Of a DNA stretch of 64,000 bases, positions 1 through 64,000 are shown piece by piece. Every line of letters begins with the position of its first letter. Position 1 is the first letter of the stretch. The notes beneath the pieces are model-generated. The model was not told the origin of the DNA and made no database searches. It saw only the letters and a list, made by a program, of their open reading frames with translations. The DNA lies in NCBI RefSeq assembly GCF_000941055.1, contig NZ_CP007202.1, forward strand, positions 1,732,001-1,796,000. The letters run 5' to 3'. This stretch comes from Siansivirga zeaxanthinifaciens CC-SAMT-1 (GTDB lineage: Bacteria > Bacteroidota > Bacteroidia > Flavobacteriales > Flavobacteriaceae). Both the position numbers and the translations under genes were made by a program.

Positions 1-724
1 TTCCTTTTTCTAAAGGCTTTAATCCCTTGGTACCTTCATCCATTCGTGAAATATTCTTTTGCATTCTGACAATCTCGTCCGCAACTTTTAAAGCTAAAGA
101 GTGATCTTCCTTTTCAGGTGTAGAGCTTGATGGAGTTGAACTTGATTCTGCTTGTTGTATTTTCAATTGGGACTCTAAAACTTCAACAAGCTTACTATCC
201 AATTTGATACTTTCTTCTTCAAGCGATTTCTTTGTGTTGTTTATTTGCGATTCAACATCGGTTTTACTCGAAGTAATTCTTTTCCCAAGAAGCCAAAAAA
301 TAACACCGCCAATTAGTAAAGTAGCTAGCGTACCAATTATCCAGTACAATCTGTTTTTATCTACATCACTATTTAAAGCGGAAATTTTGCTATCAGCAAT
401 ATCTCCGGTTTCCTGAATTTTCGTACCTAAGTCCTTAGAAATAGCAACAATATTATTTCCATTGGTGCTTACGATATTAGAAACACTATCAAGTTTTCCT
501 TTTAAGGACTGGTTTTCCTGATTGAGTTTAGAAATAGCATTACCTTTTTCAATCAATGAATTCCTTTGAACTTGGTACTTATCACTTAACTTTTCGATTT
601 CAATTGATTGTTCTTTTAATTGCTGTTTAAGAGATGTTACCTCTACGTTTATCAAGCTGTCACTTTGAGCCACGGCTACAAATGACGATAAACCTATAAT
701 TGTTCCTAGTATTACTTTTTTCAT
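1..724 (-). CDS. Membrane-anchored coiled-coil protein, C-terminus cut by window edge
   Basis: An open frame reads from an ATG at 724 to the window edge, about 241 codons without a stop. It opens with a signal-peptide-like segment (MKKVILGTIIGLSSFVAVAQ), followed by a Lys/Glu/Gln-rich coiled-coil region (about residues 25-110), one hydrophobic membrane segment (about 135-153, with LYWIIGTLATLLIGGVIFW), a second charged helix and a Ser/Pro linker. The last visible stretch, with ADEIVRMQKNISRMD, starts another helical domain. Its ATG overlaps the stop codon of the upstream gene (TAATG), so the two genes are probably translationally coupled. The function is not recognised. The visible C-terminal part vaguely resembles the start of a GrpE-like helical domain, but this is a weak impression. 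The real end lies outside the window. Confidence 0.8.
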   Translation of the reverse strand, partial: MKKVILGTIIGLSSFVAVAQSDSLINVEVTSLKQQLKEQSIEIEKLSDKYQVQRNSLIEKGNAISKLNQENQSLKGKLDSVSNIVSTNGNNIVAISKDLGTKIQETGDIADSKISALNSDVDKNRLYWIIGTLATLLIGGVIFWLLGKRITSSKTDVESQINNTKKSLEEESIKLDSKLVEVLESQLKIQQAESSSTPSSSTPEKEDHSLALKVADEIVRMQKNISRMDEGTKGLKPLEKG

Positions 725-2424
725 TATTTCTTTTTCTTAATAAGCTTTACAAATTGATCCAATGATCTACGGATAGCATTATTTATGCTCTGTTTATTTT
801 CAAGTTTTTCAACAAGTTTAGGTGAGTACTTATAGTAAAACTTAATGAACTGTTTTCCTAGATAGAACTTATCTAGAAACTCATCTCTAAATTTCCGTAA
901 TTCAAGAACCTGTGGATGGTCGTAGTCTCCATAAGCCATTGTTGCGATATAACAACCGCCACTTGAAGATGAACTACTGCTAGAAGAACTGTAACTAGAA
1001 CTTGAAGCAGACCTCATTTGCCTTCGCACAGTTTCTAATTGAGTATTCATGCCTTTAATAGTGGATTTGTTGTCATTGAACCTTCTTCTTGTTTCATAGT
1101 TCATATCTAACGCATCCAACATGTTTATTACTTCAACTGCATCAGAAACAACCCCAGGAAGGAGTAGAAGTTTCGAGCGGTTATATTCTAATCCACTTTG
1201 AGCTTCATTTACAACTTCTATCAACATACCTAGTGCATTTCCGACAACTGCACTGCTAATCCCTAAATAGAGTTCATCATCGGAGCCAAGAACACCCCTA
1301 ATTGACTGCAATTTGTATTTACATCCACTAACCAATGATTTAGCATTACTTATAGTGTCTGATTGGTTTTGGAAATTACTTAGCTTATTTGTAATGTATT
1401 CAAGGTCTTCTTTTATAGGAGCAGATTGAGCCCATTCTTCCATGCCTTCGATATTCTCTCTAATTCTATCCTTTGTTTGAGAGCCAATTGCTATCGAATC
1501 AGCATATTTAAGAAGCTTCAATCCTTCATTACTTGGATCTTTTGAATCCTTCCATGCCTGAAAATAATCAATACCACATTGCATAATTTCTTTAGCAAGG
1601 TTATCTGCAATCATTTTGAATTTCAGATCACTTGCTCCCAACATGGATTTTATAGAAGCTAAGTCTTCCTTACTATCAACAAATAACTTTAAACCAAAAT
1701 CATAAGCTTTGAATTTGTCTTGTTTTCTTCTGCTTTTGGCACTTTCTATTCGAGCTTCTAAGTTGTGAATAGGCTTTTCAGTAAACTTCTTAGAGATGTA
1801 CTTTTTCGTTTCTGAATTACATCCACTGAAAAGCTTAGCTGTACTGGCTAAAGTATATTTCCCATTAAGTTGCGATAAAAGTGTATCGACCAGTTTTTCT
1901 GCTTGTTTCTTGTTGTCAATAGAATAGGTTTGATCTGCTACGGAATGAACAAAATCGGCAAAACTATCTGAATCAAGTAGTTTAAACTTTAAAGAAATTC
2001 CATCAGCAATTTCTGACTGATTGGAACCCAAAAGCTTTAATGTTCCTATGTTATTAAAGCATGAGAAGTTCTTAGCGGTTATTTCTTTACCATTTGTTAC
2101 TTTCTCCCATATTTCTAGAGCTTTTTCTTTGTCACCATTAATCAAATAGTTCAAAGCTGTCTCATCAAAAGGGTTAGATTTAATAAACCAAAACAGAGAA
2201 TTTGAAACTTTATCTCCGTTTTGCTCTATGTTTGAAAACGCTTTATTTACATTTTCCTCTGAACGACTTACCGGATTTAAAAAATTAAAATCTAACTCTG
2301 AATCTGCTTCTCTGCCAATCTTCGCAAACTTCTTAATCTTACTTTGCTGTCTTTGGAGTTCTCTTTCAGTAGCATTGGATAAGATGCCTGCAATTCTATA
2401 TGGATTTTCATGTATAAGCTTCAT
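724..2424 (-). CDS. CFI-box C-terminal domain protein, possibly with a J-like N-terminus
   Basis: A 566-residue soluble protein. Three parts are visible. The N-terminus (MKLIHENPYRIAGI, about residues 1-45) has the NPYR-x-x-GI pattern and basic helix of divergent J-like domains. The centre is a long all-helical region (about 45-465) of TPR-like character. A nearly pure serine tract (about 471-487) then leads to a CFI-box module starting at GGCYIATMAYGD (about 489-566), with the usual HPQVLELRKFRD continuation. CFI-box tails occur at the C-termini of many unrelated bacterial proteins and their role is not established. The gene is first in an operon with the membrane coiled-coil protein at 1-724. 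The J-like assignment is inference; the CFI-box is clear by eye. Confidence 0.85.
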   Translation of the reverse strand: MKLIHENPYRIAGILSNATERELQRQQSKIKKFAKIGREADSELDFNFLNPVSRSEENVNKAFSNIEQNGDKVSNSLFWFIKSNPFDETALNYLINGDKEKALEIWEKVTNGKEITAKNFSCFNNIGTLKLLGSNQSEIADGISLKFKLLDSDSFADFVHSVADQTYSIDNKKQAEKLVDTLLSQLNGKYTLASTAKLFSGCNSETKKYISKKFTEKPIHNLEARIESAKSRRKQDKFKAYDFGLKLFVDSKEDLASIKSMLGASDLKFKMIADNLAKEIMQCGIDYFQAWKDSKDPSNEGLKLLKYADSIAIGSQTKDRIRENIEGMEEWAQSAPIKEDLEYITNKLSNFQNQSDTISNAKSLVSGCKYKLQSIRGVLGSDDELYLGISSAVVGNALGMLIEVVNEAQSGLEYNRSKLLLLPGVVSDAVEVINMLDALDMNYETRRRFNDNKSTIKGMNTQLETVRRQMRSASSSSYSSSSSSSSSSGGCYIATMAYGDYDHPQVLELRKFRDEFLDKFYLGKQFIKFYYKYSPKLVEKLENKQSINNAIRRSLDQFVKLIKKKK

Positions 2425-2572
2425 AAGTGCATTCCAATTTATATCCTCGGTAAAGCAAAACTAAAGTTAGACTTAACCTTTTCGTGGTTTTAAATTTTAA
2501 AACCCAATTTTAGCACTTTTTTTCCAAATAATTGCAATTTTGCTTACACAAATTTTACAATTAAACAAAATG

Positions 2573-2600
2573 TCGGGAGAAATATTTTTATCTCCCCCGA
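2573..2600 (-). terminator. Hairpin 3' of a small gene remnant
   Basis: GGGAGA (2575-2580) pairs with TCTCCC (2591-2596), extended by TCG/CGA with one bulged base. On the minus strand the hairpin is followed by a weak U-rich run. It sits just beyond the stop codon of the remnant reading frame at 2609-2695. Confidence 0.35.
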
Positions 2601-2608
2601 ATTTGCTG

Positions 2609-2695
2609 TTAAGCTGCTTTTAAATACTCCGCTAAGTCCATCATTTTCTTCATATCTTCCTCAAAAAGGTTCGACATTTGTTCTGTCGAGTTCAC
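2609..2695 (-). pseudogene. Short ORF or 3' remnant of a lost gene
   Basis: A 28-codon frame starting at GTG (2695), or 22 codons from ATG at 2676, ends at TAA 2609-2611. Its product has MSNLFEEDMKKMMDLAEYLK near the end, an amphipathic helix that looks like a protein C-terminus rather than a complete protein. A TAG stop and a terminator hairpin (2698-2733) lie immediately upstream in frame, so any 5' part is missing. The rest of the 2425-2775 gap holds AT-rich sequence, two hairpins and no other gene that I can support. Family unknown. Confidence 0.35.
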
Positions 2696-2697
2696 GA

Positions 2698-2733
2698 AAA
2701 AAAAGACAAGCTAAAAATAGCTTGTCTTTTTTT
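2698..2733. terminator. Bidirectional hairpin terminator
   Basis: A near-perfect stem, AAAGACAAGCTA / TAGCTTGTCTTT, with an AAAA loop is flanked by an A-run on one side and a T-run on the other, so it can terminate on either strand. It separates the accessory minus-strand block from the plus-strand genes that follow. Confidence 0.7.
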
Positions 2734-2775
2734 ATTAGTATTGCATATCTTTATAAATAAATAAAGCGATTGCCT

Positions 2776-3627
2776 ATGATAAAAGTATTATTAATTGAGG
2801 ATTCGAGTTTGGTAAACTCTATAATACTTTTACTATTTCTAGGGTTTTTAGTTGGCTTAATTTTATATTATTTATTTAGAATGATTGAGGTTACTTATGT
2901 TTTAAAACATAGAAAACCTTTATATAATCACGTTTATTTATTCCTGAAAAAAATTGATACTAATAAAAAATCAATTTTAAGAAACCAGTTTTCGTTTTAT
3001 AATAAGCTCTCAGACAAAGAAAAGCGGTTTTTCGAACACCGATTAGTATGCTTTATAGAAGATAAAGATTTTATAGGCAGAGAAGGGGTTATAATTAACG
3101 ATGAGGTTAAAGTTTTAATATCGGCCACGGCTGTGATGCTTACTTTTGGTTTTCGCGATTTTTATATTGGGTTAATCTCGAAAATTGTAGTGTATCCAAC
3201 CAAATTTTATTCTAATACAAACGAGGCCTATCATAAAGGCGAATTTAATCCAAGATTAGAAACTCTGGTGGTGTCTTGGAAAGATTTTAAAGAGGGATAT
3301 TCCATAGACTACGATAATATTAATCTAGGGATACATGAAATTACCCACGCTATTCATTTTAATAGTATAAAAGAGCGTGATATTAGTTCTACTATTTTTA
3401 GCGATTCATTTAAAGAGTTGTCCGATATGCTAACTCAAGATGAAACTTTAAGAACTAATTTACTAACTTCAAATTATTTTAGAAGATACGCCTTTAGTAA
3501 TCAATTTGAATTTTTAGCAGTAATTATAGAAAATTTCATTGAAACTCCTAAAGATTTTAAAAATCACTTTCCTCAAATTTACTTCAAGGTAAAACAGATG
3601 CTTAATTTTAATGTTGCTGATTATTAG
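2776..3627 (+). CDS. MtfA/M90-like zinc peptidase with N-terminal membrane segment
   Basis: A protein of 283 residues from the ATG at 2776; a TTG two codons earlier is possible but less likely. A hydrophobic segment (about residues 12-34) anchors it to the membrane. The C-terminal two thirds match the MtfA (glucose-regulated metallopeptidase, M90) layout. The metal-binding HEITH motif lies near residue 187, within GIHEITHAIHF, and is followed by the helical region ending in the FEFLAVIIENFIE stretch, where family members carry the further acidic ligand. E. coli MtfA binds the regulator Mlc and cleaves peptides; that role is not implied here because Bacteroidota lack Mlc. Transcription probably starts downstream of the 2698-2733 hairpin. 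No operon partner is evident. Confidence 0.85.
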   Translation: MIKVLLIEDSSLVNSIILLLFLGFLVGLILYYLFRMIEVTYVLKHRKPLYNHVYLFLKKIDTNKKSILRNQFSFYNKLSDKEKRFFEHRLVCFIEDKDFIGREGVIINDEVKVLISATAVMLTFGFRDFYIGLISKIVVYPTKFYSNTNEAYHKGEFNPRLETLVVSWKDFKEGYSIDYDNINLGIHEITHAIHFNSIKERDISSTIFSDSFKELSDMLTQDETLRTNLLTSNYFRRYAFSNQFEFLAVIIENFIETPKDFKNHFPQIYFKVKQMLNFNVADY

Positions 3628-3634
3628 TTAGATA

Positions 3635-3650
3635 CATGATATTTATCATG
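3635..3650. promoter_or_regulatory. Palindromic operator upstream of first CBS gene
   Basis: CATGATATTTATCATG is a perfect 7-2-7 inverted repeat. Its centre lies 33 bp before the centre of a -7-like TACCTTAG (3672-3679), the usual position of a class II Crp/Fnr-type activator site. A near copy with the same layout precedes the second CBS gene. Confidence 0.6.
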
Positions 3651-3705
3651 CTTTTCTACCCGTGTATTTTATACCTTAGAAAATAAGATTTAATACACTA
3701 AGGTC

Positions 3706-4125
3706 ATGATAAGAAAATCTCCTGTTTCAATGATAATGACAGAGCATGTTATTACATTAGAAGAAAATGATAGATTAGAAAAAGCAGAAATGCTTTTTAA
3801 AAAACATCATATAAGACATATTCCTGTTGTAAGATCTGGTGTGGTCTTGGGCATGTTAAGTTACACAGATTTATTAAGACTCAGTTTTGCAGATTGTAGT
3901 GACGATTTAAACGCCCATGCCGATGCTTTAATCTATAAAATGTTTACCATTAAACAGGTCATGAAAAAAGACATTGAAACGATTTCATCTTCCCATTCCA
4001 TAAAAGATGTTGCTGAGATTTTATCTACCAAAGAATTTCATGCACTTCCTGTAGTTAATAATAATAGACTGGTGGGCATTGTAACAACAACCGATTTAAT
4101 TAAATATCTTTTAAAACAATTTTAA
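3706..4125 (+). CDS. Tandem CBS-domain protein (paralogue 1)
   Basis: A 139-residue soluble protein made of two CBS domains (about residues 6-60 and 78-139) and nothing else. CBS pairs form a Bateman module that binds adenosyl nucleotides. The repeated signatures are visible as IRHIPVVRSGVVLGMLSYTDLLRL in the first domain and FHALPVVNNNRLVGIVTTTDLIKYL in the second. The protein is roughly 55-60% identical by eye to the next gene, so the pair arose by tandem duplication. Stand-alone CBS pairs in Bacteroidota are often stress or low-oxygen induced, and the palindrome upstream fits regulation by a Crp/Fnr-family factor, though no regulator gene is in the window. The ATG at 3706 is the first in frame. 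Confidence 0.9.
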   Translation: MIRKSPVSMIMTEHVITLEENDRLEKAEMLFKKHHIRHIPVVRSGVVLGMLSYTDLLRLSFADCSDDLNAHADALIYKMFTIKQVMKKDIETISSSHSIKDVAEILSTKEFHALPVVNNNRLVGIVTTTDLIKYLLKQF

Positions 4126-4150
4126 AAAAACAACTAAAAAATTTGATTAC

Positions 4151-4164
4151 ATGACATTTGTCAT
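4151..4164. promoter_or_regulatory. Palindromic operator upstream of second CBS gene
   Basis: ATGACATTTGTCAT is a perfect 6-2-6 inverted repeat, matching the upstream copy except for a paired change (GATA/TATC to GACA/TGTC) that keeps the dyad. It lies 32 bp before the centre of the -7 element TAATTTTG (4186-4193). Confidence 0.6.
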
Positions 4165-4185
4165 ATGCTTAAACACCGTGTTTTT

Positions 4186-4193
4186 TAATTTTG
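4186..4193 (+). promoter_or_regulatory. -7 promoter element of second CBS gene
   Basis: TAATTTTG matches the Bacteroidota TAnnTTTG consensus, 23 bp upstream of the ATG. No TTG -33 box is visible at the right spacing, which fits dependence on an activator bound at the palindrome. Confidence 0.55.
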
Positions 4194-4216
4194 AATAATA
4201 ATAAAAACTTAATATC

Positions 4217-4633
4217 ATGAGAGAACATACTTTAGTTTCAGAAATAATGAGCAAAAATGTTATCGCACTTAAACGCGGAGACGAACTAGAACGTGCCGAA
4301 ATGCTTTTTAATAAGTTTAAAATTAAACATATTCCTGTAGTAAGTTCAGATGTTGTAATTGGTATGGTAAGTTATTCAGATTTGCTTAAAATAAGTACTG
4401 CCGAAGTTACTGCCGATGAGCATGATGTTAATATGGTAGTTTATAACACGTTTACTATTGAACAGGTTATGACTAAAAACGTAACAACCATTAAACATGA
4501 CGCATTGGTTATAGATGCAGCAAGGATACTTGCTGAAAAAGGATTTCATGCATTACCTGTAACGCGCGATGGTATTCTAGATGGAATTGTAACCACCCGC
4601 GACTTACTTAAATATTTTGTGAGAATTTATTAA
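4217..4633 (+). CDS. Tandem CBS-domain protein (paralogue 2)
   Basis: A 138-residue protein with two CBS domains and no effector domain, paralogous to the gene just upstream. Conserved elements are IKHIPVVSSDVVIGMVSYSD in domain 1 and FHALPVTRDGILDGIVTTRD in domain 2. The conserved Asp at the end of each (YSD, TRD) is typical of the ribose-binding position in nucleotide-binding CBS domains. It has its own promoter and palindrome, so it is not simply co-transcribed with paralogue 1. Its stop codon overlaps the stop of the convergent rpe gene by four bases, leaving no room for a terminator between them. Confidence 0.9.
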   Translation: MREHTLVSEIMSKNVIALKRGDELERAEMLFNKFKIKHIPVVSSDVVIGMVSYSDLLKISTAEVTADEHDVNMVVYNTFTIEQVMTKNVTTIKHDALVIDAARILAEKGFHALPVTRDGILDGIVTTRDLLKYFVRIY

Positions 4634-5292
4634 GGATTTACGATAGATTTTAAATCTTCAATAGTTTTTAATTGACTTGTACTTTTAAAAACAAAGCTTC
4701 CAGCAACAAGAACATCGGCTCCTGCATCAACAAGCGCTTTTGCATTTGCGTTGGTAACACCACCATCAATTTCAATTATTGTTGAAGCGCCTTTACGAAC
4801 AATCATATCTTTAAGTTGCTTAACTTTCGAGTAGGTATTTTCAATAAAACTTTGTCCGCCAAATCCTGGATTTACACTCATTATAAGAACTAAATCCAAA
4901 TCATTTATAACATCTTCTAAAAGATTTACGTTGGTATGTGGGTTGAGTGCAACACCGGCTTTCATGCCTTCCGATTTTATGGCTTGTATGGTTCGGTGTA
5001 AATGGGTACAAGCTTCGTAGTGTACGGTTAAAATTTCGCTTCCTAAATTGGCAAATGTTTTAATGTATCTATCTGGGTCAACAATCATTAAATGAACATC
5101 CAATGGTTTTTTTGTGTGTTTTGCCATTGCTTCTAGAACAGGCATTCCAAAGGAAATATTAGGAACAAAAACACCATCCATTATATCAATATGAAACCAA
5201 TCGGCATCACTTTTATTAACCATTTCTATATCTCTTTGTAGGTTAGCAAAGTCTGAAGCTAATAATGATGGAGCGATAAGTTTTGTACTCAT
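4630..5292 (-). CDS. rpe: Ribulose-phosphate 3-epimerase
   Basis: This enzyme interconverts ribulose 5-phosphate and xylulose 5-phosphate in the non-oxidative pentose phosphate pathway. The protein is a 220-residue TIM barrel. Visible family landmarks are IAPSLLASDFANL at the N-terminus, WFHIDIMDGVFVPNISFG (metal-binding His and catalytic Asp), PLDVHLMI, the loop MSVNPGFGGQSF, and EIDGGV, which holds the second catalytic Asp. I chose the ATG at 5292, starting MSTKLIAPS, instead of a longer frame to 5346, because family members begin a few residues before the first strand and the extra 18 residues look non-coding. Confidence 0.95.
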   Translation of the reverse strand: MSTKLIAPSLLASDFANLQRDIEMVNKSDADWFHIDIMDGVFVPNISFGMPVLEAMAKHTKKPLDVHLMIVDPDRYIKTFANLGSEILTVHYEACTHLHRTIQAIKSEGMKAGVALNPHTNVNLLEDVINDLDLVLIMSVNPGFGGQSFIENTYSKVKQLKDMIVRKGASTIIEIDGGVTNANAKALVDAGADVLVAGSFVFKSTSQLKTIEDLKSIVNP

Positions 5293-5379
5293 TTTTGGTG
5301 TTTTTTGTAAAGTTTGTGCAAATATACTAAAGTCTTTTAGATGCACACTTTATATTTGGTGCTAAAGCTATTATAAAAA

Positions 5380-5413
5380 TAAACCCTCGGTAATCAGCCG
5401 AGGGTTCTTTCAT
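5380..5413 (-). terminator. Terminator downstream of rpoD
   Basis: AACCCTCGG (5382-5390) pairs with CCGAGGGTT (5398-5406) around a 7-base loop. On the minus strand the stem is followed by TTTATTTTTATAA. It lies about 75 bases after the rpoD stop codon. Confidence 0.8.
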
Positions 5414-5481
5414 CAATCAAAAAACGAACAGTTATGTGAAACTGTTTGTTACTTTAATTTAGTCGTAATTTATAGTAATTA

Positions 5482-6345
5482 CTAACCTAAATATGTTTTT
5501 AATATTTTACTTCTTGAAGTATGTTTTAATCTTCTAATCGCTTTTTCTTTAATTTGGCGAACACGCTCACGTGTTAAATCGAATGTTTCACCAATTTCTT
5601 CTAATGTCATTGGGTGCTGATTTCCTAAACCAAAATACAAACGAATAACATCGGCCTCACGAGGGGTTAATGTTTCTAAAGCACGCTCAATTTCTGTGCG
5701 TAACGATTCGTGTAATAATTCTCTATCTGGGTTTGGAGATTCACCACTGTTTAATACGTCGTATAAGTTAGAATCTTCACCTTCAACTAAAGGCGCATCC
5801 ATACTTACGTGACGACCAGAATTTTTCATAGACTCTTTAACATCGTTAATAGTCATGTCTAATTCTTTTGCAATTTCTTCAGCACTTGGCGGACGCTCAT
5901 GACTTTGTTCAAGGAAAGCAAAAGTTTTATTGATTTTGTTTATAGAACCAATTTTATTAAGCGGTAAACGCACAATACGAGATTGCTCTGCTAATGCTTG
6001 AAGTATCGATTGACGAATCCACCAAACAGCGTATGATATAAATTTAAAACCACGTGTTTCATCAAAACGTTGTGCCGCTTTAATTAAACCTAAATTACCT
6101 TCGTTAATTAAATCTGGTAAGGTTAACCCTTGGTTTTGGTATTGCTTAGCTACCGACACAACAAAACGTAAATTAGCTTTCGTTAATTTTTCTAAAGCCA
6201 CTTGATCTCCGGCTTTAATACGCTGTGCTAATTCTACTTCTTCGTCTGCGGTAATTAAGTCAACTTTTCCTATTTCTTGAAGATATTTGTCTAACGAAGC
6301 GGTTTCTCTATTGGTTACCTGCTTCGTAATTTTAAGTTGTCTCAT
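5482..6345 (-). CDS. rpoD: Primary sigma factor (RpoD/SigA family)
   Basis: The housekeeping sigma factor, 287 residues, which directs RNA polymerase to TAnnTTTG promoters in Bacteroidota. Region 1.1 is absent, as is normal for this phylum. Region 1.2 starts at about residue 15 ([16 protein letters not shown]). Region 2 includes [20 protein letters not shown] and the promoter-melting part with [15 protein letters not shown] (about 100-115). Region 3 follows. Region 4 at the C-terminus carries the helix-turn-helix [20 protein letters not shown] (about 250-270). The gene has a clear AGGAGA-type ribosome binding site about 9 bases before the ATG, which is uncommon in this window. A 6-bp inverted repeat lies in the leader at 6389-6408. 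Confidence 0.97.
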
Positions 6346-6510
6346 CTGGTATTCTCCTGTAAATTTAAAATGAATAATGGTATTCAGTAGTTATACGTAA
6401 GCATAACTGTTTTTGTTACAAAAAAATGTTTTTATTTTCTTGTATTTTTTTTTTTCGACACTAACAAAGGTTAAAAGTCACTTAAAACAAATAAAACCAT
6501 TTAGGGATTA

Positions 6511-6885
6511 TTAAATTTTAATAAGGTGTTTTTGTGTAAGATTTACGGCGTCTAACATGTCTTGAGTATATTTATAATGACCACGAACGGTAATAACTTT
6601 AAATCGGGACGCATTAATTTTACTCAATGTATTTAAAAAAAGCCATTTAGATTTTAAAAGTCTGGGTTTTGTAGATTTTAAGCTAATATCAAAATAATAT
6701 TTCCTACCTTCTTTAGTTGCCACAACATCGGGTGTAATAGAAATATCGCTACCAGATTTTGTATATGATTTAGGTGTTTCATAACCATCTAAATCTGCTT
6801 TAATATTTTCAAAACCACGGTTTTCTAAATAGGTAATGGAGTTCTCTAAAATGTCTGAATGTTTTTCTTTATCTGCGTATATCAT
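6511..6885 (-). CDS. Small conserved protein, PD-(D/E)XK nuclease-like fold suspected
   Basis: A 124-residue soluble protein of unknown function. The layout is helix, GFENIKAD strand, ITPDVVATKEG, then RKYYFDISLKST and a helix. The TPD...YYFDISLK spacing resembles the PD-(D/E)XK nuclease core (Asp before one strand, acidic residue and Lys on the next), as in YraN-like and restriction-like proteins. The match is by eye only. The gene stands alone between rpoD and pnp, on the same strand. A gene of nearly equal size and similar pattern but without the acidic residue occurs at 41192-41569. Confidence 0.75.
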   Translation of the reverse strand: MIYADKEKHSDILENSITYLENRGFENIKADLDGYETPKSYTKSGSDISITPDVVATKEGRKYYFDISLKSTKPRLLKSKWLFLNTLSKINASRFKVITVRGHYKYTQDMLDAVNLTQKHLIKI

Positions 6886-7072
6886 AACTCATAATATAAT
6901 GAAAATGAGCTAAAAAGCAAATTTTTAACAGGTTTTAACGTTTTGTATGAGTTAATGTTTTCGAGATATTATTCGAGTTTACAATAATGATTCTTTTTTT
7001 TATTCAATTAATGAAAAATTAGAATAGATTATTATTGTGTTGTTTAACTTGAAATTTACCAACGAATGTGTA

Positions 7073-7110
7073 ATAAATAAAAAAACCTCGTAAATATGAT
7101 TACGAGGTTT
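7073..7110 (-). terminator. Terminator downstream of pnp
   Basis: An 11-bp perfect stem, AAACCTCGTAA / TTACGAGGTTT (7083-7093 and 7100-7110), is followed on the minus strand by a T-rich run. It is 26 bases past the pnp stop. The rest of the 6886-7135 gap shows nothing else. Confidence 0.8.
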
Positions 7111-7135
7111 AGTTTTATAAAGTTTAAAAAAGAAA

Positions 7136-9391
7136 TTAATCCTCTTTTTTGTCTTCTCTAGGTCTTCTGTCATCACGACGATTATCACGTCCGCGATTAT
7201 CTCTACCTCTGTTATCACGTCCACCACGATCGTTGTTATCTCTTGGTGGTCTAGCAACATATCCTTCTGGTTTCTCTAGTAATGCTTTACGAGATACTTT
7301 TTCTTTACGTGTTTTAGGATCGACTCCAAAGTATTTCACGTTAAAAACATCGCCCATATTAACAACATCGGTAACATTTTCAGTACGTTCCCAAGCTAGT
7401 TCACTTACGTGTAATAAAACCTCATTTCCTGGAGCTTGTGTATATTCTACAACCGCACCAAAATCTAACATTTTAATAACTTTAACTTCGTAAGTACCAC
7501 CAACTTCTGGTTTAAACATTAAAGAATCAATTTTTGCTAATACAGCATCAATACCATCTTGGTTCGTTCCTAAAATTTCAACAATACCTTCCTCTGTTAC
7601 AGGATCTTCATTAATTACAATAGTAGTTTTAGTAGCTTTTTGTAACTCTTGAATTACTTTTCCTCCAGGTCCAATTAAAGCACCAATGTAAGCGTTAGGA
7701 ATTATTCTTGTAATCATTTTAGGAGCGTGTGGTTTCACATCGGCATTTGGTTGCGCAATAGTTTCAACCAGTTTTCCTAAAATATGTAAACGTCCAGCTT
7801 GAGCTTGTTTAAGTGCATTTACCAGAATTTCATAAGACAATCCTTTAACTTTAATGTCCATTTGGCAAGCCGTAATACCATCGGCAGTACCTGTAACTTT
7901 AAAGTCCATGTCACCTAAATGATCTTCATCACCTAAAATATCAGATAATACAGCGTATTTTCCAGTTTCAGTGTCTGTAATTAAACCCATTGCAATACCA
8001 GAAACAGGTTTTTTCATTGGTACACCAGCATCCATAAGTGCCATTGTACCAGCACAAACCGTTGCCATAGACGATGATCCGTTACTTTCTAATACTTCAG
8101 AAACAACTCTTACAGTATAAGCATAATCATCTGGAATCATCCCTTTTAAAGCACGTTGTGCTAAGTTTCCGTGACCAACTTCACGACGCGACGTTCCTCT
8201 TAGAGGACGTGCTTCACCAGTTGAAAAAGGAGGGAAGTTATAATGTAAATAGAAACGCTCTTCACCTTCAAACGATGGCATATCTATTTGGTTTGCTTCT
8301 CTGGAAGTACCTAATGTAACTGTGGCTAATGCTTGCGTTTCTCCACGAGTAAATATAGACGAACCGTGTGTAGAAGGTAAATAATCTACCTCACACCATA
8401 TAGGTCTAATATCTGTAGTTTTACGTCCGTCTAAACGTAAACCTTCATTTAATGTTAGGTCTCTAACGGCTTTTTTCTCTGCTTTGTAGAAATATTTAGA
8501 AACTAGATCTCCAAAATCTTCTAATTCTTCTTCAGTAAAGTTAGCTTTAACTTCTTCTTTAATAGCTTCAAAAGCAGCACTACGTTCGTGTTTAGAAGAC
8601 GCTTTTTTCGCTACAGCATAAACTTTATCGTAAGTTAAATCTAGAACTTTTTTTGCAAGCGCTTCATCTTCACGTTCTGGCTCATATTCGCGAGTTTCTT
8701 TTTTACCAAAAGCCTCAGCAAGTTTTACTTGAGCAGCACATTGTACTTTAATGGCATCGTGAGCAAATTTAATAGCTTCAACCATTTCTTCTTCCGAAAT
8801 CTCTTTCATTTCACCTTCAACCATCATAACAGAATCGGCAGAAGCACCAATAACCATATCAAAATCAGATTGCTCTAATTGTGCAAAGGTTGGATTTATA
8901 ATAAATTGACCATCAATACGGCCAACACGAACTTCAGAAATAGGCGTTTCAAAAGGCACATCACTTAATTGGATAGCAGCAGAAGCAGCTAAACCAGCTA
9001 AAGCATCGGGCATAACGTTTTCATCATGAGACATTAACTGTATCATAACTTGTGTTTCTGCATGGTAATCTTTTGGGAATAACGGACGTAAAACACGGTC
9101 TACCAAACGCATTGTTAACACCTCGCCATCACTAGGTCTTGCTTCTCTTTTAAAGAAACCACCAGGGTAACGACCTGCAGCAGCAAATTTCTCGCGATAA
9201 TCTACTGTTAACGGTAAGAAATCTATACCAGGACTTGCACTATAGTTAGAAACAACTGTACATAACAACATACAATTTCCCGACTGAACAACAACAGAAC
9301 CATGTGCCTGCTTTGCTAATTTTCCGGTTTCGAGAGAAATAGTTCTACCGTCACCAAGGTCAATAACCTCCTTAAAAACTTTTGGAATCAT
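7136..9391 (-). CDS. pnp: Polyribonucleotide nucleotidyltransferase (PNPase)
   Basis: A phosphorolytic 3'-5' exoribonuclease of 751 residues. The order is RNase PH domain 1 (about 10-140), a helical linker, RNase PH domain 2 (about 310-540, with the catalytic stretch [16 protein letters not shown]), a KH domain (about 545-605, [20 protein letters not shown], with GPGGK in the GxxG loop) and an S1 domain (about 615-690). The last 40 or so residues are a low-complexity tail of repeated GRDNR units rich in Arg, Asp and Gly. The ATG at 9391, starting [16 protein letters not shown], fits the family. The longer frame to 9481 would add an implausible His/Asn-rich leader. It lies downstream of rpsO, the classical rpsO-pnp order, but a terminator and a repeat element separate them. 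Confidence 0.97.
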
Positions 9392-9523
9392 AATTTTTTT
9401 AATTCTAATTAAACAATGGTCGTTGTGTTGTTGTGTGTAGTTGTTGTGTGACCAATGAAAAACCGTAATTAGCTTCTTCAATTCGAAAATTTATACTCTT
9501 TTTCGATAGAGTTAATTTTTATG

Positions 9524-9651
9524 GCGTTCCCTAATCCTGAAAAAAGTTCAGGAATTAGGTCGGGCTTTTCGCTATATCTTTTTTAATTTCAACCACTTGC
9601 CAAGGCTGCGTGTTTAAAATTAAAAAAGGATGCCGCTGCAATCCCTAACGC
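9524..9651 (+). repeat. Structured intergenic repeat, copy 1
   Basis: The closing stem is GCGTT (9524-9528) / AACGC (9647-9651). Inside it are a first hairpin (CCTAATCCTGAA / TTCAGGAATTAGG), the core GTCGGGCTTTTCGCTATATC (9559-9578), a second stem (ATCTTTTTTAATTT / AAATTAAAAAAGGAT, about 9575-9632) and the end motif GCCGCTGCAATCCCT. It lies between rpsO and pnp, beyond the rpsO terminator. Related copies are at 20513, 57485 and 59938, all in the same orientation. Confidence 0.8.
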
Positions 9652-9655
9652 AAAA

Positions 9656-9685
9656 ACAAAAAAGAGGCCATAAAGCCTCTTTTTA
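9656..9685 (-). terminator. Terminator downstream of rpsO
   Basis: AGAGGC / GCCTCT stem (9663-9668 and 9675-9680) with A- and T-runs on either side, directly after the rpsO stop codon. Confidence 0.8.
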
Positions 9686-9955
9686 TTATTTTCTTAATCC
9701 TAATTCTTTTACGATTGCACGATATCTTAAGATATCTTTCTTCGTTAAGTAATCTAGTAAAGCACGACGCTTACCTACTAGTTTTACTAAAGAACGCTCA
9801 GTATTATAATCTTTACGATTCTTTTTTAAGTGCTCTGTTAAGTGATTAATTCTGTGCGTAAATAACGCGATTTGTCCTTCTGCACTTCCAGTATCGTTTG
9901 CTCCTTTACCGTGTTTTGCGAAGATTTCTTCTTTTACTTCTTTTGCTAAATACAT
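9686..9955 (-). CDS. rpsO: 30S ribosomal protein S15
   Basis: An 89-residue primary 16S rRNA-binding protein of the small-subunit platform. The full-length family match runs from MYLAKEVKEEIFAKHG through GSAEGQIALFTHRINHLTEHLKKN (with the conserved His and RNA-contacting helix) to the C-terminal KRRALLDYLTKKDILRYRAIVKELGLRK. It is transcribed alone from a clear TATATTTG promoter, with a 5'-terminal hairpin in the leader that may serve autoregulation. It is followed by its own terminator. Confidence 0.98.
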   Translation of the reverse strand: MYLAKEVKEEIFAKHGKGANDTGSAEGQIALFTHRINHLTEHLKKNRKDYNTERSLVKLVGKRRALLDYLTKKDILRYRAIVKELGLRK

Positions 9956-9987
9956 GCTAATATTATTGTAAATAATTGTTATGTAAC

Positions 9988-10004
9988 CGAAAGGCTATCT
10001 TTCG
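9988..10004 (-). promoter_or_regulatory. Hairpin at the 5' end of the rpsO leader
   Basis: A perfect 6-bp stem, CGAAAG / CTTTCG, with a 5-base loop lies at or just after the predicted transcription start. S15 represses its own translation by binding structured leaders in several phyla, so this is a candidate autoregulatory site. This is inference from position and family knowledge. Confidence 0.4.
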
Positions 10005-10009
10005 AGCGG

Positions 10010-10017
10010 CAAATATA
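10010..10017 (-). promoter_or_regulatory. -7 promoter element of rpsO
   Basis: TATATTTG on the minus strand, a full match to TAnnTTTG, about 55 bases upstream of the rpsO ATG. Confidence 0.65.
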
Positions 10018-10082
10018 ATGCTTTTAAGTTGAAAGTTGAAAACTTTGTTGGCTTTATTTCCACTTAAAACTAAAGTTAATAC

Positions 10083-10940
10083 TTAGGCTCTTAAAGGCTG
10101 ATTTAATATTAAATCTAAATATTGATTTACCTTATTTTTTAGTTGTTTTCTAACAGTAATAAAATCTAGAAAACCATGTTCTAATAAAAACTCGGCAGTT
10201 TGGAAACCTTCAGGTAGTTCTTTTCCTGTGGTATCTCTAACAATTCTAGGTCCTGCAAAACCAATTAAAGCACCAGGCTCGCTAATATTTATATCACCTA
10301 ACATAGCAAAAGAGGCAGTTGTACCACCTGTTGTTGGGTCGGTACATAAGGAAATGTAAGGTATTTGGGCATCGGCTAATTGTGCTAATTTTACAGATGT
10401 TTTAGCCAATTGCATTAACGATAATGCGGCTTCCATCATACGAGCACCACCAGACTTAGAGATAACCATTAATGGGATGTTGTTTTTTAGAGAATAATCG
10501 GCTGCACGTGCAATTTTTTCACCTACAACGCTACCCATCGATCCGCCAATAAAAGCAAAATCCATACAGGCAACTACTAAATCTTTCCCTTTAGATTTGC
10601 CAACCCCAACGCGCACGGCATCTTTTAAATTTGTTTTATTTTGTGCCGCTTTTAAACGGTCTGGATATTTTTTTGTATCCACAAATTTAAGCGGATCTTT
10701 AGATTCTAAATTAGCATCTAATTCTTTAAATTCATTATTATCAAAAAGAATTTCAAAATATTCTTTACTTCCAATACGAACATGATAGCCATCTTCCGGA
10801 CTTACGTAAAAGTTTTTTTCTAATTCTTCGGCATCAACTATTTTACCAGTTGGAGATTTGTACCACAACCCTTTAGGGGTGTCTTTTTTCTCTTCTGTAG
10901 TTGTTGTAATTCCTGCTGTTTTTCTCTTAAACCAAGACAT
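10083..10940 (-). CDS. accD: Acetyl-CoA carboxylase carboxyltransferase subunit beta
   Basis: The beta half of the carboxyltransferase that makes malonyl-CoA for fatty-acid synthesis; 285 residues. The crotonase-like core is clear ([23 protein letters not shown], then [39 protein letters not shown] and [10 protein letters not shown]). The N-terminal region keeps the length and pattern of the zinc ribbon ([19 protein letters not shown] and FYVSPED), but all four expected cysteines are replaced: Cys-x-x-Cys reads KSPTG and VSPED. It is on the same strand as fbaA, about 275 bases downstream, with a terminator between. The gap 10941-11167 is AT-rich and may hold its promoter; no other feature was seen. 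Confidence 0.95.
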
Positions 10941-11167
10941 ATTGATTTGCTATTTTTAGTTTATACCGACCTTGTTTTTTAAGTCAGAGTTGGTTGAATT
11001 TTAAATTTTAAGTTACAAAAAAACCGGTATTGGTTTTCTATATTTGGCATAAAGCCTGTTGGCAAAATTAAGTCTTTTTTTAATTTTGAGGTAATACGAA
11101 GAGGCTTTTATTCTTGATTTTTTTTAATTTTTTTTGAAAAACCATCGTTTTTGTGAGGGTTTTAAGC

Positions 11168-11203
11168 AAAAAAAAAGCTTTGCGTAAACAAAGCCTTTTT
11201 TTA
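11168..11203 (-). terminator. Terminator downstream of fbaA
   Basis: Stem AAAAAAGCTTTG / CAAAGCCTTTTTT with a short loop and a T-run on the minus strand, 13 bases after the fbaA stop. Confidence 0.8.
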
Positions 11204-11215
11204 AGTAATTTATTT

Positions 11216-12283
11216 TTATAACGTATTTACGTTGTTTAAATCTTCAAATGCTTGTTTTAAACGCTCTATAAAAGTTACTTCACCAGAACGTAACCAAACA
11301 CGTGGATCGTAATATTTTTTGTTTGGAGAATCTTCGCCTTCAGGATTTCCAATTTGACCTTTTAAATACGCTGCTTTTTCACTCATATAATCACGAATAC
11401 CAGACATGAAAGCATATTGTAAATCGGTATCAATATTCATTTTTACAACACCGTAGCTTATTCCTTCGCGAATTTCTTCAACCGTCGATCCAGAACCACC
11501 ATGGAATACGAAATCTATATGGTTATGTCCAACACCGTATTTTTCTGAAATATAATCTTGTGAGTTTTTTAAGATTTTCGGAGTTAATTTCACATTTCCT
11601 GGTTTGTAAACACCATGTACGTTACCAAAAGCAGCTGCAATAGTAAACTGGTCACTTACTTTGCTTAATTCTTCGTAAGCATATGCTACTTCTTCTGGTT
11701 GTGTGTATAGTTTAGAGTCGTCTACATCACTGTTGTCAACGCCATCTTCTTCACCACCTGTAATACCTAATTCTATTTCTAAAGTCATGCCCATTTTAGA
11801 CATTCTTTCTAAATAAGTTTTGCAAATTTCAATGTTTTCTTCAATTGGCTCTTCAGAAAGGTCAATCATATGCGAACTAAATAAAGATTTTCCTGTTTCA
11901 GCATAGTGTTTTTCACTCGCATCAAGTAAACCGTCAATCCAAGGTAAAAGTTTTTTAGCACAGTGGTCTGTATGTAATATTACAGGCACGCCATAAGCTT
12001 CAGCTAAAGTATGAACGTGTTTTGCTCCAGCAATAGCACCGGCTATGGCTGCTTTTTGACCTTCATTGCTTAATCCTTTTCCTGCGTTGAATTGAGCACC
12101 TCCGTTAGAAAATTGAATAATTACGGGAGCATTTAAAGCTGCAGCAGTTTCTAAAACGCCGTTTATTGTATCAGATCCTATTACGTTTACGGCTGGTAAT
12201 GCAAATCCTTTTTCTTTAGCAAGTTTAAAAATGGCTTGCACTTCTTTGCCTGTAGCAACTCCTGGTTTAATGTTGTGTCCCAT
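11216..12283 (-). CDS. fbaA: Class II fructose-bisphosphate aldolase
   Basis: A zinc-dependent aldolase that splits fructose 1,6-bisphosphate in glycolysis and gluconeogenesis; 355 residues, the usual size of the E. coli FbaA subgroup. Visible are the N-terminal GVATGKEVQAIFKLAKEKGFALPAVNV, the zinc-binding VILHTDHCAK (His-x-Asp-His), SHMIDLSEEP, LEIELGITGGEEDGVD, AFGNVHGVYKPGNV, FVFHGGSGST and the phosphate-binding KMNIDTDLQYA. I chose the ATG at 12283 (MGHNIKPG). The frame extends to 12331, but the extra 16 residues are absent from the family. A single gene with its own terminator. Confidence 0.96.
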   Translation of the reverse strand: MGHNIKPGVATGKEVQAIFKLAKEKGFALPAVNVIGSDTINGVLETAAALNAPVIIQFSNGGAQFNAGKGLSNEGQKAAIAGAIAGAKHVHTLAEAYGVPVILHTDHCAKKLLPWIDGLLDASEKHYAETGKSLFSSHMIDLSEEPIEENIEICKTYLERMSKMGMTLEIELGITGGEEDGVDNSDVDDSKLYTQPEEVAYAYEELSKVSDQFTIAAAFGNVHGVYKPGNVKLTPKILKNSQDYISEKYGVGHNHIDFVFHGGSGSTVEEIREGISYGVVKMNIDTDLQYAFMSGIRDYMSEKAAYLKGQIGNPEGEDSPNKKYYDPRVWLRSGEVTFIERLKQAFEDLNNVNTL

Positions 12284-12415
12284 ATTGTATTGAATTTTTG
12301 TTTTTAGTTTGTATGATTCAAAAGTAATCAATTTTTGAATAAATATGCTTGGTTTTTAGTCTTGAAATTAGAAAAACTATACTAAAACGTTATAGTTTTT
12401 TTAATAAAAACACGA

Positions 12416-14998
12416 TTAAAATGGATAGTTTATACCTATGTTATAAACGGCATTCGCAAAATTATAGTCATTAAACCATCTGTTTTGATCTTGGTAGGCT
12501 GGGTCGTAGGTTTTAAATCCTACATCGAATCTAAAAACAAAGAAATTAAAATCGTATCGCAATCCAAAACCAGTACCAATAGCAATATTTTCTAACGATT
12601 TCAATCCCTTAAAAGAGGTGTTTTCATTGAAAAGGAAATCGTATACTTTAGAAAATTCACCTACATTCCAAATGTTTCCAGCATCAACAAATACGGCGCC
12701 TTCAAAAGCTCCAAAAAGTTTAACGCGATGTTCTAAGTTAAATGCTAATTTAAAATTAGCCTCGTTAAAATCGTTAAAATTGTTGCTGTCTCCAGGTCCT
12801 AATCCGTAAGGTTTCCATGCCCTGTTATCGTTCGCTCCACCTGCAAAGTAACTTTTCGAAAATGGAATTGTTGTAGAATTACCTAATGGAATACCAATTC
12901 CTGCAAACGCTCTAAAAGCAAGTGTGTTAGAATCGTTTAAATTAAAATATTTTATATACGTTAAATCTGTTTTAATGTATTGTGAAAAAGGAACATTAAA
13001 AAGTTCATAGGAACCCTGGTCGTCTTTATTTAAATCTAGGCTTTTAGAAAGGGCTCTTAAACCATTTCCTGCCAATTCGATTTTTCCTTTAAAAATTGAA
13101 AAATCTTTATCGGCTAAACTTTCACGGTTATCAACCGTGAAGCTGTAATTACTCGAAATTATAAGGTTGTCCTGTGTTAAGCGATCTTTTCGGGTAATAA
13201 TGTTATTTACTGTTTGAAATTCATTATCGGCACTTGTTAAATCGGTTAAACCTAAAATAACTTCCAGAGCAAATAAATCGGCTCCCGATAAATCTGCTTC
13301 AACCGTGGATTTAATTAAGTCACCATTGGCATCTACATAAGTGGGGTTTTTGTTGTGAATAGAAGCAATATCGTTTAGTGTGTTGTATGAACTGGGGTAG
13401 ATATCGAAATAATTTTCTGTGTTTTTATTAAGAATGTATTGAATGTTAAAAACATCTACTTCGTTAGTAACTGTTCTTGAAGGTTGCCATCTGTAATTAA
13501 ATTTGCCACTAAATGTTTGTTTATCTAACCCAATGTTTGTTTGTGATGTACTCGCTATACTAATGCGCGTACTGGGCGACATATACTTCGGAATAATTTT
13601 TTCTGTGTTAAATGGAAAAAAGAATCGTGGTATAGTAAGTTTTAAGTCCACACCAAATTCGTTAATATCAAAAAACGGATCGTCTACATTGTTTTTATCT
13701 TTTGAAGCACCAATCGATCCAATGGCCGATAGTTGTAAAGTCTCGGCTCCTCTAAAAATGTTTCTAATTAATAAACTAGGATTTAATGAAAACCCAACGG
13801 TTTGTATGTTACTCTGTGATACATCGGCACTGAAACCTAAACTAAAATTTTTAAGTGGTGTTAGCCTTATGGTATCGGTAAGTGTGTAATTTTCGTTTTC
13901 TATATACTCTATACTAGGATATTTAAAAGTACGAAGTTCATTAATATGCCTGTAGGTTAGCGTACGGTCGTTGTCTTTAAAAATAGAACCCGGGTTAGTA
14001 AATATAGCATCTGTAAGTGCCTTGGGGCGGTATTTTAACTTGTTGTAACTGTAAATTTTAAAGCCTTTGTAAAATGCAGAATCCTGAAAAGGTTTGTTTC
14101 TGTTTTCATAGGAGTAATCAGTTACAATATTTACATCTTTAATTTTGTAAATATGAAAAGGCACTCTTTTGGAAGAATCTTTAGTTCGTATAATTCGGTC
14201 TTGAATTTGAAGGTCAATATTTATTTTACTGCCTTTACCAATGGTGTCCATTTCGAAAGTAATGTAATCTTGCTCGAAATGATACACCCCAGAATTTCTT
14301 AATTGATCGGTTATTCTGTAGCGCTCCTGTTCGAAGTTTTTTGTTTTATACTGGTCGTTAGACTTTATAAGGCTTCCTCTTTTAATGTTTCGGTTGTAAA
14401 TAGAATCTATTACTAGCGATTTTATTATTTCTGTAATGGTGTCTATTAAAAAAGGAGTTCCCGTTTCTATTTCGTATGCTACTTCGGCACGCTTATTTTC
14501 CTGCTTATTGATGCTGTAATTGGTTGTTACGTTAAACCAGCCATTGTTTATATAATAATCTTTTAATCTTTTAGCCGATTTTTTAGATTTATCTTCACTA
14601 ACAATTACGGGCGCTTCACCGGTTCTTTTTAGCCAATTGTTTAACCCTCTTCGGGTTTCAACGTCCTTATCTAATTGTTTTCTCGATAATAATTTCGTTT
14701 TCCATTTTAATTTTTCTGGATTGTTATAAATTCTTTCTTGTAAAATAGAATCAATATTAGGTCTTGCTAAATTGTAAATATGTAGTCGAATAGGAGCACC
14801 AATTAGCGGTAAGGACGTATTTGGTTTTTGGTATAAAAGGTTATTTATTGTTTCCGATTTATCCTTTTTTCCATTAACCAATACCGTGTTTTCGGTGAGT
14901 AAATAATCGGTTTCCGAAACACGTTTAACAGCATCACAAGCAAACAATGTGATTGTGATAAAAATAAATACTGCCGTTTTGTAAGTTGCTTGTTTCAA
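12416..14998 (-). CDS. tamL: TamL-type BamA/TamA-family outer-membrane lipoprotein
   Basis: An 860-residue Omp85-superfamily protein. It starts with a lipoprotein signal peptide (lipobox LFAC, Cys about residue 21), which separates the Bacteroidota TamL group from ordinary BamA or TamA. POTRA-like segments occupy about residues 30-330. The C-terminal barrel (about 400-860) includes the Omp85 motif region FAGGANDNRAWKPYGLGPG and ends in NIGINYPF, with a terminal aromatic residue. TamL works with TamB in outer-membrane protein or lipid insertion, and in Bacteroidota it may partner with a TamB homologue; none is in this window. It is divergent from the methyltransferase gene at 15251, a common neighbour in this family. 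The 14999-15250 gap is very AT-rich and presumably holds both promoters. Confidence 0.9.
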   Translation of the reverse strand: MKQATYKTAVFIFITITLFACDAVKRVSETDYLLTENTVLVNGKKDKSETINNLLYQKPNTSLPLIGAPIRLHIYNLARPNIDSILQERIYNNPEKLKWKTKLLSRKQLDKDVETRRGLNNWLKRTGEAPVIVSEDKSKKSAKRLKDYYINNGWFNVTTNYSINKQENKRAEVAYEIETGTPFLIDTITEIIKSLVIDSIYNRNIKRGSLIKSNDQYKTKNFEQERYRITDQLRNSGVYHFEQDYITFEMDTIGKGSKINIDLQIQDRIIRTKDSSKRVPFHIYKIKDVNIVTDYSYENRNKPFQDSAFYKGFKIYSYNKLKYRPKALTDAIFTNPGSIFKDNDRTLTYRHINELRTFKYPSIEYIENENYTLTDTIRLTPLKNFSLGFSADVSQSNIQTVGFSLNPSLLIRNIFRGAETLQLSAIGSIGASKDKNNVDDPFFDINEFGVDLKLTIPRFFFPFNTEKIIPKYMSPSTRISIASTSQTNIGLDKQTFSGKFNYRWQPSRTVTNEVDVFNIQYILNKNTENYFDIYPSSYNTLNDIASIHNKNPTYVDANGDLIKSTVEADLSGADLFALEVILGLTDLTSADNEFQTVNNIITRKDRLTQDNLIISSNYSFTVDNRESLADKDFSIFKGKIELAGNGLRALSKSLDLNKDDQGSYELFNVPFSQYIKTDLTYIKYFNLNDSNTLAFRAFAGIGIPLGNSTTIPFSKSYFAGGANDNRAWKPYGLGPGDSNNFNDFNEANFKLAFNLEHRVKLFGAFEGAVFVDAGNIWNVGEFSKVYDFLFNENTSFKGLKSLENIAIGTGFGLRYDFNFFVFRFDVGFKTYDPAYQDQNRWFNDYNFANAVYNIGINYPF

Positions 14999-15250
14999 AT
15001 GGAATTACTATTTATCGGATTAAGCTAAAAAAAGATGTTCCTTTAAAATATAAATATTAAAATGAATTAATAATATTTCAAAAATACATTATTTCGGGTG
15101 TTTTTCTTTGTTTTTTTATTTCAGTTCTTAGTTTTTGTTTATTTATAATTTTAAGTGCCCTTTAAAATATGATAATCAAAAAATAATTACTCTTTTTAAC
15201 TACAAAAGCGCTCTATTTTTTATTTCTTTACCATTATAAAACAAATTAAA

Positions 15251-15970
15251 ATGCTTTCTAAAAGTCAGATTAAATTAATTACCAGTTTAAAGCAGAAAAA
15301 ATATAGAGTACAACACGGACTTTTTGTTGTAGAAGGGGTTAAAACAATAAACGAATTGTTAAAATCTCATTTACAAATGCATCGTCTTTATACGACCGAG
15401 ACTTTCAATATTGATGCCAAACTGGAAGTTTTAATTACAGAATCTGAATTAAAAAAAATAAGCTTTTTAACAACTCCCAATACAGCTTTAGCCGTTTTTG
15501 AAATTCCGAAGCCAAAAAAAATACAAGAAAATAGTTTAATAGTTGCTTTAGATGCTGTAAGAGATCCTGGTAATTTAGGAACCATTATCAGGCTATGCGA
15601 TTGGTTTGGTATAAGCGATTTGGTTTGTAGTACAGAAACGGTAGATTGTTTTAACCCGAAAGTTGTGCAAGCCACAATGGGGTCTATAACCCGAGTTAAT
15701 ATTAGTTATTTAGATTTAAATCAGTTTTTGTCTGATACCAAACTTCCTGTTTTTGGAGCCTTTATGGAAGGTGCTAATGTTTACGAAACAACATTAATTA
15801 ATAAAGGTGTTTTGGTAATGGGTAATGAAGCTAATGGTATTTCTAAAACCATTGAAGCCTTAATTAACAACAAAATTTCGATTCCTAGATTTGGTAATAT
15901 TCAAGCTACAGAAAGTTTAAATGTAGCAACGGCCACAGCTATTTTATTAAGCGAATTTAAAAGGCGTTAA
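15251..15970 (+). CDS. SpoU/TrmH-family RNA 2'-O-methyltransferase
   Basis: A 239-residue SAM-dependent methyltransferase of the SPOUT class, likely acting on rRNA. A substrate-binding N-terminal domain (about 1-85, LITSLKQKKYRVQHGLFVVEGVK) precedes the knotted catalytic domain with its motifs: VALDAVRDPGNLGTIIRLCD (motif 1), VLVMGNEANGISK (motif 2) and IPRFGNIQATESLNVATATA (motif 3). Closest known types are RlmB and the TrmH-like rRNA methyltransferases; the target base cannot be told from the sequence. It stops only 4 bases before the end of the convergent porT gene. Confidence 0.92.
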   Translation: MLSKSQIKLITSLKQKKYRVQHGLFVVEGVKTINELLKSHLQMHRLYTTETFNIDAKLEVLITESELKKISFLTTPNTALAVFEIPKPKKIQENSLIVALDAVRDPGNLGTIIRLCDWFGISDLVCSTETVDCFNPKVVQATMGSITRVNISYLDLNQFLSDTKLPVFGAFMEGANVYETTLINKGVLVMGNEANGISKTIEALINNKISIPRFGNIQATESLNVATATAILLSEFKRR

Positions 15971-15974
15971 GCTA

Positions 15975-16703
15975 TTATTGAAACGTAAAGTTTATAAACA
16001 CACCTCTAGTTTTCATGCTGTTTATATTGCTGGTCCAAGGGCTGTTTGGGTCTTTGTCTCTAACTAACTCATCGTTTATAGCAAAGAGGCCGCGAATGGA
16101 AGGTGTAAACTTAAAATTATATAAGTACAAATCGATACCAAAACCAAGTTCGTAAAAAAGCATGTTCTTTTTGGTTCTAAATTGCCCGTTACTGTTGTCG
16201 TTAGGGTTTGATTCGTTGCTCGATAAATTTAATGCCGTAGAAAAACCACCAACAATAAAAGGTTTAAAGTTGTTAATACGTTTGGTTGATATTTTTACCA
16301 AAAGCGGCACATGAATATAGGTCGATTTTACCTCGCGCGTTAAATCTGCTTCAGTAATAGCGCTTCCATTAAAATAACTTTCACTGTAATATAATTCTCG
16401 AGTCGTAATAAACAAACCAGGTTCTAAACGTAAATCTACATAATTGTTAACGCGAAGATTACCTATTAAACCCACACTAAAGCCGGGGCTTGTTTTTACA
16501 TAAATATCTCTAAGGTCTTCGTTATAGTCGAAATTAAAATCGTAGTTATTAATTCCTAAAAAATAACCCCAACGCAATAAATTATTATCGGTGCTACCAC
16601 GACCTTGATTAGCATCATAAGTTACCTTTTCTCTTTTAAATAATTGAGCGTTAGAAGTTTGGATAACAAATAAAAGTGATAATAAGGCAAAAATATGCTT
16701 CAT
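15975..16703 (-). CDS. porT: PorT-family outer-membrane barrel, type IX secretion
   Basis: A 242-residue protein with a signal peptide (MKHIFALLSLLFVIQTSNAQ) and a predicted 8-strand barrel like PorT/SprT, a component needed for type IX secretion and gliding. Recognisable stretches are LLRWGYFLGINNYDFNF, VGLIGNLRVNNYVDLRLEPGL and YIHVPLLVKIS. The start at 16703 is preferred because it begins the signal peptide; the frame itself opens at 16736 inside ubiE. It follows ubiE by 4 bases, and the ubiE-porT order is conserved in gliding flavobacteria, which supports the call. It is probably an operon with ubiE. Other T9SS core genes (porK-N, sov) are not in the window. Confidence 0.88.
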   Translation of the reverse strand: MKHIFALLSLLFVIQTSNAQLFKREKVTYDANQGRGSTDNNLLRWGYFLGINNYDFNFDYNEDLRDIYVKTSPGFSVGLIGNLRVNNYVDLRLEPGLFITTRELYYSESYFNGSAITEADLTREVKSTYIHVPLLVKISTKRINNFKPFIVGGFSTALNLSSNESNPNDNSNGQFRTKKNMLFYELGFGIDLYLYNFKFTPSIRGLFAINDELVRDKDPNSPWTSNINSMKTRGVFINFTFQ

Positions 16704-16707
16704 AGTT

Positions 16708-17433
16708 TTATTTTGATGATTTATAGATTGTCGCAACGCCTAAGGTTTGCGGAAAATCTTCAACATTTATAAACCCAATTTCTCGTAAAATATTGTTTAA
16801 AGTTTCACCATAAGGAAAAACAGATGCCGATTCGCTTAAATATTTATAAGCACTTCTATCTTTCGAGAATACTTTTCCTATGAGTGGTAGTATGTTTTTT
16901 GAATAGAAATTATACCCCTGTTTGTATGGAAACTTTGTAGGGATCGAGGTTTCTAAAATAACAAACGTACCTCCGGGTTTAAGAACCCTGTATATTTCTT
17001 TAAGTCCGTTTTCAAGAGTTTCAAAATTTCTTACACCAAAGGCAACGGTTATAGCATCAAAAGCATCATCTTCAAAAGGCATATTTTCACTGTCTCCTAA
17101 AATCATTTCAATTTTAGAATCTAAACCTTTATGCTTTATTTTTTGTTTACCAACTTCCAGCATGCCACTGCTAATGTCTAAACCGGTAATTTTAGTAGCT
17201 TGGGTTTCGGCGAGGTTAATTGCTAAATCGCCTGTTCCTGTTGCAATATCTAAAATAGTGTCTGGATTAGAATCTTTCACTATTTTAACAACTTTCTTGC
17301 GCCATTTAATATCAATTCCGAAAGAAATAACACGATTTAAGCCATCGTAATTTTCCGAAATATTATCAAACATTTGAGTGACTTGTTCCTTTTTTCCTAA
17401 ATCACTGTCCTTATATGGTTTAATTTTTGACAA
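16708..17433 (-). CDS. ubiE: Demethylmenaquinone methyltransferase
   Basis: A class I SAM methyltransferase of 241 residues that makes the final methylation of menaquinone. Diagnostic stretches are [20 protein letters not shown] at the N-terminus, [17 protein letters not shown] (SAM-binding motif I, about residues 62-78), [26 protein letters not shown] and [12 protein letters not shown]. Bacteroidota use menaquinone, so the enzyme acts as MenG here. The menaquinone made serves the Na+-NQR encoded further on in this window. It heads a two-gene operon with porT. Confidence 0.96.
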
Positions 17434-17596
17434 AGCTTATTTTTTTTAGCAAACCTACATAATTTATTCCGACTTTAAAATATCAAATGAAATCAAAATG
17501 CTCTAAAAATACATTTGTTTACAGCAGAAAACGATTTTTTCTTAGTTTCAAAATTCAAGCATTTTCGGTCTTTTTAAATCACAGTGTAAATTGTGT

Positions 17597-17604
17597 TATA
17601 TTTG
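17597..17604 (+). promoter_or_regulatory. -7 promoter element of trkA
   Basis: TATATTTG, a full TAnnTTTG match, 24 bases before the trkA ATG. Confidence 0.6.
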
Positions 17605-17628
17605 TAACTCTCTATACCAAAATAAATA

Positions 17629-18978
17629 ATGAAAATAATTATTGCAGGCGCAGGTGAAGTAGGGTTTCATTTAGCTAAATTATTGTCTTACGAATCTCAA
17701 GAAATAACTTTAATAGATACCAATAAAGAAATTTTGCTTTATGCCGAAACGCATTTAGATATACGAGTAGTTAAGGGAGATTCTACCTCAATAGCTATTT
17801 TAAAAGAATCGCGCGTAAATACTTGCGATTTATTTATTGCTGTTACTTCAAGCGAAACAACCAATATTACGGTTTGTGTATTGGCTAAGCAGTTAGGTGC
17901 AAAACGAACCATAGCAAGAATTTCTAATACCGAATTTATCCACCATAAAGAAGAATTAGGTTTTACTAAATTTGGTATCGACGAATTAATTTCACCCGAA
18001 GCGCTTGCAGCATCAGAGATTGAGTTATCGTTACGACAAACATCCTTTAGAGAAAGTTTTGAGTTTGAAGGCGGTGCCTTATCCATGGCAAGTTTAACGC
18101 TGTCTCGTTCGGCATTATTTGTTGGAAAAACAGTAAAACAAGCTGCCGAAATATTACCAGAAATTCATTTTGTACCCATAGCGATTAAACGTTATGGTAC
18201 CCAATTTACTATTATACCGCGCGGCGACACTGTATTTGAACGCGGCGACGATGTGGTGTTTATAACGTCGGAAGGTGGTGCCGAAGAATTATGCCGACTT
18301 ACCGGAAAATCGAACCGGGAAATCAATAATGTTATGATTTTAGGCGGAAGTAAAATTGGTTTTAAAACCGCGCGCGACTTATCTAGTAAAAAATTTAACG
18401 TTAAACTTTTAGAAGAAAATAAAGAACGCGCATTCGATATTGCCGACGATTTGCCTGAAGTTTTAGTAATACATAGCGATGGCAGAAATGTAGATTTATT
18501 AGATGAGGAGCATATTAGCGAAATGGATGCCTTTATAGCGGTTACCAAAAACTCTGAAACCAATATCATGTCTTGTTTGGTAGCTAAATCTAAAGGCGTT
18601 AAAAAAACCATAGCTTTAGTAGAGAATATGGATTATTTCGAGCTGTCGCATTCCATAGGTATCGATACACTTGTAAATAAAAAACTACTGGCAGCCAACA
18701 ATATTTTTAGATACATTCGAAAAGGCGATGTTGTTGCCATGACCAAACTAAGTAATTTAAATGCAGAATTATTAGAGTTTGAAGTTAATAGTACTTCGTT
18801 GGTTTGCAATAAATTAATTAAGGATATCGATTTTCCAAGAGCAGCCATTATAGGTGGGGTTATTAGAAACGGTGTTGGTATTATTGCACTGGGAAGTTTT
18901 AAAATTCAGGAAGGCGATTTGGTTGTTGTTTGTTGCCTTTTACAGTCAATTAAACGTGTCGAGCAGTTGTTCTTATAA
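17629..18978 (+). CDS. trkA: Trk system potassium uptake regulator TrkA
   Basis: A cytosolic gating subunit of the Trk potassium transporter, 449 residues. It has two repeats, each an NAD-binding RCK-N domain followed by an RCK-C domain. The first nucleotide-binding site is MKIIIAGAGEVGFHLAKLL (residues 1-19) and the second is NVMILGGSKIGFKTARDL (about 233-250). The membrane-channel partner trkH follows 33 bases downstream, so the two form an operon. Two full RCK units match the E. coli TrkA length. No oddities. Confidence 0.95.
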   Translation: MKIIIAGAGEVGFHLAKLLSYESQEITLIDTNKEILLYAETHLDIRVVKGDSTSIAILKESRVNTCDLFIAVTSSETTNITVCVLAKQLGAKRTIARISNTEFIHHKEELGFTKFGIDELISPEALAASEIELSLRQTSFRESFEFEGGALSMASLTLSRSALFVGKTVKQAAEILPEIHFVPIAIKRYGTQFTIIPRGDTVFERGDDVVFITSEGGAEELCRLTGKSNREINNVMILGGSKIGFKTARDLSSKKFNVKLLEENKERAFDIADDLPEVLVIHSDGRNVDLLDEEHISEMDAFIAVTKNSETNIMSCLVAKSKGVKKTIALVENMDYFELSHSIGIDTLVNKKLLAANNIFRYIRKGDVVAMTKLSNLNAELLEFEVNSTSLVCNKLIKDIDFPRAAIIGGVIRNGVGIIALGSFKIQEGDLVVVCCLLQSIKRVEQLFL

Positions 18979-19011
18979 TTGTTGTAAAATGTCATTAAAA
19001 CATTATAAATA

Positions 19012-20505
19012 TTGAAACTTAATTATAAAATTATTTGTCATTTTTTAGGTCTGTTGTTATTATTCAACGGCGGTTTTATGTTGCTCTCTGCTTTGGTGAG
19101 TTTAATATATAAAGACGGAGTTACGTTTCAAATATTTATGGCGGGTGTTTTAACCCTTTGCAGTGGGGTAATAGCCATGTTTTTAACACGCTATCACAGA
19201 AAAGAGATGAATAAACGCGAAGGTTACATTGTGGTAACTTTTGGGTGGATCATCATGTCTTTGTCGGGCACCTTGCCTTATGTTTTGTCTGGAGGTATTC
19301 CAAATTTCACCAATGCTTTTTTCGAAACCATGTCGGGGTATACAACTACGGGCGCCTCAATTTTAAACGATATTGAAGCCTTGCCAAAAGGTGTTTTATT
19401 CTGGAGAAGCACCACACACTGGATAGGAGGTATGGGAATTATCGTGCTAGCTATCGCTATTTTACCATTGTTAGGCATAGGAGGTATGCAGCTTTTTGCA
19501 GCCGAAGCGCCAGGCCCCAGTGCCGATAAATTACATCCCCGAATAACCGATACAGCAAAACGTTTATGGCTTATTTATTTTGGTTATACAGCTGCCGAAA
19601 CCTTATTTTTAAAGTTAGCCGGCATGTCGTTTTTCGATGCCATTAATCACTCCATGGCTACTTTGTCTACTGGTGGTTTCTCAACCAAAAATGCCAGTTT
19701 AGCCTATTGGAACAACCAACCAGTTATTCAATATATAGTCATCCTTTTCATGTTTTTGGCGGGTGCCAATTTCGTGTTAAGTTACTTTGCTTTTAAAGGT
19801 AAAATTCAAAAAATTATTCACGACGAAGAGTTTAAATTGTATTTTAAATTCATTGGTATTTTTACAATTATAGCCACTTTACTTATTTATTTTGGTGCCG
19901 ATGTTTCCATTTCAACAATCCACCATCCTATGGTTTGGGGCGAATTCGAAAGCGCGTTCAGGCATGCTTTATTTCAAGTGTTAAGTGTTATTACAACAAC
20001 AGGTTTTGTGTCGGCCGACTACACATTATGGACGCCCTTTTTAGTAGTTTTCTTTTTCGGACTCATGTTTTTGGGCGGTTCTGCAGGAAGTACTTCGGGA
20101 GGCGTCAAAGTTGTGCGTCATTTAATATTAATAAAAAACGGATTTCTAGAATTTAAACGCACGCTGCATCCCAACGCCATTTTACCCGTTCGATATAACC
20201 AGCGCGCCATTCCAGAAACCATCGTTTTTAATGTCTTGGGCTTCTTCATACTTTACATGTTGTCCTTTATAATTGGTGCCTTAGTATTTTCAATGTTTGG
20301 TCTCGATTTCACCTCGTCTGTTGGGCTTTCGGCATCTAGTTTGGGTAATGTAGGTCCGGCTTTTGGCAATTTCGGTCCCGTGAGTAATTATGCTGCACTT
20401 CCGCATTTAGGACAATGGTGGGCCTCATTTTTAATGCTCATTGGTCGTCTGGAACTCTTTACCGTCTTAATTTTATTAACGCCGTTTTTTTGGCGTAATA
20501 GATAG
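19012..20505 (+). CDS. trkH: Trk potassium transporter membrane subunit TrkH
   Basis: A 497-residue integral membrane protein forming the K+ pore together with TrkA. Many membrane helices and the four pore loops are visible: MSGYTTTGASILND, STGGFSTKNA, TTTGFVSADY and SSLGNVGPAFGN, each with the conserved glycine of the selectivity filter. The SAGSTSGGVKVVRH stretch lies before helix M3a. The start is TTG at 19012. The only upstream ATG in the gap soon hits a stop, and the TTG gives the family N-terminus (MKLNYKIICHFLGLLLLFNG). The next ATG would remove part of helix 1. It is directly followed by repeat copy 2. Confidence 0.94.
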   Translation: MKLNYKIICHFLGLLLLFNGGFMLLSALVSLIYKDGVTFQIFMAGVLTLCSGVIAMFLTRYHRKEMNKREGYIVVTFGWIIMSLSGTLPYVLSGGIPNFTNAFFETMSGYTTTGASILNDIEALPKGVLFWRSTTHWIGGMGIIVLAIAILPLLGIGGMQLFAAEAPGPSADKLHPRITDTAKRLWLIYFGYTAAETLFLKLAGMSFFDAINHSMATLSTGGFSTKNASLAYWNNQPVIQYIVILFMFLAGANFVLSYFAFKGKIQKIIHDEEFKLYFKFIGIFTIIATLLIYFGADVSISTIHHPMVWGEFESAFRHALFQVLSVITTTGFVSADYTLWTPFLVVFFFGLMFLGGSAGSTSGGVKVVRHLILIKNGFLEFKRTLHPNAILPVRYNQRAIPETIVFNVLGFFILYMLSFIIGALVFSMFGLDFTSSVGLSASSLGNVGPAFGNFGPVSNYAALPHLGQWWASFLMLIGRLELFTVLILLTPFFWRNR

Positions 20506-20512
20506 TATTTGG

Positions 20513-20672
20513 GCATTCCCACGCGAAAAAGCGCGGTCGCGTTATTCGTTATATCTTTTTAAAAAGTAAAGGGTACAAATTAAAAGTTTGTAACAGCTTT
20601 AAACTTCTGTGTATGCTTCAAAATAGGGGTTTCTAACTTTTTTAAAAAGGATGCCACTTCTACCGCTAATGC
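20513..20672 (+). repeat. Structured intergenic repeat, copy 2
   Basis: The closing stem GCATT (20513-20517) / AATGC (20668-20672) differs from copy 1 by a compensated base pair. It has a first hairpin (CGCG aaaaag CGCG region), a degenerate core GTCGCGTTATTCGTTATATC, and a much enlarged second arm closed by ATCTTTTTAAAAAGT / ACTTTTTTAAAAAGGAT. It begins 8 bases after the trkH stop and fills most of the 20506-20798 gap. The rest is AT-rich and should hold the promoter of the next gene. Confidence 0.75.
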
Positions 20673-20798
20673 GAATTCCTGCTAAAATTGTAACATTTTA
20701 AATTAATTACATACTTATTTATTAAAGAAGCTTCTTTACTTTAAGATACAACAGCTACGTATCGGCATAAATTTTTTAACAATTTAAAATTAGAAATC

Positions 20799-21065
20799 AT
20801 GGGTGGAGAAGGCGCTATGATGGCTGCTATAAATTCATTAAAGAATAATAGAAGCTTAATGTCAAAACGAAAAGAAAACAAACCGTTTTCTGGCAGTTAT
20901 GCTGGAATAGAATTAAAAGAATTTCCAAAAGCATCTAAAACCGATTTATTAAAAATTAGAGAAAAATTGCAACGCGAAAATAAGATAAGAACAAGAAAGC
21001 ATTTTGTTATTTTAACTCTGGTGTTAGTAATCTTCGCTTTTATAATTTATCGCTATTTATTCTAG
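20799..21065 (+). CDS. Small conserved protein with C-terminal membrane segment
   Basis: An 88-residue protein, family not named here. It opens with MGGEGAMMAAINSLKNNRSLMS, a stretch I associate with a small conserved flavobacterial protein. A basic, charged middle is followed by one membrane helix near the C-terminus (about residues 68-86, FVILTLVLVIFAFIIYRYLF), so most of it probably faces the cytoplasm. It lies next to Dps and CsbD genes on the same strand, which suggests a stress-response setting. No catalytic motif is visible. Confidence 0.8.
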   Translation: MGGEGAMMAAINSLKNNRSLMSKRKENKPFSGSYAGIELKEFPKASKTDLLKIREKLQRENKIRTRKHFVILTLVLVIFAFIIYRYLF

Positions 21066-21100
21066 AAAACCTTCCTTTTTAAAGGGATTTAAGGTTTAAA
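21066..21100 (+). terminator. Imperfect hairpin after the 88-aa gene
   Basis: AAACCTT / AAGGTTT outer stem and CCTTT / AAAGG inner stem, interrupted by mismatches, followed by a short run of Ts and As. A weak terminator candidate. Confidence 0.35.
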
Positions 21101-21168
21101 AACCTCAGAAATTAATATTCTGTAAAAATCAAAAATAATTGTGTAACAGCAACACGGTATCTAGGTAT

Positions 21169-21176
21169 TATCTTTG
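21169..21176 (+). promoter_or_regulatory. -7 promoter element of dps
   Basis: TATCTTTG, a full TAnnTTTG match, 47 bases before the ATG. No good -33 box is seen. A GTGT/ACAC inverted repeat (21141-21155) lies about 20 bases upstream and could be an operator. Confidence 0.5.
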
Positions 21177-21222
21177 TAATAAAGCGTTTAACAAACGTGT
21201 TAATTAATAAAATTAAAAATTT

Positions 21223-21699
21223 ATGAAGATGAAAACAGATATTGGTATTGAAGAAAAAAATTTAGATTTAAACATTAAACACTTAACTGTAGCATTGTCT
21301 AATGATATGATATTATATATTAAAACAAGAAAGTTTCACTGGAATGTTACCGGAGCAAGTTTTATGGAACTGCACGTGCTTTTCGAAAATCAATACAATG
21401 GTTTAGAAGAGGCCATCGATGAAATTGCCGAACGTATTAGTAAGCTGGGTGGAAAACCCGTGGGTACGATGCAAGCATTTTTAGATCATGCAACCTTAAA
21501 GGAAAGCGATTCGAATCCCGATTCTAACACAATGATTATCGAATTATTGAAAGATCACGAATCGGTATCGAAAGAATTAAGACAAATGATTACTTCCATA
21601 GAAGATGAAACCGACGATATGGGAACCGTAGACTTCTTAACAAGTTTATTGTTACAACATGAAACCGAAGCTTGGAAATTGAGAAAATATATAAAATAG
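21223..21699 (+). CDS. dps: Dps-family DNA-protecting ferritin
   Basis: A 158-residue ferritin-like protein that forms dodecamers, oxidises Fe2+ with peroxide and shields DNA under stress. The intersubunit ferroxidase site is visible: [18 protein letters not shown] supplies His, and [17 protein letters not shown] supplies Asp and Glu about 12-16 residues later, the classic H...D...E arrangement. The length is typical. It has its own promoter and is followed after 28 bases by the csbD gene, so the two may be co-transcribed. ATG at 21223; a second in-frame ATG two codons later is also possible. Confidence 0.93.
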
Positions 21700-21727
21700 A
21701 ATTATTAACATTTTAAAAAATATCACC

Positions 21728-21913
21728 ATGAATACGACAAAATTAAAAGGAAACTGGAACGAAACAAAAGGAAAATTAAAACAAAAATTTGGTAATTTAA
21801 CAGACGACGATTTAATGTTAGCCGAAGGAAAAGAGGATGAGCTTTTTGGAAAGTTACAGGAAAAATTAGGAAAAACTAAAGACGAAATTCATAAAATCAT
21901 TTCAGATTTATAG
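21728..21913 (+). CDS. CsbD-family stress protein
   Basis: A 61-residue hydrophilic CsbD-family protein. The family signature is clear: [45 protein letters not shown]. Members are among the most strongly stress-induced small proteins in bacteria, with unknown biochemical role. An IS256-family element has inserted so that its 8-bp target duplication covers the last two codons and the TAG stop (21906-21913). The protein is unchanged, but the gene is now cut off from its original downstream sequence, including a strong terminator at 23272-23311. Confidence 0.93.
21906..21913. repeat. Target-site duplication, left copy
   Basis: ATTTATAG, identical to 23249-23256 on the other side of the insertion sequence. 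Eight bases is a normal duplication length for the IS256 family. Confidence 0.9.
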
Positions 21914-21962
21914 GACACTATCCCGTAAAGTGTGTAAGTTAAAAATCGAGGGTTTAACTTTT

Positions 21963-23159
21963 TTAAAGTTGAACCCTTTTTTCAAATATAGTTAAAAACT
22001 GGTTTAAAATAATGCCCCAGTTCCTAATAGGCATCGACCATTTTTTGGTAGCCTCTCTAAGGGCTAAAAAAGTGGACTTCATAACAGCTTCATCTGTTGG
22101 GAATGAGAGCTTGTTTTTAGTGTATTTTCTGATTTTTCCATTAAGGTTTTCAATAAGGTTCGTAGTGTAAATGATTTTTCTAATTTCTAAAGGAAATTCA
22201 TAGAAAGCGGTAAGTTCTTCCCAGTTATCTCTCCAGCTTTTAATAGCGTAAGAGTACTTGTGTTCCCATTTCTGAGCAAAGTCTTCTAGGGCGGCTTTTG
22301 CTGCACTTTTGGTGGGTGCATCGTAGATGCTTTTCATGTCCTTTGTAAATTCTTTCTTGTCTTTCCAAACAACATACCGACAAGCATTACGAATCTGGTG
22401 TACCACGCAGATTTGGGTTTTAGATTCAGGAAAAACGTTTTTAATGGTGTCGGTAAAACCGTTAAGATTATCTGTGGCCGTGATAAGCAAATCCTGAACG
22501 CCTCTGGCTTTCATATCGGTTAGTACACTCATCCAAAAGGCTGCCGATTCATTCTTCCCCAACCAAAGCCCTAAGACTTCCTTTTTACCATCTCTACGCA
22601 GTCCTACGGCGATGTACATGGTTTTGTTAATGACTTTGGAGTTCTCCCGAACCTTAAATACGATGCCATCCATCCAAGTAATTAAATATACGGGCTCCAG
22701 AGGTCTGTTTTGCCAAGCAACAATATCATTGGTAACTTTATCTGTGATACGTGATATGGTAGATGTGGATACATCAAAATCGTAAACTTCTCGGATTTGC
22801 TCTTCAATATCAGAATTACTCATACCCTTGGCATAAAGGCTGATAATGACGTTTTCTATGCCATCAACCATGTTAGTGCGTTTAGGAACCAGCATAGGGT
22901 TAAAAGAAGCGTCCCGGTCTCTGGGAACTTTAATATTAGTCTCTCCTAAAGCTGTTTTTATCTTTTTAGACCCATAGCCGTTACGGGTATTGCTATTATC
23001 GGATTGCTGATGCTTCTCATAGTCTAAATGAGCATCAAGTTCCCCTTCTAGCATCTTTTCAATACCTCGCTTTTGAATGGATTTTAGAAAGGAGGTCAGT
23101 TCGTCTCCTGTTTTAAACTGTTTTAAAAAATCGTCGTTTAGAAAATCTTCTTTCTTCAT
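21963..23159 (-). CDS. IS256-family transposase
   Basis: A 398-residue DDE transposase of the mutator/IS256 type. The catalytic triad is visible in order: Asp in [13 protein letters not shown] (about residue 156), Asp in [14 protein letters not shown] (about 224) and Glu in [17 protein letters not shown] (about 336), with the C/D-x2-H motif in [14 protein letters not shown]. The N-terminal DNA-binding part includes [25 protein letters not shown] (shown as a family landmark in two pieces: [12 protein letters not shown] and NTRNGYG). The start at 23159 ([15 protein letters not shown]) fits the family; the frame runs on to 23186. No frameshift, so it is probably active. Confidence 0.95.
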
Positions 23160-23186
23160 AAGTGTGTAAATTTTAAAATTAAACAA

Positions 23187-23220
23187 AAAAATATCGAGGG
23201 TTGCAACCCTCGATATTTTT
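23187..23220. repeat. Perfect 34-base palindrome near the right end of the IS
   Basis: Half-site AAAAATATCGAGGGTTG followed by its exact reverse complement, with no loop. As RNA it forms a strong GC-centred stem ending in a T-run on either strand, so it can block read-through into the transposase gene from outside. Confidence 0.8.
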
Positions 23221-23248
23221 AACTTTACACACTTTGTGAGATACTACC

Positions 23249-23256
23249 ATTTATAG
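23249..23256. repeat. Target-site duplication, right copy
   Basis: ATTTATAG, matching 21906-21913. Confidence 0.9.
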
Positions 23257-23271
23257 AAAATATATTTTTAA

Positions 23272-23311
23272 TAAAAAACCTCTATGCAATTAAGCATAGA
23301 GGTTTTTTTAT
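23272..23311. terminator. Bidirectional terminator, formerly of csbD
   Basis: AAAACCTCTATGC / GCATAGAGGTTTT stem with A- and T-runs on both sides. It terminates the minus-strand aminotransferase gene. Before the IS inserted it was about 16 bases from the csbD stop, so it probably also ended that transcript. Confidence 0.8.
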
Positions 23312-23329
23312 TTTAAGAAAATAACTGTC

Positions 23330-24514
23330 TTAACTAACAGCTTCTTTTATTCTTTTAATGGCTTCAATAATTTGCTCTTGAGATGCCGCGTAAGATATAC
23401 GAATACAATCTGGATTTCCAAACGCACCACCATCAACAGTAGCAACTAAAGCTTCTTCTAATAAGAACATAGAAAAATCGGCTGCATCTTTAATAGTGTG
23501 TCCTTTTATCGTTTTTCCGAAGAAATGCGTTACGTTAGGAAATACGTAAAAAGCACCTTCCGGCGTATTGGTTTTAAAACCTTCTATATCGTTTAATAAA
23601 TCTAAAATTAAATCACGACGTACTTTAAATTCGTCAATCATGTATTGCACACGACTTGGCGATTCGTTAAGCGCTGTAATGGTAGCACGCTGTGCAATAC
23701 AGTTAGCACCACTTGTTATTTGACCTTGCATTTTGTTGCAAGCTCTAGCTATTTTTTCTGGAGCACCAATGTATCCAATACGCCATCCCGTCATTGCAAA
23801 TGCTTTAGAAACACCATTTACAGTAATTGTGCGATCGTACATATCTTCAAATTGCGCCATACTTGCATGACCTCCAACGTAGTTAATGTGTTCGTAAATT
23901 TCATCTGAAACTACATAAACATCTGGATATTTAACTAGTACATCAGCTAAGCCACGTAATTCTTCTTTGCTGTAAATAGAACCACTTGGGTTGCAAGGCG
24001 AGCTAAACCAAATCATTTTAGTTTTAGGCGTAATAGCAGCTTCTAACTGTGCAGGTGTCATTTTAAAATCGGTATCGATGGTTGTTTTAACTTCAACAGG
24101 GATACCATCATTTAATTTAATTAAATCGGCATAACTAACCCAGTAAGGACAAGGCATAATAACTTCGTCGCCTTTGTTAGTCATAACGGCAGCAATATTC
24201 GCTAACGATTGTTTTGCACCTGTAGAAACCACAATTTGTGCAGGTGTGTAAGTTAGGTTATTATCACGTTTAAATTTGGTGATAATAGCTTCTTTTAAAT
24301 CGCCATAACCATCTACAGGAGAGTAAGAGTTATAGTTTTCGTTTATAGCTTGTATAGCAGCCTCTTTAATAAAATCTGGTGTATTAAAGTCTGGCTCACC
24401 CAAACTTAAACCAATAATATCTTTTCCTTCTGTTCTTAATTCTCTTGCTTTTGCAGCCATGGCCAATGTCGCAGACGTAGCCATGTTTAAAATTCTATCG
24501 GATAGTAATTGCAT
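23330..24514 (-). CDS. PLP-dependent aspartate-type aminotransferase
   Basis: A class I (fold type I) aminotransferase of 394 residues, of the aspartate aminotransferase Ib subgroup common in Bacteroidota. Visible are SLGEPDFNTPDFI near the N-terminus, STGAKQSLANI, MIWFSSPCNPSGSIYS, VVSDEIYEHINY, and the PLP-lysine motif VNGVSKAFAMTGWRIGYIG (Lys about residue 235), followed by RISYAAS with the substrate-carboxylate Arg. Aspartate to oxaloacetate is the expected reaction; substrate range cannot be fixed from sequence. A single gene. Confidence 0.92.
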   Translation of the reverse strand: MQLLSDRILNMATSATLAMAAKARELRTEGKDIIGLSLGEPDFNTPDFIKEAAIQAINENYNSYSPVDGYGDLKEAIITKFKRDNNLTYTPAQIVVSTGAKQSLANIAAVMTNKGDEVIMPCPYWVSYADLIKLNDGIPVEVKTTIDTDFKMTPAQLEAAITPKTKMIWFSSPCNPSGSIYSKEELRGLADVLVKYPDVYVVSDEIYEHINYVGGHASMAQFEDMYDRTITVNGVSKAFAMTGWRIGYIGAPEKIARACNKMQGQITSGANCIAQRATITALNESPSRVQYMIDEFKVRRDLILDLLNDIEGFKTNTPEGAFYVFPNVTHFFGKTIKGHTIKDAADFSMFLLEEALVATVDGGAFGNPDCIRISYAASQEQIIEAIKRIKEAVS

Positions 24515-24540
24515 GTATTAAATAAAAATAGTTGTTAGTG

Positions 24541-25641
24541 TTAAGCTTGTAAAGCTGGATTCATACCCATTTCTTTTAAATGTCTAAAATGAGCTATAAT
24601 TGCTTTACGGGTTGTTTTATATTCGTTGTAAGGTAAGTTAAATTCTTTAGCGGTTTTCTTCACAATTTCCGCTATTTTATCATAGTGAATATGACTTATA
24701 TTAGGGAAAATATGATGTTCTATTTGGTGGTTTAAACCTCCAGTAAACCAGTTTATAATTCTGCTTTTCGCACCAAAATTAACAGTAGTACGTAATTGGT
24801 GAATGGCCCAAGTGTTTTTTATAGTGCCATCTGCTTCTGGTAAAGGCATTTCGGCATCTTCCATAACGTGAGCTAATTGAAACACAACACTTAAAATTAA
24901 GCCAGCTGTATAATGCATTATAAAAAATCCTAAAAGGATTTTCCACCAAGAAATTTCAAGAATTAGCATCGGTAAAACAATCCATATCGCTACATAAATC
25001 ACTTTAGAAATAACTAATTTACTCCAGTTCCAAACAGGGTTTGGTAGTTTTCCGTAAGATAATTTACGTTTCATATAACGTCTCATTTGTTGCCAGTCTG
25101 TGGTAATAGCCCAATTGATAGTTAATAAACCATAAAGTAAAACAGAATAATAATGTTGGAATTTATGATGCCATTTCCATTCGGTATGCTCGGTAAAACG
25201 TAATACGCGTCCGGCATCTAAATCTTCGTCGTGGCCATGAATGTTCGTGTACGTGTGGTGTAAAACATTGTGTTGTACTTGCCAGTTGTATACGTTTCCG
25301 GCCAAAATATAAATACTACTACCCATTAATCGGTTTATCCATTCTTTGTTTGAAAATGAACCGTGGTTACCGTCGTGCATTACATTCATTCCAACACCAG
25401 CCATACCAATACCCATTACAATGGTAAGTAAAAGTTGTGCCCAGCCAGGAATGTTTAATGTTAATAATAAAAAGTAAGGGGTTAAAAACAATGAAAACAT
25501 GGTGATTGTTTTTGCCCAAAGTTTCCAGTTTCCAGTACGTTTAATATTGTTTTCTTTAAAGTATTCATTTACACGTTTGTTAAGTGTTTTAAAAAACTTC
25601 GCAGAGTCGATTCTAGAAAAGGAAGGTGCTTGTTTAGTCAT
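24541..25641 (-). CDS. Membrane fatty-acid desaturase (acyl-CoA/acyl-lipid type)
   Basis: A 366-residue integral membrane di-iron desaturase. Three histidine boxes are present: HDGNHGS (about residues 90-96), HNVLHH (about 124-129) and NHQIEHH (about 307-313). The Gln-x-x-His-His in the last box is typical of front-end (delta-6/delta-5-like) and linoleoyl-CoA-type desaturases. There are two pairs of membrane helices around residues 48-90 and 200-255. It probably introduces double bonds to keep the membrane fluid in the cold. The cytochrome b5 domain of eukaryotic front-end enzymes is absent. The 25642-25872 gap holds its promoter and AT-rich sequence only. Confidence 0.92.
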   Translation of the reverse strand: MTKQAPSFSRIDSAKFFKTLNKRVNEYFKENNIKRTGNWKLWAKTITMFSLFLTPYFLLLTLNIPGWAQLLLTIVMGIGMAGVGMNVMHDGNHGSFSNKEWINRLMGSSIYILAGNVYNWQVQHNVLHHTYTNIHGHDEDLDAGRVLRFTEHTEWKWHHKFQHYYSVLLYGLLTINWAITTDWQQMRRYMKRKLSYGKLPNPVWNWSKLVISKVIYVAIWIVLPMLILEISWWKILLGFFIMHYTAGLILSVVFQLAHVMEDAEMPLPEADGTIKNTWAIHQLRTTVNFGAKSRIINWFTGGLNHQIEHHIFPNISHIHYDKIAEIVKKTAKEFNLPYNEYKTTRKAIIAHFRHLKEMGMNPALQA

Positions 25642-25692
25642 GTTGATAATTTTTAATACAGTATATAATTAATGCCTATACCATACGGGGCG

Positions 25693-25700
25693 CAAAGATA
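25693..25700 (-). promoter_or_regulatory. -7 promoter element of the desaturase gene
   Basis: TATCTTTG on the minus strand, 52 bases before the ATG. No clear -33 box. Confidence 0.5.
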
Positions 25701-25872
25701 GGCATAAACCTAGATAAAGTATAACGTTTTTTTATAAAAATATGTATGTAAAAAGCATATTTTTGTTGAAAATTTAACAAGAATGTCCAGTAAATAAGAG
25801 AATAATTTGGCAACTACCAGAGATTTCATCGGTTTATCGACTTTCTTTTTTTAATAAAACGAATTAAAATTA

Positions 25873-26502
25873 ATGGAATTAATACTTAAATATTTTAATA
25901 ATCTTACCCAAGATCAAATTGATAAATTCACCAAGCTAGAAGCTTTATACCAAGATTGGAATTTGAAAATAAATGTCGTTTCTAGAAAAGATATTGATGA
26001 GTTGTATTTACGCCATGTTTTACATTCGTTAGCCATAGCAAAGCTTATTCAGTTTAAAGATGGAAGTGAAATAATGGATGTGGGCACTGGTGGTGGATTT
26101 CCTGGAATTCCATTAGCTATTATGTTTCCTAATTGTTCATTTCATTTGGTCGATAGCATTGCTAAAAAGTTAAAAGTAGTCGATGAGGTAGTTGAGGGTC
26201 TTGGACTTAGCAATGTAAAAACTACGCACACGCGTGTTGAAGAGGTTAACGAAACCTACGATTTTATTGTAAGTCGTGCTGTAGCTGCGATGCCTACCTT
26301 TGTTCATTGGGTTAAAGGGAAGATAGCTAAAGAGCAAAAACACGATTTAAAAAATGGTATTATTTATTTAAAAGGTGGCGATTTAGGAGAGGAATTACAA
26401 GATTATAAAACAGCAAAAATTTACAATTTAACCGATTATTATTCGGAAGATTTTTTTGAAACCAAGAAAATTGTTCACCTGCCTATGAAATACAAAGTCT
26501 AG
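25873..26502 (+). CDS. rsmG: 16S rRNA (guanine-527-N7)-methyltransferase
   Basis: The GidB/RsmG enzyme, 209 residues, which methylates G527 of 16S rRNA. The SAM-binding core reads IMDVGTGGGFPGIPLAIMFP (about residues 68-87), with upstream LYQDWNLKINVVSRKDIDELYLRHVLHS, which carries the family's WN-x-x-x-N-V-S and RH-x-x-x-S elements (quoted as two parts: LYQDWNLKINVVSR and LYLRHVLHSL). FIVSRAVAAMPTFVHW matches the later SRA motif. Loss of the enzyme elsewhere gives low-level streptomycin resistance. It converges on the TPR gene with a 4-base overlap of stop codons. Confidence 0.95.
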   Translation: MELILKYFNNLTQDQIDKFTKLEALYQDWNLKINVVSRKDIDELYLRHVLHSLAIAKLIQFKDGSEIMDVGTGGGFPGIPLAIMFPNCSFHLVDSIAKKLKVVDEVVEGLGLSNVKTTHTRVEEVNETYDFIVSRAVAAMPTFVHWVKGKIAKEQKHDLKNGIIYLKGGDLGEELQDYKTAKIYNLTDYYSEDFFETKKIVHLPMKYKV

Positions 26503-27461
26503 TTAAGATTTTGTAGATTTTTGAAATTATCATTCAAATAATAAAATTGATTTTGATGCCAGTAGGTGTTTTTTAAAGCATCAACATTGGTAACGGGTTG
26601 GTTAGGAGATATAATGTTTGATGCTTTATCAAAATAAAATTTAGCCTTCTCCAAATCCTTTATTTTTTGATAAGACATGGCAAGGCCTAAAAGGGCATCA
26701 AAATCCAAAGCATCAAAACTTAAAGCATCTTCAAAATCGGAAATAGCTTTAATAAATTCACCTAAGAATAAATGAGTGGCGCCTCGGTAAAAATAAGCGT
26801 AACTATTATTATCATTCAGTTTTAACGATGAAGAAAAATCATCGTTAGCTCTTTGGTAATAATTAATATTTAATAGAAAGACGCCTCGGTTGTAATACGT
26901 GTCTGCATTTGGGTCTACTTTGATGGCACGCGAATAATCTTCTAAAGCCTTTAAGTGGTTTTGTAAACCTTGGTAGGCCTGTGCTCTTTGGTAGTATAAT
27001 TTGGGGTTTAAAGGATTAAAAGTTATTAATTTATTGAAATCTTTTATAGCTTCAATAAATTCTCCCAAATCTAAATTAACGCAACCTAAACTGTAAAGAG
27101 CATCGGTTAAACTTTTGTCTAGTTCGAATGCTTTTCTGTAGTCTTCTTTAGCGCCTTCGTAATCTTTAATACTGTATCTGGAATTTCCTCTGTTGAAATA
27201 TGTATCGGCATCTGGTTCTACTAGAATAATTTTAGAATAATCTACGATAGCCCCATGATAGTCACCTAAATCATTCTTGGCAAGCGCTCTAAAAAAATAA
27301 GCATCTAAATTTTTAGAATCTAGGGCGATTACTTGTGAGTATAAATCTATTTTTTCATTCAAATCAATCGATTTGTTTGCCTGCCTAAGAAGTTTATTAA
27401 CTTGTGCAAATGATGTAAAGCAAAAAAATAAGGTCGCTATAATAAGTAAGTGTCTTTTCAT
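26499..27461 (-). CDS. Secreted TPR-repeat protein
   Basis: A 320-residue protein with a signal peptide (MKRHLLIIATLFFCFTSFAQ), followed by about seven tetratricopeptide repeats filling residues 25-290. Repeats such as NLDAYFFRALAKNDLGDYHG and ADTYFNRGNSRYSIKDYEGA show the pattern. TPR arrays mediate protein-protein contacts; nothing indicates an enzyme. After signal-peptide cleavage it should be periplasmic; no lipobox and no T9SS C-terminal domain are seen. I chose the ATG at 27461 because it starts the signal peptide; the frame opens six codons earlier. Confidence 0.88.
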   Translation of the reverse strand: MKRHLLIIATLFFCFTSFAQVNKLLRQANKSIDLNEKIDLYSQVIALDSKNLDAYFFRALAKNDLGDYHGAIVDYSKIILVEPDADTYFNRGNSRYSIKDYEGAKEDYRKAFELDKSLTDALYSLGCVNLDLGEFIEAIKDFNKLITFNPLNPKLYYQRAQAYQGLQNHLKALEDYSRAIKVDPNADTYYNRGVFLLNINYYQRANDDFSSSLKLNDNNSYAYFYRGATHLFLGEFIKAISDFEDALSFDALDFDALLGLAMSYQKIKDLEKAKFYFDKASNIISPNQPVTNVDALKNTYWHQNQFYYLNDNFKNLQNLN

Positions 27462-27535
27462 AAGAAATGAATGCATCAAAAAATATGCCTATCTGTTTTT
27501 CATGATGAAAGGTAATTAATTTTTTTTGAAAAAAT

Positions 27536-27566
27536 AAAACCCATCAAATTTTGATGGGTTTTATTT
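27536..27566 (-). terminator. Terminator downstream of pruA
   Basis: Stem AAAACCCATCAAA / TTTGATGGGTTTT, nearly perfect, 20 bases after the pruA stop. Confidence 0.8.
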
Positions 27567-27585
27567 TAGTTAAAATTTATAATTA

Positions 27586-29214
27586 CTATTCACCTAAAAA
27601 AGGATATCTGTAATCTGTAGGTGTAACAAAGGTTTCTTTAATTAATCTGGTAGAAACCCAACGCATTAAATTTTGTGGGCTACCTGCTTTATCGTTGGTT
27701 CCAGAGGCTCTGGCACCACCAAAAGGTTGCTGGCCTACAACTGCTCCAGTTGGCTTGTCGTTAATGTAGAAGTTACCAGCGCTGTTTTGTAATGCTGTTG
27801 TTGCTTCAGTTATCGCATATCTGTCTTTAGAAAGAATAGCGCCTGTTAAAGCATAATCACTGGTGCTATCTACTAATTTTAAAGTTTCAGAAAAAGCATC
27901 ATCCTCATACAAATAAATGGTAATAACTGGACCAAATAATTCTGTATGCATGGTAGTATATTGAGGATTTGTAGTTAAAATAACTGTAGGTTCTATAAAA
28001 TATCCTTTGCTTTTGTCGTAACCACCTCCAATTATAATTTCTGCATCAGAATCTGCTTTTGCTTGTTCAATATACTTAACAAGTTTATTAAATGATCCTT
28101 CATGAATAACAGCAGTAATGAAATTACTCATGTCTTCAGGAGATCCCATTTTGAATGAATTAACCTGTTCTGTTAAAATCTCTTTAACCTCATTCCAGAT
28201 GCCTTTAGGAATGTATGCTCTCGAAGCAGCACTACATTTCTGACCTTGGAATTCAAATGCTCCACGAGCAATGGCTGTAGCAACTTGTCTTGGATTTGCA
28301 GTTTTATGAGCAACAATAAAGTCTTTACCTCCTGTTTCTCCAACAATTCTTGGATAAGTTTTATAATTATGAATGTTGTTTCCTATTTGTTTCCAAAGTT
28401 CTTTAAATACAAAAGTAGAACCCGTGAAATGCAATCCAGAAAAATCCGGACTAGATAAAACCGTTTCAGAAATCATCACAGGATCTCCAAAAACAACGTT
28501 AATAACGCCAGCTGGTACGCCTGCTTCTTCAAAAACATCCATGATAACTTTAGCAGAATAAACTTGACTATCGCTTGGTTTCCAAACCACAACATTACCC
28601 ATTAAAGCCATGCAAGCTGGTAAATTTCCAGCAATCGCAGTAAAATTAAAAGGGGTTACAGCGTATGTAAAACCTTCTAGAGGTCGGTACTCAACACGGT
28701 TCCAAGCATCGCTGGTGCTTTCCGGTTGTTCACTGTATATGTCCATCATAAATTGTACATTAAAACGCAGGAAGTCTACTAGTTCGCAAGCCGAATCAAT
28801 CTCTGCCTGATGAATTGTTTTAGACTGTGCAATCATGGTAGCAGCGTTAATTTTAGCTCTGTACGGTCCTGCAATTAATTCTGCAGCTTTTAAAAAGATG
28901 CCTGCACGTTGTTCCCATGGCATTTGAGACCAGGTCTTTCTGGCTTCTAATGCTGTTGCAATAGCTTCTTCAACATGCGATTTTTCAGCTAAATGATAAG
29001 TTCCTACAATATGTTTGTGGTCATGAGGAGGTGACATTTCCTTTTTATTAGCGGTACTAATATATTGTCCGTTAATATAAAGTGGAACATCAACTTTGCT
29101 ATTATACATACTCTTGTATGCTTTTAAAACCGCATCGCGCTCTGGTGATCCAGGTGCATAACTCTTTACAGGTTCGTTAATAGCGATTGGCACATTAAAA
29201 AAGCCTTTTCCCAT
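27586..29214 (-). CDS. pruA: L-glutamate gamma-semialdehyde dehydrogenase
   Basis: The second enzyme of proline catabolism, oxidising glutamate semialdehyde (P5C) to glutamate with NAD+; 542 residues. It belongs to the mono-functional ALDH4-type group found in Bacteroidota and eukaryotes. Visible are the cofactor region VTPFNFTAIAGNLPACMALMGN, the catalytic Glu in PRIVGETGGKDFIV and the catalytic Cys in FQGQKCSAASRAYIPK (about residue 325), with the C-terminal PFGGARASGTNDKAG. There is no proline dehydrogenase domain and no putA-like neighbour in the window, so that step must be encoded elsewhere. Confidence 0.95.
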   Translation of the reverse strand: MGKGFFNVPIAINEPVKSYAPGSPERDAVLKAYKSMYNSKVDVPLYINGQYISTANKKEMSPPHDHKHIVGTYHLAEKSHVEEAIATALEARKTWSQMPWEQRAGIFLKAAELIAGPYRAKINAATMIAQSKTIHQAEIDSACELVDFLRFNVQFMMDIYSEQPESTSDAWNRVEYRPLEGFTYAVTPFNFTAIAGNLPACMALMGNVVVWKPSDSQVYSAKVIMDVFEEAGVPAGVINVVFGDPVMISETVLSSPDFSGLHFTGSTFVFKELWKQIGNNIHNYKTYPRIVGETGGKDFIVAHKTANPRQVATAIARGAFEFQGQKCSAASRAYIPKGIWNEVKEILTEQVNSFKMGSPEDMSNFITAVIHEGSFNKLVKYIEQAKADSDAEIIIGGGYDKSKGYFIEPTVILTTNPQYTTMHTELFGPVITIYLYEDDAFSETLKLVDSTSDYALTGAILSKDRYAITEATTALQNSAGNFYINDKPTGAVVGQQPFGGARASGTNDKAGSPQNLMRWVSTRLIKETFVTPTDYRYPFLGE

Positions 29215-29363
29215 GATTTGTTTGTTTTTGTTATTAATTTTTCAATAAATTGGTTACAAAGCTAATGATTTTCAAAGGATTTCTTTGTTCGGGCTTTCTT
29301 AAAAGCTCGTTAAAATTTATTTATTTTTGTAAGCTTAATATATAAAGATAGACTTGATTTTAT

Positions 29364-30089
29364 ATGTGTACTGTATCCATTGTTCCTTTAGGAAAAAATA
29401 ATTTTGTTTTAACGTCTAACCGTGATGAAGCACCCAATCGAGTCTCGCTTGCGCCTCAAATATTTACAGAAAATGATGTAAAATTGTTATATCCAAAAGA
29501 TGTTGAAGCCGGAGGTACATGGATTGGTGTAGGTGAAAACAAAAGAGCTGTTTGTTTACTTAATGGCGCCTCAGAAGGCTACGATATCACCAAGAAATTT
29601 ATGAGAAGTCGCGGCTTGGTAGTGAAAGATTTTTTAACCACAACTAATTTGCAGGCTGCTTTTAGTTCTTATAACCTCGAAGGGGTTGCGCCCTTTACCA
29701 TGGTAATAATTGACTGGAATCTAGATTTGAGTTTTTTTGAATTGTTATGGGATGGACAAAACAAAATATGGCATACATTGCCTTTAGAGCCCAAAGTTTG
29801 GTCATCATCGACATTGTATAACAATGAGATGAAAGAAATACGAAAACATTGGTTTGATACTTTTGCATTGAAGAATAATCTAACAGCTGCATCCCTATTA
29901 AAATTTCACAAAACTGCTGGGTTAGATAATAATATTTTTGGAGTTATTATGGATCGGGGACCTGTTAAAACAACAAGTATTACACAAGTGAAACTTGACA
30001 ACCATGTTGTTGAATTGTATTATGAAGATTTGCTAAACCCATTAAAAACAGTCACTACTTTTAATATGAAAAATTTTGTGAATGGCTAA
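29364..30089 (+). CDS. NRDE-family (TANGO2-like) protein
   Basis: A 241-residue protein of the NRDE/TANGO2 family, named for the conserved Asn-Arg-Asp-Glu motif, seen here as LTSNRDEAPNR. It begins MCTVSIVPL, with Cys2 exposed after removal of Met, as in N-terminal nucleophile hydrolases. GGTWIGVGENKRAVCLLNG is a second conserved stretch. The reaction is not established; the eukaryotic homologue has been linked to haem and lipid handling. Its end overlaps the next gene by 8 bases, so the two are probably translated together. Confidence 0.87.
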   Translation: MCTVSIVPLGKNNFVLTSNRDEAPNRVSLAPQIFTENDVKLLYPKDVEAGGTWIGVGENKRAVCLLNGASEGYDITKKFMRSRGLVVKDFLTTTNLQAAFSSYNLEGVAPFTMVIIDWNLDLSFFELLWDGQNKIWHTLPLEPKVWSSSTLYNNEMKEIRKHWFDTFALKNNLTAASLLKFHKTAGLDNNIFGVIMDRGPVKTTSITQVKLDNHVVELYYEDLLNPLKTVTTFNMKNFVNG

Positions 30090-31074
30090 TACAGGAATTA
30101 TTTTAACCTTAGCCTATCCAGAAACTATTGTAATGGTTTCACAAGAATGGTTTTCACCATTTTTACGATTTATTGGTGTTGGAAAAAAGAATTATTTAAG
30201 AGCTGGTCACGCTGCTTTAGTTTTAATAAATAAAGCAACAGGTGTTTTAGAATATCACGATTTTGGCCGTTATATCACGCCCGAACCAATGGGCAGGGTG
30301 CGAGGAAGCGATACCGATAACGAGTTACACTTGCCATTAAAAGCTATTATTGAAGATGATGTTATTTTAAATTTAAACGACATTCTTAAATATTTAGCAA
30401 CTCATCCCAAGATAACTCATGGCGAAGGAAAATTAGTAGCCTCTGTTTGCGCATTAGTAGATTATAACCTTGCCAGAAAGCATATTAATAGCATGCAAGA
30501 ACAACATTTTATTAGATATGCAGCTTTTAAAAAAAATGCGTGTAATTGTGCGCGCTTTGTAACCGATACTTTAATAGTTTCTGTTATTAATGAAAAAATA
30601 AAAAAGCGACTAAAAAAATCGAAACGATTCACCCCAAGTACGGTTGGAAATGTGTTGCTTGCAAATACAGAACGTCAAGTATTTGAAGTTTCAGAATTAG
30701 GTGAAATTTCGGTTTTTAGGGGTAGTCAAAAAAGCGAAAACTTACGTTGTTTTTTAGATCCGCTTAAAAATCATCGGGTTAATTTTGAAGGTACTTTAAT
30801 ACCTAAGTATTTTGAAGGATTAAACGAAAAAGCCCAGTGGTTATCTGGTATAGCTGCTGGCGCATGGTTTGAGCTTCATAAAGATGATACAGAAACTAAA
30901 TTTGTTTTTAGACGTTTATCTCCGCATGGTCATTTAGATGTGCATGATTATTTTGTAACAGAAACGGAAGGATTTGATTACCACGAACCGTTTGAATTTG
31001 TTCATTACTCCAACTGCAAATTTTTTCATATTAAACAATCGGACAAACTATATAGATTTGATAGAGTTTGTTAA
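30082..31074 (+). CDS. DUF6695-like protein, unknown function
   Basis: A 330-residue soluble protein. I recognise it as the DUF6695-type group seen in Flavobacteriaceae, with moderate certainty. The N-terminal half (about 1-180) has GHAALVLINKATGVLEYHDFGRY and later KKNACNCARFVTDTL. A His early and a Cys in an N-C-A-R-F context later recall NlpC/P60-type or DUF4105-like papain folds, in which His and Cys occur in swapped order, but this is a guess. The C-terminal part (about 195-330) looks like beta-rich DUF6695 sequence. It overlaps the NRDE gene and has no terminator of its own. Confidence 0.75.
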   Translation: MANTGIILTLAYPETIVMVSQEWFSPFLRFIGVGKKNYLRAGHAALVLINKATGVLEYHDFGRYITPEPMGRVRGSDTDNELHLPLKAIIEDDVILNLNDILKYLATHPKITHGEGKLVASVCALVDYNLARKHINSMQEQHFIRYAAFKKNACNCARFVTDTLIVSVINEKIKKRLKKSKRFTPSTVGNVLLANTERQVFEVSELGEISVFRGSQKSENLRCFLDPLKNHRVNFEGTLIPKYFEGLNEKAQWLSGIAAGAWFELHKDDTETKFVFRRLSPHGHLDVHDYFVTETEGFDYHEPFEFVHYSNCKFFHIKQSDKLYRFDRVC

Positions 31075-31114
31075 TTTTTTTAATTTGAATGAAACCTAAA
31101 AAAAAATAGGCAAG

Positions 31115-31501
31115 TTAATTAATAGCAAAAACAGCACTCAGCTTAAAATTTGGAATGGCAACATGAAATTTTTGAGTAGAAGCTAAATTTATCATGTTAT
31201 AATGACCTTGCATAGATCCAAAAGGCGAGGTAAGTAAACACCCCGAACTATATGTGTAAAATTCACCGGGCTTAATTACTGGTTTTTTACCAATAACACC
31301 TTCGCCATCAACAATAATAGGGCTGTTTAAAGCATCTAAAATTTCCCAATGTCTTGAAAGAAGTTGCACAGAATCTTTACTTTGATTCTCAATAGTAATG
31401 GTATAAGTAAAGGCGTAGTTAATTTTATAATTTTTATAAAAGGAACCTTCGTAATTTGTAATTACAGAAATTTTTATGCCTTTTGTAACGAGTTGAACCA
31501 T
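31115..31501 (-). CDS. apaG: ApaG-family protein
   Basis: A 128-residue immunoglobulin-like beta-sandwich protein of the ApaG family, historically linked to Co2+/Mg2+ efflux and diadenosine tetraphosphate metabolism. Family stretches are YAFTYTITIENQSKDSVQLLSRHWEILDA (quoted in part: TITIENQSKDSVQLLSRHW), VDGEGVIGKKPVIKPGEFYTYSS, with GEGVIGKKP the best-conserved part, and SPFGSMQGHYNM near the C-terminus. The molecular function is unknown. A single gene converging on the DUF6695 gene. Confidence 0.93.
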   Translation of the reverse strand: MVQLVTKGIKISVITNYEGSFYKNYKINYAFTYTITIENQSKDSVQLLSRHWEILDALNSPIIVDGEGVIGKKPVIKPGEFYTYSSGCLLTSPFGSMQGHYNMINLASTQKFHVAIPNFKLSAVFAIN

Positions 31502-31612
31502 ACTAAAGTTTTAAGTTCCATGTGATTTGGTATTGCTAAAATAACAATTATTGCTAGTATGTTAGCTATTTTAACACGTTTTTTAACAAGACTAAATTCC
31601 CTAGTCTTTCAG

Positions 31613-32866
31613 TTAATTTGAAATATTTATAGAACTACCTTCTCCAATACCTATAATTTTATCGTATCGAGCTCCCAGATCTCGGTAATAAACAATGACC
31701 TTATAATTGTTTTCAGTTTGATAAAAATTACCACTTATAGCCCCTTCGTCTAGAACATTGTTTTTGTTTAAAACGACGTATTTATAGTTGTAAAACCCCT
31801 GTTTTAATAGCATCATATTGGTGTAGAGGTTTTTTTCTTTATCAAAAATCATCTTGTTAGAGTCATCTAATACATAATTATTAAAATTACCGTAAATATA
31901 AATTTCAGAGTCTGGCTCTAAATTTTTTGGCGGTATTAACGAAAAGTGCATCCAAACATAATCGGCTTCAATACTCGGGTTTTCTGCATCAACAACAGTA
32001 ATTAAATAATTTCCGTTTATATCAGGATTGTAAGTGTAGGGTCTATTTTTTCTTGAAAAATTGGTAAAAAGGTAATTGTGGTATAACTCTTTTAAGTCAA
32101 TAAATTGTATGCCTGTATTGGCCGCTCTAACATCTTTATTTTCAAAAAAAAGATATTCGTTGCCAGCCCAAAAACTGGTTTCCGAATCGTATTTATAAAT
32201 AAGTTGGTTTCCTATAGTAAAGAGTGGTTGTAAGTTATAAATAGCCGTATTTAAATTGTTGTTTTGAACAATAATGGCCTTTACTGTTTGTTTAGGATTG
32301 TTAAATTGTATATTGTTTGATGAAATATTAATATCTACTCGTTGTTTTTCTTCAATAAACTCAATGCTTCTACTGCGTTTTATATCTACACCTACAATAG
32401 CCAAATCTTCGTAAATCATGAATTTTCTGGAAAACATAAGCTCGTTATAGCTGTTGTAAATAAAAATCATATAATTTCCAGAAACTTTTAATCCTTTAGT
32501 TTGTTCATTTGGAATGGTTAGTTGATAATGTGAATAGATTTGATAGGTGTTAAATGAATTTTCATAGGTTCTTATGCGTTGGTTGTCAAGCCCATTCATA
32601 AATTCCGATTTAAATAAAATAGAAGGTGTCCAATCGGCATTATAATATTCTATTTTATAGTAATAATCATCTTCATTTCCATTCAAAGCATCGAATTCTA
32701 AAGTTAAATAATCGCCTAACTTTAAAATTGGCAATTGTGTTTCGGGAGTGTTGCCTTTAAAATTTATAGTTTTAATATAGTTGGGCGGATGTACTTCTTC
32801 AACTTGAGAAATCCCTAAATATGAAAAAAACAACAGAATTATTGTGATTATTAAAGAATGATTCAT
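31613..32866 (-). CDS. DUF5103 protein, type IX secretion plug-like
   Basis: A 417-residue secreted protein of the DUF5103 family, annotated in Bacteroidota as a type IX secretion plug domain protein. It has a signal peptide (MNHSLIITIILLFFSYLGISQ). The first half has the family stretch LGDYLTLEFDALNGNEDDYYYKI, and the later part contains a beta-sandwich region with IYGNFNNYVLDDSNKMIFD, which resembles a carbohydrate-binding or early-set immunoglobulin fold. The Plug protein of the T9SS closes the Sov pore when no substrate is passing; whether this protein does so is unproven. The start at 32866 begins the signal peptide. It is divergent from nqrA. Confidence 0.82.
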   Translation of the reverse strand: MNHSLIITIILLFFSYLGISQVEEVHPPNYIKTINFKGNTPETQLPILKLGDYLTLEFDALNGNEDDYYYKIEYYNADWTPSILFKSEFMNGLDNQRIRTYENSFNTYQIYSHYQLTIPNEQTKGLKVSGNYMIFIYNSYNELMFSRKFMIYEDLAIVGVDIKRSRSIEFIEEKQRVDINISSNNIQFNNPKQTVKAIIVQNNNLNTAIYNLQPLFTIGNQLIYKYDSETSFWAGNEYLFFENKDVRAANTGIQFIDLKELYHNYLFTNFSRKNRPYTYNPDINGNYLITVVDAENPSIEADYVWMHFSLIPPKNLEPDSEIYIYGNFNNYVLDDSNKMIFDKEKNLYTNMMLLKQGFYNYKYVVLNKNNVLDEGAISGNFYQTENNYKVIVYYRDLGARYDKIIGIGEGSSINISN

Positions 32867-32962
32867 TAAACTAGATGTATTTTTTGTAAATATATACAAA
32901 ATTCGTGCCTCTTGCATAAGTTGTTATTTAGAATGAATACAAATAATAAACTATAAATAACA

Positions 32963-32996
32963 TTGTATTTTTTTAGTAAAGAAATTTGTATTTTTG
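32963..32996 (+). promoter_or_regulatory. Promoter of the nqr operon
   Basis: TTG (32963-32965) and TATTTTTG (32989-32996), spaced 23 bases, match the Bacteroidota -33/-7 pattern. The expected leader is about 30 bases. Confidence 0.55.
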
Positions 32997-33033
32997 CTGC
33001 GATTTTTAGACAACTAATTTCAATATAAAAAAT

Positions 33034-34386
33034 ATGTCAAACGACATTCGCATTAAAAAAGGTCTAGACATTAAGCTTAAGGGTGAAGCAGAAAAAACCT
33101 TGGAAAAGGCAATAGTAAGCAACTTTTATACTTTAAGACCAGATGACTTCCATAGCGTAATCCCGAAATTAATTTCAAACGTTGGAGCTAAAGTAAAAGC
33201 AGGAGAGCCTGTGTTTTACAATAAATCCAATGAAAACATTAAGTTTGTTTCTCCTGTTGCAGGTGAAATTATTGAAATTGCACGTGGTGAGAAACGTAAA
33301 ATTTTATCAGTTAAAATTCAAGCAGACAGCGAGCAAACATACCAAGATTATGGTGTGTTTAATTTAGATGCAGCAACACCTGAAGCGGTTAAAGCACATC
33401 TGTTAGCTTCGGGTTGTTGGCCTTTTATAAAGCAACGACCGTATGATGTTATTGCAAATCCAGATAAGGCGCCTAAAGCTATTTTCATTTCTGGTTATGC
33501 AAGTGCACCATTATCTGCCGATTTGGATTTTACTTTAAAAGGAAAAGAAGCCGAACTGCAAGCTGCAGTTACTGCTTTAGGAAAACTTACCGAAGGTAAA
33601 TTACACATTGGTATAGGTAGCTCAACATCTCCATTAGCTGGATTAAATGGTGTTGTAACCCATAAGGTTACGGGGCCACATCCATCTGGAAATGTGGGTA
33701 CATTAATTAATAAAATAGACCCGGTAAATAAAGGTGAAGTTGTGTGGACAGTAAGTGCACAAGATCTTGTTATTATTGGGGAACTTTTATTAACCGGAAA
33801 GTTTAATGCAGAGCGTATAGTTGCCTTAGTTGGATCTTCTATCGAAAAACCAAGATATTTTAAAACTAAAATAGGTAGTGAGTTATCTACTGTGGTTTAC
33901 GATAAAGGAGTTTCAGAAGGTGCTCATGTTCGTGTAATTTCAGGAAATGTTTTAAGCGGAAAACAAGTTGGACCAGGTGGTAATTTAGATTATTACAGCA
34001 ATGTAATAACGGTTATTCCAGAAGGTGATGACTATGAATTTTTTGGATGGAATAAACCTGTTTTTAATAAAATTTCTACTTCTAGAGCTTTAACTTTTTC
34101 TTGGTTAAATCCTAATAAGAAGTACGATTTAAATACAAATACCAACGGAGAGCACAGAGCATTTGTTGTAACTGGTAGTTACGAAGAAGTATTTCCTTTA
34201 GATATTTATCCAATGCAAATATTAAAAGCATGTATGTATAAAGATTTAGATGAAATGGAAGCTTTAGGAATGTACGAAGTAGCTCCCGAAGATTTTGCTT
34301 TAACAGAATTTATATGTGTTTCTAAACAACCACATCAAAAAATAATTAGAGAAGGTTTAGACTTAATGCTAAAAGAAATAGGATAA
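33034..34386 (+). CDS. nqrA: Na+-translocating NADH:quinone reductase subunit A
   Basis: A peripheral cytoplasmic subunit of the Na+-NQR complex, 450 residues, the usual length. It begins MSNDIRIKKGLDIKLKGEAE and has the lipoyl-like region VGAKVKAGEPVFYNKSNENIKFVSPVAG near residues 45-80 (best part AGEPVFYNKS), plus IGIGSSTSPLAGLNGVVTHKVTGPHP with the GPHP element. NqrA contributes to quinone binding. It is the first of six genes in the standard order A-F, with start and stop codons overlapping by one base at the A-B junction. Confidence 0.97.
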   Translation: MSNDIRIKKGLDIKLKGEAEKTLEKAIVSNFYTLRPDDFHSVIPKLISNVGAKVKAGEPVFYNKSNENIKFVSPVAGEIIEIARGEKRKILSVKIQADSEQTYQDYGVFNLDAATPEAVKAHLLASGCWPFIKQRPYDVIANPDKAPKAIFISGYASAPLSADLDFTLKGKEAELQAAVTALGKLTEGKLHIGIGSSTSPLAGLNGVVTHKVTGPHPSGNVGTLINKIDPVNKGEVVWTVSAQDLVIIGELLLTGKFNAERIVALVGSSIEKPRYFKTKIGSELSTVVYDKGVSEGAHVRVISGNVLSGKQVGPGGNLDYYSNVITVIPEGDDYEFFGWNKPVFNKISTSRALTFSWLNPNKKYDLNTNTNGEHRAFVVTGSYEEVFPLDIYPMQILKACMYKDLDEMEALGMYEVAPEDFALTEFICVSKQPHQKIIREGLDLMLKEIG

Positions 34387-35609
34387 TGGGTTTAAAAGAA
34401 AGTTTACACAGTTTTAAAGAAAAAAATAAAGGTAAGAAGTGGTTACCTGCTTTTTCTGCATTACATACGTTTTTATATTTACCTAATGAGACAACTCATG
34501 GTGGAACACATATAAAAGCTGCCGATGATTTAAAACGTACCATGAACACGGTTATTATGGCATTAATACCATGTTTAATCTTTGGTATGTTTAATGCAGG
34601 TTATCAGCATTATTTAGCCTTAGGTGAAATAGAATCTGCTAACGGATTTTTAGGTGCTTCATTCTGGACTATCGATAATTTAATCGTTGGTTTATGGCAA
34701 GTACTTCCTTTAGTTGTTGTGTCTTACGGAGTTGGTTTAGGAATCGAATTCTTATTTGCCATCATTAAAGGGCACGAAGTTGAAGAAGGGTATTTAGTAA
34801 CAGGTATGTTAGTGCCACTTATTGTTCCTGTTGATATTCCATTATGGATGTTAGCTGTAGCAGTTGCATTTGGTGTTGTTATTGGTAAAGAAGTTTTTGG
34901 TGGAACAGGAATGAATATTCTTAATCCAGCATTAACCATAAGAGCCTTTTTATTCTTCGCATATCCAACTTGGATGTCTGGTGATAAAGTTTGGGTTCAT
35001 GGTGCAGTAGAACGCGATAGAATGATTGCTGCAGGACAAAACCTAGATGCTATTTCTGGAGAAACCATTTTAGGTGCCTATGCTCAAGGCAAATCTGTAG
35101 TTTACGATTATTGGGATATGTTTTGGGGTTTAATTCCAGGTTCGGTTGGTGAAACTTCAAAATTCTTAATTATCATAGGTGCTTTATTTTTAATATTCAC
35201 TAAAATAGGAAGCTGGAGAATTATTGTTTCAACTTTTGTTGGAGCACTATCTATGGGACTTATATTTAATTTTATTGTAGATTCTGGTTGGATTGCTGAA
35301 ACAAGCAAATTCTATGGATTAATGAGTGTGCCTTTCTGGCAACATTTAATAATAGGTAGTATTATGTTTGGTGCTGTTTATATGGCAACCGATCCTGTTA
35401 CAGCATCGCAAACAAACAAAGGAAAATGGATTTATGGATTTTTAATAGGATTTATTTCTATTTTGATTCGTGTATTCAATCCTGCATATCCAGAAGGTGT
35501 ATTTTTAGCTATTCTATTAATGAATGTATTTGCACCAACCATCGACCATTACGTAATTCAGGCGAATGTTAAATCAAGAATGAAACGTTTAAAAGCTAAA
35601 GTAGCATAA
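34386..35609 (+). CDS. nqrB: Na+-translocating NADH:quinone reductase subunit B
   Basis: A 407-residue membrane subunit with about ten helices that holds riboflavin and a covalently linked FMN. The FMN attachment region reads LDAISGETILGAY. The consensus flavinylation motif is D-x-x-S/T-G-A-T; here the Ala before the Thr is Glu, while the acceptor Thr is kept. MAVAVAFGVVIGKEVFGGTGMNILNP and PALTIRAFLFFAYP are conserved membrane parts. Its ATG overlaps the nqrA stop. The flavin is presumably attached by the ApbE encoded at 41570-42544. Confidence 0.97.
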   Translation: MGLKESLHSFKEKNKGKKWLPAFSALHTFLYLPNETTHGGTHIKAADDLKRTMNTVIMALIPCLIFGMFNAGYQHYLALGEIESANGFLGASFWTIDNLIVGLWQVLPLVVVSYGVGLGIEFLFAIIKGHEVEEGYLVTGMLVPLIVPVDIPLWMLAVAVAFGVVIGKEVFGGTGMNILNPALTIRAFLFFAYPTWMSGDKVWVHGAVERDRMIAAGQNLDAISGETILGAYAQGKSVVYDYWDMFWGLIPGSVGETSKFLIIIGALFLIFTKIGSWRIIVSTFVGALSMGLIFNFIVDSGWIAETSKFYGLMSVPFWQHLIIGSIMFGAVYMATDPVTASQTNKGKWIYGFLIGFISILIRVFNPAYPEGVFLAILLMNVFAPTIDHYVIQANVKSRMKRLKAKVA

Positions 35610-35611
35610 CA

Positions 35612-36364
35612 ATGGAAAATAGAACAGATAAAAATTCATATACCATTCTATTTGCTATAGCAATGGTTGTAGTTGTAGGTGCTTTATTAGCATTTACAGC
35701 ATCTTCTTTAAGCCCAAAGATTACAGAAAATCAACGTATAGAAAAACAACAAAACATTCTATACGCTATGGGTGTAAATAATAACGGTGAAAAAAATGCT
35801 GAATTTGTATCAACAAAAGAAGCACCTGAGTTGTTTTCAAAATACATTACTAAACAGTTGGTTATTTCTAACGGAAAAGTTTCAGAGGATGATAAAGCTT
35901 ATTTAATAGATTTAAAGAAAGATAAATCTGCAGCAGCAGGTGATGACTCTAAACGTAATTTGCCAGTATTCGTTGGTGAAAAAGATGGAAATACTTTTTA
36001 TGTAATTCCAGTTTACGGTAAAGGACTTTGGGATGCTATTTGGGGTTATGTCTCTGTTGATGCCAATATGGTTATTAAAGGGGCATATTTCGACCATAAA
36101 GGTGAAACACCTGGTTTAGGAGCTAACATAAAAGAGCGTTTTTTCATGGACGATTTTATTGGTGAACATTTGCTAGACGAAAACGGAAACTTTAAAGGTG
36201 TAGACGTCGCTAAAGGAAATGCCGATCCTACAAATCAAAATAAAACAGATAACGAGGTAGATGCCATAGCAGGGGCCACCATTACGGGTAATGGAGTATC
36301 TGCTATGATAAAAAGTGATTTAAAGCTTTATAAACCTTTTTTCGATAATTTAAAAAATAATTAA
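35612..36364 (+). CDS. nqrC: Na+-translocating NADH:quinone reductase subunit C
   Basis: A 250-residue subunit with one N-terminal membrane helix (about 11-31, TILFAIAMVVVVGALLAFTA) and a periplasmic FMN-binding domain. The flavinylation site is DAIAGATITGNGVS near residue 221, with the covalent FMN on the Thr, matching D-x-x-S/T-G-A-T except for Ala at the third-last position. GETPGLGANIKERFF is the family's other hallmark. It sits two bases after nqrB. Confidence 0.96.
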   Translation: MENRTDKNSYTILFAIAMVVVVGALLAFTASSLSPKITENQRIEKQQNILYAMGVNNNGEKNAEFVSTKEAPELFSKYITKQLVISNGKVSEDDKAYLIDLKKDKSAAAGDDSKRNLPVFVGEKDGNTFYVIPVYGKGLWDAIWGYVSVDANMVIKGAYFDHKGETPGLGANIKERFFMDDFIGEHLLDENGNFKGVDVAKGNADPTNQNKTDNEVDAIAGATITGNGVSAMIKSDLKLYKPFFDNLKNN

Positions 36365-36367
36365 TCT

Positions 36368-37012
36368 ATGGGACTTTTATCAAAAAAAGACGCAAAGTTA
36401 ATAACAGATCCATTAGCAGATAACAACCCTATTACTATTCAAGTATTAGGTATATGTTCTGCTTTAGCTATCACTGCTCAATTAAAAGCATCTATAGTTA
36501 TGGCATTATCTGTAATGGCCGTTTTAGCTATAGGAAACGTTGTAATATCTTTAATGAGAAACATCATTCCTTCAAAAATTAGAATTATTGTACAGTTAGT
36601 TGTTGTAGCTGCTTTAGTAATTGTGGTAGACCAAGTTTTAAAAGCATTCTCATACGAACTAAGTAAAACACTATCTGTATTTGTTGGATTAATTATTACT
36701 AACTGTATTATCATGGGACGTTTTGAAGCCTTTGCTTTAGCTAACGGGCCATGGAAATCATTTTTAGATGGTATTGGTAATGCTGCTGGTTATGGTTTAA
36801 TTTTAGTTATCGTTGGTTTCTTTAGAGAGTTATTAGGTTCTGGAACTTTATTAGGCTTCCCTGTATTAGGTGATCCTATTGGAAAAACAGGATTATATGC
36901 TATAGGTTACGAGAATAATGGATTTATGTTATTATCTCCTATGGCCTTAATCGTTGTTGGAATTATTATTTGGGTTCAACGTAGCAGAAATAAAGCATTA
37001 ATTGAAGATTAA
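36368..37012 (+). CDS. nqrD: Na+-translocating NADH:quinone reductase subunit D
   Basis: A 214-residue integral membrane subunit with six helices, paired with NqrE as an inverted-topology relative, and together with it coordinating a membrane-embedded Fe-S centre. Family stretches are DNNPITIQVLGICSALAIT (with the centre-binding Cys), VFVGLIITNCIIMGRFEAFA (second Cys) and FLDGIGNAAGYGLILVIVGFFRELLGSG (conserved FRELLGSG). It starts 3 bases after nqrC. Confidence 0.97.
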   Translation: MGLLSKKDAKLITDPLADNNPITIQVLGICSALAITAQLKASIVMALSVMAVLAIGNVVISLMRNIIPSKIRIIVQLVVVAALVIVVDQVLKAFSYELSKTLSVFVGLIITNCIIMGRFEAFALANGPWKSFLDGIGNAAGYGLILVIVGFFRELLGSGTLLGFPVLGDPIGKTGLYAIGYENNGFMLLSPMALIVVGIIIWVQRSRNKALIED

Positions 37013-37073
37013 TTGGTTGTTAATTAGTAATTGTTAATTTATTACTGTTACTAAATTCCAAAAACAAAAATAT

Positions 37074-37790
37074 ATGGAACATTTAGAATTATTTTTAAAG
37101 TCAATATTTATAGATAACATGGTATTCGCAACCTTTTTAGGTATGTGTTCTTACTTAGCGGTATCTAAAAAAGTGAATACAGCTGTTGGTTTAGGAGCTG
37201 CTGTAGTTTTCGTAATGCTTATAACAGTGCCTTTAAACTGGTTATTAGACCATTATTTATTACAACCGGGCGCTTTAGTTTGGTTAGGCGAAGAATATGC
37301 AAGTTACGATTTAAGTTTCTTATCTTTTATTATGTTTATTGCAACCATAGCAACTATGGTGCAGTTAGTTGAAATAGTAGTTGAGAAATTTTCACCATCA
37401 TTATACAATTCATTAGGTATCTTTTTACCGCTTATAGCAGTAAACTGTGCTATTTTAGGAGGTTCATTATTCATGCAATCTCGTGAAATTCCTACTTTAG
37501 GTTTGGCTACGGTTTACGGTGTAGGTTCAGGGATAGGCTGGTTTTTAGCGATACTTGCCATTGCAGCTATTCGCGAAAAAATTAGATATTCAAATGTACC
37601 ACCTGCATTAAGAGGTCTAGGAATTACATTTATAATCACAGGTTTAATGGCTATCGGGTTTATGAGCTTTGGTGGTATGTTAACTGGAGGTGATGTTGCT
37701 CCTAAAAAAGAAGAAAAAACTGCAAAAGTTGATTCTAACTTAGAGAAAGAAAAAGAAGTTTTAGCTAACAACATAAAAGTAAACGAGTAG
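37074..37790 (+). CDS. nqrE: Na+-translocating NADH:quinone reductase subunit E
   Basis: A 238-residue membrane subunit, relative of Nqr[21 protein letters not shown] and [16 protein letters not shown] hold the two conserved cysteines for the shared Fe-S centre. It is about 40 residues longer than the usual NqrE (about 200): a Lys/Glu-rich cytoplasmic tail ([20 protein letters not shown]) follows the last helix. The 61-base gap before it is the only real gap in the operon and contains a weak AGTAAT/ATTACT inverted repeat. Confidence 0.96.
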
Positions 37791-37791
37791 T

Positions 37792-39099
37792 ATGATTTTA
37801 GCAGCAGGAACAACAGGAACCATAGCCGTAACAGTAATTGCGTTTTTAATTATTACGCTTTTACTTGTAACATTATTATTGGTAGTAAAACAAAAATTAT
37901 CACCTTCTGGTCCGGTAAAAATTACCATAAATGGTGAAAAAGAAATAGAAGTAGCCTCTGGTGGAAGTTTATTATCTACTTTAGGAAATCAAAAAATATT
38001 TTTACCATCGGCTTGTGGTGGTGGAGGTACTTGTATTCAATGTGAGTGTCACGTTTTAGAAGGTGGTGGATCTGCGCTTCCAACTGAAACACCTCATTTT
38101 ACAAGAAAAGAATTAGAACATGGTGCCCGTTTGGCTTGTCAGGTTAAGGTAAAACAAGACATGAATATTACCATTCCAGAAGAGGTTTTTGGTATTAAAA
38201 AATGGGAAGCAGAAGTGGTTCGTAATTATAACGTAGCATCTTTTATTAAAGAGTTTGTAGTTCGTATTCCAGAGGATATGAATTATAAAGCTGGTGGTTA
38301 TATTCAAATTGAAATTCCACCATGTGAAATTAAATATTCTGATATTGATATTACAGCGCATCCAGAAGAGCATGAAACACCAGACAAGTTCCAGGCAGAA
38401 TGGGATAAATTTGGTTTATGGTCTTTAGTTATGAAGAATAACGAAACTGTAGAAAGAGCTTACTCAATGGCTTCTTACCCTGCAGAAGGTCGTGATATCA
38501 TGTTAAACGTTCGTATTGCTACCCCACCATGGGATCGTAACAAAAACGGATGGATGGATGTAAATCCTGGTGTAGCTTCATCTTACATTTTCTCTAGAAA
38601 ACAAGGCGATAAAGTAACCATTTCAGGACCTTACGGCGAGTTCTTCATTAACGAATCTGATGCTGAAATGTTATATGTAGGTGGTGGAGCAGGTATGGCG
38701 CCAATGCGTTCACACTTATATCACTTATTCAAAACATTAAAAACAGGAAGAAAAGTAACGTATTGGTACGGTGGTCGTTCTAAACGTGAGTTGTTCTATT
38801 TAGATCACTTTAAACAATTAGAAGACGCTTTCCCTAACTTTAAATTTTATTTAGCATTATCTGAACCTTTACCAGAAGATAACTGGAAAGTTAAAGCAGA
38901 TTTAGATGCTCCTGGTGATGGTTTCGTTGGCTTTATTCATAATTGTGTTATTGACAATTATTTGAGTAAGCATGAATCTCCGGAGGATATTGAATTATAT
39001 TTCTGTGGACCACCATTAATGAACAAAGCTGTTCAAAAAATGGGTGAGGATTTCGGTCTTGCCGATGAGAATATTAGATTTGACGACTTTGGAGGTTAA
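37792..39099 (+). CDS. nqrF: Na+-translocating NADH:quinone reductase subunit F
   Basis: The NADH-oxidising subunit, 435 residues. The order is an N-terminal membrane helix (about 8-28), a 2Fe-2S ferredoxin domain with cysteines in [18 protein letters not shown] and a later LACQVKV, an FAD-binding barrel ([12 protein letters not shown]) and an NADH-binding domain ([20 protein letters not shown] and [11 protein letters not shown]). Electrons pass from NADH through FAD and 2Fe-2S to the flavins of NqrC and NqrB and on to menaquinone, coupled to Na+ export. It starts one base after nqrE and is followed by a terminator. Confidence 0.97.
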
Positions 39100-39115
39100 T
39101 TTGAAGTCTTAATAA

Positions 39116-39150
39116 ATAAAAAAAGCCAACTTTAAAGTTGGCTTTTTTTA
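39116..39150. terminator. Bidirectional terminator between nqrF and the convergent gene
   Basis: AAAAAAGCCAACTTT / AAAGTTGGCTTTTTT, a perfect stem without loop mismatch, serving the nqr operon on the plus strand and the gene at 39148-39603 on the minus strand. Confidence 0.9.
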
Positions 39151-39603
39151 TTGCATAATTAAATCATATTTTGGTTTATCATTTTCAAATTCAAATAGTT
39201 TGGAATAATCCATAACATTGGAAACATTATCCATACTGCAAAGTAATTCTACAACTTTTGTGAGACCATTAAATAACAGGTCTTTGTCGGTAGCGTTTTC
39301 TGGTTTTTTGTTTTTATGATGAAAAGGTAACTCGTATTGGCATGCTTTTAGAAATGTTGCTTCAATTTGAAGCAATTCCGAAGGTGTATAACCATTAAAT
39401 TTTCTTCCAAGTGCCTGATGCACCCTACCAACATAATTAAGTTCCAGCGAGCCATGGTCATCCGATAAATGTTTCCAGCTATCGGTGTTATCTAGAATAT
39501 TCCCAACAGCACATTGTTTACAGCATTCAGGATTTAATTGATTATTATGAAAAGCGATGTAAAGTTTTTTAATAGCTTGCTCTAATCGAATGGACGTTTT
39601 CAT
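39148..39603 (-). CDS. Conserved flavobacterial protein next to nqr, unknown function
   Basis: A 151-residue soluble protein. It has a Cys-x-x-Cys pair (NPECCKQCAVGNILDNTDSWKH, quoted in part: CCKQCAVGNILDNTDSWKHL), an acidic patch and mostly helices. I have seen such genes labelled NQR subunit F in databases, but it has no ferredoxin, FAD or NAD domain, so that name would be an artefact of location. Its stop lies in the shared terminator and it converges on nqrF. The conserved position beside the nqr operon suggests a link to the complex, which is inference. Confidence 0.8.
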   Translation of the reverse strand: MKTSIRLEQAIKKLYIAFHNNQLNPECCKQCAVGNILDNTDSWKHLSDDHGSLELNYVGRVHQALGRKFNGYTPSELLQIEATFLKACQYELPFHHKNKKPENATDKDLLFNGLTKVVELLCSMDNVSNVMDYSKLFEFENDKPKYDLIMQ

Positions 39604-39651
39604 CTTTTTTTTATTTCTAAGTTAAAAAAAATATTTGTAATCCTTTAATGA

Positions 39652-41091
39652 TTAGAAGATTAATGGCAATATAAATTTGAATAAAGCTATAAGTAAAACC
39701 ACAGAAATAATATTTAAAATAATTCCAGTTCGTGCCATTTCACTCACTTTAATATAACCACTAGCAAATACAATGGCATTTGGGGGTGTTGCCATAGGAA
39801 GCATAAAAGCGCAACTACTAGCTATGGTAACAGGAATTAATAGGTATAATATTGGAATGTTTAATCCAATGGCGATGCCAGCTACCACCGGCGCTAAAAC
39901 GGCTGTAAGGGCAACATTACTCATAAGCTCTGTCATAAACAACATCAAGGTTATTAAAACGGTTGCCATAAGCATAATACTTATTTGGCTTTCTGAAATA
40001 CTTTTAGCAACAATATCAATTATACCAGAACTTTGCATGCCATTTGCTAAAGCTAAACCACCACCAAACAAAATTAAGATCCCCCAAGCTAACTTGTTAG
40101 TGTCTTGCCATTGTAAAATAAAATCTCCTGTTTTTAATTTAAATGGTACGGTAAATAAGGCTAATGCACCAAACATACTAATCAGGGTGTCCGATAACTC
40201 TAAGTTTGGAATTATAGAATTAATAACCGTTCTAAAAATCCAAAGGAAAACAGTGATGCCAAAAATTATTAAAACATGTTTCTCCTTTTTTGTTATTTTT
40301 CCAAGTTTGTTAAGTTCAATATCAATAAAATCTTGAGTTGTAATAAAAGTTAATCCTTTGTTTGGAAACAACCATGTTACCATGATAAAATAGATTATGG
40401 CTATAAGAATAATTGAAAATGGTAAGCCGAAAGCCATCCATTTAACAAATGAAATTTCAATGTTATATTGATTTTCTAAAAGTCCAATTAAAATAGAATT
40501 TGGCGGTGTGCCAATTACAGTTGCAATACCTCCAGCATTTGCAGCAAAGGCAATACCCATCATGACACTCACTGCAAAATTTTTATCTTTTTTAGTAAAG
40601 CCATCCTTATCATTAATTAGTAATTGAATAACAGACATGGCTATGGGTAACATCACAACGGTGCTTGCCGTATTGCTAATCCACATACTCATAAAGCCCG
40701 TAGCTATCATAAATCCGAGAATAACTTTATTTGGTGTGGTTCCTGTTCTTTTTATAATACTTAGTGCAATACGCTTATGTAAATTTACTTTTTCTAATGC
40801 CAGAGCCAATACAAAGCCTCCAAAGAAAAGAAATACAATAGGACTTCCATAATTCGAGCCAACATCGGCAATGGGCATGACTTTAAAAAGCGGAAATAAA
40901 AGCAATGGTAGTAAGGCTGTTACAGAAATCGATACGGCTTCAGTTATCCACCATGTTACCATCCAAAGTGCCGATGCAATCACATAATTGGCGTTTTCTG
41001 TTAAGTTTTCAATAGGAAAAAAATGTAAAACGGTAAATAAAAGCGGACCAATAAAAAGTCCGATAATTTTAGAATAGGGATGGTTTTTCAT
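39652..41091 (-). CDS. SLC13/DASS-family sodium:dicarboxylate or anion symporter
   Basis: A 479-residue transporter with about eleven membrane helices. The repeat motifs of the DASS family are present: MWISNTASTVVMLPIAMSVI and MTELMSNVALTAVLAPVVAGIA, each with the S-N-T/S-N-V substrate and sodium site, plus MPIADVGSNYGSPIVFLFFGGFVLALALEK near the N-terminus (best part SPIVFLFFGGFVLALAL). It likely uses a sodium gradient, which Na+-NQR maintains, to import succinate-like acids or sulfate. The exact substrate cannot be read from the sequence. It lies between nqr and apbE on the opposite strand. Confidence 0.9.
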   Translation of the reverse strand: MKNHPYSKIIGLFIGPLLFTVLHFFPIENLTENANYVIASALWMVTWWITEAVSISVTALLPLLLFPLFKVMPIADVGSNYGSPIVFLFFGGFVLALALEKVNLHKRIALSIIKRTGTTPNKVILGFMIATGFMSMWISNTASTVVMLPIAMSVIQLLINDKDGFTKKDKNFAVSVMMGIAFAANAGGIATVIGTPPNSILIGLLENQYNIEISFVKWMAFGLPFSIILIAIIYFIMVTWLFPNKGLTFITTQDFIDIELNKLGKITKKEKHVLIIFGITVFLWIFRTVINSIIPNLELSDTLISMFGALALFTVPFKLKTGDFILQWQDTNKLAWGILILFGGGLALANGMQSSGIIDIVAKSISESQISIMLMATVLITLMLFMTELMSNVALTAVLAPVVAGIAIGLNIPILYLLIPVTIASSCAFMLPMATPPNAIVFASGYIKVSEMARTGIILNIISVVLLIALFKFILPLIF

Positions 41092-41179
41092 TAAAGCAAA
41101 TAATTTATAATTTAGAATGGTTGGTAATTGAAATTAAAGTTAAATATTTTTTATACTAGCGTAAGCTAATTTTTAATAT

Positions 41180-41187
41180 TAATTTTG
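41180..41187 (+). promoter_or_regulatory. -7 promoter element abutting the start codon
   Basis: TAATTTTG ends 4 bases before the ATG at 41192, so transcription should begin at or within a few bases of the start codon (leaderless). Confidence 0.55.
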
Positions 41188-41191
41188 CAAC

Positions 41192-41569
41192 ATGAGTAAA
41201 CCACTTACCAAACAAGAACTACATAATTTGGCCATGAACCATGTTGGAAAAGATTTAGAACAACGTGGCTTCGAGTTTGTTGCTATAAATAGCACCTTAA
41301 AAAAACATCCCCAATTTGTTTGTATAGACAAAAATAGTCAGTATTACTTTGTAATTGTTAGAGCTGTTATTTTGCCTGAAAATCCCAATAATTATGATGT
41401 TATCTGGATGGAAACTTTTAAAAAACATGCAAGAGAAAAAGATGCTAAAGTGCTTTATGCAGGCGTGGGTATTGGAAATGTAAATGGCGAAAATCTGCCA
41501 ATTTATTTAAATGAAGAATATTTGCTGGAATACAATGGAATTCAATTGTTAGAAACTAATTTGAATTAA
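41192..41569 (+). CDS. Small conserved protein upstream of apbE
   Basis: A 125-residue soluble alpha/beta protein of unknown function. The N-terminal helix (LTKQELHNLAMNHVGKDLEQRGFEF) is followed by PQFVCIDKNSQYYFVIVRAV, giving the helix-strand-strand outline of small PD-(D/E)XK-like proteins but without the acidic catalytic residue on the second strand. The gene at 6511-6885 shares the outline. It ends one base before apbE, so they form an operon. Its start is fixed by the promoter, which lies directly upstream. Confidence 0.8.
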   Translation: MSKPLTKQELHNLAMNHVGKDLEQRGFEFVAINSTLKKHPQFVCIDKNSQYYFVIVRAVILPENPNNYDVIWMETFKKHAREKDAKVLYAGVGIGNVNGENLPIYLNEEYLLEYNGIQLLETNLN

Positions 41570-42544
41570 ATGAAATATGTTTTAAGTTTTTGCCTGTTAG
41601 TTTTTATAGTTTCATGTAAACAGGAACCAAAAAACACCAAGCTAACAGGACCGGTTTTTGGAACCAGTTATTCTGTTATTTATGATGCTCCAGAAGATTT
41701 TAAAAAACAGTTTGACAGTTTGTTTTATGTGATTAATAATTCGATGTCAACGTATCAAACTAATTCCATAATTTCCAAATTAAATAGAAATGAAGATAGT
41801 TTGGTTGATGCTCATTTTATAAAGGTGTTTAATACTTCCAAAGACATTTATAAATCTACACAAGGCGCTTTCGATCCTACCATTGGTGCATTAGTTAATG
41901 CTTGGGATTTTGGTCCGGAAGGAAAAATAGTGAATTTAGATAGCCTTAAAATAGACAGTTTAATGCATTATGTTGGGTTTGATAAAGTGAAAATTAATAA
42001 TCAAATAGTTTCTAAACCTAAAGCAACTTTTATAGATTTTAACGCTATTGCAAAAGGGTATGGGGTCGATGTTATTGGTGAATTTCTAGAAAGTAAAAAT
42101 GTTCAAAACTATTTGGTTGAAATTGGTGGTGAAATTCGAGTAAAAGGAATTAATGTTGAAAAAAACAGCCCTTGGAAAGTAGGAGTAGAGCAACCTCATT
42201 TCGATGGAGAGCAGTCCATTTTAAAAGCAATTAGTTTAAAAAATGAAGCTATGGCTACTTCGGGAACCTACAGAAAATTTAAAATTGACGACAACGGCAA
42301 CCGATACGCCCATATTATTGATACCAATACAGGCTATCCAAGTAAAACCAATTTATTAAGTATTTCTGTAATAGCTAATAATTGTATGACAGCCGATGCT
42401 TATGCAACTGCATTTAAGGCTATGGGAATTGAAAAGATAAAAGCTTTTTTACAAACGCATTCAAACCTAAAAGTGTTCTTGATTTTCGAAAATGATAACA
42501 AGGAATTTGAAACCTTAGCTTTAAACGGATTTCCAGAGCAATAA
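41570..42544 (+). CDS. apbE: FAD:protein FMN transferase, lipoprotein
   Basis: ApbE, 324 residues, which attaches FMN covalently to the Thr of D-x-x-S/T-G-A-T sites, here most likely NqrB and NqrC. It has a lipoprotein signal peptide with lipobox VSC (Cys about residue 16), so it is anchored facing the periplasm. Family parts are GPVFGTSYSVIYDAPED, GAFDPTIGALVNAWDFGPEG, FIDFNAIAKGYGVDVIGEFL, ATSGTYRKF and the metal and FAD site HIIDTNTGYPSKTNLLSIS, with NCMTADAYATAFKAMG (Thr-Ala-Asp). It is immediately downstream of the 125-aa gene and within 2.5 kb of the nqr operon. Confidence 0.95.
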   Translation: MKYVLSFCLLVFIVSCKQEPKNTKLTGPVFGTSYSVIYDAPEDFKKQFDSLFYVINNSMSTYQTNSIISKLNRNEDSLVDAHFIKVFNTSKDIYKSTQGAFDPTIGALVNAWDFGPEGKIVNLDSLKIDSLMHYVGFDKVKINNQIVSKPKATFIDFNAIAKGYGVDVIGEFLESKNVQNYLVEIGGEIRVKGINVEKNSPWKVGVEQPHFDGEQSILKAISLKNEAMATSGTYRKFKIDDNGNRYAHIIDTNTGYPSKTNLLSISVIANNCMTADAYATAFKAMGIEKIKAFLQTHSNLKVFLIFENDNKEFETLALNGFPEQ

Positions 42545-42545
42545 A

Positions 42546-43310
42546 TTACTTATATACCACCGGAATTATTTCTTCGGGTGCTAAACAATACGTTTCTATG
42601 GCCTCTTTTGAAAGTTTCGAGGTGTAGTTTACTTCATCTACTTTAAAACCAATACGTCTCAGTTTGTCAAAATAATCGCGCCCGTAAACACGCACATGGT
42701 CGTATTGTCCAAATATTTTGGCGCGTTCTTTTTTGTCTGTAATTGTATTGTCCTCGAAAGTAGTTTGTCTGCTTAAATCTTGCGGAATTTGGAATATACC
42801 ATAACCACCAGGCTTCATAACACGATATAGTTCTTGCATGGCTTTTGTATCGTCTGGAATATGTTCTAAAACGTGATTACATAAAATGATATCATAGCTG
42901 TTATCATCAAACGGAAGGTCGCAAATATCTGCTTTTACATCGGCAATGGGCGATAGTAAATCGGTGGTGGTGTAATCTAAATTATTAAGATTTTTAAAAC
43001 GTTTTAAGAAGCATTGTTCTGGGGCAAAATGAAGCACTTTTTTTTTAGCAGTAAAGAAATCTGTTTCATTTTTTAAGTACAACCATAACAGTCTATGGCG
43101 TTCTAAACTTAATGTAGAAGGCGATAAAACGTTCGTTCGTTGTTTACCGTAACCATAGGGTAAAAAGGTTTTAAAACGCTTTCCATCTATAGGGTCTATA
43201 TATTTATTTCCTTTTAAAAAAAAAGCTAAAATAGGCCTTACGACATAACTTAAGCGAATAAGTAGCGGTCGTGGAACCAGATTTAATATGATTTTAAAAA
43301 GATTTTTCAA
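42546..43310 (-). CDS. Class I SAM-dependent methyltransferase
   Basis: A 254-residue methyltransferase. The Rossmann core is visible as KKVLHFAPEQCFLKRFK (motif I position), CDLPFDDNSYDIILCNHVLEHIPDD (motif III; NHVLEHIPDD is typical of Methyltransf_11) and YRVMKPGGYGIFQIP. A basic N-terminus (residues 1-40, VPRPLLIRLSYVVRPILAFF) may associate with the membrane. The substrate is unknown. It is the last gene of a three-gene operon behind map, 5 bases after the DUF3050 gene. Confidence 0.87.
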   Translation of the reverse strand: MKNLFKIILNLVPRPLLIRLSYVVRPILAFFLKGNKYIDPIDGKRFKTFLPYGYGKQRTNVLSPSTLSLERHRLLWLYLKNETDFFTAKKKVLHFAPEQCFLKRFKNLNNLDYTTTDLLSPIADVKADICDLPFDDNSYDIILCNHVLEHIPDDTKAMQELYRVMKPGGYGIFQIPQDLSRQTTFEDNTITDKKERAKIFGQYDHVRVYGRDYFDKLRRIGFKVDEVNYTSKLSKEAIETYCLAPEEIIPVVYK

Positions 43311-43315
43311 ACGTA

Positions 43316-44098
43316 TTATGCTTCAACTTCAGCATTAGAATGTATCAAATTAGAAATATTATCCCATAAAGAAATACGGTGTTCTAAGGCTAATTTTGCA
43401 ATTTCAAGGTTTTCATTCCATTTTGTAGCATCATCACCACATAATTCTTCAATCATTTTTAATGATAATGGTCCGTGTTCATCGCCATCTAATTCAATAT
43501 GTCTGTTCAAATAATAACTAAGCTTACTAAATGATTTGTCTTTAGTTTCAGAAGTATTAATTATTTGGAAAAACATGTCTGGTATAACATCTTCACGACC
43601 AAAAGTAAATGCAGAAGCAATTAAATGCGGTTTTTCAGTATTAATAACATCGAAGGTAAACTGAACAAATTTTAGGGTGTTCTTGTTTAATTGCACCTCT
43701 GAAGCCGCTCTGTTAACCGAGTAACCTTGGTTTATTAAAGCGATGAAATCGTTAATTTGATTTGTGTTTGCGCCCGTTTGATTCATGGCATCAATATACA
43801 TTTCAAAATGACTTTTAGGCTCTCCCAGTTCGTTAATATCGCTTTCTTCACCCAATACAATTTCGTTTATAAATCGTGCTGTTGAAGCATTCGCTGAAGG
43901 CGTCCAAGGTAGTGAAGTTGTTGTTAAATTATTTTGAAGCGCTTTTAACAAGGACATAAAATCCCAAACGGCAAAAACATGCTGCTCCATGAAGATTTTT
44001 ATGTCTTCAACAGTTTGAAGGTTTTTGTATAAATTATGATTGTTAAGTTGGGCTCTTAAATTTTCGAGTTCTTTTTCAATATGTTTTATGGCACTCAT
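43316..44098 (-). CDS. DUF3050 protein, haem-oxygenase-like fold suspected
   Basis: A 260-residue soluble helical protein of the DUF3050 family. Conserved parts are [37 protein letters not shown] and [16 protein letters not shown]. The His-x-x-Leu-Asp-x-x-Glu-His arrangement and the Glu/His in the first helix recall metal-binding sites of haem-oxygenase-like di-iron proteins. That is inference from pattern; the function is unknown. It is in the middle of the map operon. Confidence 0.85.
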
Positions 44099-44104
44099 AA
44101 GTTA

Positions 44105-44923
44105 TTATAAAACTAAAGCTTTTTGTCTAAATTCATCTTCTTCGTTACTTTCTATGCCTAATGCATCGTATATATAGGCGAAAGTTGAAAGCAATTCTGG
44201 TTTACCATCTACAATGGCAACGTCGTGCTCAAAATGGGCACTTGGTTTATTATCTAAAGTTGTAATAGTCCAGCCATCGCTATGTTGTTTAATGCGGTGG
44301 GTGCCTTGGTTTATCATTGGTTCTATGGCAACAACCATACCTTCAACAAACTTTTTGCCACGACCTCGTTTTCCATAGTTTGGCATCTCCGGATCTTCGT
44401 GCATTTTTTTTCCTAAACCATGACCAACCAATTCTCTAACAACGCCATAGCCATGATCTTCACAGTATTTTTGAATGGCATAGCCAACATCGCCCACGCG
44501 ATTGTTTATTTTAAATTCTCTAATGCCAACATATAAAGATTCCTTTGTAATCTTTAATAATTTTTCGGTTTCAGGGTCGATTTCTCCAACAGCAAATGTA
44601 TAAGCGTGGTCACCATAAAATCCGTTTTTTAAAGCACCACAATCAATTGAAATAATATCGCCTTCAACTAAAGGTGTATTGTTAGGAATACCATGAACAA
44701 CCTGAGTATTAGGACTCATGCAAAGCGTGTTAGGGAAATCGTATAAACCTAAAAATCCAGGAATGGCTCCATGATCTCTAATGCAAGTTTCTGCTATTTT
44801 ATCTAACTCGAGGGTTGTTACGCCTGGTTTAATTTCTTTGGCAAGTTCTCCTAATGTTTTCGAAACTATTAAGGCGCTTTCTCGCATTAATTCAATTTCT
44901 TCTCTGGTTTTTATAACAATCAT
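44105..44923 (-). CDS. map: Type I methionine aminopeptidase
   Basis: Removes the initiator Met from nascent proteins; 272 residues, pita-bread fold. Metal ligands can be seen in order: Asp in ISIDCGALKNGFYGDHAYTF (two Asp), His in LVGHGLGKKMHEDPEMPNYG, Glu in MVVAIEPMI and Glu in AHFEHDVAIV. A C-terminal extension of about 15 residues follows. Its promoter has a TATCTTTG -7 element at 44944-44951, and the two following genes are spaced 6 and 5 bases apart, so all three are co-transcribed. Confidence 0.96.
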   Translation of the reverse strand: MIVIKTREEIELMRESALIVSKTLGELAKEIKPGVTTLELDKIAETCIRDHGAIPGFLGLYDFPNTLCMSPNTQVVHGIPNNTPLVEGDIISIDCGALKNGFYGDHAYTFAVGEIDPETEKLLKITKESLYVGIREFKINNRVGDVGYAIQKYCEDHGYGVVRELVGHGLGKKMHEDPEMPNYGKRGRGKKFVEGMVVAIEPMINQGTHRIKQHSDGWTITTLDNKPSAHFEHDVAIVDGKPELLSTFAYIYDALGIESNEEDEFRQKALVL

Positions 44924-44943
44924 GATTCTAAAAAAAATATGTG

Positions 44944-44951
44944 CAAAGATA
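44944..44951 (-). promoter_or_regulatory. -7 promoter element of the map operon
   Basis: TATCTTTG on the minus strand, 21 bases before the map ATG. Confidence 0.55.
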
Positions 44952-44991
44952 CTTAAATTCTATAGAAAGATGCTGTTTAATGCGAAAAGCA

Positions 44992-45396
44992 TTATTTGAA
45001 AAAATTAAAAAAACCTTTCTTTTTTTCTGGAAGGGGCGGTTTGGAATTTGTTAATAGTTGGTAGATTTCTCCCCAACCTAAAAATCCACCTATATTTCTA
45101 TCGTCAATAAAAACATCGGCGTGAATTTTTCTACTTGTTAGGTCGCTTAAAGTTTCTTCGGGGTAACTTTTATTGACTGCATAAAAAGTAATGTTGTTGT
45201 CTTTACAAAATTGAACGGCTTCATCGAGTTTGATACCACTTCTGTATGTCCATAAAATAAGCCTATGCCCATGCTCTTGAAGTTTTTTAAGTGTTTCAAA
45301 AGCAAAAAGCATCGGCTTTCCTATGTTTGGATAAGCATCTTCAACTATAGTCCCATCAAAGTCTACAGCAATAATAAGATGTTTATTAAAATTCAT
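44992..45396 (-). CDS. Small HAD-superfamily hydrolase (BT0820 type)
   Basis: A 134-residue HAD phosphatase of the compact type seen in Bacteroidota (BT0820-like). Motif I is IIAVDFDGTIVED (nucleophile Asp about residue 11), motif II ILWTYRSG, and the metal motif DVFIDDRNIGG near the C-terminus. No cap domain is present, so it may act on large or open substrates; the substrate is unknown. It lies 9 bases downstream of gpmI and is probably co-transcribed. Confidence 0.9.
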   Translation of the reverse strand: MNFNKHLIIAVDFDGTIVEDAYPNIGKPMLFAFETLKKLQEHGHRLILWTYRSGIKLDEAVQFCKDNNITFYAVNKSYPEETLSDLTSRKIHADVFIDDRNIGGFLGWGEIYQLLTNSKPPLPEKKKGFFNFFK

Positions 45397-45405
45397 TCAA
45401 TAGTT

Positions 45406-46920
45406 TTATATTAAAGGAAAACGGGTCATGGCTTTGGGTTGCTCTACACCAATTAATTTTAAAATGGTTGGAGCTACATCGCCTAAAACACCGTCTTTTA
45501 TTTCTTTTAAATCGTTATCGATTAAAATAACAGGTACTGGGTTTGTTGTATGTGCTGTATTAGGTGAGCCATCTGGGTTAATCATGGTTTCACAGTTACC
45601 GTGGTCTGCAATTAGCAGGGTGGAGTAACCGTTTTCTAATCCGGTTGTAACAACGTCTTTAACACAAGCATCTACAGCTTCACAAGCTTTAATAGCGGCT
45701 TCCATAACACCAGTGTGTCCTACCATATCGCCGTTTGCAAAGTTTAAACAAACAAAATCGGCTTCGCCTTTTTTTAGATCTTCAACTAAGGCATCACGTA
45801 ATTCGTAGGCGCTCATTTCTGGTTGCAAATCGTAAGTAGCAACTTTTGGAGAATTTTTTAAGATTCTAGATTCTCCTTCAAACGGTGTTTCTTGTCCGCC
45901 AGAAAAGAAAAAAGTTACGTGTGGATATTTTTCAGTTTCGGCAATTCTAATTTGTTTTTTACCAGCTTTAGATAGAACTTCACCTAAAGTTTCGGTGATG
46001 TTATCTTTATTGAAAATAACTTTAATACCTTCAAAAGCATCGCTATAATTAGTAATTGTAACGTAATAAAGATCTAGTTTTTTTGTTTCGTATTCAGGGA
46101 AATCTTTCTGATTTAACATTTCTGTTAATTCGCGACCTCTATCGGTTCTAAAATTATAGAAAATAATAACATCGTCTTTTTCAACTTTAGCAATAGGTTC
46201 GTTATTACTATCGGTTAAAATTAATGGTTTTATAAACTCATCTGTAACGTCGTTATCGTAATTAGCCTGAATAGATGCGGTTGCATTAGTGGTTTTAGTA
46301 CCAACGTTATTCACGATGGCATCATAAGCTAATTTAACACGTTCCCAACGTTTGTCTCTATCCATAGCGTAATAACGCCCCGTGATAGTTGCTAATTTAG
46401 TGTTTGTTCCTTCAATATATTTTTCTAAATCGGCTACATATCCTTTTCCAGATTTCGGATCTACATCGCGACCATCTGTAAAAGCATGAACATACGAATG
46501 AACACCGGCTTTATTAGCTGCATCAATAAAACCTCTTAAGTGGCTTGTGTGTGCATGAACTCCACCATCACTTAATAAACCTAAAAAGTGAACTTTTTTA
46601 TTGTTTTTTGAAGCGTATTCTAAGGCTTCTATTAATACTTTTTCGTCTTTTAAAGTATCGTTTTGAATTGCTAAATTAATTTTAGCTAAATCTTGATACA
46701 CGATGCGACCAGCACCTAAATTCATATGGCCTACTTCGCTGTTTCCCATTTGACCATCAGGTAAACCAACATGCAAACCGTCGGTTCTTAAAGTAGCAAA
46801 AGGATATTTTTTATAAAGAGAATCTATAAATGGCGTTTGAGCATTATTGATAGCAGAAACTTTTGGATCTGGAGAGTTTCCCCAGCCATCAAGTATCATT
46901 AAGATGACTTTTTTATTCAT
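45406..46920 (-). CDS. gpmI: 2,3-bisphosphoglycerate-independent phosphoglycerate mutase
   Basis: Interconverts 3- and 2-phosphoglycerate in glycolysis with two Mn2+ ions; 504 residues, usual length. MILDGWGNSP near the N-terminus and the nucleophile Ser in GQMGNSEVGHMNLGAGR (about residue 61), with HAFTDGRDVDPKSG, RYYAMDRDKRWER, NFRTDRGRELT, NFANGDMVGHTG and IADHGNCETM giving the metal ligands. It has a TATATTTG -7 element at 46945-46952. The 46921-47176 gap contains this promoter and otherwise AT-rich sequence. Confidence 0.97.
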   Translation of the reverse strand: MNKKVILMILDGWGNSPDPKVSAINNAQTPFIDSLYKKYPFATLRTDGLHVGLPDGQMGNSEVGHMNLGAGRIVYQDLAKINLAIQNDTLKDEKVLIEALEYASKNNKKVHFLGLLSDGGVHAHTSHLRGFIDAANKAGVHSYVHAFTDGRDVDPKSGKGYVADLEKYIEGTNTKLATITGRYYAMDRDKRWERVKLAYDAIVNNVGTKTTNATASIQANYDNDVTDEFIKPLILTDSNNEPIAKVEKDDVIIFYNFRTDRGRELTEMLNQKDFPEYETKKLDLYYVTITNYSDAFEGIKVIFNKDNITETLGEVLSKAGKKQIRIAETEKYPHVTFFFSGGQETPFEGESRILKNSPKVATYDLQPEMSAYELRDALVEDLKKGEADFVCLNFANGDMVGHTGVMEAAIKACEAVDACVKDVVTTGLENGYSTLLIADHGNCETMINPDGSPNTAHTTNPVPVILIDNDLKEIKDGVLGDVAPTILKLIGVEQPKAMTRFPLI

Positions 46921-46944
46921 TTTTTATTGGTATTTAATAGAGTT

Positions 46945-46952
46945 CAAATATA
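46945..46952 (-). promoter_or_regulatory. -7 promoter element of gpmI
   Basis: TATATTTG on the minus strand, 25 bases before the gpmI ATG. Confidence 0.55.
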
Positions 46953-47176
46953 CTGAAGTTTGCGCTATAAAGATTAAAAACAAGCCACTAAAAGCGTTAT
47001 GTTTTCAGGTTTTTATGAGATTTTAAAAAATTGATTGTTTTGTTAATGAAATGTAAAATAATTGTTAAAATGATAAAAAAATAAAAGTTTCTTGTAACAC
47101 TTTGTAATGTAAGGCGTCTATTAAGTATATCAAAAAACGAAATCATTAATCAAAATCAAATCAAAAATCTTTCATC

Positions 47177-47566
47177 ATGAAAAAAACAATCATTATCTCG
47201 GCAATCGCATTATGTTTTTCTGTAATTACAGTAAACGCGAAATCTTCAACCTTTAATTTTGAAAACAATAAAGTAACAACGGTTTACTTTAAAGTTAATT
47301 CTTTCTGTGTTTCTATCGCTAAAGGGGATATAGAAACCGTTCAAAAATTAATCGCAAGAGGCGAAGATGTTAACGAAAAATCTAATGGTATGACGCCATT
47401 AATGTACGCGGCAAAATATAATAGAGTTGAGATTTTAAATCTTTTAATTGAACGCGGCGCAAAACTTAAAACTAAAAGCGATAAAGGTTTAACAGCTTTA
47501 GAATATGCAGCATTGCATGGAGCTACAGACACACATGCCATTTTAGTTGCTGCATTAGAAAAATAA
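47177..47566 (+). CDS. Secreted ankyrin-repeat protein
   Basis: A 129-residue protein with a signal peptide (MKKTIIISAIALCFSVITVNA) and two to three ankyrin repeats: VQKLIARGEDVNEKSNGMTP, then LMYAAKYNRVEILNLLIERG and AKLKTKSDKGLTALEYAALHG. Ankyrin repeats bind other proteins; in bacteria small periplasmic forms exist beside catalases and elsewhere, with unclear role. A single gene with its own terminator. Confidence 0.9.
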   Translation: MKKTIIISAIALCFSVITVNAKSSTFNFENNKVTTVYFKVNSFCVSIAKGDIETVQKLIARGEDVNEKSNGMTPLMYAAKYNRVEILNLLIERGAKLKTKSDKGLTALEYAALHGATDTHAILVAALEK

Positions 47567-47617
47567 ATAATTATAATATAACGCTATTTTAATTATTTGA
47601 GTTAGTCACTCTTAATA

Positions 47618-47645
47618 GAAAGCCCTGTCTTCAGGGCTTTTTTGT
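47618..47645 (+). terminator. Terminator downstream of the ankyrin gene
   Basis: AAGCCCTG / CAGGGCTT stem with a 4-base loop followed by a T-run. Confidence 0.85.
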
Positions 47646-47648
47646 TTC

Positions 47649-48107
47649 TTATACTTTTAAATATTTACTCATTATAAAATGCAGGCCTATATCTTTAATT
47701 ACAAAAGGCTCGCCAATGATGTTGAAATTGCAATTTCGATAAAAATTTACAGCGCCTTCTCGGGTATTGCACCAAATAACATCTGTGTTTTTTTGTTTTA
47801 GTATGGTTTCGGCATGATTTAAAATTTCTTTTCCTAATCCTTTTTTTTGAAATTCGTGTAAAACGGCCATGCCTCGCAGTTGGTACTGATGTTTTTCAGG
47901 AATTAAAGGATGGTTGTTTTTTAGAAATGAAGCTACCGCAGCTAGTTTTTGGTTTACATACAACCCTAAATGAAAGGTGTTTTCATAGTCATCGCCTTCG
48001 AAAACACAAGAATTTAAAGGCTTACCGGCTCTTAAAACAGGATGTCTAACAGCATGTGTTTCTCTAGCACTAATTTTTTTAATAATAGGTGTTGGGTTTG
48101 TATTCAT
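47649..48107 (-). CDS. GNAT-family N-acetyltransferase
   Basis: A 152-residue acetyl-CoA-dependent acyltransferase. The acetyl-CoA loop is in LRGMAVLHEFQKKGLGKEIL (Gln-x-x-Gly-x-Gly-type, about residues 76-95). The N-terminal HAVRHPVLRAGKPLNSCVFEGDD region (RHPVLRAGKP the best part) is typical of a Bacteroidota group of small GNATs. Substrate unknown. A single gene. Confidence 0.9.
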   Translation of the reverse strand: MNTNPTPIIKKISARETHAVRHPVLRAGKPLNSCVFEGDDYENTFHLGLYVNQKLAAVASFLKNNHPLIPEKHQYQLRGMAVLHEFQKKGLGKEILNHAETILKQKNTDVIWCNTREGAVNFYRNCNFNIIGEPFVIKDIGLHFIMSKYLKV

Positions 48108-48278
48108 TTTATGCAGATAACAAGTTAAACATAAGCAATTTTAATTTTAACCTCATTTACTATTTGATTTTTTTCTTTGAGTAAGCGCTTTAAATTAACT
48201 GTAATTGATATGAGTTTATTTATTATGAGGCTTTTATGAAATTTACTATTTAATTTTTAAAAAAGTTGTTAATTTTTT

Positions 48279-48310
48279 TTGCTAAATAGGATAGCATTTT
48301 TATATATTTG
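48279..48310 (+). promoter_or_regulatory. Promoter of tRNA-Gly
   Basis: TTG (48279-48281) and TATATTTG (48303-48310), 21 bases apart, 11 bases before the tRNA 5' end. Confidence 0.6.
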
Positions 48311-48321
48311 CACGCGCTAAT

Positions 48322-48394
48322 GCGGGAGTAGCTCAGTTGGTAGAGCGTCAGCCTTCCAAGCTGAATGTCGCCGGTTCGAACCCGGTCTCCCGCT
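48322..48394 (+). tRNA. tRNA-Gly (anticodon TCC)
   Basis: A complete cloverleaf of 73 bases. The acceptor stem GCGGGAG / CTCCCGC has discriminator T. The D-arm has AGCTCAGTTGGTAGAGC, the anticodon arm TCAGC-CTTCCAA-GCTGA with anticodon TCC, and the T-arm GCCGGTTCGAACCCGGT. The 3' CCA is not encoded and must be added after transcription. It has its own promoter and terminator. Confidence 0.97.
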
Positions 48395-48396
48395 CG

Positions 48397-48428
48397 AAAG
48401 CCTCATCAATTTGATGAGGCTTTTTTTA
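48397..48428 (+). terminator. Terminator downstream of tRNA-Gly
   Basis: AAAGCCTCATCAA / TTGATGAGGCTTT followed by a T-run, starting 2 bases after the tRNA. Confidence 0.9.
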
Positions 48429-48492
48429 TGTTATAAAGTTTGCTGTTTTAATTGGCATCACAATTACCAATTTTTATCTAAAAAAGTCCTCT

Positions 48493-49200
48493 TTAGTTTA
48501 AATGATTTAATTGCGTGCCAGGATTAACTTCGTAAGGTGTTTTGTTATGTTCGAAAATACGCGCTGTTAATGGGCCATTCAATATAATTGAAGATTCGTT
48601 TACATGTAACCAGCTGCCTTCACGCAATCCTATTACTGGTGGCGTGTTATAATGATGAAATTCGTTTATACGCGTTTCACGAGTTTCTCCCATGTGTTTA
48701 CTTGTAGGGTCTGGGTCTAGGTAATGCGGATTTATATTAAAAGGTACCAATGCCAAAGCATTAAAACTTGGCGGATAGACAATGGGCATATCGTTGGTAG
48801 TTTTTATTGTAAGACCACAAATATTACTTCCCGCACTGGTTCCTAGGTAAGGGGTACCGCTTTTAACTGCATTTTGTATGGGTGTAATTAAATTGTTTTT
48901 GTAAAGCTGATAAGTTAATACAAAGGTATTGCCGCCACCAACAAAAATACCTTCAGCTTGCTCAATAGCCTCAATAGGGTTTTCAAACTCATGAATACTT
49001 TTTACGGTTTTATTGATTTTAGATAATCCTTTTTGGGCAATGGCCGTATAAGCATCATGGCTTATGCCTCCGGGTCTTGCATAAGGTATAAATAAAATGG
49101 TTTTTGCATTTGCAAAGAAGGTTTCTAAAGTTTCCAGTAAATATTCTAAATAAGTACTGCCATGAATGGTAGAGGTACTTGCAATTATTATGTTTTTCAT
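48493..49200 (-). CDS. pepE: Dipeptidase E (peptidase S51)
   Basis: A 235-residue serine peptidase that cleaves Asp-X dipeptides. The nucleophile Ser lies in TPYLGTSAGSNICG (about residue 121), with GIFVGGGNTFVLTYQL just before and the oxyanion and His region NINPHYLDPDP (His about 158) after. The length matches the Salmonella PepE. It is on the minus strand, opposite the secreted-protein genes that follow, and likely cytoplasmic as no signal peptide is seen. Confidence 0.92.
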   Translation of the reverse strand: MKNIIIASTSTIHGSTYLEYLLETLETFFANAKTILFIPYARPGGISHDAYTAIAQKGLSKINKTVKSIHEFENPIEAIEQAEGIFVGGGNTFVLTYQLYKNNLITPIQNAVKSGTPYLGTSAGSNICGLTIKTTNDMPIVYPPSFNALALVPFNINPHYLDPDPTSKHMGETRETRINEFHHYNTPPVIGLREGSWLHVNESSIILNGPLTARIFEHNKTPYEVNPGTQLNHLN

Positions 49201-49308
49201 AAAATTTCTTTAATATGGTAAAGCTAATTAATTATTGTGTTTAACAAAAGTTTAGATGATTTTGAGATGAAAATAATATTTAAATATCTTAACTTTATAA
49301 AAAAAAAT

Positions 49309-50109
49309 ATGAAAAAATTACTGCTATTTGTCGCTTGTTTTGTTACTATGCTTGTGAATTCGCAAGATTTTAAACGTTTAGTTGTTGATGGTAAAATTAT
49401 TGTTGAAAGCAATGATGTTTCAGGCATTACGGTATTCAACACCTCTTCAAATAAAGGGGTGGTTACAGACGATAATGGCGAATTTAAATTGGCAGTTCGG
49501 CTTAACGATATTATTACCGTTAGTGCTTTGCAATTTCAAAATATCGAGTTTAAAGTGAATCAATCGATTATGGCCTCGTTAAAAATGAAAATATTTTTAA
49601 TAGAAGAAATAAACGCCTTACCAGAAATTGTTTTATTGCCAAATAAATTAACAGGTGAACTAGAAACCGATATGCAAAAAACAAAACGTTTTACGCCCAA
49701 GCTAAACGCTTTTTATTACGGCATTAAGAGTCCCGATATAGTAAAATTTGAACCAGATAATAAGTCGCAAGTACAAAACACAGCCATTGACAGGCAACAT
49801 GTTACTATGGTAAATGGTTTAAATATTAAAAATGTTGTAGACCAATTACTTTTACCATTATTTAGATCGAAAGCCGATAGTAAAGAAGAAAAAGGTATTC
49901 CCGAAGTTCCAGTAGATGCCATAAAATATTATTTTGGTTCAGAATTTTTAACCGATAATTTTAATATTCCCGAACATCGAGTTGAGGAATTTATAAGGTA
50001 TGTCGAGCGCGATGGGTTTGATTATACATTATTAAATTATGGTAACGAAATGCAGTTTTTAGAGCATCTACTCACCGAAAGCCAAGCTTTTTTAAAAAAT
50101 AAAAAGTAG
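49309..50109 (+). CDS. Secreted CarboxypepD-regulatory-like protein, paralogue 1
   Basis: A 266-residue protein with a signal peptide (MKKLLLFVACFVTMLVNSQ), then a domain of about 80 residues of the CarboxypepD_reg-like type: VVDGKIIVESNDVSGITVFN followed by TSSNKGVVTDDNGEFKLAV and TVSALQFQNIEFKVNQS. This beta-sandwich opens TonB-dependent receptors in the phylum, but here no barrel follows; instead there are about 150 residues of helical sequence of unknown family, ending with an FIRYVERDGFD-like helix. The ATG at 49309 is chosen as the signal-peptide start. It is the first of three tandem paralogues. Confidence 0.85.
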   Translation: MKKLLLFVACFVTMLVNSQDFKRLVVDGKIIVESNDVSGITVFNTSSNKGVVTDDNGEFKLAVRLNDIITVSALQFQNIEFKVNQSIMASLKMKIFLIEEINALPEIVLLPNKLTGELETDMQKTKRFTPKLNAFYYGIKSPDIVKFEPDNKSQVQNTAIDRQHVTMVNGLNIKNVVDQLLLPLFRSKADSKEEKGIPEVPVDAIKYYFGSEFLTDNFNIPEHRVEEFIRYVERDGFDYTLLNYGNEMQFLEHLLTESQAFLKNKK

Positions 50110-50207
50110 TTTTGATGAAGAAGATCTCTTTTTAACAAAATATTAGTTAACGTTTACATTTTATTTAAGAATTGAAAAGCGTTCTTTATGATGTAAATTA
50201 AAAGCAC

Positions 50208-51014
50208 TTGAGATATTTTGTAACAATTACATTTGCGTTTTTATGTTCTAACTTATTATGGACTCAAAGCATAGAGCGTCACGATTTAGAGGGTCAAGTT
50301 TTTGCCAGTTCGAATGATGTCGAGGGCGTAACCATTTTTAATACATCTACCAACAAAGGAACAATAACCAATGAAAAAGGGGAGTTCCGTATTTTTGCTG
50401 CTGAAAATGATATATTAGAAATTTCGGCATTACAATTTCAACCACAAAAAATTACAATTACTAAGGATGTTTTAAAATTAAAAACACTCAAGTTGTTTTT
50501 AGTAGAGCATGTAAATAGTTTAGATGCCGTTTTTTTAATGTTTGGTCTTACAGGAAATATTAACCAAGATATTGAGAATGCTGGTAATGCGCCTGTTATT
50601 CAATTGAATTTAGGCAACTTAGATAACTTAGAGTTTTTTGATGATCGTTCGCTTGATAATAGGGTTGTTGCCAATGCGCTTAATTCAATTACCAATAAAG
50701 GTGGACTTTACAACGGAGTTAATTTTGTGAGCCTTTTTAAAGGTTTATTGAAATCTAAAAAGAATAAAAAGTCCAAAACAAATAATGAAAAGGTGCCATT
50801 TACTCAACACAAAACACTAACCGATATTTACACCCACAAGTATATTAGTGAGACCTTTAATATGCCTTTAGGACAAGTTGAAGCTTTTGTGGCGTATGTT
50901 GAGAATAAAGGCATTCCCGAAAATTTATATAGTGAAGAACAAGCGTTTAATCGAATTGATTATTTGGTAAAACAACGTGACTTATTTTTATCGCTTCCGA
51001 ATGTTAAAAACTAA
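50208..51014 (+). CDS. Secreted CarboxypepD-regulatory-like protein, paralogue 2
   Basis: A 268-residue protein. It starts at TTG (50208): an in-frame stop lies 9 bases upstream, and no in-frame ATG is available before the signal peptide (MRYFVTITFAFLCSNLLWTQ). It repeats the plan of paralogue 1: LEGQVFASSNDVEGVTIFNT then TNEKGEFRIFA and EISALQFQPQKI. The C-terminal part shares the FNMP-x-x-VEAFVAYVE ending pattern with paralogue 1 (FNIPEHRVEEFIRYVE). Its 3' end overlaps the third paralogue by 14 bases, so the two are translated in tandem. Confidence 0.83.
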   Translation: MRYFVTITFAFLCSNLLWTQSIERHDLEGQVFASSNDVEGVTIFNTSTNKGTITNEKGEFRIFAAENDILEISALQFQPQKITITKDVLKLKTLKLFLVEHVNSLDAVFLMFGLTGNINQDIENAGNAPVIQLNLGNLDNLEFFDDRSLDNRVVANALNSITNKGGLYNGVNFVSLFKGLLKSKKNKKSKTNNEKVPFTQHKTLTDIYTHKYISETFNMPLGQVEAFVAYVENKGIPENLYSEEQAFNRIDYLVKQRDLFLSLPNVKN

Positions 51015-51801
51015 ACTTCTTATATTATTCTTGTTCACGCTTCAATTAAGTGTGGGCCAAACTATTGAAATTACTGGAAGCGTAGAAAGTAAAGACGATG
51101 TAGAGAATATTCATGTGATTAACCAAACCCAACAAAAATTTACAATTACTAATGCCAAAGGCGAATTTGTAATTCCTGTAAAATTAAACGATACGCTTAC
51201 TTTTTCATCCATTCAGAGTAAATTAAAAACCGTTATAATCGATAAACATGTATTGCTTTTTAAAGCATTAAAAGTGGTATTGGAAGAGCAGGTAAATGCC
51301 TTAGATGAAGTTGTTGTAGGTAAAATATTAACAGGTAATTTATTGTTAGATGTTCAAAATATGGAAGGCGATCCACCCATTAACTTTTACGACGTTGGTA
51401 TTCCCGGATATACTGGAAAACCGGCAACTCAAAGTGAAAGGCGATTAAGTGAGGCATCAGAATTTAGTCCAAAAGCAGGAGGTTCTTTAGGAGGCGTAGG
51501 AGGTTCTGTTTCAGCAACTGCTATAATAAATGCTATTTCAGGAAGAACTAAAATGCTTAAAGCAAGAGTTAAGTTAGAAGAACGTGAAGAATTAATGCAA
51601 AGTATAAAAGGACGGTTGGCAAGAGATTTTTTTGCTACAAACCCTTTGAAAGAAGAACTTAAAATGGATTTTTTCTATTTCTGTGCAGATGATGAAAACT
51701 TTTTAAAGTATTGTAAAAATGAAACAGATTTTAATATTTTATTTTTTTTAAGAACAAAATATAACCAATACATTGAAAATTTAAAAGCGTCCAACGATTA
51801 A
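51001..51801 (+). CDS. Secreted CarboxypepD-regulatory-like protein, paralogue 3
   Basis: A 266-residue protein starting at ATG 51001 (signal peptide MLKTKLLILFLFTLQLSVGQ). The carboxypeptidase-regulatory-like domain includes ITGSVESKDDVENIHVINQT and ITNAKGEFVIPVKLNDTLTF. Its C-terminal half differs from the other two: a Gly/Ser/Val-rich linker (AGGSLGGVGGSVSATA) leads to a charged helical segment. Overlap with paralogue 2 by 14 bases. The three proteins sit just before a DUF6702 gene and two M1 peptidases, all on one strand. Confidence 0.83.
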   Translation: MLKTKLLILFLFTLQLSVGQTIEITGSVESKDDVENIHVINQTQQKFTITNAKGEFVIPVKLNDTLTFSSIQSKLKTVIIDKHVLLFKALKVVLEEQVNALDEVVVGKILTGNLLLDVQNMEGDPPINFYDVGIPGYTGKPATQSERRLSEASEFSPKAGGSLGGVGGSVSATAIINAISGRTKMLKARVKLEEREELMQSIKGRLARDFFATNPLKEELKMDFFYFCADDENFLKYCKNETDFNILFFLRTKYNQYIENLKASND

Positions 51802-51859
51802 TCCTTTCGGAATACTTTTTGTAAGCTTCTAAATAATTACTTTAGTAAAAAAATAAATA

Positions 51860-52363
51860 ATGAAAATTTTTAAAATAACCCTATTCATTTGTGCCATTAC
51901 ATTTTTGTCTTTCACAAGTTTGCACAAATATTATATAAGTGTTACTCAAATAGAATTTGTTAAAGAAAAACATGCCGTTCAAATAATTTCTAGAATTTTT
52001 ATTGACGATTTAGAAAAATTATTGCGAGAGCGTTACGACGAATCAATCACGCTCGTTGGACCAGATGAACCTGAAATTACCAATACTTATATTTCAAAAT
52101 ATTTAAACGAAAAGTTTAAAGTAAAAATTAATGGGAAGCCTGTTTCTGTAAATTTTATTGGTAAAGAATATGATTGCGATATTACAAAGTGTTACCTAGA
52201 AATTTTAAATGTAAAATCGATTGAATCGATTGAAATAAGTAATCAAGTCTTGTTTGATATTTTTCCAGATCAACAAAATATTATTAAAACAAAAATCAAT
52301 TCAAAAGAAAAAAGTGCCATTCAAATTCTAGAAAAGCCTACCACTCTGTTAAAATTTAACTAA
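51860..52363 (+). CDS. DUF6702-family secreted protein
   Basis: A 167-residue protein with a signal peptide (MKIFKITLFICAITFLSFTS). The mature part matches DUF6702: HKYYISVTQIEFVKEKHAVQ then IISRIFIDDLEKLLRERYDE and VKINGKPVSVNFIGKEYDCD. Two acidic-aromatic strands alternate with Lys-rich ones, giving an Ig-like appearance. In Flavobacteriaceae this gene commonly stands before M1-peptidase genes, as here, so the products may work together; the role is unknown. Confidence 0.85.
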   Translation: MKIFKITLFICAITFLSFTSLHKYYISVTQIEFVKEKHAVQIISRIFIDDLEKLLRERYDESITLVGPDEPEITNTYISKYLNEKFKVKINGKPVSVNFIGKEYDCDITKCYLEILNVKSIESIEISNQVLFDIFPDQQNIIKTKINSKEKSAIQILEKPTTLLKFN

Positions 52364-52473
52364 ATAAACGTTAATTCATTTCATTTTTTATTGTAATCTA
52401 GCTTTTTTTGTTATTTAAAATTAATGAAATTGGTTAAAAACTAAATTTCATTTAAAAAAAATTAATCCAAACT

Positions 52474-54735
52474 ATGATTAAACTTAAGTATTATTTCTTC
52501 AGTGTAGTTCTTATTTCTGCCAGCTTATTCTCGCAAGAGCAAACCCCAGTAAGAGAACAAGGTCATACAGATCAAAACAAGTTCAGACAAATGAAAGATG
52601 TGTTGCCTACCCCAAATGAGAGTAGAACAGCTTCAGGTGCTCCAGGTCATTTATACACACAACAACAGGTAGATTATTCTATCAATATTTTGTTGGATGA
52701 AGAAAAAAATAAAATTTTTGGCGACGAAAATATAACCTATCACAATAATTCTAAAGATAAGTTAGAATATTTATGGGTTCAGTTAGATCAAAACATGAGA
52801 TCGAGAACCTCTAAAACTCCAGATATCGCCACAGAAAGTTTTAACGCTCCTTTTAATGGGGTACAATCTTTTACAAAAGCTAATTTAAAAAAGCAATTTG
52901 ATGGCGGTTTTAACATCGATTATGTTAAAAATGAAAATGGTGGCGATTTATCATACACAATTAATCAAACCATGATGCGCATTAATTTACCAAAGCCACT
53001 AGCGCCAGGGGAAACTTTCAAATTTAGCATCAAATGGAATTATAATATTAATGATATTAATGTTGATGGTGGTCGTTCTGGTTTAGAAACCTTTCCAGAT
53101 GGAAATAATAACTACACCATTGCACAGTTTTATCCCAGACTATGTGTGTATGATAATGTTGAAGGTTGGCAAAATATGCAATTCTGGGGACGCAGTGAAT
53201 TTGCTTTAGAGTTTGGAGATTTTGATGTAAAAATTACCGTTCCTGCCGATCATATTATGGAAGCGACAGGCGACTTGCAAAATGCCAAAGATATTTTAAC
53301 GAAAGAACAATTAAAACGTTTAGATCAAGCTAAAAAATCGTTTAAAGATCCAGTTTTTATTGTAACCGAAGCAGAAGCTAAAGTGGCAGAAACAAAGCGT
53401 AGTACAAAAACTAAAACATGGCATTATAAAGCCGAGAATGTTCGGGATTTTGCTTTTGCAACATCTAGAAAATATATATGGGATGCCATGGCTGTAAATA
53501 TTAACGGACGCGCTGTTATGGCTATTTCATTATATCCTAAAGAAGGAAATCCACTTTGGGAAGAGCACTCCACTCGTGTAGTTGCCAATACTTTAGAAGA
53601 ATACTCTAAATTAACATTTGATTACCCATACAACAAAGCCGTATCGGTACATTCAGAAAGACAAGGTATGGAGTACCCAATGATTTGCTTCAACTTTGGG
53701 AGACCAAATGCCGACGGCACTTATTCAGAGCGTACAAAACATGGAATGATTGGGGTAATTACCCACGAAGTTGGTCATAACTTTTTCCCAATGATTGTAA
53801 ACAGCGACGAGCGCCAGTGGACGTGGATGGACGAAGGCTTAAACTCTTTTGTTGAGACCTTAGCAGAGCTAGATTACGATCCAGAATACGAAACAGGAAA
53901 CCTGCCTAAAAATATTGTGCCTTACATGGGCGGTGATCAAAGTTATATTTCACCAATCATGTCTCAAGGCGATTATGTATACCAATTTGGACCCAATGCA
54001 TACACCAAACCAGCTGCTGGTTTATATATGTTAAGACAAACCATCATGGGGTCAGAATTATTCGATTATGCTTTTAGAACTTACGCGCAACGTTGGATGT
54101 TTAAACACCCAACACCAGCCGATTTCTTCCGAACCATGGAAGATGCTTCTGCAATGGATTTAGATTGGTTCTGGAGAGGTTGGTTCTACACCACAGACTA
54201 CACCGATATAGGTGTTAAAGAGGTTAAAAAATATTATTTAACAGACAAACCAACAGAGCAAGCCGAAGAAGCTGCTAAACGTTATAACATGAATCTTGAG
54301 GATTATAAAGATAAATTAATTTATTATGCCGAAGCTCAAGATGGTGTGACGCCTAAAGACGAAAAGAAAATATCAGATTTTAAAGTTTTAAACGATTATT
54401 TACAAACATTAAGTCCTGCCGAAAAAGCAGATTTAAACAAGGCGCCTAATTATTTTTACGAAGTAACGTTCGATAAGCCAGGCGGATTAGTAATGCCTAT
54501 TATTGTTGAAATTACTTTTGAAGATGGCTCTAAAGAAAGAAAAACATTCCCAGCACAAATTTGGAGATACAACGATAAAGAGGTTAAAAAAATATTTAAA
54601 ACTGAAAAAGCTATTGCTAGTATTGTTGTCGATCCAGATTTAGAAACTGCCGATGTCGATACTACAAACAATACTTGGCCTAATAAAGAAGAGAAAAGTA
54701 AATTCGATCAATTTAAAGAGAAAGTAAAAGGATAA
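52474..54735 (+). CDS. M1-family metallopeptidase, secreted (paralogue 1)
   Basis: A 753-residue gluzincin aminopeptidase with a signal peptide (about residues 1-19, ending in SLFSQ). The zinc site is in VITHEVGHNFFPMIV (about residues 428-442): HEVGH, then WTWMDEGLNSFVE with the third ligand Glu about 19 residues later. The N-terminal beta domain carries NNSKDKLEYLWVQLDQNMRS. The C-terminal part ends in NNTWPNKEEKSKFDQFKEKV, shared with the next gene. It lacks a T9SS C-terminal sorting domain, so it is likely periplasmic. It starts the tandem pair. Confidence 0.92.
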   Translation: MIKLKYYFFSVVLISASLFSQEQTPVREQGHTDQNKFRQMKDVLPTPNESRTASGAPGHLYTQQQVDYSINILLDEEKNKIFGDENITYHNNSKDKLEYLWVQLDQNMRSRTSKTPDIATESFNAPFNGVQSFTKANLKKQFDGGFNIDYVKNENGGDLSYTINQTMMRINLPKPLAPGETFKFSIKWNYNINDINVDGGRSGLETFPDGNNNYTIAQFYPRLCVYDNVEGWQNMQFWGRSEFALEFGDFDVKITVPADHIMEATGDLQNAKDILTKEQLKRLDQAKKSFKDPVFIVTEAEAKVAETKRSTKTKTWHYKAENVRDFAFATSRKYIWDAMAVNINGRAVMAISLYPKEGNPLWEEHSTRVVANTLEEYSKLTFDYPYNKAVSVHSERQGMEYPMICFNFGRPNADGTYSERTKHGMIGVITHEVGHNFFPMIVNSDERQWTWMDEGLNSFVETLAELDYDPEYETGNLPKNIVPYMGGDQSYISPIMSQGDYVYQFGPNAYTKPAAGLYMLRQTIMGSELFDYAFRTYAQRWMFKHPTPADFFRTMEDASAMDLDWFWRGWFYTTDYTDIGVKEVKKYYLTDKPTEQAEEAAKRYNMNLEDYKDKLIYYAEAQDGVTPKDEKKISDFKVLNDYLQTLSPAEKADLNKAPNYFYEVTFDKPGGLVMPIIVEITFEDGSKERKTFPAQIWRYNDKEVKKIFKTEKAIASIVVDPDLETADVDTTNNTWPNKEEKSKFDQFKEKVKG

Positions 54736-54739
54736 CATT

Positions 54740-57067
54740 ATGGTGAAATCAAAATTTGAAGGGAATAACATTTTAAATAGTTTAATATTTTTTCTTTTTG
54801 TTACAGCCTCTGTATTTGTGCATGCTCAAGAAGCAACACCACGAAAAGGAGGGCATACAAATACAAATAAATTTAAACAATTGTATGAAGAGTTTTCTAC
54901 TCCAAATATGTATCGTTCGGCTTCTGGTGCCCCTGGTGCTGCATACTATCAACAACAGGCAGATTATAAAATGGATATTGTTTTGGACGATAAAAACTCG
55001 AAATTATCTGGTTTTGAAACCATAACATACACTAATAATTCACCAGATAATTTAAAATATCTTTGGGTGCAGTTAGATCAAAACATGCGAGCTAAAACCT
55101 CTAAAACACCATTAATTGAATCTACCGATGTAGCTCCTGTACAGCGTCCAGAACAATTTTACTCATCTTATCTAAAAGAAGATTTCGACGGTGGTTTTAA
55201 TATTCAGGAGGTAAAAGACACCAATGGTAAACCACTACAATACATGATTAACAGCACGATGATGCGTGTAGAGTTACCAGAAGTTTTAAAATCGGGAGAT
55301 AAGTTTTCATTCTCTGTAAAATGGTGGTATAACATCAATAATCATGTTGATGGCCGCGGACGTTCGGGCTACGAATATTTTCCTAAAGACGGAAACAAAG
55401 CCTTTATAATTGCACAGTTCTTTCCAAGAATGGCAGTTTATAACGATGTTGAAGGTTGGCAAAATTCACAATTTTATGGTCGTGACGAGTTTGCTTTACC
55501 TTTTGGTAATTACGAGGTTAACATTACCGTTCCTGCCGATCATATTCTAGACGGTACTGGTAAACTGGTAAACCGCAAAGAAGTTTTTACAAAAGACATG
55601 ATGCAACGTTACGAACAGGCTAAAAAATCGTATGATAAGCCTGTAATTATTGTAACACAAGCCGAAGCAGAAGCTGCAGAAAAAGGGTTTTCTGATAAAA
55701 CAAAAACTTGGAAACTACACGCCGAAAACGTGCGCGATTTTGCTTTTACAAGTTCAAGAAAATACATCTGGGATATGATGGCTGTTAAAATTGGTGGTAA
55801 AGATATCATGGCCGTATCATTATATCCTAAAGAAGGGAATCCGCTTTGGGAAGAATGGTCAACAAAAGCTGTAGCCAGTACTTTAGAGTCGTATTCTAGA
55901 ATGACATTCGATTACCCATACCACAAAGCCATTTCAGTTCATGCCAAAAATCAAGGTATGGAATATCCAATGATTTGCTGGAATTACGGTAGACCAAACG
56001 AAGATGGCACCTATAGCGACCGCGTTAAATATGGCATGATGAGTGTTATTATTCACGAAGTAGGGCATAACTTCTTCCCAATGATTGTTAACAGCGACGA
56101 ACGCCAATGGACCTGGATGGACGAAGGTTTAAATTCCTTTGTTCAATACGTTGCCGAACAAGACTTTGCTAAAAAATATTCAAACGTTTTGTCGCCACAA
56201 GATAAAGTATATCCTTCCAGACGCGGTCCAGCGAAAAACATAATTAGTTACATGGCCGGTAATCAAGATTTTATTGCACCCATTATGACTAAAGGTTTAA
56301 ACACCTACCAATTCGGTAATAATGCTTACGGTAAGCCAGCTACGGCTTTAAATATTTTACGTGAAACCGTTATGGGCGAGGAGCTATTCGATTACGCATT
56401 TAGAGAATATGCTCACCGTTGGATGTTTAAACACCCAACACCAGAAGATTTCTTTAGAACCATGGAAGATGCCACCGCATTCGATTTAGATTGGTTTTGG
56501 AGAGGTTGGTTTTACACAACAGACTGGGTAGATATAGGAATTAAAGATGTTAAAAAATACTACGTATCCTCCGAACCAAACAAATACATCAAAGATTTAG
56601 CTAAAGAAAACAATCGTAGTTTAAGCGATTTACCACCTTTAGTGTATTTGGTAGAAGAGGGCAGCGACGAATTTAAAGAAACCCTTAAAAACGGTTCGGT
56701 ACTAGATAATTCTACCTCACTTAAAGAATATTTAATGGATAATTTTACGCCCGAAGAACGTAAAAATATAAAGCAACCTAAATATTTCTACAACATTACC
56801 TTTAACAAACCAGGCGGATTGGTAATGCCCATTATTGTAGAGTACACCTATGCCGATGGGTCTAAAAAAACAGAAACCTATCCAGCCGAAATATGGAGAT
56901 TGAACGATAACGAAGTTAGTAAAGCCATCGCTTCAGATAAAGAAATTGTAGGCATTCAAATCGATCCAAACGAGGGCACTGCCGATATCGATACATCGAA
57001 TAACACCTGGCCAAAACAAGAGGTTAAAAGCGATTTCGATCAATTCAAATCAAAAGTTAATAACTAA
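54740..57067 (+). CDS. M1-family metallopeptidase, secreted (paralogue 2)
   Basis: A 775-residue paralogue of the preceding gene, more than half identical by eye over its full length. The zinc site is IIHEVGHNFFPMIV followed by WTWMDEGLNSFVQ. The signal peptide runs to about residue 29 (LFFVTASVFVHAQ). An insertion of about 20 residues (KKYSNVLSPQDKVYPSRRG) distinguishes it from paralogue 1 just after the active site, where substrate may enter. The genes are only 4 bases apart and share a terminator after this one. Confidence 0.92.
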   Translation: MVKSKFEGNNILNSLIFFLFVTASVFVHAQEATPRKGGHTNTNKFKQLYEEFSTPNMYRSASGAPGAAYYQQQADYKMDIVLDDKNSKLSGFETITYTNNSPDNLKYLWVQLDQNMRAKTSKTPLIESTDVAPVQRPEQFYSSYLKEDFDGGFNIQEVKDTNGKPLQYMINSTMMRVELPEVLKSGDKFSFSVKWWYNINNHVDGRGRSGYEYFPKDGNKAFIIAQFFPRMAVYNDVEGWQNSQFYGRDEFALPFGNYEVNITVPADHILDGTGKLVNRKEVFTKDMMQRYEQAKKSYDKPVIIVTQAEAEAAEKGFSDKTKTWKLHAENVRDFAFTSSRKYIWDMMAVKIGGKDIMAVSLYPKEGNPLWEEWSTKAVASTLESYSRMTFDYPYHKAISVHAKNQGMEYPMICWNYGRPNEDGTYSDRVKYGMMSVIIHEVGHNFFPMIVNSDERQWTWMDEGLNSFVQYVAEQDFAKKYSNVLSPQDKVYPSRRGPAKNIISYMAGNQDFIAPIMTKGLNTYQFGNNAYGKPATALNILRETVMGEELFDYAFREYAHRWMFKHPTPEDFFRTMEDATAFDLDWFWRGWFYTTDWVDIGIKDVKKYYVSSEPNKYIKDLAKENNRSLSDLPPLVYLVEEGSDEFKETLKNGSVLDNSTSLKEYLMDNFTPEERKNIKQPKYFYNITFNKPGGLVMPIIVEYTYADGSKKTETYPAEIWRLNDNEVSKAIASDKEIVGIQIDPNEGTADIDTSNNTWPKQEVKSDFDQFKSKVNN

Positions 57068-57083
57068 CTTTAAGCAAATAAAA

Positions 57084-57120
57084 ACAAAAAGGGATGCCGT
57101 AAAAAGCATCCCTTTTTTTA
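57084..57120 (+). terminator. Terminator after the M1 peptidase pair
   Basis: AAAAAGGGATGC / GCATCCCTTTTT stem with a CGTAAAAA loop and a T-run. Confidence 0.88.
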
Positions 57121-57175
57121 TAAACATAAACGTTTTATTAACAACAATAAACTAATCAAATTAAAAACAACTTAG

Positions 57176-57183
57176 TATATTTG
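57176..57183 (+). promoter_or_regulatory. -7 promoter element abutting the tatA start
   Basis: TATATTTG ends 4 bases before the GTG start codon, the same spacing as at 41180-41192, so the mRNA should be leaderless. Confidence 0.55.
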
Positions 57184-57187
57184 TAGC

Positions 57188-57475
57188 GTGAAAATACTAC
57201 CTACATTATTATTTATTAGTGGCGCAGAAATAGCCTTCATCCTATTTATAGTGATTATGGTTTTTGGTGCCGATAAATTACCCGAAATCGCTCGCGGTAT
57301 GGGAAAAGGTATGCGCGTACTTAAAGACGCTACCAACGATGTAAAACGCGAAATAAACAATTCGGCCAAAACCAACGGTATCGACACCAGCATCGTTTCA
57401 GATGTAAAAAAACAACTCGATAGCGTAAAAGACGATCTAGACGAATTCACAGGCTCGGTAAAACGAAAACTATAA
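57188..57475 (+). CDS. tatA: Twin-arginine translocation protein TatA
   Basis: A 95-residue TatA/E-type protein: a membrane helix (about residues 10-30, SGAEIAFILFIVIMVFGADK), the FG-x-x-K-L-PE hinge (FGADKLPEIARGMGKGMRVLKD), an amphipathic helix and a charged C-terminal tail. TatA forms the pore used by folded proteins with Tat signal peptides. It starts with GTG; no in-frame ATG is near. The gene stands alone, as is usual in Bacteroidota, where tatC lies elsewhere. Confidence 0.92.
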   Translation: MKILPTLLFISGAEIAFILFIVIMVFGADKLPEIARGMGKGMRVLKDATNDVKREINNSAKTNGIDTSIVSDVKKQLDSVKDDLDEFTGSVKRKL

Positions 57476-57484
57476 ATTCTTTGG

Positions 57485-57600
57485 GCGTTACCCCAAACCT
57501 TTAGTAAGCCAGGTTTGTGGTCGGGCTATACGTTACAATCTTTTTGCTCGTACCCTCGCAAAAAGGATTTCCACTGCTATCCCTAACGCAACGCCACCCA
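57485..57600 (+). repeat. Structured intergenic repeat, copy 3
   Basis: Closing stem GCGTT (57485-57489) / AACGC (57585-57589), with a possible alternative pairing to a second ACGCC at 57590-57594. It has a first hairpin (CCCCAAACCT / AGGTTTGTGG), a core GTCGGGCTATACGTTACAAT, a second stem ATCTTTTTGC / GCAAAAAGGAT and the end motif TCCACTGCTATCCCT. It begins 10 bases after the tatA stop. The 57476-57657 gap holds nothing else. Confidence 0.8.
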
Positions 57601-57657
57601 AGTAAAGTGCACTTAAAAGTATTTACAGCTTTACCAAAGGCCTTATAAAATAAATCT

Positions 57658-58299
57658 CTATAGTTTTCTACTAACGGTTAAACCATCTCGAATAGGTAGT
57701 AAAACAGTTTCTATTCTTGGGTCGTTTTTTAAAAGCGTGTTATAATCTAAAACAGCTTTTGTAGAAGTATCTTTAGCATCTAAGGGCTCTACAACCTTTC
57801 CATGCCACAGCACATTATCCGATAAAATTATACCACCCGGATTAAGCTTATCAATAATGGCATGAAAATAATTCACATAATTAGGTTTGTCAGCATCAAT
57901 AAAAACCAAATCAAACATGAGATCCAGTTGAGGTATCACCTCAAGGGCGTTCCCCAAATGCTGAAAAATTTGATGTCCGTATCCCGATTTGTCAAAGTAT
58001 TTTCTTTGGAAATCAACCAATTCTTCATTCACATCAATGGTATGTACTTCCCCGTCTTTTTGAACACCTTCGGCCAGGCAAAGTGTAGCATAGCCCGTAA
58101 AAGTGCCCAATTCTAAAATGTATTTAGGATGTTTAAGTTTAGAAATCATACTTAAAACACGTCCTTGATAAGGACCGCTAAGCATAATAGGTTGTAATAT
58201 TTTTTGATAGGTTTCGCGTGTAAGCTGTTGTAATAATTCTGGTTCGGCTTCCGAGTGTGCCACAACATAATCATCTAAATCTTCAGGTAAAAAATACAT
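57658..58299 (-). CDS. O-methyltransferase (catechol/caffeoyl-CoA type)
   Basis: A 213-residue SAM-dependent O-methyltransferase of the Methyltransf_3 family. SAM-binding motif ILELGTFTGYATLCLAEG (about 59-76), acidic motif EVHTIDVNEEL and metal-binding DLVFIDADKPNYVNYFH (about 132-148), with the later DNVLWHGKV. These enzymes methylate catechol or hydroxy-aromatic groups. It is the last gene of the kynurenine cluster, and its start overlaps the ACMSD-like stop by one base, so a hydroxylated kynurenine product is a possible substrate; that is inference. Confidence 0.9.
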   Translation of the reverse strand: MYFLPEDLDDYVVAHSEAEPELLQQLTRETYQKILQPIMLSGPYQGRVLSMISKLKHPKYILELGTFTGYATLCLAEGVQKDGEVHTIDVNEELVDFQRKYFDKSGYGHQIFQHLGNALEVIPQLDLMFDLVFIDADKPNYVNYFHAIIDKLNPGGIILSDNVLWHGKVVEPLDAKDTSTKAVLDYNTLLKNDPRIETVLLPIRDGLTVSRKL

Positions 58300-59381
58300 T
58301 AACTTAAAATTCTATTTATTAATTTTTGTTTAGCAGCCTCGTCTTCACCACAAAGCCATTTTATTACATTGTCTTGCCAAATGGCATCGTGTTCTGTTGG
58401 CGTAATAATCTTGCGCTCTAAAGCTAAATCTAATATTTTTCCGGGGTACGACGATTGTTTTGCGCTTTCCATTTCACCCAAAGGGTACGGGTCGTCTAAT
58501 CCCATAAGCACCTGTTTCGAACCATGATTTTTTATAAGTAATTCCAAGTCACCAGTATCATGAACTAAGGTGTCGAAAAAAATGTTTTTATGGCCAACAG
58601 CTTTTCTGGGGTGGTGTTTTCCTTCAAACAAATCGGGTCTGCCATCAAACCCCTGTATACGTCGTCCTAAATTAATTTGAGCTAATTGTCCGCCATGCGC
58701 AAAACAAGTTCGCATGTTCGGGTATTTTTCCTGATAACCGTTTAAAGTTAAAAAATGGTAAGCATCGGCACATTGTGCTAACATCCAAATTAAATGAAAA
58801 CGCCATGAGGTGTTCTCCAGTTTTATAAATTTTTCACCATCGTAGGGATGAATTTCTACGGCTAAATTGTATTTGTTAGCCAATTCAAAAATGGGTTCGT
58901 TTTCCTCATCAAAAATACAACGCCAGGTACCAATGGTATCCATAAAATGCGTTGGTAAACAAAGCAGTTGTAGGCCGTGAGTTTCAACACACCGTTCAAT
59001 TTCCCAGCAAGCGCTTCTAACAAAACCAGGATGCACCACAAAACCACAAGTAAATTTACTCGGATTATCATGTTGTATGCGGGCATTAAAATCATTTTGA
59101 AAACGTAAGGCCTGCTTCATTTCCTCAACACGTAAACCATTACCATACAATTGCGATAAATTCAATACAACTGCATGGTCAATTTTGTTGCGTTCCATCC
59201 ATTCCAGTTTTTCGTGCAAGAAAAAACTCGAGTCGGTAACGGGGCGGCTCCAATCTTTTTGCAACATATATTTTCGGTCTTTATCAACCCAAAAAATACC
59301 TTTTTCCTGCATAAAACTCGGAATTTCTTCCGGGTAGGGCAGTAAATGCGAATGTCCGTTAATACGAAGTTTACGTGTCAT
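58299..59381 (-). CDS. ACMSD-like amidohydrolase (aminocarboxymuconate-semialdehyde decarboxylase)
   Basis: A 360-residue TIM-barrel protein of the amidohydrolase_2 family. A His-x-His zinc motif stands at the N-terminus (RINGHSHLLPYPEEIPSF), further ligands in AVEIHPYDGEKF and CFAHGGQLAQIN, and an Asp in VLMGLDDPYPLGEM. Placed directly behind haaO it fits 2-amino-3-carboxymuconate 6-semialdehyde decarboxylase, which takes the HAO product toward catabolism rather than NAD synthesis. Substrate assignment rests on the cluster; the fold assignment is firm. Confidence 0.87.
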   Translation of the reverse strand: MTRKLRINGHSHLLPYPEEIPSFMQEKGIFWVDKDRKYMLQKDWSRPVTDSSFFLHEKLEWMERNKIDHAVVLNLSQLYGNGLRVEEMKQALRFQNDFNARIQHDNPSKFTCGFVVHPGFVRSACWEIERCVETHGLQLLCLPTHFMDTIGTWRCIFDEENEPIFELANKYNLAVEIHPYDGEKFIKLENTSWRFHLIWMLAQCADAYHFLTLNGYQEKYPNMRTCFAHGGQLAQINLGRRIQGFDGRPDLFEGKHHPRKAVGHKNIFFDTLVHDTGDLELLIKNHGSKQVLMGLDDPYPLGEMESAKQSSYPGKILDLALERKIITPTEHDAIWQDNVIKWLCGEDEAAKQKLINRILS

Positions 59382-59387
59382 AAAAAT

Positions 59388-59921
59388 TTAATCAATTTTT
59401 ACTTTTTTTGGAGGTTCCATAATTTCACCACAATTAGGGCAGGTGCGTTTATCTTCGTCGCTGTAATAATGGTCGAAAATTTTAGGCATATCGGTTTCAA
59501 TATTCTTAACAGCAAAATCTTCTTCATAAAGTTTTGTTGTACAATTTTCGCAAAACCAAAGCAGGGCATCTCGCATACCTTCGGGACGCTTATATTCAAT
59601 AACCAACCCAACGGTATTGGCGCCGCGTTGTGGCGAATGTGGTACTTTGGGAGGCAATAAAAATATCTCACCCTCTTTTATGGTTATATCTTTAGGCGTA
59701 CCCTTATCGATAACTTTTAAAACGATATCGCCTTCAACCTGATAGAAAAATTCTGGGGTTTCGTTGTAATGATAATCCTTACGATTGTTGGGGCCACCAA
59801 CCACCATCACAATAAAATCGCCATCCTTCCAAACCACTTTATTACCCACCGGAGGCTTTAATAAATGTCTGTTTTCTTCAATCCAGGCTTTAAAATTTAT
59901 TGGTGAAACTAATTTGCTCAT
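59388..59921 (-). CDS. haaO: 3-hydroxyanthranilate 3,4-dioxygenase
   Basis: A 177-residue non-haem iron cupin enzyme that opens the ring of 3-hydroxyanthranilate. The Fe-binding residues are visible: His in KDYHYNETPEFFYQVEGDIV, Glu in the same stretch, and His in FLLPPKVPHSPQR. A C-terminal rubredoxin-like iron site with two Cys-x-x-Cys motifs (LWFCENCTTKLYEED and RTCPNCGEIMEPP) is present, as in the bacterial form. It is followed 6 bases later by the ACMSD-like gene and preceded by repeat copy 4. Confidence 0.95.
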   Translation of the reverse strand: MSKLVSPINFKAWIEENRHLLKPPVGNKVVWKDGDFIVMVVGGPNNRKDYHYNETPEFFYQVEGDIVLKVIDKGTPKDITIKEGEIFLLPPKVPHSPQRGANTVGLVIEYKRPEGMRDALLWFCENCTTKLYEEDFAVKNIETDMPKIFDHYYSDEDKRTCPNCGEIMEPPKKVKID

Positions 59922-59937
59922 TCCATTATATTTTATG

Positions 59938-60015
59938 GCGTGTCCCTATCGGGTCAGGCTTTCCGCTAAATCTTTTTGTGAAAAACAAAAAGGATATCGC
60001 TTCAATCCTTCACGC
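59938..60015 (+). repeat. Structured intergenic repeat, copy 4
   Basis: The shortest copy. Closing stem GCGTG (59938-59942) / CACGC (60011-60015) differs from copy 1 at one compensated pair. First hairpin CCC-tat-c-GGG, core GTCAGGCTTTCCGCTAAATC, second stem ATCTTTTTGT / ACAAAAAGGAT, end motif ATCGCTTCAATCCTT. It lies between the SDR stop (60037) and the haaO start (59921), within the kynurenine cluster. Confidence 0.8.
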
Positions 60016-60036
60016 GGGTTTATTTGTGAGTTAAAT

Positions 60037-60819
60037 TTACAAAGATTTTGTTCGGCCACCATCAACAGGTATGTTAATTCCGTTAATATAACCAGCCGCT
60101 TCGCTAGCAAGAAAAGTTACCGCATGGGCCGTTTCTTCGGGTTTTGCAAAACGTTTAGCAGGCGTATAATTTTTCATTATTTCGGTCATTTCTTCAATGC
60201 TCGTACCTTCGTTATTTGCTTTTATTTTAATAATTTCATTCAATCTTTCGGTTTCAGTAAAACCAGGTAAAACATTATTAACGGTAATACCAAAGGGCGC
60301 TAGTTCAATAGAAAGTGTTTTACTCCAGTTACCAACCGCACCTCGAATGGTATTGCTTACACCCAATCCAGGAATAGGTTCTTTAACCGAAGTAGATATA
60401 ATATTTATAATTCTACCATAACCAATTTCTTTCATAAACGGAATCACCGTTTGTGCCAACACATGGTTGCATTTAACATGCAAAGTAAAGGCGTTATCAA
60501 ACTCATCTAAACTCGCATTTAAAATGTCCCCACTTCGTGGGCCGCCGGTGTTGTTTACAAGAATATGAAACCCGGTTGTTTTATCGATATACTTAATAAC
60601 TTGCTCTTGTAACTCACGCGGATTAGCAAAATCGGCCACAATATAATTATGGTTTTCACTATTTGGTAATTCGGCTAAAACCTGTTTTAACTTTTCACGA
60701 TTTCTGGCTACCAGAGTAACATTAACGCCTTCGCTGGCTAAAGCGAAAGCTGTTGCTCTTCCTATTCCGGCAGTGCTGCCACAAACTAGGGCGTTTTTGT
60801 TGGTTAAGTTTAAGTTCAT
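60037..60819 (-). CDS. Short-chain dehydrogenase/reductase
   Basis: A 260-residue classical SDR. Cofactor motif ALVCGSTAGIGRATAFAL (the first Gly of the usual T-G-x-x-x-G-x-G is Cys-Gly-Ser-Thr-Ala-Gly), structural NNTGGPRSG (an N-N-x-G-G-P form), catalytic Ser in IINIISTSVKEPI. The catalytic Tyr-x-x-x-Lys reads as NTIRGAVGNWSKTL: the Tyr position looks replaced (Arg/Gly) while the Lys is kept, as in the 3-oxoacyl-like SDR subgroup of this phylum. The position in the kynurenine cluster suggests a role in tryptophan breakdown; the substrate is unknown. Confidence 0.87.
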   Translation of the reverse strand: MNLNLTNKNALVCGSTAGIGRATAFALASEGVNVTLVARNREKLKQVLAELPNSENHNYIVADFANPRELQEQVIKYIDKTTGFHILVNNTGGPRSGDILNASLDEFDNAFTLHVKCNHVLAQTVIPFMKEIGYGRIINIISTSVKEPIPGLGVSNTIRGAVGNWSKTLSIELAPFGITVNNVLPGFTETERLNEIIKIKANNEGTSIEEMTEIMKNYTPAKRFAKPEETAHAVTFLASEAAGYINGINIPVDGGRTKSL

Positions 60820-60820
60820 A

Positions 60821-61198
60821 TTAATAATATCCTAGGTTAAATGTATTTACTCTAATTCTGTCTTCTTTTAAAATATTTGAATATACAATAATTGGCACTA
60901 GCATAAACCCAGCAATCACTAAGCTTGAATAAATACCGCCATATTTAAGTAGAAAAATGGGTACATAGTATATTAAAATGGGGGTTCCAACTAGAAATAT
61001 AGCGCAAGCTATAATCAAAGCAAATTTGGACTCTTTTGCAAACAATTCATTTACTTTAAAAATATTATTGTGTTTACAGTGATTGCATGTTAAAGCTTTG
61101 GTTTTTCCTTCGTACATAACAAATTCAACTCTAGTTTTTTGATTAGAGTTGAAGCATATTTCACGTCTACATTTTATGCACTTTGCAAATAATTTCAT
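60821..61198 (-). CDS. Small zinc-ribbon membrane protein, unknown function
   Basis: A 125-residue protein. Two Cys-x-x-Cys pairs (KCIKCRREICF and TCNHCKHNN) form a probable zinc ribbon in the first 50 residues, followed by two membrane helices (about 62-82 and 88-108). It sits between kmo and the SDR gene in the same operon, 5 bases from kmo and 1 base from the SDR gene. Such arrangements suggest a membrane-bound accessory role, but no family is recognised. Confidence 0.8.
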   Translation of the reverse strand: MKLFAKCIKCRREICFNSNQKTRVEFVMYEGKTKALTCNHCKHNNIFKVNELFAKESKFALIIACAIFLVGTPILIYYVPIFLLKYGGIYSSLVIAGFMLVPIIVYSNILKEDRIRVNTFNLGYY

Positions 61199-61203
61199 AA
61201 AAA

Positions 61204-62616
61204 TTATTTTAAACCAGCAATTCTATCATCTTCAAGAATAGCTTCTGTTTCTTGTTTTATTTTTTTTAAGTTAACTTCTAAATCATCATTTAAACTAATA
61301 ACACCATCGGTTAACATATTTAAAATGGCTTTATCCTGAGCGCGCCCTTTTAACATGGCTTCTCTATAACCAATATTCTCGTTAAAGGTTACCAAAGAAT
61401 ATTTTGAAGCATAATCATTTGGGAACTCCTTTTCTAAAGCCATTTCTAAGTTACGCTTTTCTCTAAAAACAGCGTTGTTTACATGACCTTTCATTTCATG
61501 AAAATTATCAATAGCTAAATCGGCAATGGCATCGGTATCTTTTTTCCGTTTGGCTTCGTAAACTTTAAAAATAGTTTCCCAATCGCTTTTCGATTCTGGA
61601 TTGGGGTGTGCTTCTAAAACCTGATCGAATTCTACAACATCTTCAAAAGACGCATTCATGCCTTGTCCGTAAAACGGCACAATAGCATGAGCGGCATCGC
61701 CCATTAATAGGGTGTTACCTTTATAATGCCAGGGCGAACATTTAACGGTTCCAAGCGGTGAGGTTGGATTTTTAAAAAAGTCTTCAACCAGATTTGGCAT
61801 CAATTTTAAAGCATCTTTAAAATAGGTGCTAAAAAATTCTAACACACGCGCTTCCGTAGTTAAATTATTAAAATTGTAAGTGCCATCATCGTAACTTAAA
61901 AATAATGTTACTGTAAAGCTGCCGTCTAAATTAGGTAACGCAATAAGCATAAACGCCTCACGACCCCAAATATGCAAAGCGTTTTTAAAGGTTTTGTGCG
62001 CTCCGGTTTTATCTGGTAGAATACTTAATTCTTTGTAACCATGAGTTAGATAATCTTGCGAGAAACTAAATAAGAATTTTTTACCCAGATAATAACTTTT
62101 ACGCATGGCAGAACCTGCACCGTCGGTAGCAAAAATAACATCGGCATTTATAACATGTTCGTTTTTAGATTCGTAATTATAAAATAGGGCGCTGGTATTT
62201 TCAAAATCGACACTTACACATTTGTTATTAAAATAGATGCTTACATTGTTTCGTTTTTCGGCTTCGGTAAGCAATAAGGCATTGAGGTCGTTTCTGGAAA
62301 TGGAATTAATATATTCATTTTCGCGTCCGCTATAGGGTGCAAAAATGGTTTTGCCTGCCGTGTCGTGTAACATACGACCATGCATTGGAATACAAAGTGT
62401 TTTTACTTGTTGGTCGATGCCAACAAGCTTCATGGCTTTATTGCCTCGGTTTGAAAACGCAAGGTTTATTGAGCGCCCTGAGTCTAAGGTAATTTTTCTA
62501 AGATCGGGACGTTTTTCATAAACACTAACCTGATAGCCTCGTTGAGCCATTCGCAATGCCAAAAGACTTCCGCAAAGGCCCGCTCCGATAATTAATACAT
62601 GTTGATTTTTAGGCAT
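61204..62616 (-). CDS. kmo: Kynurenine 3-monooxygenase
   Basis: An FAD-dependent hydroxylase making 3-hydroxykynurenine with NADPH; 470 residues. The FAD site is VLIIGAGLCGSLLALRMAQRG (G-x-G-x-x-G; best part GAGLCGSLLALRM) at residues 6-26. FATDGAGSAMR and the later TLLMGDAAHAIVPFYGQGMNASFED (GDAAHAIVPFYGQGMN the key part) are the other flavin motifs. It has a C-terminal hydrophobic region in other bacteria; here it ends in a charged helix. Its start overlaps the kynU stop by 8 bases. Confidence 0.95.
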   Translation of the reverse strand: MPKNQHVLIIGAGLCGSLLALRMAQRGYQVSVYEKRPDLRKITLDSGRSINLAFSNRGNKAMKLVGIDQQVKTLCIPMHGRMLHDTAGKTIFAPYSGRENEYINSISRNDLNALLLTEAEKRNNVSIYFNNKCVSVDFENTSALFYNYESKNEHVINADVIFATDGAGSAMRKSYYLGKKFLFSFSQDYLTHGYKELSILPDKTGAHKTFKNALHIWGREAFMLIALPNLDGSFTVTLFLSYDDGTYNFNNLTTEARVLEFFSTYFKDALKLMPNLVEDFFKNPTSPLGTVKCSPWHYKGNTLLMGDAAHAIVPFYGQGMNASFEDVVEFDQVLEAHPNPESKSDWETIFKVYEAKRKKDTDAIADLAIDNFHEMKGHVNNAVFREKRNLEMALEKEFPNDYASKYSLVTFNENIGYREAMLKGRAQDKAILNMLTDGVISLNDDLEVNLKKIKQETEAILEDDRIAGLK

Positions 62617-63880
62617 TTAATATGGTTTTTAAACGTTCAACTAAATAATAAACATCTTGAAACGAATTATATAAAGGGGTTGGAGCGCATCGAATAACAT
62701 CGGGTTCGCGCCAATCGCTTATAACCCCAGCTTCGGTAAGTTTGTTGTGCAGGGTTTTATTAGCGTTTTTAACTTGAATAGAAAGCTGGCATCCACGTTC
62801 GTTTGGATGGTTGGGAGTGATTATTCTAATGGTGTCTTCGCCTAATGCTTTTAATAAGAATTCGAAATAACCGGTTAGTTTCTTCGATTTTTCAACGAGA
62901 GTTTCAAATCCAACCGTATTAAAAATATCTAATGACGCACGAATGGCAGCCATCGATAAAATGGGCGGATTCGATAGTTGCCAACCTTCGGCTCCAGGAA
63001 GCTGGTCGAACTCGTCGCGCATATTAAATCGTGTTTGTTTGTTGTGGCTCCACCAACCAGTAAATCGGTTTAGGTTTTTATTGTAAGCATGACGCTCATG
63101 TACAAAACAACCTCCTAAACTCCCAGGGCCGGAATTTAAATATTTATAGGTACACCAAACAGCAAAATCGGCACCCGAATCATGTAAATTAAGAGGCACA
63201 TTTCCTGCTGCATGGGCACAATCGAACCCAACCATGCAACCGTATTTATGCCCTAGGGTTGTAATGCGTTTTAAATCGAAATACTGCCCTGTGTAATAGT
63301 TTAAGCCGCCAACCATGATGAGTGCTATTTCGTTGCCCTGTGTCTCTAAAATAGCTTCTAAGTCGGCGTAGTTTACTAACTCTTCACCTTCGCGTGGTTT
63401 CCAGAGTATAAGACCTTCTTTATCATCAAATCCATGGTGGCGTAATTGCGATTCTACAGCATATTTATCTGAAGGAAAAGCATCTGCTTCAATTAAAATT
63501 TTATAGCGTGTTTTGGTTGGTTTGTAAAACGAAACCATCATGAGATGCAGGTTTGTTGTTAAGGTATTCATAACCACAACTTCAATGGGTTTTGCACCAA
63601 CAATTTTAGCCATGCTTTCTGTTAAAAATTCATGGTAGGGTAGCCACGGGTTTTTAGCTTCGGTATGACCTTCAACACCTAAATTAGCCCAATCTTCGAG
63701 CTCTTGATTTATGTAAGATTTGGTGTTTTTAGGTTGTAAACCAAGCGAGTTTCCTGTCATGTAAATCAAATCATTACCATGTTTGTCTTTTGGAATATGA
63801 AATTGATTTTTATAAGAAGCTGACGGGTCGTTTTCGTCTTGTTTTATAGCGAAATCGAGACCTAATTTATAATCGAACAA
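62609..63880 (-). CDS. kynU: Kynureninase
   Basis: A PLP enzyme splitting 3-hydroxykynurenine to 3-hydroxyanthranilate and alanine; 423 residues from TTG at 63880. PLP-Lys motif WCTYKYLNSGPGS, Asp in CMVGFDCAHAAGN, and Trp/phosphate region MTGNSLGLQPKNT fit the family. The frame is open to a TTG at 63907, but that codon lies within the -7 promoter element, so TTG 63880 (MFDYKLGLDFA) is the better start; no in-frame ATG is near. First gene of the kynurenine cluster. Confidence 0.9.
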   Translation of the reverse strand: MFDYKLGLDFAIKQDENDPSASYKNQFHIPKDKHGNDLIYMTGNSLGLQPKNTKSYINQELEDWANLGVEGHTEAKNPWLPYHEFLTESMAKIVGAKPIEVVVMNTLTTNLHLMMVSFYKPTKTRYKILIEADAFPSDKYAVESQLRHHGFDDKEGLILWKPREGEELVNYADLEAILETQGNEIALIMVGGLNYYTGQYFDLKRITTLGHKYGCMVGFDCAHAAGNVPLNLHDSGADFAVWCTYKYLNSGPGSLGGCFVHERHAYNKNLNRFTGWWSHNKQTRFNMRDEFDQLPGAEGWQLSNPPILSMAAIRASLDIFNTVGFETLVEKSKKLTGYFEFLLKALGEDTIRIITPNHPNERGCQLSIQVKNANKTLHNKLTEAGVISDWREPDVIRCAPTPLYNSFQDVYYLVERLKTILNA

Positions 63881-63904
63881 AATGAATAGATTTTCGGTTT
63901 CTAA

Positions 63905-63912
63905 CAAAAATA
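63905..63912 (-). promoter_or_regulatory. -7 promoter element of the kynurenine cluster
   Basis: TATTTTTG on the minus strand, 24 bases upstream of the chosen kynU start. The remaining 63913-64000 is AT-rich with no gene. Confidence 0.5.
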
Positions 63913-64000
63913 AGAATTCTAAAGTTAGTAATGAACTTATTAATAGGACTAAATTTTAGCATGTAATTTTTGTATATTTAATAAAAATATAATGGTATGA

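Follow-up and report, generated by a model that had tools for sequence, protein, structure and literature searches.

The window analysed here is a stretch of 64,000 nucleotides from Siansivirga zeaxanthinifaciens CC-SAMT-1 (contig NZ_CP007202.1, positions 1,732,001 to 1,796,000). Within it, csbD, a small stress gene, and the convergently oriented aminotransferase gene are separated by an IS256-family element. The features of this region, numbered from the first base of the window, are as follows.

21223-21699, forward strand: Dps/ferritin-like gene upstream of csbD (Pfam Ferritin, E 5.3e-26; NCBIfam Dps models below cut-off)
21728-21913, forward strand: csbD, 61 aa, stop codon TAG at 21911-21913 (Pfam CsbD PF05532, E 2.3e-20)
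21906-21913: left copy of the 8-bp target duplication, ATTTATAG, which includes the csbD stop
21914-23248, reverse strand: 1335-bp IS256-family element, of which the genome has 15 near-identical copies
21914-21937: inverted repeat at the transposase-downstream end, beginning GACACTATCCCG
21948-21982, forward strand: terminator-like hairpin that points into the element from csbD (21948-21961 pairs with 21965-21978; T run at 21977-21982)
21963-23186, reverse strand: IS256 transposase, listed at 407 aa with a TTG start
23187-23220, reverse strand: near-palindromic terminator-like hairpin lying inside the right end and ahead of the transposase start, with its T run toward the transposase (terminator scan and fold)
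23225-23248: inverted repeat at the transposase-upstream end, its inward reading beginning GGTAGTATCTCAC
23249-23256: right copy of the target duplication, ATTTATAG
23273-23308: original bidirectional csbD terminator (terminator scan and fold), still serving the convergent aminotransferase gene
23330-24514, reverse strand: class I/II aminotransferase, the convergent neighbour (top NCBIfam match an aspartate transaminase model, below its cut-off)

The sequence-only reading had called the element an IS256, and this was borne out by the transposase, which matched the NCBIfam IS256 model NF033543 (E 6.5e-125; 416.6 bits, cut-off 150) and Pfam Transposase_mut (E 6.4e-108). Residues 7-405 aligned with 6xg8, a Mutator family transposase of solved structure (E 1.5e-114), which we take to be ISCth4, and two Asp residues and the Glu of a TN.IE motif aligned with 6xg8 at what are presumably the DDE catalytic triad positions. 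An ATG at 23157-23159 is a likelier start than the listed TTG. The ends of the element match at 18 of 24 terminal positions and are thus imperfect inverted repeats. Members of the IS256 family generate target duplications of 8-9 bp and transpose by a copy-out/paste-in route via a circle. When positions 21600-23500 were used to query Rfam, nothing matched at the gathering score, and 11 sub-threshold matches were taken as chance.

Read directly, csbD ends GAT TTA TAG; the left duplication closes with these three TAG bases, and the element follows the intact stop with no base in between. The duplication spanning the stop, the unaltered CsbD protein and the removal of the csbD terminator to the far side of the element, all claimed from sequence alone, were found as described; the range given there, 21906-23311, opens where the left duplication does and runs on through the old terminator. 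Before the insertion, that terminator started 16 nt past the csbD stop and was common to csbD and the aminotransferase gene. The sequence itself shows that the 3′-end of csbD received an IS256-family element by transposition, with an 8 bp duplication that finishes in the stop codon, and that the gene was thereby cut off from its terminator. In a comparison of the neighbourhood, 46 of 60 relatives searched had the aminotransferase at threshold, and csbD was absent from within approximately 1.5 kb of the aminotransferase in all 29 loci read besides that of the window, the genus being represented by one genome in the collection used.

The genome carries 15 full copies of the element, 14 of them identical and one with a single mismatch, and perfect 8 bp duplications flank 10 of the 15. 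Because of these copies and duplications, the csbD insertion is more than a chance match. Fifteen near-identical copies fit a recent burst, and with identical duplications at csbD and 14 of 15 copies identical, the earlier suggestion of a recent event holds; the csbD insertion is a real one, and probably a recent one. Taken alone, it is ordinary. A stop codon lies within 25 bp at 6 of 10 own-genome sites (0.7 expected), and a terminator stem within 10 bp at just one of 10; at csbD, the distance from the site to the terminator stem is 23 bp.

Related elements in Bacteroidota were located through a conserved motif at their ends. Sites were kept where the flanking 8-mers matched at seven or more of eight positions, and the empty site was rebuilt by rejoining the flanks. 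This reduced 140 transposase loci to 69 sites, after removal of 16 without recognisable ends, 15 with short flanks, 33 without a duplication and seven duplicates. Expected counts were taken from other positions in the same stretches, and ORFs were called with a simple length rule and no gene finder, which makes the gene boundaries crude. A stop codon was found within 25 bp of 32 of the 69 sites (4.1 expected) and within 10 bp of 18 (1.7 expected), while start codons showed no excess, with 2/69 within 25 bp (3.1 expected). A terminator-like stem lay within 10 bp at 23 sites (2.5 expected), and 38 sites were in convergent gaps (4.7 expected). Duplication and stop codon overlap in 11/69 sites, the stop supplying the last 3 bp of the duplication in three, including csbD, and in 19/69 the element either parts a gene from a terminator-like hairpin or cuts the hairpin itself.

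When both features were considered, 14 sites were near a stop and a terminator (0.6 expected), 18 near a stop with no detected terminator (3.5 expected) and 12 near a terminator only (2.9 expected); the remaining 25 had no stop within 25 bp and no terminator within 20 bp, where 62.0 were expected. Detected terminators do not by themselves account for the gene-end bias. The bias is weak or absent in two genomes, G338 (1/4 sites near a stop) and G219 (0/3). An earlier count with a stricter loop limit, which placed 22/56 sites within 20 bp of a terminator against 2.2 expected, is superseded by the 69 sites and a wider loop range. Four late loci (L298-L301) are excluded from the 69; two have duplications, one 21 bp from a stop and the other 5 bp from a terminator, and two do not. 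A phylum-wide IS256 search covered 118 genomes, 24 of them with a match, and yielded too few multi-copy groups outside Flavobacteriaceae to judge how widely the bias extends.

Such a distribution could arise by purifying selection alone, with elements inserting at random and surviving just at gene ends and in convergent gaps, where nothing breaks. Gene ends are indeed the least harmful places, and a large survey of IS neighbourhoods lists IS256 as one of ten families over-represented between convergent genes and explains the convergent-gap excess by effects on genes (PMC9208149). Multi-copy rve-type IS in single-contig Flavobacteriaceae genomes served as controls. Eight of 75 control loci fetched were dropped (six of group G120a and two single loci), leaving 67 insertions in 11 groups, of which 20 have no direct repeat of 2-9 bp, a repeat having been a requirement for the IS256 set. 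Over all 11 groups, 9/67 control insertions were near a terminator stem and 15/67 in convergent gaps, and the IS256 clade was higher in both (Fisher p 0.008 and 0.0001, respectively). Four groups were set aside after their sites had been seen, a choice that is weakly founded for G200a and G334a. The seven remaining groups had 5/41 insertions near stops, 8/41 near starts, 1/41 in convergent gaps, 0/41 at terminators and 20/41 inside ORFs. With 20/41 in ORFs and 8/41 near starts, insertions are not generally purged from genes or starts in those groups, which argues against selection as the sole cause, though the identical multi-copy controls are few and come from six genomes. The genome of the window itself supplied no usable multi-copy control: PF01609 had no match in it, and PF00665 matched at eight places with differing scores.

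Two further observations count against selection alone. Inside the same gap, sites are closer to terminator stems than they would be if placed uniformly: 17/49 have a stem no more than 10 bp away, where 9.2 would be expected (simulated p 0.00045). For sites that directly overlap a stem, the excess (9/49, 5.6 expected) was not significant (p 0.07). The bias is also already present in recent identical multi-copy elements, where 19/35 sites have a stop within 25 bp (2.3 expected, summed over seven genomes). We therefore regard selection alone as the strongest of the alternatives but an unlikely one, and an insertion preference as about twice as likely. A preference for insertion at 3′-ends is the best fit, to which selection may contribute.

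The second feature of the clade is a hairpin inside each end. The left hairpin has 14 pairs and a predicted stability of -16.6 kcal/mol (z -4.5), which none of 200 shuffles equalled, and it overlaps the last transposase codons. It is unlisted in the consensus terminator scan, and its assignment as a terminator is based on the fold and on conservation in relatives. The right hairpin, at 23187-23220 ahead of the transposase start, leaves little room for a promoter. Among 71 distinct related elements, the fold z was below -2 for the upstream-end hairpin in 68 and for the downstream-end hairpin in 63. In hand-picked sets, two-sided changes that keep pairing were seen at 9/14 predicted pairs of the upstream hairpin (17 sequences) and 7/11 of the downstream hairpin (20 sequences). 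T excess was inward in 42 elements and outward in nine for the upstream hairpin (71 scored), and inward in 50 and outward in 11 for the downstream hairpin (69 scored). On a plain reading, the paired end hairpins of this clade would be terminators that block outside transcription from entering the element.

Alternatively, the hairpins might be DNA features for transposition, such as cruciforms or transposase contacts, with little role in termination. The near-perfect palindrome of the upstream hairpin and the location of both hairpins just inside the inverted repeats are what this would lead one to expect. However, the T runs that follow the stems are biased inward, as those of terminators would be, and we consider a purely transpositional role improbable; the hairpins could serve transposition and termination together.

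If they are terminators, the fate of csbD transcripts changes. The sequence-only reading had them ending in the IS or running antisense into the transposase gene; this needs amending, as it overlooked the left-end hairpin at 21948-21982, which reads in the csbD direction. Since each end bears an inward-facing hairpin with a T run, we infer that the element supplies a substitute terminator, so that csbD transcripts would stop at 21977-21982 rather than 23303-23309. Most are predicted to end at the left hairpin, the most likely outcome, with an overlap of approximately 20 nt with the transposase 3′-end. The original terminator has been displaced by the element, and hairpins do not terminate every transcript, so some antisense run-through across the transposase gene might be expected; but such transcripts would first meet a stable hairpin with six T behind it, whose stem begins 34 nt past the stop (16 nt for the displaced terminator) and which is conserved in relatives. 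As the main fate of csbD transcripts, loss of termination is quite unlikely.

At the centre of the duplication, AA or TT fills the two middle positions in 42/69 sites (18 expected), and the central position is 96% A/T over the 69 sites. An A/T preference thus exists, yet it leaves the gene-end bias unexplained. Positions matched for local AT content give an expectation of 4.9/69 within 25 bp of a stop, and those matched for AT and the central dinucleotide give 5.0/69, against 32 observed; the largest count in 50,000 simulations was 15 under both matching schemes. Clade insertions at the 69 sites are enriched at terminators and stops beyond composition. That a transposase favouring A/T tracts found gene ends simply because they are AT-rich, despite the A/T-rich duplication centres, is the least probable explanation given the matched expectations and the absence of any simulation above 15.

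We think it likely that the element at csbD belongs to an IS256 clade that prefers gene 3′-ends, that its own terminator replaces the displaced one of csbD, and that its paired inward hairpins act as shields. The preferred targets of the lineage would be stop codons, the A/T tracts of intrinsic terminators and the gaps between convergent genes. Paired inward terminators would shield the transposase gene against outside transcription in both directions and would also render insertion at a gene end nearly harmless. As to how targets are found, our guess is that an A/T-rich centre is recognised together with some DNA or transcription feature of 3′-ends. A more specific version is tentative, and we give it somewhat less than an even chance: the transposase lineage would actively pick gene 3′-ends, its cue perhaps being transcription that terminates or converges, or else the shape of terminator DNA, and its paired inward terminators would have evolved to stand in for the displaced one.

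With its Mutator-type DDE transposase, 8 bp duplications and imperfect inverted repeats (roughly 25 bp in the family), the element resembles others of the IS256 family. The clade described here differs in its apparent fine-scale preference for gene 3′-ends and its conserved paired inward terminator-like hairpins. In the literature searched, which lay mainly outside subscription journals, no IS256 element was found described as preferring stop codons or terminators, or as carrying inward terminators in a pair. One IS insertion becomes an example of a candidate rule, in which an abundant IS family lands at gene ends with its own stop signals, and where an IS lies behind a gene, read-through or antisense transcription should not be assumed. 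Eukaryotic Mutator elements favour gene 5′-ends, and if active 3′-end choice is true, the IS256 lineage would be their bacterial mirror image. If insertion itself is biased, Mutator-type target choice and its possible link to termination are directly testable. The clade-level habit of gene-end landing with terminators at both ends is worth an experiment.

Group IIC introns target terminator hairpins and resemble the clade in using gene terminators as fairly neutral landing sites (PMC3898094). They are retroelements with ribozymes, and their machinery is unrelated to that of the IS256 clade: the sole long ORF of the element encodes the DDE transposase, where a group IIC intron has a ribozyme and a reverse transcriptase. 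The work cited for these introns is reportedly Robart et al. 2007. The 18 of 69 clade sites near a stop without a detected terminator are a further difference.

Two IS3-family control groups from Flavobacteriaceae, G352a and G240a, also insert at terminators, but their targeting is much stricter than that of the IS256 clade. G352a (L223-L234, genome G352) is a 1379 bp element present in 12 copies, all 12 lying 7-11 nt past a T run of at least five and 11 of them behind a clear terminator hairpin, on the same side. G240a (L245-L247, L249 and L250, genome G240) was found in the loop of a terminator hairpin in all five resolved copies, of six fetched, with insertions mostly around AAAAATGNCATTTTT.

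Five of the 15 copies in the genome of the window (L002, L007, L008, L009 and L014) are without matching duplications, which suggests rearrangement or deletion on one side. Two of these, L008 and L009, are approximately 217 kb apart in opposite orientation, and neither has a duplication of its own. However, AAAAAAGA is common to the right flank of L008 and the left flank of L009, which when rejoined give the A tract of a terminator, and this points to the two copies having recombined. The right flank of L009, a flank of L005 and the flanks of control groups G120a and G334a contain similar repeat-like sequences that by eye resemble integron attC arrays.
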